Shown here: positions 1-34,077 of the stretch, one piece after another
Position numbering within the stretch: position 1 is the stretch's first letter
How the letters are laid out: every line of letters begins with the position of its first letter
Made by a program: the position numbers and the translations under genes
Notes under the pieces: model-generated
The model's input: the letters and a program-made list of their open reading frames with translations, nothing else
What the model was told of the DNA's origin: nothing
Database searches by the model: none
IMG/VR virus record: IMGVR_UViG_3300014819_000031
Location: 1 to 34,077 of that record
Origin: a virus
Length of the DNA stretch: 34,077 bases
Direction: 5' to 3' (one strand)

Positions 1-791
1 GTAGTTTCATTAGAATCTTTATTTTTACTATCACTGGCTCTTTCTACTTTCTTTGCCATTTGAACAATCACTGATGCCATATAAAGAGGGCCAGAACCTC
101 CTGCTTGTTTTTTAATTGCTGTTGGATGCAATTGTGATGGATCATCGTAGATATGATTTGTGAAAACAATAGGACAATTTGCCTTTGCAGCAGAATGTGT
201 AATAGCTCTCATCATACTCTTCAATGCTTTTGCTCTATTTCCCATGTCTGGTGTATCGCTACCTTCATCGATCTTCTTTTTTTCCTGTGTTGTAATAAGA
301 TTTCCGAGTGAATCGATAACAATCAATACTTTTCCTTGTAATTTCTTTTCAATAACAGTATCCAAGAACTTCACAATTTGATTTCTGCATTGTTCTGTCA
401 ATTCTGTTGGTGCATGTTTGATTTTAGAAGGATCGCACCCCAATCTTTTTGCTGTATCTTCATCCAATGCTCCTTCTGTATCAAAATATGCCACGTGCAT
501 ACCTTTCTTTTGAGCATTTGCCATTATTTTATTAGCAATTAGAGTTTTTCCACAAGATTCCGGTCCAATAAAACCCGAAAGTCTTCCCATAGGAATTCCA
601 CCATACAAAGAACCCGAAATAATAGCATTGAGTGCCATTGATCCAGTATCAATCCATTCTTTTACTGTTGAAAGACTGTTTTCATCTAAAAAAGCTGCCT
701 CTGGATTAAGATCATCTAGAATCTTAAATGCTTCCTCGATTGTTCCTGTTGTTTCTTGGTCTTCTGTGTTTTCTTTTTTTGTTTTAGCCAT
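1..791 (-). CDS. uvsX: UvsX RecA-like recombinase (C-terminus off the window)
   Basis: This reading frame starts at an ATG (789-791) and runs off the left edge, giving 263 residues without a stop. I translated it by hand. The Walker A loop GPESCGKT is at residues 76-83 and the Walker B strand VLIVIDSLGN is at about 155-164, followed by the RecA-core segment FTNHIYDDPSQ near 210-220. These identify a RecA/UvsX-type strand-exchange ATPase. In T4, UvsX coats ssDNA with UvsY and gp32 and drives recombination-dependent replication; its partners UvsY and UvsW are also in this window. The ATG is preceded by an A/T-rich leader with no Shine-Dalgarno. A strong hairpin lies just upstream, separating it from the 131-aa gene. 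T4 UvsX is about 390 aa, so roughly a third is missing at the edge. Identity is secure at family level. Confidence 0.93.
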   Translation of the reverse strand, partial: MAKTKKENTEDQETTGTIEEAFKILDDLNPEAAFLDENSLSTVKEWIDTGSMALNAIISGSLYGGIPMGRLSGFIGPESCGKTLIANKIMANAQKKGMHVAYFDTEGALDEDTAKRLGCDPSKIKHAPTELTEQCRNQIVKFLDTVIEKKLQGKVLIVIDSLGNLITTQEKKKIDEGSDTPDMGNRAKALKSMMRAITHSAAKANCPIVFTNHIYDDPSQLHPTAIKKQAGGSGPLYMASVIVQMAKKVERASDSKNKDSNET

Positions 792-810
792 ATGTTTTAT
801 AGTATAAAGC

Positions 811-847
811 AACAAACCCGAAAAGTCAAAAACTTTTCGGGTTTGTT
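811..847. terminator. Perfect 16-bp hairpin between two minus-strand genes
   Basis: Arms 811-826 and 832-847 are perfectly complementary around a 5-nt loop (caaaa). Read on the minus strand, the hairpin follows the stop codon of the 131-aa gene and precedes uvsX, with a weak T-rich tail (TTGCTTTA). On the plus strand it is followed by a clean T run. It is probably a bidirectional or attenuating terminator that limits read-through into uvsX. Confidence 0.75.
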
Positions 848-870
848 TTTATTATGTATATACCAAAATT

Positions 871-1266
871 CTATTCGTCGAATAAATTCACCACTTTTTG
901 CTCAGTTGCTTGCTGTGGCTGTTCCGGTGAAACAAAAGAATTTGTTTTTGAGAACATTTGTAAATATTGAGCTTGTAATCTAAAGTCAATTGCTTCGATA
1001 TTACTCAATGTGATTGAGTTTTTCTTATAAGAAAAGGTTACATCGGAATTTTTATCACCTAGAAATTCCCTAAAGAATAAAGGAAATAGTTGTACCGACA
1101 TTTTTCCGCTGTTATCACCACCTACCATGATAACCACTGGGTTTTTAACATTTAAAACACTATCATCACTAGATGCATCAGGAATTGCCATAATGGTTCT
1201 TCCTACAGTATCTAGAAAGATAATTGGTGTCGTTGTATTGTTTGTTGTTTCTGTTGTATTACTCAT
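871..1266 (-). CDS. Conserved-looking 131-aa protein between polymerase and uvsX genes
   Basis: The protein has 131 residues, with a Thr/Asn-rich N-terminus and an acidic C-terminal tail ending VVNLFDE. The middle is a run of predicted beta strands (IIFLDTVGRTIMAIPD, then a segment ending VQLFPLFFREFLG). I do not recognise a named T4 gene; it is not RegA or gp32. The beta-rich first half, with a 'DTVGRTI' turn and an 'NPVVI' strand, is vaguely Sm/Hfq-like, which is only a suggestion. It lies downstream of gene 43 and upstream of uvsX on the same strand, which points to replication or recombination. The acidic tail recalls those that SSB-type proteins use to bind partners. Its leader holds a 10-bp inverted repeat ending 9 nt before the ATG, so regulation at that hairpin is plausible. 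Confidence 0.7.
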   Translation of the reverse strand: MSNTTETTNNTTTPIIFLDTVGRTIMAIPDASSDDSVLNVKNPVVIMVGGDNSGKMSVQLFPLFFREFLGDKNSDVTFSYKKNSITLSNIEAIDFRLQAQYLQMFSKTNSFVSPEQPQQATEQKVVNLFDE

Positions 1267-1275
1267 ATCTTATAT

Positions 1276-1298
1276 ATTTTAATACGATGTATTAAAAT
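1276..1298. promoter_or_regulatory. Inverted repeat in divergent intergenic region
   Basis: The arms attttaatac (1276-1285) and gtattaaaat (1289-1298) are perfect inverted repeats around gat. They lie between divergent genes, 9 nt upstream of the start codon of the minus-strand 131-aa gene. The repeat could be a protein operator on DNA or a hairpin in the 5' leader. A TTGACA hexamer (minus strand, around 1297-1302) overlaps its outer edge, which fits a host-type promoter under operator control. Confidence 0.5.
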
Positions 1299-1307
1299 GT
1301 CAACTAG

Positions 1308-1317
1308 TGTAAATATA
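1308..1317 (+). promoter_or_regulatory. Late promoter-like TAAATA box
   Basis: TAAATA at 1310-1315 sits 6 nt before the ATG at 1322. It matches the core of the T4 late promoter TATAAATA. With the T4 spacing, transcription would begin at or next to the start codon. Confidence 0.5.
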
Positions 1318-1321
1318 AAAA

Positions 1322-1618
1322 ATGAAGAATGATTTTAAGTATGATAGAATAAAAAATGAATGGGTTCATAAATCATTACCTATATCTATTGATAATGAGT
1401 TATTTATTGAAATGAACGACGATGAAATTACATCTTTAGTAAATTCGAGATTAGAAGATATAAATAATGAAATTAATATTCTTCCTAAACCCCAAAAACC
1501 AAAAAAATATTTAAATGATGAAGAACTTGCTTCTGGATTTGCTAAAGCAAGAGAAAAAATACACATGCCTGAATCATTTAAAGATTTTTTTAAGAAAAGA
1601 GTTCGGTTAAATCAGTAA
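1322..1618 (+). CDS. Small plus-strand late protein, unknown function
   Basis: The protein has 98 residues and is charged and soluble, with no membrane segment and a basic C-terminal end (FKDFFKKRVRLNQ). A proline-rich KPQKPKK stretch lies in the middle. No family is recognised. Support for a real gene comes from the late-promoter-like TAAATA box 6 nt before the ATG, natural amino-acid composition and a free upstream region. Its last 29 bases overlap the 3' end of gene 43 on the opposite strand. It is transcribed against its neighbours, like the other small late genes here. A minor virion or assembly protein is possible, but that is only a guess from the promoter type. Confidence 0.6.
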   Translation: MKNDFKYDRIKNEWVHKSLPISIDNELFIEMNDDEITSLVNSRLEDINNEINILPKPQKPKKYLNDEELASGFAKAREKIHMPESFKDFFKKRVRLNQ

Positions 1619-4166
1619 CTTGTTCACATCCTATTGCTGGTAATGGCCAACCGATTATTTGAAACACTCTACTAATTGGAGGAATTATATTTTTTTCAAA
1701 CATCTTCCTATAATCCGGTTTTATATATTGATAAAAATCCTTTGGAAAATCATTTGCAAAAGCAATTGTATCGAATCCCAAACTATTTTTTAAACAATAT
1801 AGAGTTTTAATCTTTTCTCCGCTAGAAATATGTTGATACCTATCTGTTATTTTTAAAATATCTATTAGTTTATTATGATTTATTGCTGATTTAACATGGT
1901 TGGGTGTTCCTTTTCCGAATTTACCATCTTTATCAACAGAATTTATATACTTTTCGTAGTTGTTTACCTTTTTTCTAGATGAAATTATTTCTGGACTCAT
2001 ATTGCAATATTCTTCAAAACCATCTTGGAATAAACTATTCGCAATTTTTCGGTTTTTAGAAATAATTGCGGATTCAATAATTTTTTTGATCAGATTTTTA
2101 GTCTCTTTCGATAGAATAGATTTAGCAACTTCGATTCCTTTATACAAAAACTTGTCAACCTTAGTACCTTCACTATCCAAAATATGCATTATGTAATATT
2201 TCTTTTTCTGTAATACTGCCACATCACATATCTTTTCTCTTTTAAAGAAATATCGTGTATCTATTGAATTAAATTTCGATGCCGCCCACTCGTTAATTTT
2301 GGTGTTTAAAACTTTACCATATTCTTCTATCAGACTGTTGGCTTCAACTGTTATATTATTAGATTCATCTGTTAAAGATACACCTTTAGAATCAAATACT
2401 TTTTTAAATGAGAAAAATTCACTGTCTGTATCTTGATATATGCAAACATCATCAATAGAACCATTGAATCCTTGCTCTTTTAAGTATTGGAATACGATCT
2501 CTGAACCTTTTTTAACAACCGATTGACCTGTTAATGTAACACTTTCCGCATGATCTATATCAAAGAGAGGAGAATATATCTGCGAGAATACACCATAAAT
2601 AGAATTCAATATTACCTTATACACATTTGACAATGTATCATTGTCGTTTATTTCTTCTTTTAGTTTTTGTATCTCTTTTTGATCAGTTGTGGTGCTTAAC
2701 TTCTTGCTGGCTTCACCCATTTTGTTTTTTGCTGCAACTCTTTCCTTATATAAACCATCAATTAGATTTGGAACAACACCTTTAATTTTTTGTGTATATA
2801 AAACATTAGCCTCTGATATTGATAGTTTTTCTTTTTGCACCAACTTATCAAATTTTTCTTTTTCTAAGACCACGTTTTTATTATTCGATAGCTTTAATGT
2901 GTATTTGTCATTTTCTATTTTTAGAACTTTACCGATTTTTGTTTCTGGTGAAATATTCAGAGTAATAATGGTATTTGGATATAGACTATTTGCATCGTAG
3001 GTTACTACATCCTCGTACAGACCCGGTCTGGGTTCCATTACAAACCCTCCTGCAAATTTTTGTTTCACGTTTTCAACATTAAATGTTGGAATATAAACAC
3101 CCTGTTTTTGTGCCTGATTTGCTACCGCACCAGTAATCAAAGACACCTTTCCCATAGATTTTTCAAATGGTATGAATCCTCTATAAGAAAGATTTCTAAC
3201 CAATTTCAAAAACTTCAATTTATCTTCCAACTTAATAAGAAGTTTAACGTCTTGTATGTTGTAATCTACGAAAGTATTCCAATCTTGATCAGCCAAATCT
3301 GCCAAAGATGATGCAACATAAGCAATTTTAGAATCTCCTAGTTCATAATCCGAAATGTAATTCAAACTATATGATTCTCTATCACCCAAAGAAAAAGTTT
3401 TATAGACTTCCATATAGTCAATAATGCTTAATCCACATATGTACCATCTATCCATTCTCTTTCCCATTTTATTTAGAGACAAGTTCTCAACAAATCTTAA
3501 TTTGGAAACAGGAGACAAACGCTTTGCCTCTTGGTCATCGAATATGATAGCCAAACGATTTATAATATAAGGAATATCGTATCCACAAATATTCCATCCG
3601 CTAACAACATCAGGATAATCAGATTCCCAAAAATCTAAAAACTTTTTAAGTAGAATTTCTTCGTTTGAACATTTAACATATGTCTCGTTTGAATTTTTTG
3701 AAACATAAGAACCCCCAGTACCCCATGTATAATAGTGTTCAGAAAAAGAATCATATATTGTAATCAAATTTATTGGATCTCTAGCCTCTTCTGGTGTAGA
3801 AAATCCATCTCTACCATATGTTTCAATATCTATATAGAAAATCTTTAACTTGTTTTTGCTAAAATCTTCCTTTTCCGATTCCCTTTTAAAAGTTTCGAGT
3901 AAAAATTGCTGTTCTACATTCAGATTATGAAACAATCTGGTTATTGTAGTACTATTTAAAAATTTACTTCTCTCGAATTGATTCTTGAACTTTATTTTTT
4001 TAAGTTTTGTATCAAAAACAGAAACACCATCAGTTCCATCTGGTGATTCAACTAGCAAAAATGGCTCAAAACTACTTTCGGTTTTGATTCTATTGCCATT
4101 TTCGTCCCATGTCCAAAGGTGTATACATTCACCCTTTGCATCATAATAAATATTTCGCCATGCCAT
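1590..4166 (-). CDS. 43: Family B DNA polymerase (T4 gp43)
   Basis: The protein has 858 residues (T4 gp43 has 898). The 3'-5' exonuclease site is YIDIETYG at 111-118 (D113, E115), with later exonuclease motifs GYDIPYIINR near 195-204 and YNIQDV near 302-307. Polymerase motif A is DANSLYPNTI at 391-400, motif B is KVILNSIYG at 517-525, and motif C is YQDTDS at 577-582. All catalytic acidic residues are present, so it should be a proofreading replicative polymerase working with the gp44/62 loader and gp45 clamp. It starts the minus-strand block leading to uvsX. A host-like promoter (TTGCTT-17-TATAAT) ends 6 nt before the ATG, so the mRNA is probably leaderless. There is no intein or split. Confidence 0.97.
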   Translation of the reverse strand: MAWRNIYYDAKGECIHLWTWDENGNRIKTESSFEPFLLVESPDGTDGVSVFDTKLKKIKFKNQFERSKFLNSTTITRLFHNLNVEQQFLLETFKRESEKEDFSKNKLKIFYIDIETYGRDGFSTPEEARDPINLITIYDSFSEHYYTWGTGGSYVSKNSNETYVKCSNEEILLKKFLDFWESDYPDVVSGWNICGYDIPYIINRLAIIFDDQEAKRLSPVSKLRFVENLSLNKMGKRMDRWYICGLSIIDYMEVYKTFSLGDRESYSLNYISDYELGDSKIAYVASSLADLADQDWNTFVDYNIQDVKLLIKLEDKLKFLKLVRNLSYRGFIPFEKSMGKVSLITGAVANQAQKQGVYIPTFNVENVKQKFAGGFVMEPRPGLYEDVVTYDANSLYPNTIITLNISPETKIGKVLKIENDKYTLKLSNNKNVVLEKEKFDKLVQKEKLSISEANVLYTQKIKGVVPNLIDGLYKERVAAKNKMGEASKKLSTTTDQKEIQKLKEEINDNDTLSNVYKVILNSIYGVFSQIYSPLFDIDHAESVTLTGQSVVKKGSEIVFQYLKEQGFNGSIDDVCIYQDTDSEFFSFKKVFDSKGVSLTDESNNITVEANSLIEEYGKVLNTKINEWAASKFNSIDTRYFFKREKICDVAVLQKKKYYIMHILDSEGTKVDKFLYKGIEVAKSILSKETKNLIKKIIESAIISKNRKIANSLFQDGFEEYCNMSPEIISSRKKVNNYEKYINSVDKDGKFGKGTPNHVKSAINHNKLIDILKITDRYQHISSGEKIKTLYCLKNSLGFDTIAFANDFPKDFYQYIKPDYRKMFEKNIIPPISRVFQIIGWPLPAIGCEQVTDLTELFS

Positions 4167-4172
4167 GAAACA

Positions 4173-4201
4173 ATTATAATATTGTTATATTAAAAAAGCA
4201 A
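4173..4201 (-). promoter_or_regulatory. Sigma70-like promoter of gene 43
   Basis: On the minus strand, TTGCTT (4196-4201) and TATAAT (4173-4178) are separated by 17 nt. The -10 box ends 6 nt before the gene 43 ATG, so transcription should start at about the A of the start codon. The box is followed by TG, so it also partly matches the Bacteroidota TAnnTTTG element. Confidence 0.6.
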
Positions 4202-4206
4202 GAAAT

Positions 4207-5508
4207 TTATATTTTTTGATCAGGATTCAACTCAATAAGTCGAGGAGCTATTTCGTTTCTTTCTTTGCTTCCAAATCCAGTAAAATAAATTCCTTCATAT
4301 TCGTTGATATGATCCTCTAACCACAATCCTTCTACGAATTTTCTAGATTTATCGGAATATTCCATATAACGATCAAAATCGGATGTTATGTGTTCCAATT
4401 GATTGATTAGATCATCACCAGATTTGAATTTGAATTCTGCTTCTTCGTATGTACATAGGTCTTGAAACGCACCAGGTAGTCCTATACCGCCCGATTCGAT
4501 CATTTTAATGTTACTCTTAGATTTATTAAACACATTGTCCTGTAATGATGCAAAAACCGCATTACAATTTGTGTCATACAAACCTTGAGGATATTCCAAC
4601 AATGGCGACCAATCAATATATTCCATGTCACCGTTATCAATAAAAGGTTTCATGACTAATGGGTAGCATCCCTTCCAAACAAATTTAAATTTCTTTCTGG
4701 CTTTTATTATAGCATCGGTAACATGTTTAAAATCGTCATTGAGTCCAGTTCTATTCAACACATCAATATGTGTTCCCGATCCAGAATACAATATTCTTGG
4801 TCTTTTTTTGTTTTGCTCGTATGTTTTTTGTATTCTTTCTCTGTCATAGAATCTATCCAGCCAGAATTTTGGAGGATAGTTAGGAATGACTGTTACATTT
4901 TTATTTCCGGTCTTGGAAATATAATATTCTTTCATGTACTTGCAAGTAACAGTAATTTCGTCCATCATTCCCATGATTTCCATGATACTTTGTACTATTT
5001 TATCATCTGTAAATGCATCTTTACATCTATTATAGTCTGGAATGTCATCTTTGAACACGATGTCATCAATTTCGTAAATTAAACGGTTTCCAGTTTGTGA
5101 TTTAATTTTATGTAATTCTTTAATGAATGCATTTTGTGTTGGAGTTGCTTGTCTTTGCATTCTTACTGCTTTTAATGAACCATAAAAACGCAAATCAAGA
5201 ATCATTTGAGTTAAACCGGAAATACAAGCCTTTTGGTATCCGTTTAAAACGTACTCTGGCCATATCATTCTCCAAAATCCGCATCCACCGTAGTCCGCAT
5301 AGTAATTCAATGCTCTCGGCAAGTTACTTTCTGGCATTTCAATCGGTGGCGCAGAAGGAACTCTTACTGGCTTATAACCAACATATGAATAGGTAGGCAT
5401 ACCAACAGGAGTTCCGATTGGCATAGCAGGTAAACCTCCTTTGAATGGTTGGTATTCATATACCACATTGTTATTATTTTCTGGTGCGTTTTTAAATTTT
5501 AATGCCAT
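4207..5508 (-). CDS. GT-B-type glycosyltransferase between genes 43 and 46
   Basis: The protein has 433 residues. The first 60 or so are unusually rich in Pro, Gly and Tyr (GLPAMPIGTPVGMPTYSYVG) and look unstructured. The rest resembles family GT4-like glycosyltransferases: an N-terminal Rossmann part with YEIDDIVF near 145-152 and NVTVIPNYPP near 204-213, then a second Rossmann domain opening RILYSGSGTHID near 238-249, and a late acceptor/donor segment IKMIESGGIGLPG. The usual donor-binding EX7E is not obvious in that form. The gene is in the core replication region, not in the glycosylation island. It could glycosylate virion protein, host surface glycan or DNA; nothing in the sequence decides. 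The start is supported by an A/T-rich leader and the 37-nt gap to gene 46. Confidence 0.75.
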   Translation of the reverse strand: MALKFKNAPENNNNVVYEYQPFKGGLPAMPIGTPVGMPTYSYVGYKPVRVPSAPPIEMPESNLPRALNYYADYGGCGFWRMIWPEYVLNGYQKACISGLTQMILDLRFYGSLKAVRMQRQATPTQNAFIKELHKIKSQTGNRLIYEIDDIVFKDDIPDYNRCKDAFTDDKIVQSIMEIMGMMDEITVTCKYMKEYYISKTGNKNVTVIPNYPPKFWLDRFYDRERIQKTYEQNKKRPRILYSGSGTHIDVLNRTGLNDDFKHVTDAIIKARKKFKFVWKGCYPLVMKPFIDNGDMEYIDWSPLLEYPQGLYDTNCNAVFASLQDNVFNKSKSNIKMIESGGIGLPGAFQDLCTYEEAEFKFKSGDDLINQLEHITSDFDRYMEYSDKSRKFVEGLWLEDHINEYEGIYFTGFGSKERNEIAPRLIELNPDQKI

Positions 5509-5539
5509 ATATTATATATTAATCTAGATTCTTGTAATT

Positions 5540-7336
5540 TCAACTTTTTAAACAAGTTTCACCCTTATATTTTTCCAATTCTAGTATATTATCAAAGTTA
5601 TTTCTAATAGAAGATTTATTATGTGATACTATGTAAATACTTTCATTATAATCTTCGACTCTCTTCTTTAAAATATTCATTATTTTATCAATTCCCGATT
5701 CATCTATAGCAGAATCGAATAGTTCATCATATATGCTTATAGAAAATGATGTGCCAGAATACAATCTTAACAAATCTTGAAATGCAAACAGTATAGAAAT
5801 ATCGATTCTCTTTCTTTCTCCACCACTAAAGTTGAAATATGAACATTCTTTTCCTGTTGTATTAACAATCTTCTCTTCAAATGTTTCATCAAATTCACAA
5901 GTGCATGGCGCATCCATAGTTTTTAGATAAAAATTAATTTTCTGATTAAAAAGAGATAATAATTTTTTAATAATGTGTGTCTTTACCCCTTCTTCTGATA
6001 ATACAAATTTAATTTCTTCTAAAATTGATAATTGCTTTTTAACTTTTGCCAATTCCTTTTCGAGTTTATCAATATCACCTTTAATTTTTTCTATTTGTTC
6101 ATCGGAATCATCTTTTTCCGTGTTTATTTCTATTATTTGATTTTTATAATCTTTAATTTTTTCTTTTAAGTTTAATATTTTTTGATTTTTTAATTCTGCT
6201 GATGTTTTTTCTTCTTGTAATTTTTTATTTTTATCTTTTATACCTGTTATAAATTGTTTTATTTCTTGTTTTTTTGAATTTTTAGCTCCGATTTTATCTT
6301 TAATGTCTGTTAACAAGGTTTGATTGTGTTCAATAATATTCAAACAATCTTCCTTTAAGCATAAATGATTATCTACATTCGAATTTTCAAACTTTCTATT
6401 ACAAGTTGGACAAAAATCTTTCTTTTTATCATAATCTTTTAGTTTATTTTTTTCGTTTTGAATATGTGTATTGTATTCTATTTGTTTTTTTGAAAAATCT
6501 AATATATCATCATCCAACTTGGATAAAGCATCATCCAACTTGGAAAGTTTTGCATCATTTTCTTTGATTTTTGCAATAATATCATCAATTGATACATCAG
6601 TATCTTCTATAACTTTTATATCAATTTCTATTTTAGAGATATTTGCAGTTATAACATCTATCTTTTCCTTTTTCCTTTGTTTATTTTTTAAAATTTGATT
6701 TTCAAATATATCTAAATTTTTTTGTTGATTTAAAAAATTGTTAGAAAGTATATCATTCTCTTTTTTTGTATCGTTAAAATCCGATCTGGCTTTTAAAAGC
6801 ATATCGGTAAAGATATTCAGGTTCAAAATTCCTTCTATAAACTTTCTTTTGTCTATTTTTTTCTGAGCCATGAAAGGAAGAGTATTATTAGCTGTCATTA
6901 TAACAGCATTATTAAACACTTCTGGTGTCGCCCCAATCAACTTCTGAATAAACTCATCATTAGCTGGTATTGTTGATAGTGTAACATCTTTACCATCTTT
7001 ATAAATTTCTATTTTACTTGGACCAAGAAATCTTTTGATTTCATAATTGGAAACTATGTTATCCGATTCATTAATCTGAAAAGATAAATGAACTTCACAA
7101 CCTTTTTTTTGCTGGTTGTGAATTATTTTATCGTTTTTTATATCTCTTATAGTGCTACCAAACAAACACCAATATACAGATTCTATTATGGATGATTTAC
7201 CTACTCCATTTCTGGTATTATTATCTTTGTTTACACCAGTTAATAAATTTATACCAGTTTTAAAATCTAAATTTATTTTTTGTTCACCAATAGATAAAAA
7301 ATTTTTTATTTTTAATGTATTAAAAACTACATTCAT
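5540..7336 (-). CDS. 46: gp46 recombination nuclease subunit (SbcC/Rad50-like ATPase)
   Basis: The protein has 598 residues (T4 gp46 has 560). The Walker A loop TRNGVGKSS is at 41-49. Long coiled coils flank a zinc hook CPTC at 309-312. The ABC signature FSGGERKR is at 503-510, Walker B ISIYDELFD at 533-541, and the H-loop VSHN at 570-573. With gp47 it processes DNA ends for recombination-dependent replication and helps degrade host DNA. It is normally followed directly by, or next to, gene 47; here gene 47 is about 7.5 kb away across a glycosylation island. A heptad-length duplication (KLSKLDDALSKLDDD) is visible in the coiled coil. Its ATG follows an ACTATAAAA stretch also seen before uvsX. 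Confidence 0.95.
   Translation of the reverse strand: MNVVFNTLKIKNFLSIGEQKINLDFKTGINLLTGVNKDNNTRNGVGKSSIIESVYWCLFGSTIRDIKNDKIIHNQQKKGCEVHLSFQINESDNIVSNYEIKRFLGPSKIEIYKDGKDVTLSTIPANDEFIQKLIGATPEVFNNAVIMTANNTLPFMAQKKIDKRKFIEGILNLNIFTDMLLKARSDFNDTKKENDILSNNFLNQQKNLDIFENQILKNKQRKKEKIDVITANISKIEIDIKVIEDTDVSIDDIIAKIKENDAKLSKLDDALSKLDDDILDFSKKQIEYNTHIQNEKNKLKDYDKKKDFCPTCNRKFENSNVDNHLCLKEDCLNIIEHNQTLLTDIKDKIGAKNSKKQEIKQFITGIKDKNKKLQEEKTSAELKNQKILNLKEKIKDYKNQIIEINTEKDDSDEQIEKIKGDIDKLEKELAKVKKQLSILEEIKFVLSEEGVKTHIIKKLLSLFNQKINFYLKTMDAPCTCEFDETFEEKIVNTTGKECSYFNFSGGERKRIDISILFAFQDLLRLYSGTSFSISIYDELFDSAIDESGIDKIMNILKKRVEDYNESIYIVSHNKSSIRNNFDNILELEKYKGETCLKS
6508..6544. repeat. Heptad-length tandem duplication inside gene 46
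   Basis: A 16-bp sequence (catcatccaacttgga) occurs at 6508-6523 and again at 6529-6544, a period of 21 bp or exactly seven codons. It encodes SKLDD twice in the coiled coil, lengthening the arm by one heptad without changing register. Confidence 0.8.
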
Positions 7337-7398
7337 TTTTATAGTTTAAACTAAAAAATAAAAATATCAAATATGTATTTAAATCTATTAGTAAATAA

Positions 7399-8052
7399 CT
7401 ATTGTTGTTTTTTAAAAACACAAGATAAAATGTTTGTATTGTTATCAGAAGGTTTTCTAATAATATCTTCTACATTTGAAGATGAAATTAAGTCAAAATT
7501 ATGTTTTTTAAAAAAAGATGTTATAGAATCGATATTAAAATGCCACAAATGCTCATCTGGTCTACGATGTTTCCAAGACCAAAACCATTCTTTATTAAAG
7601 AAATGGCAGTTGGGTACACTTATATAAATATATTTACATTTTAATTTGCTTACTATATCAATGTCTTCAAAATGTTCTAATACATCAAAAAAACTAATAA
7701 CATCATAGTAATCCTTTGTTATATCATCTACAAAATTAACATTTTCTGGTAAAGGATAACCAGAAATATCATTTCCATAACAACTTTTAATAGAATTTTT
7801 ACAAATTTTTAAAAAACTACCATTACCATAACCGACATCTAGTATGGATTCTGGTGTTTCTTGAATTGCTCCCAATAAAAAACCATATCTTAAAAATGAA
7901 ATCATATCACATTGATCACCATAAGAATTATATCTAGTGTTCACATAATCAAAATCATATTTTTTTATTTCATTTATAAATTTCTTTTGATGAATTAATC
8001 CATTAGGTAATAAATTATAATACTCTTCGAATTTTTTTAAATTGTAATCCAT
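7399..8052 (-). CDS. SAM-dependent methyltransferase (class I)
   Basis: The protein has 217 residues. SAM-binding motif I is ILDVGYGNGSFL at about 70-81, and the later motif ISFFDVLEHFED resembles the 'DVLEH' post-motif common in methyltransferase families 11 and 23. A conserved-looking RPDEHLWHF segment follows in the C-terminal half. Such enzymes usually methylate small molecules or sugars. As the last gene of the minus-strand glycosyltransferase run, it probably caps or modifies a glycan or its donor. There is no DNA-methylase DPPY or PC motif, so DNA modification is unlikely. It is separated from gene 46 by a short A/T-rich gap. Confidence 0.85.
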   Translation of the reverse strand: MDYNLKKFEEYYNLLPNGLIHQKKFINEIKKYDFDYVNTRYNSYGDQCDMISFLRYGFLLGAIQETPESILDVGYGNGSFLKICKNSIKSCYGNDISGYPLPENVNFVDDITKDYYDVISFFDVLEHFEDIDIVSKLKCKYIYISVPNCHFFNKEWFWSWKHRRPDEHLWHFNIDSITSFFKKHNFDLISSSNVEDIIRKPSDNNTNILSCVFKKQQ

Positions 8053-8095
8053 TGTTTTTAAAGTTTATTTTGGTGTATTAATTTACTATAAAAAT

Positions 8096-8803
8096 TTAAT
8101 ATGTCAATATAAAATTTTTATTTACAAATTCTGATATACCATCAAAATCTTTTTCTGGTTTTCTAAGATATATAAAAACCTTTTCGGCTTTAATTGGTAA
8201 AGTTTCAATCAAAAACAAATTTGAAGTAGCAACAGTATGTATTTCTGTAGCATTTTCAATAATTTTTGCCCAATCCAATAGTGTATAACCATTTTCTTTT
8301 CTCATATTCACTATTTGATAATTTTGTGGATTATTTGGTATGATATCGACTTCGCCACCACTAAAAGAAGAATTAACAAGGATATATTTTTCTTTTTTTA
8401 TTAATTTTTCAAACAATTCGTTTTCTTTTATATAATTTTTTTTCCAATTCATTGTTTTCCAAAGATCTAAAGGTAAATTTAATAAACGATATTTATCTAA
8501 CATACAATAATAATTTTGAGAAAAATCATTAAGTTTTAAATTTCTTACAATATGGTTAGAAAACCTCAATGGTATTGAAAATATATCATTTTTTATAATG
8601 CCTAAATGTGTACTATTATAGTCAAAAACAAAATAATTCATATCAAAGAAATTGATATAAGGAAAATATTCTTTTAACCATATAAATTCTCTATTAATAG
8701 GCCAAAATATTTCATTCTTACCATTTTCCCAAAGTTGTTTTGCAATTGGTTCACAAAACAAAATATCTCCTAATCCTTGAAATTGATTAAATACATATTT
8801 CAT
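8096..8803 (-). CDS. Probable glycosyltransferase, heptosyltransferase (GT9)-like
   Basis: The protein has 235 residues. The N-terminus MKYVFNQFQGLGDILFCEPI has the GLGD turn and following helix of GT-B heptosyltransferase-like proteins. Near 143-152 a strand ILVNSSFSGG resembles the phosphate-binding part of the second domain. A segment WAKIIENATEIHTVATSNLFLIETL resembles the 'I..A......DSG..H.A' region of GT9, with the usual Asp-Ser-Gly absent. It is shorter than bacterial GT9 (about 320-350 aa). The next gene upstream is a related protein, so the pair is probably an old tandem duplication. Substrate cannot be told from sequence. Confidence 0.55.
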   Translation of the reverse strand: MKYVFNQFQGLGDILFCEPIAKQLWENGKNEIFWPINREFIWLKEYFPYINFFDMNYFVFDYNSTHLGIIKNDIFSIPLRFSNHIVRNLKLNDFSQNYYCMLDKYRLLNLPLDLWKTMNWKKNYIKENELFEKLIKKEKYILVNSSFSGGEVDIIPNNPQNYQIVNMRKENGYTLLDWAKIIENATEIHTVATSNLFLIETLPIKAEKVFIYLRKPEKDFDGISEFVNKNFILTY

Positions 8804-8815
8804 ATTATAAAAATT

Positions 8816-9529
8816 TTAAATTATGATCCATTGTTTTTTAAGTTGATGTTGATGTTGACATATTCCCTTTGAATTAGGATATATTGAATCCAATCCTCTT
8901 CTAACTTTAAAAGTCTTATGATAAAAAATTTTACAGTTAATATCATCTAAAGAATCAACTAATACATTAAAACAAGATTCAATACAATGTATTTGTTCTG
9001 CTTTATAAATCAACCCCAAATAATCAAAAATATCATCTGTATTTTCGGGTGACACTTCAATAATTTTTAATTCTTTATCTATTTTAGAATAATCTATACG
9101 GTTACATCCATCGCTACCTACACTATGTACCAATGCAAATTTGGAATTTTCCGGATTTAATTTATTAAATAAATTATTTTCTCTAAACAAATCTCTATTT
9201 ATTTTAAAATTTTTCCACCTATTAATAAATGGTATATTGTGTGACACATAAAAAAGCTCATCCCACGAATATTCATCTGTTTCCGCTACATGACCTAATA
9301 TAATTTTTTCGTCATCATTTAAAGTTGATAAAAAATTATGTACATCAAATTCATTTTTATATTCGATTGACATATTTTCTAAATCTTTATACATTGTTTT
9401 TATGCTGTTTAAATAATTTGGTTTACAGCAAAATAAAGTATATTGTAAATTATTTTTGATTAATGATCTAATCAAACCATTACATATTATAAAATCTCCC
9501 AATCCTATATGTTGATGAATATATATCAT
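8816..9529 (-). CDS. Probable glycosyltransferase, paralogue of the downstream gene
   Basis: The protein has 237 residues. The N-terminus MIYIHQHIGLGDFIICNGLI carries the same GLGD turn as the downstream 235-aa protein. A central strand KFALVHSVGSDGCNRIDY resembles the donor-phosphate loop of GT-B enzymes, and a later AEQIHCIESCFNVLVDSL matches the region where GT9 enzymes bind the nucleotide sugar. It is only 12 nt upstream of the next gene and 2 nt from the preceding one, so it belongs to one operon. The family call (GT9-like) rests on pattern rather than search, and the two small proteins may act as a pair. Confidence 0.55.
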   Translation of the reverse strand: MIYIHQHIGLGDFIICNGLIRSLIKNNLQYTLFCCKPNYLNSIKTMYKDLENMSIEYKNEFDVHNFLSTLNDDEKIILGHVAETDEYSWDELFYVSHNIPFINRWKNFKINRDLFRENNLFNKLNPENSKFALVHSVGSDGCNRIDYSKIDKELKIIEVSPENTDDIFDYLGLIYKAEQIHCIESCFNVLVDSLDDINCKIFYHKTFKVRRGLDSIYPNSKGICQHQHQLKKQWIII

Positions 9530-9531
9530 TT

Positions 9532-10818
9532 TTAAATTTGAGTATTGCTGAATTTTGCTATATCTGCTTCGCTTGTATTATGTCTATAAACATAAGCATG
9601 TAATATTTTATCTATAAAATACTCGGTTTTAGCTTCTTTATTTAATTTCTCAATCCAATTTCGGTCTTCTCCATAATTGCTATTTAAAAATTCATGTTTT
9701 TTTGCAATTCTTTTATTCCATATACACATGTGATAAGGTGGACGTTTAAATATTGTACCCGGCGCGTAATCTTCATGTGGATTTTTTAAACCAAATGTAA
9801 CTATAGATTTTGGATAGTTTTCAATAAAACAATTTTGTTTAAAAGTTATAACATCAACATCACTATTCTTTTCAATAGCATTATATATTTCCTTTATATA
9901 ATCATCCGATATTTCATCGTCATCATCTATATATGCTATAAACTTTCCTAATGCAATATTTAATAAATCGTTTCTTTTTCTACCTATTGATCTAATTTTA
10001 TTATCTATTAATATCAAATATTCTATTTTTTTATTTAAATTGTTTTGTGTTATTTGATTTTCTATTTTAGAAATCAATTTATTCAAATGAGTATTAATTC
10101 TGTTTGGAACACTTAAGATCAAAATTGATAATACTGGAAAATTATCATCTAAATCAAAATTTTTAGCCTTTCTTCTGTTATAAACTTCTTCATCTTTTTT
10201 GGAAAATGATTCATTTTTAACATATAGCATATCAAAATTTGATTTTTGATATGCGGGATGTGCGTGTTCTATTATTGTTGAATTAAGTTTTACATATTTT
10301 CCTAATTTTTTAAAAATATCTGTGAATTCATTATCACACCAAAGACTAGTATATTCTGGATGATATATATAACCAAATCTGTCATAATATTTTTTACCAA
10401 TAATACATAATGTATTAATATCAGTTCTATTTCCATCGTTATACCATAGAACACCATCCAAATCCCTATGAGATGATGACATATCATTTCTTATAATTTC
10501 ATCATATCCATCACATACTGGTATCATATCATCTGATGCGAGTAATAATATGTCCCAATTATTGCATTTTTCTAAATCGGCATTTATAGCTTGTACTTTT
10601 GTTTTACTGTTTCCAAAATAATAATTTAATTTTATATGTTTTTTAGAATTATTAAGTCTTCTAATAACATCGGGATTATTCATTGTAGTATCATCTTCGT
10701 CACATGATATCAAAAATTCAATATTATTAGCATCTTTTGCTTTTTGATAATATAAATTTAAAACATTAAAAAATTTTTCAGGTCTTTCTCTGGTTGGAAA
10801 TTTTATTAATATTTTCAT
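9532..10818 (-). CDS. Two-domain GT-A (family 2) glycosyltransferase
   Basis: The protein has 428 residues and two GT-A domains in tandem. The first begins KFPTRERPEKF (residues 6-16) and has the acidic site LLASDDM at 93-98, with EHAHPAYQ near 184-191. The second begins near 228 (PVLSILILSVPNR) and has AYIDDDDEIS at 295-304, then GEDRNW near 385, the usual ED acceptor motif. Both domains keep their metal-binding acids, so both may be active, giving a processive or two-sugar transferase. It overlaps the upstream GT-B gene by 4 nt, which indicates translational coupling. It probably acts on nucleotide sugars in the host cytoplasm. Confidence 0.8.
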   Translation of the reverse strand: MKILIKFPTRERPEKFFNVLNLYYQKAKDANNIEFLISCDEDDTTMNNPDVIRRLNNSKKHIKLNYYFGNSKTKVQAINADLEKCNNWDILLLASDDMIPVCDGYDEIIRNDMSSSHRDLDGVLWYNDGNRTDINTLCIIGKKYYDRFGYIYHPEYTSLWCDNEFTDIFKKLGKYVKLNSTIIEHAHPAYQKSNFDMLYVKNESFSKKDEEVYNRRKAKNFDLDDNFPVLSILILSVPNRINTHLNKLISKIENQITQNNLNKKIEYLILIDNKIRSIGRKRNDLLNIALGKFIAYIDDDDEISDDYIKEIYNAIEKNSDVDVITFKQNCFIENYPKSIVTFGLKNPHEDYAPGTIFKRPPYHMCIWNKRIAKKHEFLNSNYGEDRNWIEKLNKEAKTEYFIDKILHAYVYRHNTSEADIAKFSNTQI

Positions 10819-11816
10819 AAATTATTTAAAAATACATCATCAAATTTTTTCATAACATTTTCCGGTGAAAAATCTTTATATGAATTATAGTCTTTGTTTT
10901 CATCCGGTTTAAAATTTAAAAAAAGATTCAATAAATCTTGTTCATTATCATAATATATACCATCATTTTTTAATATTTCAATATATCCCTTACCATACCC
11001 ATGTTTCCATGTTAAAATGGGTTTATTTAAAGCACAAAATTCCGCAATAGCTAATCCAAATGTTTCACCATGATTTCTAGCATGAATCATTGCATCACAA
11101 GCCGAAATGTGTTCATATTTAAGTTTTAAATCAAGTATAGGATCCAAATATATTATTCTATCATGTTTATAAAACGGCTTAGTACATATAAATAAAAAAT
11201 ATAAATCTTTTCTTAAATCTAAGGCTTTACCTATTGCCGAATATACAAATGGTAAATCGAAATCGTTATAACCGCCTATTCTACCGTACACAAAACAATT
11301 TTCTGGTATATTTAATTTTTGCCTTATATTTAATCTTGAATTTTTTTGATCTATTTTTGGAACATTTATCATATGTGGAACATATGGTATAGTTCCGTTT
11401 GAACAGGCATCCGAAAGCCATTTGGAAACAAAAGCAAATCTTTGACCGTGAACATTCTGAATAGGTTGGGGGAAAACCGAATGTACTAAATTATTCGTTT
11501 TTTTAGAATAAAAACCAATAGGTTCTCCGGATTTAATATGATACATTGCATTTATATTTTTATTTTGTATAAAATCTTCTAACTCTTCATAGTTTTTGTA
11601 ATATAAAAGCTCAAACCTATTTTTTAAAGATTCAAATGTATTTTCTAATATATTTTTATAATAAGGTTCTTCCCATGGATAGTTATTTTCCTTTTTACCA
11701 AATGCCAAATATGTTTTATTACCTAATATTTTTTCATTATAATGAGCATAATCTATCATTGCTCTGGTAGACCCTTGCATTGAAAATTTTTCTTCTAAAA
11801 ATAATATATTTTTCAT
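10815..11816 (-). CDS. GT4-like (GT-B) glycosyltransferase
   Basis: The protein has 333 residues. The N-terminal domain opens MKNILFLEEKFSMQGSTRAM, like the acceptor-binding loop of GT4 enzymes. The second domain begins near residue 172 (NCFVYGRIGGYNDFDLPF). The donor-binding EX7E motif is clear: HGETFGLAIAEF with E251 and E259. It overlaps both neighbours by 4 nt and so is co-translated in the island operon. It is slightly shorter than typical GT4 (about 360-400 aa) but appears complete. Donor and acceptor are unknown. Confidence 0.82.
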   Translation of the reverse strand: MKNILFLEEKFSMQGSTRAMIDYAHYNEKILGNKTYLAFGKKENNYPWEEPYYKNILENTFESLKNRFELLYYKNYEELEDFIQNKNINAMYHIKSGEPIGFYSKKTNNLVHSVFPQPIQNVHGQRFAFVSKWLSDACSNGTIPYVPHMINVPKIDQKNSRLNIRQKLNIPENCFVYGRIGGYNDFDLPFVYSAIGKALDLRKDLYFLFICTKPFYKHDRIIYLDPILDLKLKYEHISACDAMIHARNHGETFGLAIAEFCALNKPILTWKHGYGKGYIEILKNDGIYYDNEQDLLNLFLNFKPDENKDYNSYKDFSPENVMKKFDDVFLNNL

Positions 11817-13285
11817 ATTTTAACTTTATAGTAATTAACTTTATCGTGCATTTTTTTGGTTTCTATTATATCAAATTTTAAATTATTTAAACCATCGTTT
11901 TTGTGGGTTTTTCTTCCATTTAAAAATTCACCAAATTTTTCTCCATTTTTCTTATGATTTTCTTTTTCGTTTTCGTCTTTTAATCTCAATGGATGTGGAA
12001 TACTGTAATAACGACCAAATGGATGCTTGTAAGGAACGAGATTCTCTTTTTCACACCTAAAATATAAATCATCGTCTTCTTTACCCCATCCTACATACTC
12101 ATTACTAAAACCATTTACCTGCTCATAATGCTCATTTTTAAACATTATGACACCTCCCATAATTTTATCTTGTATATTCACATAAGCAAACTGACTACAA
12201 TGGCTACTTAAATGACTTGGCAACTCTGGATAACTATAATCCGAAAATTCGGGTATCAAATCTACATCATGAAAACATACATAAGTAGAATCATTTGATT
12301 TTAATTTATATCCAACATTATTAATTTTTCCTTTATTGAAATATTCAGAATCTCCTTGTTCTATTACCAATATTTCATAATTTTCCACTTGTTTTCCAAC
12401 ATAACCTATCAAATTAGGTATTAAGATATCCAATGCCACCTTTCTATCTCTATAAGGAACTACTATGGTCAATTTTTGATTTTTATTAACGATTTTCTTT
12501 CTACTATAATTTGTTTGTAAGAAAATTATATTGGTTTTTAAATTATCTATACCATCATCTATAATTTCGTTTGTAAATTTCCCCCATTTTTTTACAAAAT
12601 ATTGAGCGGATCTTTGCCAATTATGATTATATCCCTCTTTATTGGTTATTGATGAATTTTGACTGCTTCCTTCTATATCGGTTATATAATCTTCACTGTT
12701 TAACAAGTCTGGAAAATACCAAAATGGGGGAGCTACGTTTTTTTGTATCAAAGAATAAGCAAAATCTATATGTTCAAACGCATTTACATAATTTTCATCA
12801 AAATATCCTATTTTTTTAAGAATATTTGCATTTACATACATAAAAGCACCTTGAGGATTGTGATAAAATCCCAATTTAACACCATCTGGTTGTTCTAATG
12901 TATATTTCAAGGACTTTTCGTTTCCTGCAACCTTTTCATAACACAAATGATGAATTCCTGTTGAATTTGCGGCTTTTATATATGCTTCAAACACATCGGG
13001 TCTTTTTATTATGATATCGTCTTCTATTAAGAAGATATGCTCGCAATTAAATTTCTCCACCAACACTTTGATTGCATAATTTTTTGAAACAGCAACACCC
13101 ATTTGCTTGTTAGTTTGAATTACAATTTCTGCATCGTTATCATTAGTATAAACGTTGTTACCATCATTCACAACAACCAAGAAGTCTATCATATTTCTTG
13201 GTATCGATTCCAATACCCTTTTATAATAGTCGGGTCTATTATATGTTATAATTGCAACACCTATTCCTGATGATATTTTTTCCAT
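11813..13285 (-). CDS. GT2 plus beta-1,4-galactosyltransferase-like (GT7) fusion
   Basis: An upstream in-frame ATG at 13309 also exists. I prefer 13285 because it lines up with the start of its paralogue (MEKISSGIGVAIIT versus MEIIKNKIGCALIT). Numbering from 13309 (498 aa), the first domain is GT2-like: IITYNRPDYY at 20-29, LIEDDIII at 94-101 and NAFEHIDF at 176-183. The second domain looks like the animal/bacterial beta-1,4-galactosyltransferase family GT7: TIVVPYRDR at 281-289, FHDVDLIPE at 346-354, MGGVIMF at 384-390, and NGFSNEYVGWGKEDDDLYFR at 399-418. All the hallmark acids are there. The protein overlaps the upstream GT2 gene and the downstream GT4 gene. Confidence 0.85.
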   Translation of the reverse strand: MEKISSGIGVAIITYNRPDYYKRVLESIPRNMIDFLVVVNDGNNVYTNDNDAEIVIQTNKQMGVAVSKNYAIKVLVEKFNCEHIFLIEDDIIIKRPDVFEAYIKAANSTGIHHLCYEKVAGNEKSLKYTLEQPDGVKLGFYHNPQGAFMYVNANILKKIGYFDENYVNAFEHIDFAYSLIQKNVAPPFWYFPDLLNSEDYITDIEGSSQNSSITNKEGYNHNWQRSAQYFVKKWGKFTNEIIDDGIDNLKTNIIFLQTNYSRKKIVNKNQKLTIVVPYRDRKVALDILIPNLIGYVGKQVENYEILVIEQGDSEYFNKGKINNVGYKLKSNDSTYVCFHDVDLIPEFSDYSYPELPSHLSSHCSQFAYVNIQDKIMGGVIMFKNEHYEQVNGFSNEYVGWGKEDDDLYFRCEKENLVPYKHPFGRYYSIPHPLRLKDENEKENHKKNGEKFGEFLNGRKTHKNDGLNNLKFDIIETKKMHDKVNYYKVKI

Positions 13286-14085
13286 ATTTCTCTCAAATTC
13301 TTTAAACATTCTTCTTCTGATATAATCGGTTCCGATTTACCATATCCATGCACCACACTAAATCCAGTTTGTTCGATAAATCTATCTAAACCTTTTTTAA
13401 AAGTATTTTGAAAATCTGAATCGTTTCTTATTTTAGATTGCTGATGATCTGGTACAATGTCTTTCAAATAAGTGGATGAATTATGTATATCAACAAACCA
13501 TCTCCAAGGCGTAGTATAACCTTTTAATGATGCATCATAGGTATGCTTAACATGCTCCATTGCGTTATAATAGCCTTCATCAAATAGTCCTATATCGTTT
13601 AATACATCGATATGATAATAACTAAATGCTCCCAAAACATTACTATATAGATCAACCTCTATTCCGTTTGGGTATTTTACAGTTTTTCTTATATCTGGTT
13701 CTCCAAAGCTTTTTAAATTGTGATTTCCATGTAACCCATAATTAAAATGTTTTATTCCGGTTTTTTTGGATGCATCAATGTATACTTGGAAAACTTCTCC
13801 ATTTGTAATTTGAATATCGTCTTCCATTAAAAATATATGTTCGCATCCGCTTTTAATTAAAAATTCCAATCCTTTATTTTTAGCAACAGAAACACCACAC
13901 TTTCCAGTAGTTTCTATATAAGAACATTCACATTCTTTTATTTTCTCGATGCCATCGTTTACTACCACACACTCTATGTTTTTATCTTTAATAGAGTTTA
14001 ACAAAGAACCACAGGATTTTTTATAAAAATCCAATCTGTCACAGGTTATTAAAGCGCAACCAATTTTATTTTTGATTATTTCCAT
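13261..14085 (-). CDS. Family 2 glycosyltransferase, paralogue of the next gene's first domain
   Basis: Starting at 14085 the protein has 274 residues; a longer form from 14124 is possible but would overlap the upstream gene more. It has the GT2 pattern IGCALITCDRLDFYKK, then CVVVNDG, CGVSVAKNKG, IFLMEDDIQI (metal-binding acids) and YNAMEHVKHTYD. The same blocks occur in the same order in the N-terminal half of the downstream GT2-GT7 protein, so the two arose by tandem duplication. The 3' end overlaps the start of that gene by about 25 nt. The C-terminal tail (RFIEQTGFSVVHGYG) has no recognised function. Confidence 0.82.
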   Translation of the reverse strand: MEIIKNKIGCALITCDRLDFYKKSCGSLLNSIKDKNIECVVVNDGIEKIKECECSYIETTGKCGVSVAKNKGLEFLIKSGCEHIFLMEDDIQITNGEVFQVYIDASKKTGIKHFNYGLHGNHNLKSFGEPDIRKTVKYPNGIEVDLYSNVLGAFSYYHIDVLNDIGLFDEGYYNAMEHVKHTYDASLKGYTTPWRWFVDIHNSSTYLKDIVPDHQQSKIRNDSDFQNTFKKGLDRFIEQTGFSVVHGYGKSEPIISEEECLKNLREIWKKYHQE

Positions 14086-14851
14086 ATTGTGACTGTAGTT
14101 TTTCCATGAATTTGAACAAATCATCTTGAGTTACACCAACCGGATCATTTTGATTTGGTATATATTTGTGTTCATGATAGAAATATGCAAAAGTCATTTC
14201 CAATGATTTTTCCATTTTTCCATTATTTTTTTGAATTGTGCTAAAATCTTTAAAATTTATTTTTTCTATTTCTGATGAAGATTCTTCAACATCAGAAGAA
14301 TCGATTGTTGGATTATAATGATTCGGAGGATATACTTCTTTTCTTCTAAGTTTTAATATATAATCTAAAACATCCAAATCTTTTGTATCAAAAAATCTTT
14401 CGTCAAAGAAACCAAAATTTTTAATTATACCGGAATATAAAAATATAAAATTTGTGTTTAATGTTGGACTAATATTTAAAGATAAGTTGTTTGAATCATC
14501 TTCCAATGTTACATTTTTATCGCCATGTCCAGTAATAAACCAAGTTCCAAAGGTATTGGCAAGTTTTATTGTATTATTGAATATATCGGGATTTTTTATT
14601 TTAATATTTGAATTTAAAATAAAATAATACTTAAATCCTTTGATTCTTAATTGTGTTAATAGATAATTTCTAAGTGTAGCAAATGGTACATCATTAGAAT
14701 AGTGTCTATTACAAACTATCGAAGGTTTCCTTTTATTTGAAACCGTTACAATATTATCTTTAAATTCTTGTGGTATAGAAGAAATACAATTTTGTAAATC
14801 TTCATCCGAATAAACATCAATTATTCCTATTCCTATTTCGTTATTGTTCAT
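14066..14851 (-). CDS. GT2-like protein with a degenerate metal site
   Basis: The protein has 261 residues. It follows the layout of its two downstream paralogues: IGIGIIDVYSDEDLQNCISS, then YYFILNSNIKIKNPDIFNNT in the place where they have FLxEDDI, then a FGFFDERFFDTKDLDVLDYI segment matching their FDExYxNAxEHxxxxY. The acidic EDD needed for metal/nucleotide binding is replaced by NSN, so it is probably catalytically dead or altered. It may serve as a partner or acceptor-binding subunit. It begins immediately after gene 47 with a 4-nt overlap, so it is coupled to the nuclease gene. Function is inferred only from paralogy. Confidence 0.7.
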   Translation of the reverse strand: MNNNEIGIGIIDVYSDEDLQNCISSIPQEFKDNIVTVSNKRKPSIVCNRHYSNDVPFATLRNYLLTQLRIKGFKYYFILNSNIKIKNPDIFNNTIKLANTFGTWFITGHGDKNVTLEDDSNNLSLNISPTLNTNFIFLYSGIIKNFGFFDERFFDTKDLDVLDYILKLRRKEVYPPNHYNPTIDSSDVEESSSEIEKINFKDFSTIQKNNGKMEKSLEMTFAYFYHEHKYIPNQNDPVGVTQDDLFKFMEKLQSQYGNNQK

Positions 14852-15885
14852 GTATTTTTGAGAGTGTAAATTTCCTTTATATATTCTAAAACTTCTTTTT
14901 TATTTTTTATATCAATATTATTGATATAAAATTCCATATCATCTAATATATTAACAAATTCTAAATTTTTTTCCACTATTTTAGTGTCATTTTTTGTTTC
15001 TACATCTTGATAATCTATTCTAAAATTTACTGGCGAGTGTTTTTGAAGCTTTGAGCTTAGTAAATTGAGGTTTTCGTAGTCTATGTCACAATCTACAACC
15101 AAACTGACATGGTTATTTTCTATTTTATTTTTAATATCATCCGAATTACTCAATATTTTACTAACAGATAATTTAAAATATTTTGGTGATATATCATTTT
15201 CAATAAATTCAAATTCATTATTGTCTATATCATAGATATAGATTCCACGTTCATCCATCGTATCTCCAAAATTCTGCTGATATGGACTTCCCAAATAAAC
15301 TATTTCACCGTTTTCATATTTTCGATGATCTTTTTTGTGAAAATGTCCAGATACAATAGTTTTAGACTTCTTAAAAAGATCACTCGACTGCATTCCGTGT
15401 TCACATACTTTATATGTATTCATGTAAAATGATGAAATCTCAAAATGTCCAATACAAATATCAGTTTCCGGTATTTGGTCAAATTGAACTCCCCATGGAA
15501 CCATTGATATTTTTTTATCTTTATAAGTTAAAATTACTGGATCTTTATCAAAAATTTTAATATTATTCCATCCATCTAAAATAGATATTGAATTTATAAC
15601 GCTATCGTTTTTTAAAAAACAACAGTGGTTTCCTGTTGAAATAAACACATCGAATTTTTTAAAATAATCAAAAAATTGTTTAGCAACAGATAATGTATTA
15701 ACACTTATTTCACGTCTATTGTGAAATATATCACCGGGTATTAATATTTGTTTAATACCTTTTTTATAATATATTTCACTAGCCCATTTAGCAAAATTTA
15801 AAACAATATTATGCCACTTTTCACTGTCTTGTTCTAATCCTAGATGAATATCTGAAAACAATCCTATTTTTCTATCTAATTCCAT
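14848..15885 (-). CDS. 47: gp47 recombination nuclease subunit (SbcD/Mre11-like phosphoesterase)
   Basis: The protein has 345 residues (T4 gp47 has 339). Calcineurin-like phosphoesterase motifs run in order: SDIHLG (D12, H14), PGDIFHNRRE (D52), STGNHC (N86, H87), IGHFE (H147) and SGHFHKK (179-185). The usual GNHD is GNHC here; metal ligands N and H are kept. It should form the gp46/gp47 exonuclease complex that resects DNA ends. Gene 46 is 7.5 kb downstream on the same strand, separated by the glycosylation island, an unusual arrangement for an obligate pair. The ATG has no Shine-Dalgarno; the leader is A/T only for about 20 nt. Confidence 0.93.
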   Translation of the reverse strand: MELDRKIGLFSDIHLGLEQDSEKWHNIVLNFAKWASEIYYKKGIKQILIPGDIFHNRREISVNTLSVAKQFFDYFKKFDVFISTGNHCCFLKNDSVINSISILDGWNNIKIFDKDPVILTYKDKKISMVPWGVQFDQIPETDICIGHFEISSFYMNTYKVCEHGMQSSDLFKKSKTIVSGHFHKKDHRKYENGEIVYLGSPYQQNFGDTMDERGIYIYDIDNNEFEFIENDISPKYFKLSVSKILSNSDDIKNKIENNHVSLVVDCDIDYENLNLLSSKLQKHSPVNFRIDYQDVETKNDTKIVEKNLEFVNILDDMEFYINNIDIKNKKEVLEYIKEIYTLKNT

Positions 15886-15940
15886 TAATAATTAATTTAA
15901 CATGTTTTTAAAAAAAAGTCAAATTTATCATGATTGCTGT

Positions 15941-15948
15941 TATAAATA
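15941..15948 (+). promoter_or_regulatory. T4-type late promoter TATAAATA
   Basis: A perfect match to the T4 late promoter octamer, 7 nt before the ATG of the GIY-YIG gene at 15956. By T4 rules the transcript would start at or 1 nt from the start codon. T4 homing endonucleases are known to carry late promoters. Confidence 0.75.
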
Positions 15949-15955
15949 TTAAAAT

Positions 15956-16804
15956 ATGAAAATAATACCAAAAATAGATTATGGATTTGTTTATATGCAT
16001 ACGAATATAAATAAAAATCATAAAAATTATAATAAAAAATATATAGGATATAAATCATTTTTTAAATATAATGGAAAAGAATCAAATTGGAAAAATTATA
16101 TTGGTTCTAAAAATAAAGAATTGTTACAAGATTTTAAAGAATTGGGATGGAATGGTTTTAAAAGAGAATATCTTTTTATAGGAAATTTAAAAGATGTTAG
16201 AGAAAAAGAAATATATTATCATAATTTGTATAATATAAATGTTAATAATGAGTTTTATAATAAAGCCAAACAAACAAATTTTGGTTTTTCTACTAGTGGT
16301 AAAAAAATGTCAAACGAAGAAAAAATAAAAAGAAGCAATACGATGAAAGGATATAAACATATTTTTAATAAAAAAACAATGGAATCAAAAATGGTTCCAT
16401 CTAATTCTATAATAGATTTGAATGAATGGGAATATGGTAGACCATCTAATGTATTAAGAATTTGGATTCATAATACTATAACCAAAGAAGAAAAGTATAT
16501 TTTAAAAAATTTATTAGATACTTTTGATAAAAATTTATGGAAAATTGGTAGAAATGAAAAAATGAAAAATATCACTAAAAAAAATTTATTTTTTGGTTGT
16601 AGAAAAAAGAAATCTTTAATTGGTAAAAAAAATATGAGTAGATCACATTATAAAAATAAAAATTTTAAAATTTTGAATATAAAAACAAAAGAAGAATTTT
16701 ATTTTTATAATTTAACAGAATGTAAAAATAAATTAAATTTAACTACTCATTTTGTTAAAAAAATATATGATGGAAAGACTGTAAATGATTATGTAAGAAT
16801 TTAA
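15956..16804 (+). CDS. GIY-YIG homing endonuclease, plus strand
   Basis: The protein has 282 residues. The GIY-YIG core is GFVYMHTN at 10-17 and KKYIGYKSF at 27-35, then NWKNYIGSKN near 46 and the expected helix with Glu near EKEIYYHNLYN. A NUMOD3-like basic repeat (GKKMSNEEKIKRSNTMKGY) follows, and the C-terminal third looks like a DNA-binding region (KIYDGKTVNDYVRI, similar to NUMOD1-type helix-turn-helix tails). It sits between genes 47 and 55, opposite in direction, with a perfect late promoter. Its stop overlaps the gp55 stop in a shared TTAA. A free-standing mobile endonuclease is the best reading, possibly targeting the 47/55 junction in related phages. Confidence 0.85.
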   Translation: MKIIPKIDYGFVYMHTNINKNHKNYNKKYIGYKSFFKYNGKESNWKNYIGSKNKELLQDFKELGWNGFKREYLFIGNLKDVREKEIYYHNLYNINVNNEFYNKAKQTNFGFSTSGKKMSNEEKIKRSNTMKGYKHIFNKKTMESKMVPSNSIIDLNEWEYGRPSNVLRIWIHNTITKEEKYILKNLLDTFDKNLWKIGRNEKMKNITKKNLFFGCRKKKSLIGKKNMSRSHYKNKNFKILNIKTKEEFYFYNLTECKNKLNLTTHFVKKIYDGKTVNDYVRI

Positions 16805-17406
16805 TTTTTTTGATCATTATTATATATATTTTTTTTATTCTTATAAAGACTTTGATTTTCGGACATAAACATAATCTCTTCTTGGTATTTTAAATGTGTT
16901 TCATTGATATGTTTTTCCTTTTTGATTCTGTTTCTAAAAGCATTAAAAGCAATTCTGGTAAAATATGAAAATGGATTTGTTCCCTTTACTCTATCATATT
17001 TTTTTGACATCAAAGCTTTAAACATTCTAATTAAAGCATCGCCAACCATGTCTTCACGATAGGTGTAATTTATAAAATTTGAAGCATAACTTAATTTATG
17101 AGCTATTTTACTAACCATATCGGCTAATTCGTTTGTTAGAACACCAGTATCATAATAATTTAAAATCTCTTCGTCAAATTTTTTTGGTTCAACGTAAAAT
17201 TCTTCTTTTTTTGCTCCTCTTTTTCTTCTTTTTGGTTTGATAACATCATCTAAAGAGATAATATCATCATCCAGTAAAATGTCATCAGAAATTTCATCAT
17301 CGGATTCATCATCATCGGAATCATTCTCATCCAAAATGATTTCTTCTTCTAAATCTTCTTCTAAATCATCTATTAAATCTTCTTCATTGTATATTTTTTT
17401 CTTCAT
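16801..17406 (-). CDS. 55: gp55 late-transcription sigma factor
   Basis: The protein has 201 residues. The C-terminal two thirds match T4 gp55: LSYASNFINYTYREDMVGDALIRMF at about 105-129 and NPFSYFTRIAFNAFRNRIKKEK at 144-165 (region 2-like, promoter -10 recognition). The first 60 or so residues are extremely acidic (runs of Asp/Glu with little else), then a basic patch KPKRRKRGAKK at 57-67; T4 gp55 (185 aa) lacks such a long acidic arm as far as I know. gp55 replaces the host sigma factor to read TATAAATA promoters, of which several candidates lie in this window. It starts inside the end of uvsW (23-nt overlap), so the two are translated together. Confidence 0.93.
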   Translation of the reverse strand: MKKKIYNEEDLIDDLEEDLEEEIILDENDSDDDESDDEISDDILLDDDIISLDDVIKPKRRKRGAKKEEFYVEPKKFDEEILNYYDTGVLTNELADMVSKIAHKLSYASNFINYTYREDMVGDALIRMFKALMSKKYDRVKGTNPFSYFTRIAFNAFRNRIKKEKHINETHLKYQEEIMFMSENQSLYKNKKNIYNNDQKN

Positions 17407-18805
17407 AATTAAATTTCTCTGAATCGTAAAGGTTTTTTCTTTCTTTTACATGCTTTTTTCCGTATTTGGTATTATCCGAAATATCGAATATATTTGCCAT
17501 GGTTTTAGTTGGATGTAATCTCAATGCTCTACCTATTGATTGCATTATTTTGATTTTAGCTTTTCCAGCAGATGCAAAAATTATATTGTGTAAATTGGGT
17601 ATATTTATACCAGTACTAAAAATTTTAGATATAGCTACAACTATAACATCATTTTTTACATCCATCAATGATCTTATTTGTTCTCTTTCTTCTATTTCAG
17701 TAGATCCTCTGATGAAATAGAATTGTTTTTTTGTTATTTTACTTAAAATATCAATAATATTGATTCCATGATCTATTCTATCAACCATTATAATAGTATT
17801 ATTTGTTAATTTATCCGCCAATTTACAAATAATTTCATTTCTTCTTTCCGAATGTAAAAGAAAGTCCATTTCGCTTTGATATGCTTCTGCGGGTTTATTA
17901 AAATTTAAAGAAAATGTAGGTATATTTTTATGAATAACATTCAAAATAACTATTTTGAAATTAGATATGTATTTTTTATTTCTTAAATCTTCTGTTTTTT
18001 CCTGATATACTATCGGTCCGAGTTTTCCGATGATATTCCATTCGTCTATCTTCGTAGATGGCATCGTTCCAGTAAAACCATACTTAAAATTTGTTTTTAT
18101 AAATTTTAAAATTTTATTTATTTCATTATCTTTTTTTAAACCATGACATTCGTCTATCATTAGTATTTTAACATCATCTAAAATAGATAAATCTGTATTA
18201 TCAGACATCAATATTTGAGTACCTGCCACTATTGTAGTTGCATCTGGATCTGGTTTGTTATTACCGGACCATTTTGTTACCTTGTTCATTCCATATGATA
18301 TGAAATCCGAACATGTTTGCTCTACCAATTGAATAGTGGGAACCATAACCAATGTTAAAGCATCATTATCATTAAGATTTTCTCTTAATGATTCTATCAA
18401 TCCAGCCATTATTAGTGTCTTACCTCCTGCTGTTGGAATTATAACAACTCCCTTTCCTGATTCTAATGATTTTATTATAGATTTTTCTTGATGATCCCTG
18501 TAAACCAAATCAAATTTTTTAAGTTTAGGATTTCTGAAACCGTTTTTGTGATCTTTTAACACATCGTCGTTGATTTCAAACTTAATTTGATTAACATCAA
18601 AATATAATATGATATTATTTAATAAACCAGACTCGAATTTACCAGATGGTGTAATAGCATAGATTCTTGGCTGTGAAAACCTTGAATTTCTTCTAAAAGC
18701 AGGATTTGGAGCGGAAAAATATTCTCTTATTCTGTTCAAAACAGTAGTATTACAATTTAATTGTAATTGTTGTTTAGATTTACCAGAATATTCTATTTTT
18801 ACCAT
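17384..18805 (-). CDS. uvsW: UvsW DNA helicase (SF2)
   Basis: The protein has 473 residues (T4 UvsW about 500). The N-terminal domain (1-95) matches the substrate-recognition part of UvsW. The SF2 motifs are: I, PTAGGKT at 124-130; Ia, VPTIQLVEQT; II, DECH at 218-221; III, TGT at 245-247; and VI, QSIGRALR at 422-429. UvsW unwinds branched DNA and R-loops and helps switch from origin to recombination-dependent replication. It lies next to uvsY as in T4, but with an HNH endonuclease gene between them. Its ATGG overlaps the last codon and stop of that endonuclease (ATGGTAA). A weak AAAGGA precedes the start. Confidence 0.93.
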   Translation of the reverse strand: MVKIEYSGKSKQQLQLNCNTTVLNRIREYFSAPNPAFRRNSRFSQPRIYAITPSGKFESGLLNNIILYFDVNQIKFEINDDVLKDHKNGFRNPKLKKFDLVYRDHQEKSIIKSLESGKGVVIIPTAGGKTLIMAGLIESLRENLNDNDALTLVMVPTIQLVEQTCSDFISYGMNKVTKWSGNNKPDPDATTIVAGTQILMSDNTDLSILDDVKILMIDECHGLKKDNEINKILKFIKTNFKYGFTGTMPSTKIDEWNIIGKLGPIVYQEKTEDLRNKKYISNFKIVILNVIHKNIPTFSLNFNKPAEAYQSEMDFLLHSERRNEIICKLADKLTNNTIIMVDRIDHGINIIDILSKITKKQFYFIRGSTEIEEREQIRSLMDVKNDVIVVAISKIFSTGINIPNLHNIIFASAGKAKIKIMQSIGRALRLHPTKTMANIFDISDNTKYGKKHVKERKNLYDSEKFNYEEKNIQ

Positions 18806-19557
18806 ATATTTTTGTTTCCTTTAGAAAGGTTTTCGTTCCACCATAAAGGTTGCATATTTTTATAATTAAAACATTTTTTCTGTTCATCTTCATTTATAAG
18901 ATTAAATGAAGATACTGGTTTAATATGATCTATGTGCCAACCAAATTTACCATGATTATCCCAAGACATACCGTCTTTAAACTGTGTTTCTATATGTTTT
19001 TTAAAAACCTGTAAAGAACATCCCAATAAATCTAATGTTTTTTTTGACTTTATTATTTTTTTATTATGTAATGCCTTGTTTATAGATCTTCTCAATGTTA
19101 AAGAAATTTTAAAATTTACATCGTTTAAAATTCTTTTTTTTACATATTCCTTATAATATTTTTTAACTCTATCTGAGTTTTCTTTTTTATTTTTTTGTTC
19201 TCTCAAATACATAGATTCACCATGTATTTTTCTATAATTTTTATGATATTCTCTTAAACGTTCTTTGTTTTTTTCTCTATATTTTTTACATTGCTGTAAA
19301 TGTAAATCTCTATTTTTAATACGATATTGTTTTTTCTTTTCGTTTATTATTTTTTTGTTTTTTTGAAAATATTCTTTCTTTTTCTGTTTTTTTATTTCAT
19401 CCAAAGATAAAATTTGATTGTTTTCTTTTAAATTTTTCATAATTATTCCGAATACAAGAGGACAAACTGTATTATTCCAGTCGAATATTTTGTTTTCAGC
19501 CAAAATATTCTTACTCTTGTTATTCTTTATATTTATATTTTTTAATAAAAAAATCAT
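18799..19557 (-). CDS. HNH homing endonuclease between uvsY and uvsW
   Basis: The protein has up to 252 residues. The C-terminal catalytic part reads WHIDHIKPVSSFNL, then NYKNMQPLWWNENLSKGNK, which is the HNH layout (DH, N, N/K). Before it comes a long, highly basic helical stretch (60-150) that should bind DNA. The first 39 residues look unlike the rest; an internal Met at 19440 (MKNLKENNQIL) may be the true start. As called, the ATG overlaps the uvsY stop (ATGA) and the stop overlaps the uvsW start, so the element fits exactly between the two genes. It is best explained as a mobile endonuclease that invaded the uvsY/uvsW junction without breaking coupling. Confidence 0.85.
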   Translation of the reverse strand: MIFLLKNINIKNNKSKNILAENKIFDWNNTVCPLVFGIIMKNLKENNQILSLDEIKKQKKKEYFQKNKKIINEKKKQYRIKNRDLHLQQCKKYREKNKERLREYHKNYRKIHGESMYLREQKNKKENSDRVKKYYKEYVKKRILNDVNFKISLTLRRSINKALHNKKIIKSKKTLDLLGCSLQVFKKHIETQFKDGMSWDNHGKFGWHIDHIKPVSSFNLINEDEQKKCFNYKNMQPLWWNENLSKGNKNIW

Positions 19558-19952
19558 GTCATTTCCATTTTAATAGTATTGTTAATAGACCCAAAATCAT
19601 AACTCATAGACGAAAATACCTTTTCCACTCTTTCTAAATAATCAATTAACAACGTAATATCTTCTATTTCTTGATTTATTTTTTGAATTACTTCTGATGA
19701 TTCTACTTTATTGTCTATAGCAGTTTTAGGAATTCCGGTTGGAATTCCTTTTTCTGTTATATTTTTTAATACTTCTTGTTTTAAAGTTTTTTTCTTTCTT
19801 TCTAATTCAGTTTTGTTTTTTTTATGTTGAATTAACCTAGAAACCCATTTGTGACGTATGGCTGGATGCTGCATTTCACGCTCCAATAAATTTAATTGAT
19901 CGATTTTAACATCTTCGTTTATTTCTAATCTATATTTTTCAAAAAAATCCAT
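19554..19952 (-). CDS. uvsY: UvsY-like recombination mediator
   Basis: The protein has 132 residues (T4 UvsY has 137). It is helical and charged, with the features expected of UvsY: an early HKWVSRLIQHKKNKTELERKKK helix, a turn KGIPTGIPKTAID, then a long helix SSEVIQKINQEIEDITLLIDYLERV and a C-terminal segment MSYDFGSINNTIKM. Position next to uvsW matches T4. UvsY loads UvsX onto ssDNA displacing gp32; UvsX is also encoded here. The assignment rests on size, helical pattern and neighbourhood, so it is less certain than the enzymes. The start is just beside a TAAGTA box that faces the divergent plus-strand gene. Confidence 0.7.
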   Translation of the reverse strand: MDFFEKYRLEINEDVKIDQLNLLEREMQHPAIRHKWVSRLIQHKKNKTELERKKKTLKQEVLKNITEKGIPTGIPKTAIDNKVESSEVIQKINQEIEDITLLIDYLERVEKVFSSMSYDFGSINNTIKMEMT

Positions 19953-19957
19953 AAGTA
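19952..19957 (+). promoter_or_regulatory. Late promoter-like TAAGTA box
   Basis: TAAGTA overlaps the uvsY start codon and faces the plus-strand 75-aa gene, 18 nt before its ATG. Spacing is longer than at the other boxes, so support is weaker. Confidence 0.35.
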
Positions 19958-19975
19958 TTAATTAAATTATATATT

Positions 19976-20203
19976 ATGTTTAATAAATTTCAACAAACTA
20001 TAATTAAAATATTAGAAAATAATACAGTTAGCGGTGTATTGGGTCAATCATTAGAACCTTTATATAGTCCTCCATCTGATATTAAAAATAATGATAATTA
20101 TGCTACTAAAGACATGAGAACTCCTAAATTGTTAGGTAAAAAAGTTATAAAAAGAAAATTTCCTGAACTTTTAACTAAGAAAAATAAGAAAAATAAAAAA
20201 TGA
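19976..20203 (+). CDS. 75-aa capsid-segment mimic, candidate internal head protein
   Basis: The protein has 75 residues. Residues 29-67 align with residues 78-115 of the major capsid protein encoded at 26180-27622: both have LYSPP, then D-x-YAT-x-D-x-R-x-PK-x-L, then V, R and FPELxT, about 21 identities in 39 positions. Before it, the first 14 residues (MFNKFQQTIIKILE) resemble a T4 capsid-targeting sequence ending in an (L/I)xE prohead-protease site. gp23 also has an IEE site just before its matching segment. The C-terminus is a Lys/Asn tail (KKNKKNKK), suited to contact with DNA. It is in a plus-strand cassette against its neighbours. The 3' end overlaps the GIY-YIG gene by 4 nt. A head-interior or capsid-docking role is inferred. 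Confidence 0.75.
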   Translation: MFNKFQQTIIKILENNTVSGVLGQSLEPLYSPPSDIKNNDNYATKDMRTPKLLGKKVIKRKFPELLTKKNKKNKK

Positions 20204-20640
20204 CTGATATTGGACATTGGATTTTGCGTGAAAATGTTAATATAACCGAAGAAACCTTTGGATTTCTATATTTGATAACAAACAATTTAACAAATAAAAA
20301 ATATATAGGTAAAAAACAATGTATTTCAAAAATTAAAAGACAACCGTTGAAAGGTAAAACCAGAAAACGTATATGTTTTAAAGAATCGGATTGGAAAACA
20401 TATACTAGTTCATCTAATGAATTAAATGATGATATTAAAAAGTATGGAAAAGAAAATTTTAAATTTGAAATTATAAGAACATGTGATTCAAAGTGGGCAT
20501 TGGCTTATTATGAAATAAAAGAACAAATAGAAAACGATGTTCTTTTAAGAGATGATTTTTACAACGGAATAATAAATGTAAGAATAGGAAATGCCCCTAA
20601 ACAAGAGTTGGATAATTTTAAAAATAAAGTAATTATATAA
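20200..20640 (+). CDS. GIY-YIG nuclease of T4-like phages
   Basis: The protein has 146 residues. The GIY-YIG motif is GFLYLITN at 21-28 and KYIGKKQ at 34-40, followed by basic residues LKGKTRKR, SDWKTYTSS, and the helix with the catalytic Glu region ALAYYEIKEQ. A C-terminal DDFYNGIINVRIG closes the domain. There is no obvious extra DNA-binding tail (no NUMOD repeats), unlike the 15956 endonuclease, so it may be a resident phage nuclease rather than a homing element. Related stand-alone GIY-YIG proteins with the 'KGKxRxR...ESDWxxYxxSS' pattern occur, to my recollection, across T4-like phages. It is translationally coupled (ATGA overlap) to the capsid-mimic gene. Confidence 0.8.
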   Translation: MTDIGHWILRENVNITEETFGFLYLITNNLTNKKYIGKKQCISKIKRQPLKGKTRKRICFKESDWKTYTSSSNELNDDIKKYGKENFKFEIIRTCDSKWALAYYEIKEQIENDVLLRDDFYNGIINVRIGNAPKQELDNFKNKVII

Positions 20641-20641
20641 T

Positions 20642-21184
20642 ATGAAATGTATTTATTGCGATTCTAGATCTTATGGAAAGGGATGTATATTTTCTCCTAC
20701 CAATACACATGTTCATATGGATTCTCCTGATAGATGTATATATTGTAATTCAAAATATGTTGGAAGTGGTTGTATATATAATCCTTATGGTAAAAATCAT
20801 GTTAAATCACCAGAATTTTTAAATAGAGTTCATGAACAAACTAAAAAGTCATGTGTTTTATCTTATTTGTATGAAAAACTTAAAGGATTTTCTACATCAA
20901 AACAATTCACTCCTTTAAGTAGATTTTATAAAAGATTATCAGAAATAATTTCAAATTCAGGAGAACCTTTATTAGAAGCTTTTGAATTACAAAGTAAACC
21001 TACTTTTAGTTCTTTGAATAAAGAACAATATGTAGAAGCAAACAACATTAAAAAACGACTGATTGAGCAATATCAAGAAATCAGCAAGACTATAAATAGA
21101 GCAAACACATTTTTACCTAACGAAATAGTGGAAGAAATTTTAATTGATGCTATTATAGATAGTTGTGAACGAAAAAAAAGTTAA
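20642..21184 (+). CDS. Protein with two tandem zinc-knuckle motifs
   Basis: The protein has 180 residues. Two copies of a CxxC...GxGCxxxPxxxxH unit sit at the N-terminus: C3, C6, C15, H23/H25 and C32, C35, C44, H53. Each unit should bind one Zn. The rest (60-180) is helical and charged, with a segment LSRFYKRLSEIISNSGEPLLEAFEL and a C-terminal helix. No enzymatic motif is visible. Similar CxYCxSxxYGxGCxxSP units are, to my recollection, present in other T4-like phages, function unknown. It directly follows the GIY-YIG gene (1-nt gap) and overlaps the next gene by 20 nt, so it belongs to the same plus-strand transcript. Nucleic-acid or protein binding is likely. Confidence 0.75.
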   Translation: MKCIYCDSRSYGKGCIFSPTNTHVHMDSPDRCIYCNSKYVGSGCIYNPYGKNHVKSPEFLNRVHEQTKKSCVLSYLYEKLKGFSTSKQFTPLSRFYKRLSEIISNSGEPLLEAFELQSKPTFSSLNKEQYVEANNIKKRLIEQYQEISKTINRANTFLPNEIVEEILIDAIIDSCERKKS

Positions 21185-21662
21185 AAAATACTTTCTATAT
21201 TATTTAAAAGAAAATATATTAATTTTTGATATTTCGAACTATATAGATGAATTATCGATTCATGTATTAGATTTTGTTTATGATTGGGATCTTTTAAAAA
21301 ATGGAATGGTTAATTGTAGTAATATTTTAATAAAAGAATTAATACAAACCAAATTACAATCAGAATTAGATAATTTTATAAAAATAGCAAATGATAACAA
21401 TTGTAAAATAATATCATTTCTTTTTAATTCAAATGAAACAAAAGAATGGCATTCTTTTTTTACTGATCCATTAAAAATATTAAAAACATGTAAAAAAATT
21501 TGTAAAAAGAATTTACCGAATTTTATAGAATTAAAAACTGATAAAAAATTATTTTTAAATACATCTGGAAAATTTTTAGACTTTCCTTGTCTTAATCCTA
21601 CTGGAGATGATGAAGAATTTTTATTAAAAGTACTTGACAAATTAAAAAATATTAATAAGTAG
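21165..21662 (+). CDS. Unknown 165-aa plus-strand protein (GTG start)
   Basis: The protein has 165 residues and starts with GTG inside the end of the zinc-knuckle gene. It is Lys/Leu/Ile rich, predicted mixed alpha/beta, with no membrane segment, signal peptide or catalytic motif that I recognise. The end, LFLNTSGKFLDFPCLNPTGDDEEFLLKVLD, looks like a folded acidic C-terminal piece. The amino-acid composition is natural, and it ends just before a 101-bp gap. It is the last gene of the 19976-21662 plus-strand cassette. Function unknown. Confidence 0.65.
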   Translation: MNEKKVKKYFLYYLKENILIFDISNYIDELSIHVLDFVYDWDLLKNGMVNCSNILIKELIQTKLQSELDNFIKIANDNNCKIISFLFNSNETKEWHSFFTDPLKILKTCKKICKKNLPNFIELKTDKKLFLNTSGKFLDFPCLNPTGDDEEFLLKVLDKLKNINK

Positions 21663-21685
21663 TTTGGGAATTTTAAAAAAACCAG

Positions 21686-21712
21686 TTGACATTTTTTTAT
21701 CTGTATTATAAT
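21686..21712 (+). promoter_or_regulatory. Host-like promoter facing an antisense region
   Basis: TTGACA (21686-21691) and TATAAT (21707-21712) are separated by 15 nt, short of the 17-nt optimum, with a following TG. It lies in the 101-bp convergent gap. A transcript from it would run antisense into the 83-aa, endolysin and holin-like genes. No plus-strand gene follows. Confidence 0.4.
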
Positions 21713-21763
21713 TGAATTTATAGAGAGAATAAATTAATAATATTTAAAAAAACTTCTAAATAT

Positions 21764-22015
21764 TTAAGAATTATTTTTAATACTTACTAATTCTTTTAGT
21801 GCGTCCTCAAATGATACATTTTTAATACTCAAATTCGATGTTTTGTTTGTTGTGTTTTCTTCTGGTGGTGATATTTCTAACATTTTAGCAAAAACATCTT
21901 TTTCCAATTTGATCAAATTTGGATCCCTTTGTATAATTGGCATGTTTCCACCAACACATAAGTTGCTGACACTGGTTTTTTTAACATTTTTTGAATATAC
22001 TTCAGAAAGTTCCAT
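21764..22015 (-). CDS. Unknown 83-aa protein after the endolysin
   Basis: The protein has 83 residues, with no membrane segment or signal peptide. There are charged ends and a short central GGNMPIIQRDPN. Its ATG is one nucleotide from the endolysin TGA, so it is translated with that gene. A lysis accessory or virion role is possible, but there is no motif to support either, and spanin features (signal peptide, lipobox) are absent. It ends at the convergent gap. Confidence 0.6.
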   Translation of the reverse strand: MELSEVYSKNVKKTSVSNLCVGGNMPIIQRDPNLIKLEKDVFAKMLEISPPEENTTNKTSNLSIKNVSFEDALKELVSIKNNS

Positions 22016-22016
22016 A

Positions 22017-22634
22017 TCAAGCGCAAGTTTCTACTAATTTAGCTTCAGATTCTCTTCTTTCTAATAGTCCCGCCATATTTTTACCCATCCAGAGCCTTTT
22101 CATTTTTCTAATTTCGTTCGCTATTGATTTATAATCCTTGGAAGGTATCAACTCCTTGATTTTTCTCATTTCGAGCCTAGAAGGACCGTTTAGGCTCGTT
22201 CCTCGATTGAATACGAGGGACACTATAGCACCATATGCATCAGGACAGAGTTTATCTAGCGATGGGAATGTTTTTTCTGCCAATGTTGAAAATTTTTTCC
22301 ATGTTAGACTGTTGAATATTTCAACTGCTTCTTCCCATTTTACAACTATACCGGATTGTCTTAATGTTTTTGTATACTCTTTTCCATCTTGTCCGGTTTT
22401 ACCGCTAGATTTTTTTATCAATTCTATTTGTTCACTTGGTAAAAAATAAAATATTTTTTGCAATTCTATTGGAGTATAATAAGCGCAATCGATACCGATA
22501 CCGATGGTTGGTCCCGAAGCCCCACCGGGCCATGTGAAGTGGGATAAATATTTGTCATAATATTCTTTTCCTCCACCTACTTCGTATTTGAACAATAAAT
22601 TTAAGGTTTTTTCAGATGGTTTTTTAGAGTTCAT
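22017..22634 (-). CDS. Endolysin, lysozyme-like muramidase
   Basis: From the ATG at 22634 the protein has 205 residues; earlier ATGs at 22640 and 22661 are possible but extend further into the upstream gene. The catalytic layout is lysozyme-like (GH24/pesticin type): Y-E18-VGGG near the start, then GPTIGIGIDCAYYTP with T43 and D49, then an all-helical C-terminal lobe with FNRGTSLNGPSRLEMRKI. The E/T pair about 25 residues apart matches the E...T of phage lysozymes. There is no signal peptide, so export would need the holin-like protein encoded just upstream, which overlaps it by about 11 nt. It should cleave the peptidoglycan glycan strand at the end of infection; a role as a tail-associated lysozyme is less likely. 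Confidence 0.82.
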   Translation of the reverse strand: MNSKKPSEKTLNLLFKYEVGGGKEYYDKYLSHFTWPGGASGPTIGIGIDCAYYTPIELQKIFYFLPSEQIELIKKSSGKTGQDGKEYTKTLRQSGIVVKWEEAVEIFNSLTWKKFSTLAEKTFPSLDKLCPDAYGAIVSLVFNRGTSLNGPSRLEMRKIKELIPSKDYKSIANEIRKMKRLWMGKNMAGLLERRESEAKLVETCA

Positions 22635-23061
22635 AATCATCTTCTTTTGAATTGGTTTCAATATAGGTAACTTTGTTCACATCAATTTCTTTTTTAGAAT
22701 ATTCATTGCTTGTTTTATATTCATTAGTAGAATTGGAGTTTATTTTGTAATCTAAAACAGTTTGTACACCCAAATAACTTGCTATAATCACTGCTAATAT
22801 TTTTATTGTTTCGCTAAAAATACTAACAAAAGCTGTTGTTAAAGAAGGATGTGCTGCGGTTAAAAATAAAACAATTATACTCGCCGCATAGAAAAAACTT
22901 AATATTATAACAGAGCAAAAAACTACATAAAATTTTTTAGATGCTAAAAAATTTATCTTACTTAAATCTTCTTTGTAATATTCAGGTGTATTGGGAGGTA
23001 TTTCACCACTGCTCAACATCGATTTGGCGGTTTTTGCTATATCTAATATATTCTTCCACAT
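22624..23061 (-). CDS. Two-TM membrane protein, holin candidate
   Basis: The protein has 145 residues. The N-terminal 40 residues are soluble. There are two hydrophobic segments, about 44-69 (FYVVFCSVIILSFFYAASII onward) and about 83-101 (SETIKILAVIIASYLGVQTV), with a short loop containing a His-Pro, then a hydrophilic charged C-terminal tail ending DDYEL. Size, two membrane helices, charged tail and position directly upstream of the endolysin (overlapping) fit a class II-like holin. T4's own holin (gp t) has one TM, so this is not its orthologue. An alternative is a general membrane protein. The ATG is 5 nt from a TAAGTA box, as expected for a late lysis gene. Confidence 0.65.
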   Translation of the reverse strand: MWKNILDIAKTAKSMLSSGEIPPNTPEYYKEDLSKINFLASKKFYVVFCSVIILSFFYAASIIVLFLTAAHPSLTTAFVSIFSETIKILAVIIASYLGVQTVLDYKINSNSTNEYKTSNEYSKKEIDVNKVTYIETNSKEDDYEL

Positions 23062-23066
23062 AACAA

Positions 23067-23073
23067 TACTTAT
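23067..23073 (-). promoter_or_regulatory. Late promoter-like ATAAGTA box
   Basis: On the minus strand ATAAGTA ends 5 nt before the ATG (23061) of the holin candidate. It overlaps the stop codon of gene 25, so the lysis genes can be expressed late, independently of gp25. Confidence 0.5.
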
Positions 23074-23573
23074 TACTCGATGATAATTCCACTTCTATCT
23101 AATTTTAAACTCAATGCTCCTTCTCCGTTTACCTTATAATAATAAATTTTTACAGTATATTGGTTTAAATCTGGAAGAGGATACACATCTACTTTATAAA
23201 CTCTTATTCTTGGTTCATAGTTTTTAATAGTATCGAATATATTTTTCCCCAAACTATTTCCAACAAACGAATTTACATTTTCAAATAAATATTGATCCAA
23301 AGATGCACCAAATTCAGGATTTAGTATTTTTTGACCCTTTTTAGTAGAAAAGATATTGTATAATGAATTTTTTATAGCCTCGTCATCATTAGAAACTGCA
23401 ATATCACCTGCATCAATTACATTTAAACCAGAACCGATTGATTTGGATACACTCATATCCAATGTTAAATCTGTGTATAGTGCTGGTTTTTCAATATACT
23501 CGTTTTTTAAATTAGATTCTTTAGAGTTTCTAATTCTAGGTTTTATTAAATTATCTAGTCGAACTGTAGCCAT
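23073..23573 (-). CDS. 25: gp25-like baseplate wedge protein
   Basis: From the ATG at 23573 (MATVRLDNLI) the protein has 166 residues; a longer frame from 23657 gives an unlikely 28-residue extension and would overlap the divergent plus-strand gene. The signature is the GPW/gp25 domain: KGQKILNPEFGASLDQYLFEN, then IKNYEPRIRVYKVDVYPLPD and YTVKIYYYKVN. T4 gp25 (132 aa) is a central hub-proximal wedge protein that nucleates the tail sheath. Here it is a little longer at the N-terminus. A CATAAGTA late-promoter-like element lies 10 nt upstream. gp25 is at the head of a lysis/baseplate run, while other baseplate wedge genes (6, 7, 8, 53) are not in the window. Confidence 0.9.
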   Translation of the reverse strand: MATVRLDNLIKPRIRNSKESNLKNEYIEKPALYTDLTLDMSVSKSIGSGLNVIDAGDIAVSNDDEAIKNSLYNIFSTKKGQKILNPEFGASLDQYLFENVNSFVGNSLGKNIFDTIKNYEPRIRVYKVDVYPLPDLNQYTVKIYYYKVNGEGALSLKLDRSGIIIE

Positions 23574-23583
23574 ATTAGGTAAA

Positions 23584-23597
23584 TACTTATGTAAATA
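23584..23597. promoter_or_regulatory. Back-to-back late promoter-like boxes
   Basis: On the minus strand TAAGTA (23584-23589) precedes gene 25 by 10 nt. On the plus strand TAAATA (23592-23597) precedes the 176-aa gene by 3 nt (ATG 23601) or 9 nt (ATG 23607). The two boxes are 2 bp apart, so one short site serves both divergent genes. Confidence 0.55.
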
Positions 23598-23600
23598 TAT

Positions 23601-24131
23601 ATGGATATGAAAAAATTTAATAGATTTGATACATTGCTTGAAACTGCTTTTACACATTTTTCTAATGGTGGATTCAGAGAAGGATCACCAGTTAAGATAA
23701 AAAGTGGTTTTTTTAATTCGCCATACTTTAAAAAGCATTATGGTGGACATAGTGCTTTTTGCGAATGGTTAAAAGCAATGGTTGATCAAGACTATTTCTT
23801 TTTTATTAAAAGAGTTGTTGGTGGTGGTTCCGAACAAAACATAAAAGATGCGAACACAAACGAAGGTTCAGGGGATGTGTTCTTAATTTTAAAATGTGAT
23901 CCTAGATCTGTTCATACTTCAACGGAAATGTCCGAGTTCACCGTACCCGGTGACTTTGAACTTATAGAGGTTCTAGACTTTGGTGTTAATCTTCCTCCAG
24001 TACAAGGAGTTCCTAATAAATATGAAAAACCTCTTGGTACTAAACCAGAAGTTGTACAAATTAATATAAATTTGGGAAATCAACCAGAAGATAATTCTCT
24101 ACCTACTAAAAACGTAAAAATTAAGTCATAA
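23601..24131 (+). CDS. Late protein with capsid-targeting-like N-terminus, unknown
   Basis: The protein has 176 residues from 23601, or 174 from the second ATG at 23607, which gives better promoter spacing. The start, MKKFNRFDTLLETAF, resembles a T4 capsid-targeting sequence with a gp21-type LLE cut site. The body has FKKHYGGHSAFCEWLKAMVD, DYFFFIKRVVGG and a Pro/Asn-rich end (VQININLGNQPEDNSLP). No family is recognised. It is divergent from gene 25 and its last 11 nt overlap the 3' end of gene 44. An internal head or other gp21-processed virion protein is the best guess, based on the N-terminus and late promoter only. Confidence 0.7.
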   Translation: MDMKKFNRFDTLLETAFTHFSNGGFREGSPVKIKSGFFNSPYFKKHYGGHSAFCEWLKAMVDQDYFFFIKRVVGGGSEQNIKDANTNEGSGDVFLILKCDPRSVHTSTEMSEFTVPGDFELIEVLDFGVNLPPVQGVPNKYEKPLGTKPEVVQININLGNQPEDNSLPTKNVKIKS

Positions 24132-25053
24132 TTTTTTCTATAGCTAAAATACAGCAAAAGAAGTTAATTTCATGATCTAATACCGAAACATCTCGGTACA
24201 TATGCTCTCCTAATTCTAATAGGATCATTTTCTTCATATTATCTTGTATTTTAGATGAGAATAATATTTCAAACATCTCTTTCATGAGATTACCATAATT
24301 ATAATCGAAATTAATTTCATTAGAAAGAACATATTTTCTTATATTCCAGCAAGAATCTTTTAATAGAAGTGATTTTATGATATGTTGTGCATGGATGTTA
24401 CTATTAGAAAATGAAGAATTTAAATTCAATTTCCCATCAACAGAATATCTCTGTAGATCATTTATACACCTTCTTAAATCCAAGTTTCTCTTTTCAATAA
24501 AAGGTTTTAATAGAGTTTTTGTATCATCATCGATTTTTATATTTTCATTTTGTAAAATATATAAACATCTATTGTAAGATTCTTCTAAATTTGGTTTTAT
24601 GTTAAAAACCAAACATCTTGATTGTATAGGTTCAATTATTTTATTTGCATAATTTGCTGTTAAAATGAATCGAACGTTTTCGGAATATTCTTCCATTACG
24701 TTTCTAAGAACTCTTTGGCTTTCATTAGTTAATCCATCAGATTCATCTAAGATAATAACTTTTATATTACCATCCAATGATTTTGTTTGAGAGAAAGAGA
24801 TTACCTTGTTTCTGATAGTATCGACACCGTTTTCGTCTGACGCATTGATGTAGAGATATTGACATTTTAGTATGTCATTTACGATTATCTTAGCAAGGGT
24901 GGTTTTCCCCGCACCCGGTGCGCCCCAAAGAAATATATGTGGAGTTTTTTCATCCAAATTATTGAAAAACTCCCTATTGCCGTCATTCAAAATAATGTCG
25001 GTAATTTTTGAAGGTCGATATTTCTCAACCCACAATGAATTGTATTTTGTCAT
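24121..25053 (-). CDS. 44: gp44 clamp-loader ATPase
   Basis: The protein has 310 residues (T4 gp44 has 319). It opens with the clamp-loader WVEKYRPSKITDI box. Walker A GAPGAGKT is at 44-51, Walker B ILDESD at 101-106 (D103, E104), sensor 1 LTANY at 131-135, and the SRC arginine-finger motif QSRC at 144-147. It loads the gp45 clamp with gp62. Neither gp62 nor gp45 is in this window, although in T4 they neighbour it; here gp44 is between small late genes. The Glu-104 in place of the usual DEAD is normal for this AAA+ class. No late box precedes it, in keeping with early/middle expression. Confidence 0.95.
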   Translation of the reverse strand: MTKYNSLWVEKYRPSKITDIILNDGNREFFNNLDEKTPHIFLWGAPGAGKTTLAKIIVNDILKCQYLYINASDENGVDTIRNKVISFSQTKSLDGNIKVIILDESDGLTNESQRVLRNVMEEYSENVRFILTANYANKIIEPIQSRCLVFNIKPNLEESYNRCLYILQNENIKIDDDTKTLLKPFIEKRNLDLRRCINDLQRYSVDGKLNLNSSFSNSNIHAQHIIKSLLLKDSCWNIRKYVLSNEINFDYNYGNLMKEMFEILFSSKIQDNMKKMILLELGEHMYRDVSVLDHEINFFCCILAIEKIMT

Positions 25054-25084
25054 GCCTATATGTTAAAGCATATGACCAATAAAA

Positions 25085-25270
25085 TCAATCAATAATTAAC
25101 TGCTTACCTTGAAAATTCTTTGAAACTACTTCAAGTACATCGGAATCCGATTTTTCTTCAGAATCGATATTTTGAATCAATTCTGGATCCAATTCCGCTA
25201 ATATACTTGTTGGCAATTCGCTTGGAATATGGTATTCTTGATTATTATTTGTAAATATTTCGGTAATCAT
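25085..25270 (-). CDS. Small acidic late protein, unknown
   Basis: The protein has 61 residues and is acidic, with IPSELPTSILAELDPELIQN in the middle and a short C-terminal segment KNFQGKQLIID. No motif or membrane segment. It is preceded by a TAAATA box 8 nt from the ATG, one half of a divergent pair whose other half serves the 161-aa gene. It might be a small assembly or terminase-associated protein given its neighbours, but nothing in the sequence shows it. Confidence 0.6.
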   Translation of the reverse strand: MITEIFTNNNQEYHIPSELPTSILAELDPELIQNIDSEEKSDSDVLEVVSKNFQGKQLIID

Positions 25271-25272
25271 AC

Positions 25273-25284
25273 TAAGTATATTTA
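25273..25284. promoter_or_regulatory. Overlapping divergent late promoter-like boxes
   Basis: TAAGTA on plus (25273-25278) abuts TAAATA on minus (25279-25284), giving a near-palindromic 12-mer. The minus box is 8 nt from the 61-aa gene ATG; the plus box is 26 nt from the 161-aa gene ATG. Confidence 0.5.
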
Positions 25285-25304
25285 CTACATCAAATTACAA
25301 TTCA

Positions 25305-25790
25305 ATGGAAAATAACAACGAAATAGATTCTATAATAGAACAATTAAAAAGTGATTCTGTTCCATCTAACACATTGGTTACAACCGATAAAAAAGAAGAT
25401 GTTACAGATGATAATGTGAATTCATTTGTATACAAGAAGTCAGTAGAACTTGTTAGCGCAAGTTTAGGGGCCGTACAAACGATTAGAGATAGTGTTTTGA
25501 CTGGAGTTGACCCAAAAGAAATAACTGCGCTCTCACAGCTTATAAACGCAACTACGAAGGCATTAGATACATTAAATCAAATAAACTTACAAAACAAAAA
25601 GAGTAAAAGTAATTTAGAATTAAAGAAAATAGAATTAGAAGCTAATAAGATGATAGCTTCTAAAATACCACAAACTACGAATATATTAATTGCATCTAGA
25701 GATGAGATATTAAAAGGATTGGGAGATAAAAAACAAAAAAATAACGATGATGTTATAGATGTAGCAATAGAAGACACTAAAGAAGAATAA
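25305..25790 (+). CDS. Possible gp16-like small terminase subunit
   Basis: The protein has 161 residues, mostly helical. It has an acidic N-terminus, a central pair of helices (FVYKKSVELVSASLGAVQTI and ITALSQLINATTKALDTLNQ), a Lys/Glu helix, and an acidic tail (DDVIDVAIEDTKEE). This matches the general plan of T4 gp16 (164 aa): acidic ends around a central coiled-coil region with a 'TT(K/N)xxLxLxxx' helix that mediates ring oligomerisation. Length is nearly the same. The call is by architecture and late-gene setting, not by strong identity, so it could be another coiled-coil assembly protein. It is followed immediately by the 96-aa gene, whose promoter box overlaps this gene's stop. Confidence 0.5.
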   Translation: MENNNEIDSIIEQLKSDSVPSNTLVTTDKKEDVTDDNVNSFVYKKSVELVSASLGAVQTIRDSVLTGVDPKEITALSQLINATTKALDTLNQINLQNKKSKSNLELKKIELEANKMIASKIPQTTNILIASRDEILKGLGDKKQKNNDDVIDVAIEDTKEE

Positions 25791-25793
25791 GTA
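25788..25793 (+). promoter_or_regulatory. Late promoter-like TAAGTA box overlapping a stop codon
   Basis: TAAGTA uses the TAA stop of the 161-aa gene as its first three bases. It ends 7 nt before the ATG at 25801. Confidence 0.5.
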
Positions 25794-25800
25794 TTATTAT

Positions 25801-26091
25801 ATGAAATTTGATAAATTAGTAAAATCTCTATTAAACGAAGCACCAACTGCTGCATTCGCAACGAAGGATGGACAGGTTAAAAACATAGACTTGCATATTA
25901 CAGACAAGTATATGAACGATTGGGAAGGTTTAAAGGAACATATCAGAAATATAATGTCTCAATTACAAGATCCTGATACACAAAACAAATTCATAGAAGA
26001 ATTAAAGGCAAATAAAGGATTTAATTATTATTTAGATTCAATCTATAGAAAAAGATTTGAAGAATTTTTAAATGAATTAAATGTAGTTTAA
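25801..26091 (+). CDS. Small late protein with capsid-targeting-like N-terminus
   Basis: The protein has 96 residues. The first 14, MKFDKLVKSLLNEA, look like the T4 internal-protein capsid-targeting sequence (MKTYQEFIxEA): an amphipathic start ending LNE then Ala, with LNE as a gp21 cut site. The rest is soluble and helical, with a charged C-terminus (RKRFEEFLNELNVV). This suggests it is packaged with the scaffold and trimmed by gp21, as internal proteins are, though no T4 homologue is recognised. It is the last gene before a strong bidirectional terminator facing gene 23. A TAAGTA box 7 nt upstream supports late expression. Confidence 0.7.
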   Translation: MKFDKLVKSLLNEAPTAAFATKDGQVKNIDLHITDKYMNDWEGLKEHIRNIMSQLQDPDTQNKFIEELKANKGFNYYLDSIYRKRFEEFLNELNVV

Positions 26092-26119
26092 TTTATTTTT
26101 TATTTTTAAAAATTAAAAT

Positions 26120-26154
26120 AAAAAACCCCATTTCTTTCGAAATGGGGTTTTTTT
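26120..26154. terminator. Bidirectional intrinsic terminator between the 96-aa gene and gene 23
   Basis: Arms 26120-26134 and 26139-26153 are perfectly complementary (15 bp, GC core cccc/gggg) around a tttc loop. A T run follows on the plus strand and an A run precedes it, so both strands read as hairpin plus U tract. It separates two convergent late genes. Confidence 0.9.
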
Positions 26155-26179
26155 GAGCTTTCGACCTGTACCTAACTTA

Positions 26180-27622
26180 TTAGAGATAGATGCGTCCTGT
26201 GTCTGGAACAAAGGCGTTGCCAAGTCCTTTAACAATAATAATATGGTAGTAGAGATTAGCACCGAAGATGTGATCAACTACACCATAACGAGTCATAAGA
26301 CCAACTCTTGGAGAGAAGTCGTTAGGACCGATTGTTCTTTGGATCATGACAGGAATATACGGACAATATACAATACCGGTATCGTAATATTCTGTACCTT
26401 TGAAACCTAAGAGGGCATATTCTAATGAGTCTGTGCGTTGACCATCGAGGAATTGAGCATCTGTACGAGTGTCACGGTAGACAGTGAAACGTCCGCCAAG
26501 TGAACCAACTTTGGCAATACCTGTTGGTTGTGTGTTGACGTTGCCGTTTACTGGCATCCATTGGAACTCTGGTAACATCTCAAGAATTGCACACACGCGA
26601 GGTGTTGCAATAATGAAGTTAGCGGAACCACGACGATTGCGGATAGCAATACGATTGGCTTCGACAATAACTTTGCTGTAGAAGTCACGATTACGCTCAC
26701 CGAGCCAACGTGCGTCAGCTGATGCGGCGTACCAGAAGCTGTATCCATTTCCTTGACCTGCATTGAGGGCTACTTGAACCATACGAATTACCATTTCGCG
26801 GTCGATTTCGGCTTGAATTTCATACGACATTGCGTTTGTTAATTCACCGTCGATATCGAGGCCGTTCATGTTCTTCAAGTCTTGCTCAAGTTCAACAGAC
26901 CAACGAGCAGCAAGGCGGCGTGTGCCAGCCTCAACAGCTGTTTTGCTGAACTCAACAGTAACTTGAGGAATGTTACCTGTTAATTCGAACTGACTGAGAA
27001 TAGCAGCAACACCTTTGTCGGAATCGAGAACTTTAAAGTCCGCGTTTCCAGCTAAGAATGAGGAGCTAGTGCCAGTAAATCTAGTATCTAAGTATTGATA
27101 GCCGAGTTCTTTGCCATCGATTCCAGAACGCTCAATACCAGCACCGAAGGTGGTTGCACCTGGGGTGGCATGACCGTCTAAACCGTTAGCACCTAAGCTA
27201 TCAGCCTCATAGCGGTAACGGAGAGCGAAGGCCAATCCTACTGGTCCACTCATTGGCTGAACGCCGACGATTTCGTTAGTGATCAACTCAGGGAATGTAC
27301 GACGAACCATTGGGATTAAAACCTTTGGTAAGCGTTGGTCGCCTGTTGCATAACGATCTCCTGCGGTAACCGTTCCGGGTGGGGAATAAAGAGCAGTACC
27401 GGGTGTGCCGAAAGCACCACCAGCACCAGCAGAATTACCTGCCTCTTCAATACACCATCTTTCTTGGTTTTCCATGAGGATCGCAGTTGTTAAACGGGCA
27501 TGTTCGTCTTCAATTGGAGCAACCTTATCGGATGAATAATTGAGTACAGGTGACCATTTTTCAACTAGCTGTTGAGCACGGGATCTATCGATGTAGCCTG
27601 TGGCTGGATTAACATTTCTCAT
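26180..27622 (-). CDS. 23: Major capsid protein (T4 gp23)
   Basis: The protein has 480 residues (T4 gp23 has 521). It follows the T4 layout: an early LTTAILMENQERW region, a probable gp21 cut after E60 in RWCIEE|AGN, a conserved FPELITNEIVGVQPMSGPVGLAFALR block near 110-135, DLKNMNGLDIDGELTNAMSYEI with EIDREMV in the middle, GSANFIIATPRVCAILEML, and a GLMTRYGV/FG(A)N end. It forms the hexamers of the icosahedral/prolate head. Codon use and base composition differ strongly from the neighbours: the gene is much richer in G+C, typical of strong expression or separate origin. Upstream box GGTAAATAAATA is the expected late promoter. A bidirectional terminator is downstream. Confidence 0.96.
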   Translation of the reverse strand: MRNVNPATGYIDRSRAQQLVEKWSPVLNYSSDKVAPIEDEHARLTTAILMENQERWCIEEAGNSAGAGGAFGTPGTALYSPPGTVTAGDRYATGDQRLPKVLIPMVRRTFPELITNEIVGVQPMSGPVGLAFALRYRYEADSLGANGLDGHATPGATTFGAGIERSGIDGKELGYQYLDTRFTGTSSSFLAGNADFKVLDSDKGVAAILSQFELTGNIPQVTVEFSKTAVEAGTRRLAARWSVELEQDLKNMNGLDIDGELTNAMSYEIQAEIDREMVIRMVQVALNAGQGNGYSFWYAASADARWLGERNRDFYSKVIVEANRIAIRNRRGSANFIIATPRVCAILEMLPEFQWMPVNGNVNTQPTGIAKVGSLGGRFTVYRDTRTDAQFLDGQRTDSLEYALLGFKGTEYYDTGIVYCPYIPVMIQRTIGPNDFSPRVGLMTRYGVVDHIFGANLYYHIIIVKGLGNAFVPDTGRIYL

Positions 27623-27628
27623 AATATA

Positions 27629-27640
27629 TATTTATTTACC
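27629..27640 (-). promoter_or_regulatory. Late promoter of gene 23
   Basis: On the minus strand GGTAAATAAATA contains two overlapping TAAATA boxes (27633-27638 and 27629-27634), ending 10 and 6 nt before the ATG. The flanking AGAAAGG is shared with the gene 22 and 165-aa gene promoters. Confidence 0.6.
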
Positions 27641-27694
27641 TTTCTATGGATATAGAATCAAGATAAGCAGATGCTTCTCTTCAACTGGAAATTT

Positions 27695-28597
27695 TTAGTA
27701 TTTACTAAGTTCATTAAGATAGTTCGAAACCGGATTAAACTCTTCGGTTTTAACAGATGATGATTTAGATTCTTTGATAATATTTTTAGCAGGAATCTTA
27801 GCATCTCTACTTAAAGCTCTTTCTTTAGCTTCTTGAACCAAATCAGAAGATTTCTCTTCCTCTCCACGTTCGAACATCTCAACGACATAATTAAAATTCT
27901 CTTCAATATAAGAAGAATCTTTGTCGTTCAATAAATTTGAAATAAATTCTTTTTTGGCTGTTGGCATACCCTTTGTTTTCTTTTCAATAAGAAAAGCGGA
28001 TTCATTTACTTTTAATTTTTCAGCCAATAAATGATTTTCTTTGTATGCTTCATTTAATTTTTCATTAAGCTCATCAATTTTAGATTTGCCTTTAGAAACA
28101 ACTGATTTAACGCTTTCGTTAATGTAATCAGGATCGATTCCAACCAATTCTCTAATTTTATCAAGCTGCTTGCGAGCATAGGTATTTTGAACAGCTTCTT
28201 CTAATTGTAAATTAGGAACATTTTTATCCAAATATAAATCTAGATAGTTGCTAATTTCGGAAACAATCTTACCAGAAAATTTTTCGGCTTTTTCATTGAT
28301 TGCCTTTTTATAAAAGCTGATAATATTTTTTAATTTACCAGTATGATTTTCTGTAAGAGCATTTACAACTTGTTGTAATTTTTCAGTGTGATCTGTATCG
28401 ATTGCTTCCAAAAGTTTTTGAAGTTTGTTAGCATGATCTTCGTCTTGTTTTGATAAAACACTTTCCATTTCCAAAGTAACTCTGGCGTTTACTTTTTCTT
28501 CAACTGCGCTATCAAAAGCTTCAGTGATTGCTTTGGCGGTTTCTTCGTTGATTACGCTTTCATCGACTTGTTTTAAGATTTCTGCAAATTTATTCAT
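27695..28597 (-). CDS. 22: Head scaffold protein (T4 gp22)
   Basis: The protein has 300 residues (T4 gp22 has 269). It is almost entirely helical, rich in Lys/Glu and low in aromatics, as expected of a scaffold. Three copies of a 15-residue unit start at residues 54, 69 and 84 (D/NH--KLQ---), each with a His followed by a KL pair. The C-terminus has KTKGMPTAKKEFISNLLNDK, a conserved patch in T4-like scaffolds, and ends NYLNELSKY. gp22 forms the inner core around which gp23 assembles and is destroyed by gp21. Order 21-X-22-23 matches T4 apart from the 165-aa gene. A late box GGTAAATA lies 14 nt before the ATG. Confidence 0.9.
   Translation of the reverse strand: MNKFAEILKQVDESVINEETAKAITEAFDSAVEEKVNARVTLEMESVLSKQDEDHANKLQKLLEAIDTDHTEKLQQVVNALTENHTGKLKNIISFYKKAINEKAEKFSGKIVSEISNYLDLYLDKNVPNLQLEEAVQNTYARKQLDKIRELVGIDPDYINESVKSVVSKGKSKIDELNEKLNEAYKENHLLAEKLKVNESAFLIEKKTKGMPTAKKEFISNLLNDKDSSYIEENFNYVVEMFERGEEEKSSDLVQEAKERALSRDAKIPAKNIIKESKSSSVKTEEFNPVSNYLNELSKY
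28304..28438. repeat. Three 15-residue repeats in the scaffold gene
   Basis: Residues 54-98 of gp22 hold three units with His (55, 70, 85) then Lys-Leu (58/59, 73/74, 88/89) and an (A/V/I)-rich end. The period is 45 bp. The DNA has diverged, so the repeat is visible at protein level. Confidence 0.65.
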
Positions 28598-28611
28598 AAG
28601 CTGTATATTAT

Positions 28612-28619
28612 TATTTACC
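28612..28619 (-). promoter_or_regulatory. Late promoter-like box of gene 22
   Basis: On the minus strand GGTAAATA (28612-28619) is preceded by GAAA and ends 14 nt before the gene 22 ATG. Confidence 0.5.
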
Positions 28620-28637
28620 TTTCAAGAATCACATTTA

Positions 28638-29135
28638 TTATAATTTTCTTAATGTATAACCACCATGGTCATCAAAGAACCAAACACGGGGATAGAAACT
28701 TTCTTGATCCATACGTTTTCTCAAAAAATTTTCGGCATCTTCTTCGTCACCGAATGTTGCTAAATGTTTACCGCCATAAATTGAGACACTTGTTCTGCCT
28801 CCCAATGTTCCGGAATTACTAATAATATAATCCTCTTCTTCTGGTTGTTCTTCTGACAAATTTGGAATCCTACCTCCAGTATTTTCAGGTTCTGGGAAAT
28901 CACCGAAATCTTCGTCATTCAATTTAGAAGCTAAAAAATCATCTGCATTTTCTTCAAGTTTAACAATTTTTTTCTTTTTTTTCTTAGCACAAGCATCACA
29001 ACAATCTTTGTGCATTTTTTTAACTCTACCTTTTAATTTTTTTTCAATTAAAGTTTCTAGAGTTGAATTTGCTTCTGAATAATTTTTTTCGCAAATTTGT
29101 GTTATAAACTTAGAGATATCTTTTCGCAATTCCAT
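28638..29135 (-). CDS. Prohead-region protein between genes 21 and 22
   Basis: The protein has 165 residues in three parts. First, a helical N-terminus with EKNYSEANSTLETLIEKKLK (residues 16-35), recalling small prohead-core proteins of T4-like phages. Second, a Cys/Lys patch (CCDACAKKKKKK) and a long acidic Pro/Glu linker. Third, a compact C-terminal domain from about 118: GGKHLATFGDEEDAENFLRK, then PRVWFFDDHGGYTLRKL, which resembles a small domain seen in unrelated tailed phages. T4 has genes 67 and 68 near this spot but before gene 21. I assign a head-core role by position and N-terminus only. It has its own late box with a GATAAATA core. Confidence 0.75.
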   Translation of the reverse strand: MELRKDISKFITQICEKNYSEANSTLETLIEKKLKGRVKKMHKDCCDACAKKKKKKIVKLEENADDFLASKLNDEDFGDFPEPENTGGRIPNLSEEQPEEEDYIISNSGTLGGRTSVSIYGGKHLATFGDEEDAENFLRKRMDQESFYPRVWFFDDHGGYTLRKL

Positions 29136-29145
29136 AATATAATAT

Positions 29146-29153
29146 TATTTATC
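29146..29153 (-). promoter_or_regulatory. Late promoter-like GATAAATA
   Basis: On the minus strand GATAAATA is preceded by AGAAA and ends 10 nt before the ATG at 29135. It differs from TATAAATA at the first base only. Confidence 0.6.
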
Positions 29154-29168
29154 TTTCTATATTCGCAA

Positions 29169-29840
29169 TTATAGTTTTTTTATTGCATTAATGAATGTAA
29201 TAAATTGTTCTTTCAAATATTCGTCTCTGTTTTTATTTGGTAAATTTGAAATTGCTTTTTCAAACTTCTCATAAAAAGGTTCAAATTCTCCACTTTCAGC
29301 AAGAACCCATTTCTTTGATTCTAAAATACCATTTACAAATGCGGTAGGAACAGATGGATCAGCAACTACGTCAATAGCAACCAATCTAAAATCTGAAACA
29401 ACACCAACACCTTGTTTGTTGTTATCAACACGTCCTAATGCTCTAGAAGAAACTCCAAGTTTAACACCATCCATAATTAAAGAACGAACAATTTGTCCCA
29501 TTGGAGTAGAAAGAATTTTGGACTTACCTTCAAATATGTCACCGTTTTGTTTTAATTCGGTAACCATGTGACAAGCTCTTTCCAAATTAACCTCAGGTGA
29601 GGTAGGATGATTTAATTCACCTGTAGATCTACTATTAACAATCATTTCGGAGGTATATCTATTGACCTCTTCAACCATTTGGTTTCTTGGATAAATTCTA
29701 TTATTTCTATTTGGTCTATCTGCCATTAAAAATGGTCCTTGAATAAAAAGATTGGAAGGTGAATTTCTATTTTTTTCTTCAACTAAATATTTCAACTCGT
29801 AATTAGGAGATTCAACTAATAGATTATAGGTATTGCTCAT
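29169..29840 (-). CDS. 21: Prohead core protease (T4 gp21)
   Basis: From the ATG at 29840 (MSNTYNLLVES) the protein has 223 residues (T4 gp21 has 212). An earlier ATG at 29873 overlaps the gp4 stop (ATGA) and would add 11 residues; I prefer 29840 because a TATAAGTA box lies 11 nt upstream. Family S80 features: GPFLMADRPNRNNRIYPRN at 35-53, GELNHP with His78, GVSSRALG with Ser131/132, and VAIDVVADPS near 157-166. It cuts gp22, internal proteins and gp23 after (L/I)xE. Its own N-terminus has LVE followed by Ser, a likely self-cleavage site. Candidate substrates with such sites lie elsewhere in the window. Confidence 0.93.
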   Translation of the reverse strand: MSNTYNLLVESPNYELKYLVEEKNRNSPSNLFIQGPFLMADRPNRNNRIYPRNQMVEEVNRYTSEMIVNSRSTGELNHPTSPEVNLERACHMVTELKQNGDIFEGKSKILSTPMGQIVRSLIMDGVKLGVSSRALGRVDNNKQGVGVVSDFRLVAIDVVADPSVPTAFVNGILESKKWVLAESGEFEPFYEKFEKAISNLPNKNRDEYLKEQFITFINAIKKL

Positions 29841-29851
29841 ATCAATAATAT

Positions 29852-29859
29852 TACTTATA
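29852..29859 (-). promoter_or_regulatory. Late promoter-like TATAAGTA
   Basis: On the minus strand TATAAGTA, one base from the T4 late octamer, ends 11 nt before the preferred gene 21 start. It lies inside the alternative longer reading frame. Confidence 0.6.
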
Positions 29860-29869
29860 CTACACTTGT

Positions 29870-30328
29870 TCATTTTAAATGGTTTTCATTCAAAATTAAA
29901 AAAACATAACCCTTTTTATCACACCATTCTTTTGCAGATTTCCATTTTGATAAATTTACTTCATAGTTATACTTTTCATAAAGTATAGTTGATTGTTTTT
30001 TTCTACTGGTTATTGTCGGTGGTTTAGTTTGTTTTTCTGGTTTAACCTCAATTAAAACTTTTTTAATTGTGTTATCTTTCATTTTTATTTCTGCTACCAA
30101 ATCAACAAAATACCTGTGCATACGACCATCAGCAGGAGAAACATAAGGTATTACAACCGATTCTGATCCCCATGATATAACATTGATACTATTATCTAAA
30201 AATCTACAAGCGGATAGTTCCATTCGACTGCGATAAATAATCGGGTTAGTTCCTTTATATTTTTTAGGATTTTTGCAATTATATATTCCTTGTACATAAT
30301 TTTTATTTTTGTTTTTTAATGACTTCAT
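29870..30328 (-). CDS. 4: Head completion nuclease-like protein (T4 gp4)
   Basis: The protein has 152 residues (T4 gp4 has 150). The match is close in pattern: GIYNCKNPKKYKG near 14-26, IIYRSRMELSACRFLD at 30-45, VVIPYVSPADGRMHRYFVDL at 58-77, VLIEVKPEKQTKPP at 91-104, and WKSAKEWCDKKGYVFLILNE near the end. D76, E94 and K96 fit a TnsA-like restriction-fold nuclease site. gp4 acts after packaging to finish the head before tail joining. Its first 26 nt overlap the end of an HNH endonuclease gene, so it now depends on transcription through that insertion. The gene 21 longer start overlaps its TGA. Confidence 0.92.
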   Translation of the reverse strand: MKSLKNKNKNYVQGIYNCKNPKKYKGTNPIIYRSRMELSACRFLDNSINVISWGSESVVIPYVSPADGRMHRYFVDLVAEIKMKDNTIKKVLIEVKPEKQTKPPTITSRKKQSTILYEKYNYEVNLSKWKSAKEWCDKKGYVFLILNENHLK

Positions 30329-31199
30329 AGTTTTCTTTAAAAATTAAAAGCAATTTATTTTTTGATATATCACATTTATTATTTTTACTGTTATTATCAA
30401 AAGATGATAAAATTCTTAAATTTTCTTTAATGCTTAAAATGTTAGGATCTATTTTATTTTTAAATCCAGTACTTATGCTATATATGTGATCTAACTGATA
30501 ACCTTTACCTCTTAAATTATTTGGATCTATTTCTTTTTTGTATTTTTTAAATGTTATATTACTTTTATGTTGAACTTCTCTTTTATATATTTCATATTTC
30601 TCAAAAACATCTAATTTTTTTCTATCAATTAAATTATTATTTTTGATATTTGTTTTTCTTCTTTTTTCGTAAACTTTTTTCTTTTCTTCTTCTGATACAG
30701 TTTTCCACCATTTATGAGAACCTGTTGATAACATTTTATTTTTTATAAAATTTTCTTTTTCTTGTTCATTTAATTTATTTAAAAATCCATATTTTTCTTT
30801 TTTTTGCTCTGATGATAATTTTGATATATACTCATTTAATGATATTTTTATTTTACTTAAATGTTTTTTTAGTTCTTCATTTGATAAAGATTTCCACCAT
30901 TTTTTTCTATGTTCTGAAACTTTATTTTTAAATTTTTCAAATTTTTCAATATCATTTTTTAAATTTTTTCTAAAAAAAATTCCTCCACATTTATGCGAAC
31001 AGGTTTTCATATAAGAATTATTTTTTTTGTCAAAATTTGTTTGTTTTTTACAAATTAAACAAACTCCATCGTTTTCTTTTTTTAAAAATTTATCATAATA
31101 ATCTTTTAAATTTAAATTATGTTTAAATAAACGATGTTTTGCGAATTTTTTATTATTATCAAATTCTTCTTTACATATACAACAATTAATTTTTTTCAT
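30303..31199 (-). CDS. HNH homing endonuclease between genes 13 and 4
   Basis: The protein has 298 residues. The N-terminus has zinc-finger-like pairs: CCICKEEF ... H..H at 6-25, CLICKKQT near 47-54 and CSHKCG near 67-72. The middle is highly basic, with repeated WWK(S/T)(L/V)S(N/E)EE units (about 101 and 164) typical of NUMOD-type DNA-binding repeats. The C-terminal catalytic part is YQLDHIYSIS, then ENLRILSSFDNNSKNNKCDI, an HNH layout. It interrupts the gp13-gp4 junction; its end overlaps the gp4 start. It has its own TAAGTA box 5 nt from the ATG, as phage homing genes often have late promoters. Very A/T rich compared with the neighbouring head genes. Confidence 0.88.
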   Translation of the reverse strand: MKKINCCICKEEFDNNKKFAKHRLFKHNLNLKDYYDKFLKKENDGVCLICKKQTNFDKKNNSYMKTCSHKCGGIFFRKNLKNDIEKFEKFKNKVSEHRKKWWKSLSNEELKKHLSKIKISLNEYISKLSSEQKKEKYGFLNKLNEQEKENFIKNKMLSTGSHKWWKTVSEEEKKKVYEKRRKTNIKNNNLIDRKKLDVFEKYEIYKREVQHKSNITFKKYKKEIDPNNLRGKGYQLDHIYSISTGFKNKIDPNILSIKENLRILSSFDNNSKNNKCDISKNKLLLIFKENYEVIKKQK

Positions 31200-31204
31200 A
31201 AAAG

Positions 31205-31210
31205 TACTTA
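31205..31210 (-). promoter_or_regulatory. Late promoter-like TAAGTA box
   Basis: On the minus strand TAAGTA ends 5 nt before the HNH gene ATG at 31199. It probably drives gene 4 as well. Confidence 0.45.
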
Positions 31211-31245
31211 GTTCTAATATAGTACTAAATTAAAAATTTTTAATT

Positions 31246-32154
31246 TTAAATAAAAAATTGTCCTATTGAAAGTAATGCAGTAAAAATACCCACAAAGAAT
31301 CTAACAGGATCGGTATCAACATAATTAGACATTAATTCTTTTTCTAATTCGTCTTTTTCTTTTTCACCCTGTCTTAATAAATCTTGATAATTAACAGTTT
31401 GACCACCGAATAAATTAGTTCCTGTATATTTTCCTCTTACATGTCCAACTGCGATTTTAGTTAGTGCTGTGGTATATCTAAAAACCCAAAGTTGAGAAAC
31501 CAAATCTTTAATTGGTTTTTGTACTTTGCATCCAATTAAACCATAATATATAGATGATGTATTTGGTTCTGGTATTAATTTCAAAATTTGATTATCTGGA
31601 TTAAAACGAACATAAGGTCTTAATGCCAATAATTTTTCTCTTGTGTCCAACCAATCTTTTAATACATGCCATGTTACTAGATCATAACCAACATTTCCTA
31701 AAAGATGTCCGAAATAAGCCTGTTGTGCAATAGTGTGTTCAATTGTAAAGAGAGTATTAACACCGCTTGTATTTCCTTGTTCTAATGAAAAAACATCAAC
31801 AACTTTTCTATAATCATCTAAATCAAAATCATAACCTTCAGAGCTATCTGGCATAGATGGATCAGCTGAATTATTCATGTCTGGTGTTATACTAAAAAGT
31901 TTATCAATCCTCAAACCAACTCCTCTTTCATATAAATCGGAACGGAAAATTAAATATTCTTCGGTTACACCAGAAAATTTAGTAAACCATTCGATAGCAA
32001 TATCTATCAATTCATACATTTGCTCACTACTAACCTCGATTTCAACTAGTGGTTCGCCTAATGTTCTTCTAACTCTTTGTGCCAAGTGATCATAACTTTT
32101 AATTTTTGAATTAAAAGTTGTGCTTCCGTGAAATGGATTGGGTAATACAGACAT
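31246..32154 (-). CDS. 13: Neck protein, gp13-like
   Basis: The protein has 302 residues (T4 gp13 has 309). The N-terminus has the pattern seen in gp13-type neck proteins: a helix with VRRTLGEPLVEIEVSSEQMYELIDIAIEWFTKF (about 28-60) followed by TEEYLIFRSDLYERG. The middle has DWLDTREKLLALRPYVRFNPD and the tail a basic/acidic helix and a hydrophobic end. gp13 and gp14 close the filled head and bind the tail. T4 gp14 is not next to it here. The call is by pattern in the first 80 residues and length; another virion protein with the same N-terminal fold is possible. A GGTAAGTA box ends 7 nt from its ATG. Confidence 0.65.
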   Translation of the reverse strand: MSVLPNPFHGSTTFNSKIKSYDHLAQRVRRTLGEPLVEIEVSSEQMYELIDIAIEWFTKFSGVTEEYLIFRSDLYERGVGLRIDKLFSITPDMNNSADPSMPDSSEGYDFDLDDYRKVVDVFSLEQGNTSGVNTLFTIEHTIAQQAYFGHLLGNVGYDLVTWHVLKDWLDTREKLLALRPYVRFNPDNQILKLIPEPNTSSIYYGLIGCKVQKPIKDLVSQLWVFRYTTALTKIAVGHVRGKYTGTNLFGGQTVNYQDLLRQGEKEKDELEKELMSNYVDTDPVRFFVGIFTALLSIGQFFI

Positions 32155-32161
32155 ATACTAT

Positions 32162-32169
32162 TACTTACC
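32162..32169 (-). promoter_or_regulatory. Late promoter-like GGTAAGTA
   Basis: On the minus strand GGTAAGTA overlaps the stop of the 95-aa gene and ends 7 nt before the gp13-like ATG. Confidence 0.55.
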
Positions 32170-32452
32170 CATTCAACCCATTCTCTAATTCTAATCTTTT
32201 AGCTTCAATTTGCTCATCTAATTCAATCTCTTCGTTTGTCCATTTAAGTCTTTCGCAGAAGAGTAAATTTTCATAAGTTACTTCTATTTCTTCAAACATA
32301 TCTTCTGGTTTTGGAAGTTCTCCAGATAAAGAAAACATTAAAGAAGATATTTGTTTAATTCTTCTTTCTTTTCTTATTGCGTTTTTGTCAAAATAGTTAA
32401 CTCTAACTGAGTTATCTATATATGCGTCTTTTGTTATAGTTACTGTTTTCAT
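32165..32452 (-). CDS. Unknown 95-aa protein in the head-tail region
   Basis: The protein has 95 residues and is charged and soluble. A short beta-type N-terminus (MKTVTITKDAYIDNSVRVNY) is followed by helices, with an acidic C-terminal end (EIELDEQIEAKRLELENGLNG). No recognised family. It is 3 nt downstream of the fibre-like gene and is probably co-translated with it, and its own stop overlaps the next late promoter. A small tail-fibre assembly partner is one idea, based only on position. Confidence 0.65.
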   Translation of the reverse strand: MKTVTITKDAYIDNSVRVNYFDKNAIRKERRIKQISSLMFSLSGELPKPEDMFEEIEVTYENLLFCERLKWTNEEIELDEQIEAKRLELENGLNG

Positions 32453-32455
32453 AAA

Positions 32456-34077
32456 TTAAGCTGTTACATTAAAAAGTTGTTTTACTCCATTTTGCCAATA
32501 GCTAATATATATCGCATTTGGGTTATAGGATAAAAATATTTCTTTTTGATAAGGCAAATAAGCAATCGTAGAATTTGTGAAATTAATATATTGTAAAGAA
32601 GTATTAGCAATTTTGTTACCACGAAAATAATTTCCTATTATGTTACCATAACAACCATCCGAAATTTCATTTGTATTACAATTATTTCCAACAGTATTAT
32701 ATTTAAAACTAGCACCAACTATATTATAAACAAAATTTTCCCCTATGACATTACTATGATTAGAACTATTAAAAATATTATTAGTAAAATTTATTCCAAT
32801 TTGATTATCCCAAAAATCTTGACCTATTGTGTTATTATTAAATTGCCCATTAAAAGTATTGTCTCTACATCCAGCACCAAAAACATTTAATATGTATTGT
32901 CCTCCACCAGCTAAATTGTTGTTGGTAAATAATCCTAATGTTACATTATTAGAAAAATGCCACTCTGGAATTTTATTATTTGAGAAATTTTGAGATAATG
33001 TATTTTCGTGAAATAAATTTGTAGGTAAAATATTCGATTTAAAATAACTTGATATTTTATTGTCACGACAACTATAACCAAATAAATTTTTGTCTGTATT
33101 ATTTTCAAATATATTTCTCTCAGCACCATATGGAAAATGGTTTTTTGTAGTATTTGATATAAATGTATTGTTTTTAAAATATTGATAGTGTGAAACATTA
33201 CCCGCAATATTTTCTGCAAAAGTACTTCCAAAATTATTCAATTGGCATTGAGTTCCTGTTACATTTTGATTAAAATAATCACCAGCAAGATTCCCCATAA
33301 AATATGTTCCAAATAAATTAAATCCACAACTTCCACCAAATGTATTATTTTCAGTTATACCAAGAAAAATATTAGAATTTGAAGTTGGACCGATTTTTAT
33401 ATTTCTTGCATTGTCTACATAATTAACAGCTTGGTTACTTTCTGGATCGCTATTACTAAATATATATTTTTGGATTCTAGTACTCGTATCGACTGGAAGA
33501 TTTACCAAATAATTGCCATCAGGCTTGTATACTTTAAACCCCCATTGCTCATTTGTTGGAAAATAAGTTAATCCTTCCCTGTAAGGAGATAATTGCCTCC
33601 ATATATCACTGTTAAGAGGACTTGTTCCACTTGGTCTTGATACATATACTGCACAATAATACAATTTGTTATCAATTTTAACTACATCATATTGATTATA
33701 TACTTTACTAGAGTCCCATGTTTCAATCGAAGATAAATTTGGACGGCAGCAATTTACCGTCATATGCCTCCAATCAAAAGGAATATCTATATTTCTTGTG
33801 GTATCTATTCTTCTATTAATCCATCCCTTGATTCCATTTATTGCTCCATATTCTATGATCATTCCAAATACGCTAAAAGCATCAAAATCATAATAAATAA
33901 TATCTGTTGGATATAAATCAGAATATGCATTAACTGCAAATTTATTAACTGCAATTGCCAAAACATTTAATGGCTCGATTGTAGTGCTTGTTTTTACACT
34001 AATATCATTAACGCTTTGGTTCCACCATTTTAATTGAAAATCCGTAATTTTATAATATTGCCCAGCAACCAACTGAG
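32456..34077 (-). CDS. Asn-rich beta-helix fibre or tail protein (N-terminus off the window)
   Basis: The frame is open to the right edge, so the true start lies outside; 540 residues are visible. Counting from the leucine encoded by TTG at 34070-34072, the part near 80-105 (GWINRRIDTTRNIDIPFDWR) is like segments seen in phage tail proteins. Residues about 119-161 (TWDSSKVYNQYDVVKIDNKL, then a W near 158) look like a small carbohydrate-binding module of the CBM5/12 type. From about 235 to 505 the protein is a long run of short imperfect repeats rich in Asn, Gly, Phe and Ile (N-x-F/I-x-x-N), typical of a right-handed beta helix. The C-terminus is short (IFLSYNPNAIYISYWQNGVK). Host glycan binding or an adhesin role is likely. 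Confidence 0.75.
   Translation of the reverse strand, partial: QLVAGQYYKITDFQLKWWNQSVNDISVKTSTTIEPLNVLAIAVNKFAVNAYSDLYPTDIIYYDFDAFSVFGMIIEYGAINGIKGWINRRIDTTRNIDIPFDWRHMTVNCCRPNLSSIETWDSSKVYNQYDVVKIDNKLYYCAVYVSRPSGTSPLNSDIWRQLSPYREGLTYFPTNEQWGFKVYKPDGNYLVNLPVDTSTRIQKYIFSNSDPESNQAVNYVDNARNIKIGPTSNSNIFLGITENNTFGGSCGFNLFGTYFMGNLAGDYFNQNVTGTQCQLNNFGSTFAENIAGNVSHYQYFKNNTFISNTTKNHFPYGAERNIFENNTDKNLFGYSCRDNKISSYFKSNILPTNLFHENTLSQNFSNNKIPEWHFSNNVTLGLFTNNNLAGGGQYILNVFGAGCRDNTFNGQFNNNTIGQDFWDNQIGINFTNNIFNSSNHSNVIGENFVYNIVGASFKYNTVGNNCNTNEISDGCYGNIIGNYFRGNKIANTSLQYINFTNSTIAYLPYQKEIFLSYNPNAIYISYWQNGVKQLFNVTA

Follow-up and report, generated by a model that had tools for sequence, protein, structure and literature searches.

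A small gene beside uvsY in uncultured T4-like phages encodes an apparent copy of the mature N-terminus of the major capsid protein

A 75-aa protein encoded next to uvsY in a T4-like virus is almost certainly homologous, by sequence comparison, to the start of the mature major capsid protein (gp23) of the same genome. Both genes lie in the window, the whole 34,077-nt stretch of DNA analysed here (Table 1). An earlier note had treated the copy as a one-off; we find instead one conserved gene adjoining uvsY throughout a clade. The family shows segment homology to gp23, uvsY synteny, a late-promoter-like signal in relatives, purifying selection and per-genome co-variation with gp23. We propose, with a probability of about 0.5, that the small protein is a head protein made late, targeted to the capsid and processed by gp21; its mature N-terminus would imitate the gp23* arm and bind or compete for the same sites on the shell, with its basic tail directed toward DNA.

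The resemblance to gp23 is real and specific, as the gene coordinates, the alignment statistics and a search of the record itself establish. A single BLASTP comparison aligned small-protein residues 29–69 with gp23 residues 78–117 at 20 of 41 identical positions with one gap (E=1e-11), bearing out the shared segment of the earlier note, whose coordinates for both genes are also correct. Searching the record with the small protein brought up nothing beyond its own ORF and the gp23 segment. Profile comparison, which the note had proposed as a check, agreed: a 32-member family profile matched a gp23 profile with a probability of 97.9% and E=3.6e-13 (hhalign), and a hidden Markov model of the small family matched the gp23 N-arm in 46 of 46 gp23 contigs (E about 7e-7 to 1e-12). 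The profile alignment begins at small-protein residue 12 (ILEN), opposite CIEE in gp23, and ends at RRTFPEL. The match described earlier is therefore genuine, but homology starts at the cleavage site, ahead of LYSPP. The (L/I)xE sites noticed before are present in both proteins, as ILE at small-protein residues 12–14, 15 residues ahead of LYSPP, and as IEE at gp23 residues 58–60, 18–20 residues ahead.

Alignment with T4 gp23 suggests which part of the capsid protein is copied. In T4, the N-fist comprises residues 66–91 and Met98 lies within the N-arm (PMC7136217). The Met of the window's PMVRR corresponds to Met98, and the region preceding it to the N-fist. The 75-aa ORF aligns with gp23 58–117, which runs from a putative gp21 cleavage site through the N-fist to the start of the N-arm, and this span indicates that what is copied is the opening part of mature gp23. 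Neither BLASTP nor hhalign found similarity between the small protein and the gp23 propeptide or HK97-fold body. Past the shared segment, gp23 runs on as PK(V/I)LIPM(V/I)RRTFPEL, and the small protein leaves after PKxLG and turns lysine-rich. The HK97-fold body is absent from the 75-aa protein, and neither it nor the short family members tested matched a PHROG or Pfam entry. Since only the N-terminal segment is common with PF07068 capsid proteins, the small protein is not itself a capsid protein.

Table 1. Features of the window that bear on the small gene and its capsid counterpart
Feature	Position	Strand	Basis
Small protein gene, gp23 N-arm mimic, 75 aa	19976..20203	+	ORF; homologues; dN/dS
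Putative propeptide MFNKFQQTIIKILE, capsid-targeting-like, I-x-E protease site at end	19976..20017	+	Family [LI]xE enrichment
Segment homologous to mature gp23 N-terminus, residues 12-67	20009..20176	+	hhalign, BLASTP
Basic tail, last 8 residues (KKNKKNKK region)	20177..20200	+	Sequence; family charge
Weak late-promoter-like CATAAGTATT, 5' of small gene	19950..19959	+	ATAAGTA variant
uvsY, head-to-head neighbour of small gene	19554..19952	-	PF11056, phrog_231
SegE-like GIY-YIG protein, ATGA overlap with small gene	20200..20640	+	PF19835
Gene 23, major capsid protein, 480 aa	26180..27622	-	PF07068 E=1.9e-88, phrog_138
gp23 residues 58-117 (IEE cleavage-like site, N-fist, N-arm start), putatively imitated segment	27272..27451	-	BLASTP, hhalign, T4 mapping (PMC7136217)
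Gene 21, prohead protease, expected processing enzyme	29169..29873	-	phrog_207 E=1.1e-63

The small protein belongs to a phage family. The pattern YA..D.R.PK.LG, which excludes gp23, occurs in at least 120 stretches of viral contigs; among the matches listed, nearly all are small ORFs of one design, with about 103 distinct members (IMG/VR). The same pattern gave 24 matches in 257 Gb of genome_contigs. By profile, L331 and L351 clearly belong to the family (E<=1e-11), whereas the remaining matches seem to be chance or unrelated proteins; the window protein itself found no match in genome_contigs. The scarcity of real matches there compared with viral contigs indicates that the family belongs to these phages and is not a general pattern, the outcome that the earlier note had named as fatal to its idea. 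Chance or low-complexity resemblance, which a lysine-rich tail and a partly G/A-rich segment might suggest, is refuted by the pairwise and profile E values and the 46 of 46 contigs, and sits badly with 24 mostly unrelated matches in so large a search; its probability is practically nil.

Because members were chosen by motif alone, their setting is independent evidence for one orthologous gene. Among the matches listed, a divergent upstream ORF was readable in 91 of 103 members, and in 88 of those 91 it matches UvsY. A profile search added small genes in G004, G007, G009, G010 and G098, all five beside uvsY, and G008 carries a diverged small gene in the same uvsY-side position. The orthologues of G004, G008 and G009 have lost the YAxxDxRxPK core that their gp23 keeps, so an exact copy is not essential everywhere. 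Invariant columns of the family alignment (A1) follow from the search pattern and are circular; synteny, promoter, propeptide and the profile-only members are independent of it. The contigs are fragments.

Family members share a layout in which a short N-terminal propeptide, an [LI]xE site and the copy of the mature gp23 N-terminus precede a lysine-rich tail. Among the matches listed, [LI]xE falls within the first 32 residues of 48 of 58 representatives, against 14 expected by shuffling, with LxD in place of LxE in some members, and net charge averages +9.7 over the 33 residues after the motif. A late-type signal at the sequence level, ATAAATA no more than 30 nt from the start, precedes 55 of 103 members among the matches listed (5.1 when shuffled), and TATAAATA lies near 31 of 103 starts among the matches listed versus 104 of 2649 background ORFs; the window copy has the ATAAGTA variant only and no clean ATAAATA. 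The T4-CTS-like consensus (K/R/S)(T/S)(F/Y)xx(F/Y/L) occurs at the N-terminus of only 6 of 58 representatives among the matches listed and is absent from the window copy. A few N-termini, such as MKTFKEYVMQE (L162) and MKTFDQLYTKIME (L236), resemble the T4 CTS. Purifying selection acts on the small gene: dN/dS is 0.15–0.16 for the window's copy against close homologues, and 0.09–0.31 across close family pairs. The window protein has 8 close relatives in all.

Some members carry extra domains, namely ParB-like, DUF5661/DUF5754, GNAT and one ~130-aa domain without assignment. This last is a conserved C-terminal domain (YRGxSSAEYKNL...GNTRKGI.GSYVS...LAGRFAF) in L093, L095, L116, L127, L142, L152, L158, L166 and L204; a likeness by eye to ADP-ribosyltransferases found no support in Pfam or PDB profiles, and its structural model reached a pLDDT of 43. 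In L125 (1066–1950, + strand), a GNAT acetyltransferase is fused to a capsid-arm-like module at the C-terminal end, and a module much like it, with uvsY nearby, occurs in L331, a 239 kb contig from a goat-gut Lachnospiraceae MAG bin. Per record, the motif pattern marks gp23 and at most one small gene (control pattern, 0), which rules out the motif as a general multi-cargo tag. The SegE-like GIY-YIG gene takes the same place after the small gene in the window and in L320, L321, L322 and L325, which suggests a resident gene rather than a homing endonuclease on the move. Elsewhere in the window, 4207–14851 holds mostly glycosyltransferase-like genes, between SbcC (gp46-like) and SbcD (gp47-like) genes.

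The small protein co-varies with the gp23 of its own genome. We compared the linkers, the stretches ahead of the YA motif with the motif itself excluded, in 19 genomes that hold both genes. With segments cut out by hand and a permutation test that ignores the tree, own-genome pairs scored a mean of 57.7 against 33.4 for other pairs (p<5e-5, 19 genomes), and the effect held when a single genome stood for each clade (n=14, p<5e-5) and in a stricter set (n=11). Examples are GNQFPSQNDNAYAPNDTRLPK and GNQFPSQNDQAYAPNDTRLPK in G031, and FNPPGKITAGDDYAKGDARLP and FNPPGTISSGDGYAPGDARIP in G098. Identical residues are mostly encoded by different codons in the small gene and the gp23 gene (the codon is the same for 9 of 20, 5 of 18 and 1 of 13, for instance), which argues for selection on the protein and against recent copying, and upholds the earlier view that this is no fresh duplication. 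That linkers co-vary although synonymous sites have diverged likewise indicates long-term coupling at the protein level. This co-variation is the strongest evidence that the small protein and gp23 may answer to the same partner surface.

One ancient duplication alone does not explain why the paralogues match within each genome, and old clade-level conversion is a possible source of the match. A rival view is that gene 23 was the source of repeated gene conversion or duplication and that the copied segment does little by itself; in its favour, both genes of a genome share linkers specific to their clade, among them GNQFPSQND and (L/I/F)(Y/F)xPP. Most identical residues on different codons, dN/dS of 0.09–0.31 and fixed uvsY synteny make this highly improbable.

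How such a protein might act is suggested by T4. T4 internal proteins and Alt carry a CTS propeptide of ~10 aa that targets them to the head, and gp21 cuts after L/I-x-E (PMC9026906). By analogy, the short N-terminal propeptide would send the small protein into the prohead core, and the gp21 prohead protease would remove it after (L/I)xE; we consider incorporation and processing in the prohead likely. Other proteins in the window have propeptide-like starts: a 96-aa protein beside gp23 (25801–26091, +; MKFDKLVKSLLNE followed by AP), gp22 (27695–28597, -; MNKFAEILKQVDE) and the protein at 23601–24131 (+; MDMKKFNRFDTLLE). These and the small protein may share a capsid-targeting signal.

The shared segment could instead be a tag that a third partner (the gp22 scaffold, the gp21 protease or a chaperone) recognises and that does not itself bind the shell. 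In keeping with this, the prohead is where gp23 and the small protein would both be expected, and in each the segment opens with a cleavage-like site. We find this explanation quite unlikely, for the small protein has no copy of the gp23 propeptide, the part that should face the scaffold, and the similarity lies on the product side of the site, running about 45 residues beyond it and taking in fast-changing linkers that still match gp23.

On our preferred reading, that of a processed head protein, cleavage would expose a mature N-terminus that copies the N-fist of gp23* and the first part of its N-arm. Sharing this N-terminus with gp23*, the small protein is predicted to sit on the same surface of neighbouring capsid subunits. 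Once T4 gp23 has been cleaved and the head has expanded, the N-terminus of gp23* is displaced outward and its N-fist touches four subunits (PMC9958956), and at the T4 portal five N-fists are disordered for want of a partner (PMC7136217). The small protein might fill such unpaired N-fist sites, perhaps those next to the portal or at vertices, or compete with gp23* arms during expansion. The lysine-rich C-terminal tail, which in some members comes with a further domain, would be in contact with the packaged DNA. We infer packaging, cleavage, docking and DNA contact from the sequences; docking at N-fist/N-arm sites is plausible. AlphaFold2 modelled the gp23 arm at a pLDDT of about 30, which is low confidence. 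The earlier note had likewise suggested imitation of the gp23 arm, occupancy of or competition for its site and a DNA-touching tail, all of which fit the homology, the linker co-variation and the basic tail. Its 'inner-capsid pocket' would apply to the unexpanded head alone, since the T4 N-fist and N-arm lie inside before expansion and finish on the outer capsid surface (PMC9958956).

More tentatively, the cleaved small protein could be a separately encoded donor arm whose own N-fist enters the gp23 lattice, either in addition to the existing arms or in place of one (portal-facing or at a vertex, for example), tethering a DNA-binding tail or enzyme cargo. A free arm copy could also compete with gp23 arms in the unexpanded prohead and so time or limit expansion without becoming a stable part of the virion. 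Homology and co-variation also fit such an assembly regulator, and in T4 the N-terminal regions of gp23 lie disordered within the head until expansion, when they become ordered on its outside (PMC9958956). The lysine-rich tail and occasional extra C-terminal domains resemble cargo, and we regard a purely regulatory role as unlikely; neither the gp21-like site nor the late-type promoter tells the two readings apart.

As a processed head protein, the small protein would have partial counterparts in known systems. As far as the genes alone tell, it resembles T4 IPI, IPII, IPIII and Alt in being small, basic and possibly late, with a short N-terminal propeptide leading to (L/I)xE and variable cargo behind. 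Unlike them, it appears to copy the capsid protein's mature N-terminus, a feature unreported for internal proteins in the literature cited here. With the T4 gp23 N-fist/N-arm (PDB 5VF3; residues 66–91 onward) it shares a homologous segment, which includes the N-arm's RRxxPxL in its alignment, and the same cleavage-like start; unlike T4 gp23, its arm breaks after PKxLG into a lysine-rich tail with no HK97-fold body. In phage P1, the N-terminal 30 residues of DarB direct it into the head, although P1 is another type of phage and no capsid-arm similarity is reported for DarB (PMC9024508).

Among the cultured phages searched, none has a convincing member of the family. The family profile matched none of 13 T4-like genomes from culture, among them T2, cyanophages, 121Q, GAP32, RM378 and HTVC008M, against 46 of 46 gp23 contigs of the window's group as positive control, and tblastn in cultured phages with the small protein and three family-type queries gave no convincing match; the phiR1-37 and Acinetobacter matches, at E of 3 to 10, are chance. 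The uvsY neighbourhoods of S-RIM2, S-RIM12, S-SKS1, IC12 and 121Q hold no divergent small gene, and translated small ORFs near gp23 or uvsY in cultured T4-like phages, candidates for gp23-arm mimics of their own, are unlike gp23. The YAxGDxRLPK motif is missing from the gp23 of the ten cultured phages translated; these include T2, a close T4 relative that differs in this from the window's gp23 group. The window's gp23 is about 35% identical to that of the best cultured phage. In G001, G004–G012 and G098 (the records of L008, L011, L012, L016, L018, L027, L028, L046, L073, L076 and L034), a single PF07068 gene was counted, even where the contig spans 211–230 kb, and the gp24 vertex paralogue was not detected there by this count; T2 has two (gp23, gp24).

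We assign the window to a Far-T4-like phage on our own judgement rather than from a tree. Far-T4 phages are uncultured T4 relatives recognised by their gp23, and the accessible part of the paper describing them mentions no such small gene (PMC4360716). RM378, a Rhodothermus phage in which the family profile found no match, is named as the only Far-T4 isolate (PMC13037479), which would explain why the family has gone undescribed. A literature text search with the peptide motif found no paper, and we found no published description of the small family. Its imitation of gp23, with changes that keep step in both proteins, points to a head protein not described before. We know of no phage in which a third-party protein imitates, and co-evolves with, the mature N-terminus of the capsid protein.

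If the proposal is correct, widespread uncultured phages would attach other proteins to their shell through a copy of the capsid arm, a testable route for positioning head cargo and a natural anchoring module that is also fused to larger domains. It would suggest what a conserved gene does in genomes rich in 'hypothetical' genes, and the small protein, compared with the gp23 arm, would offer a sequence record of contacts at a site that moves during T4 head expansion.
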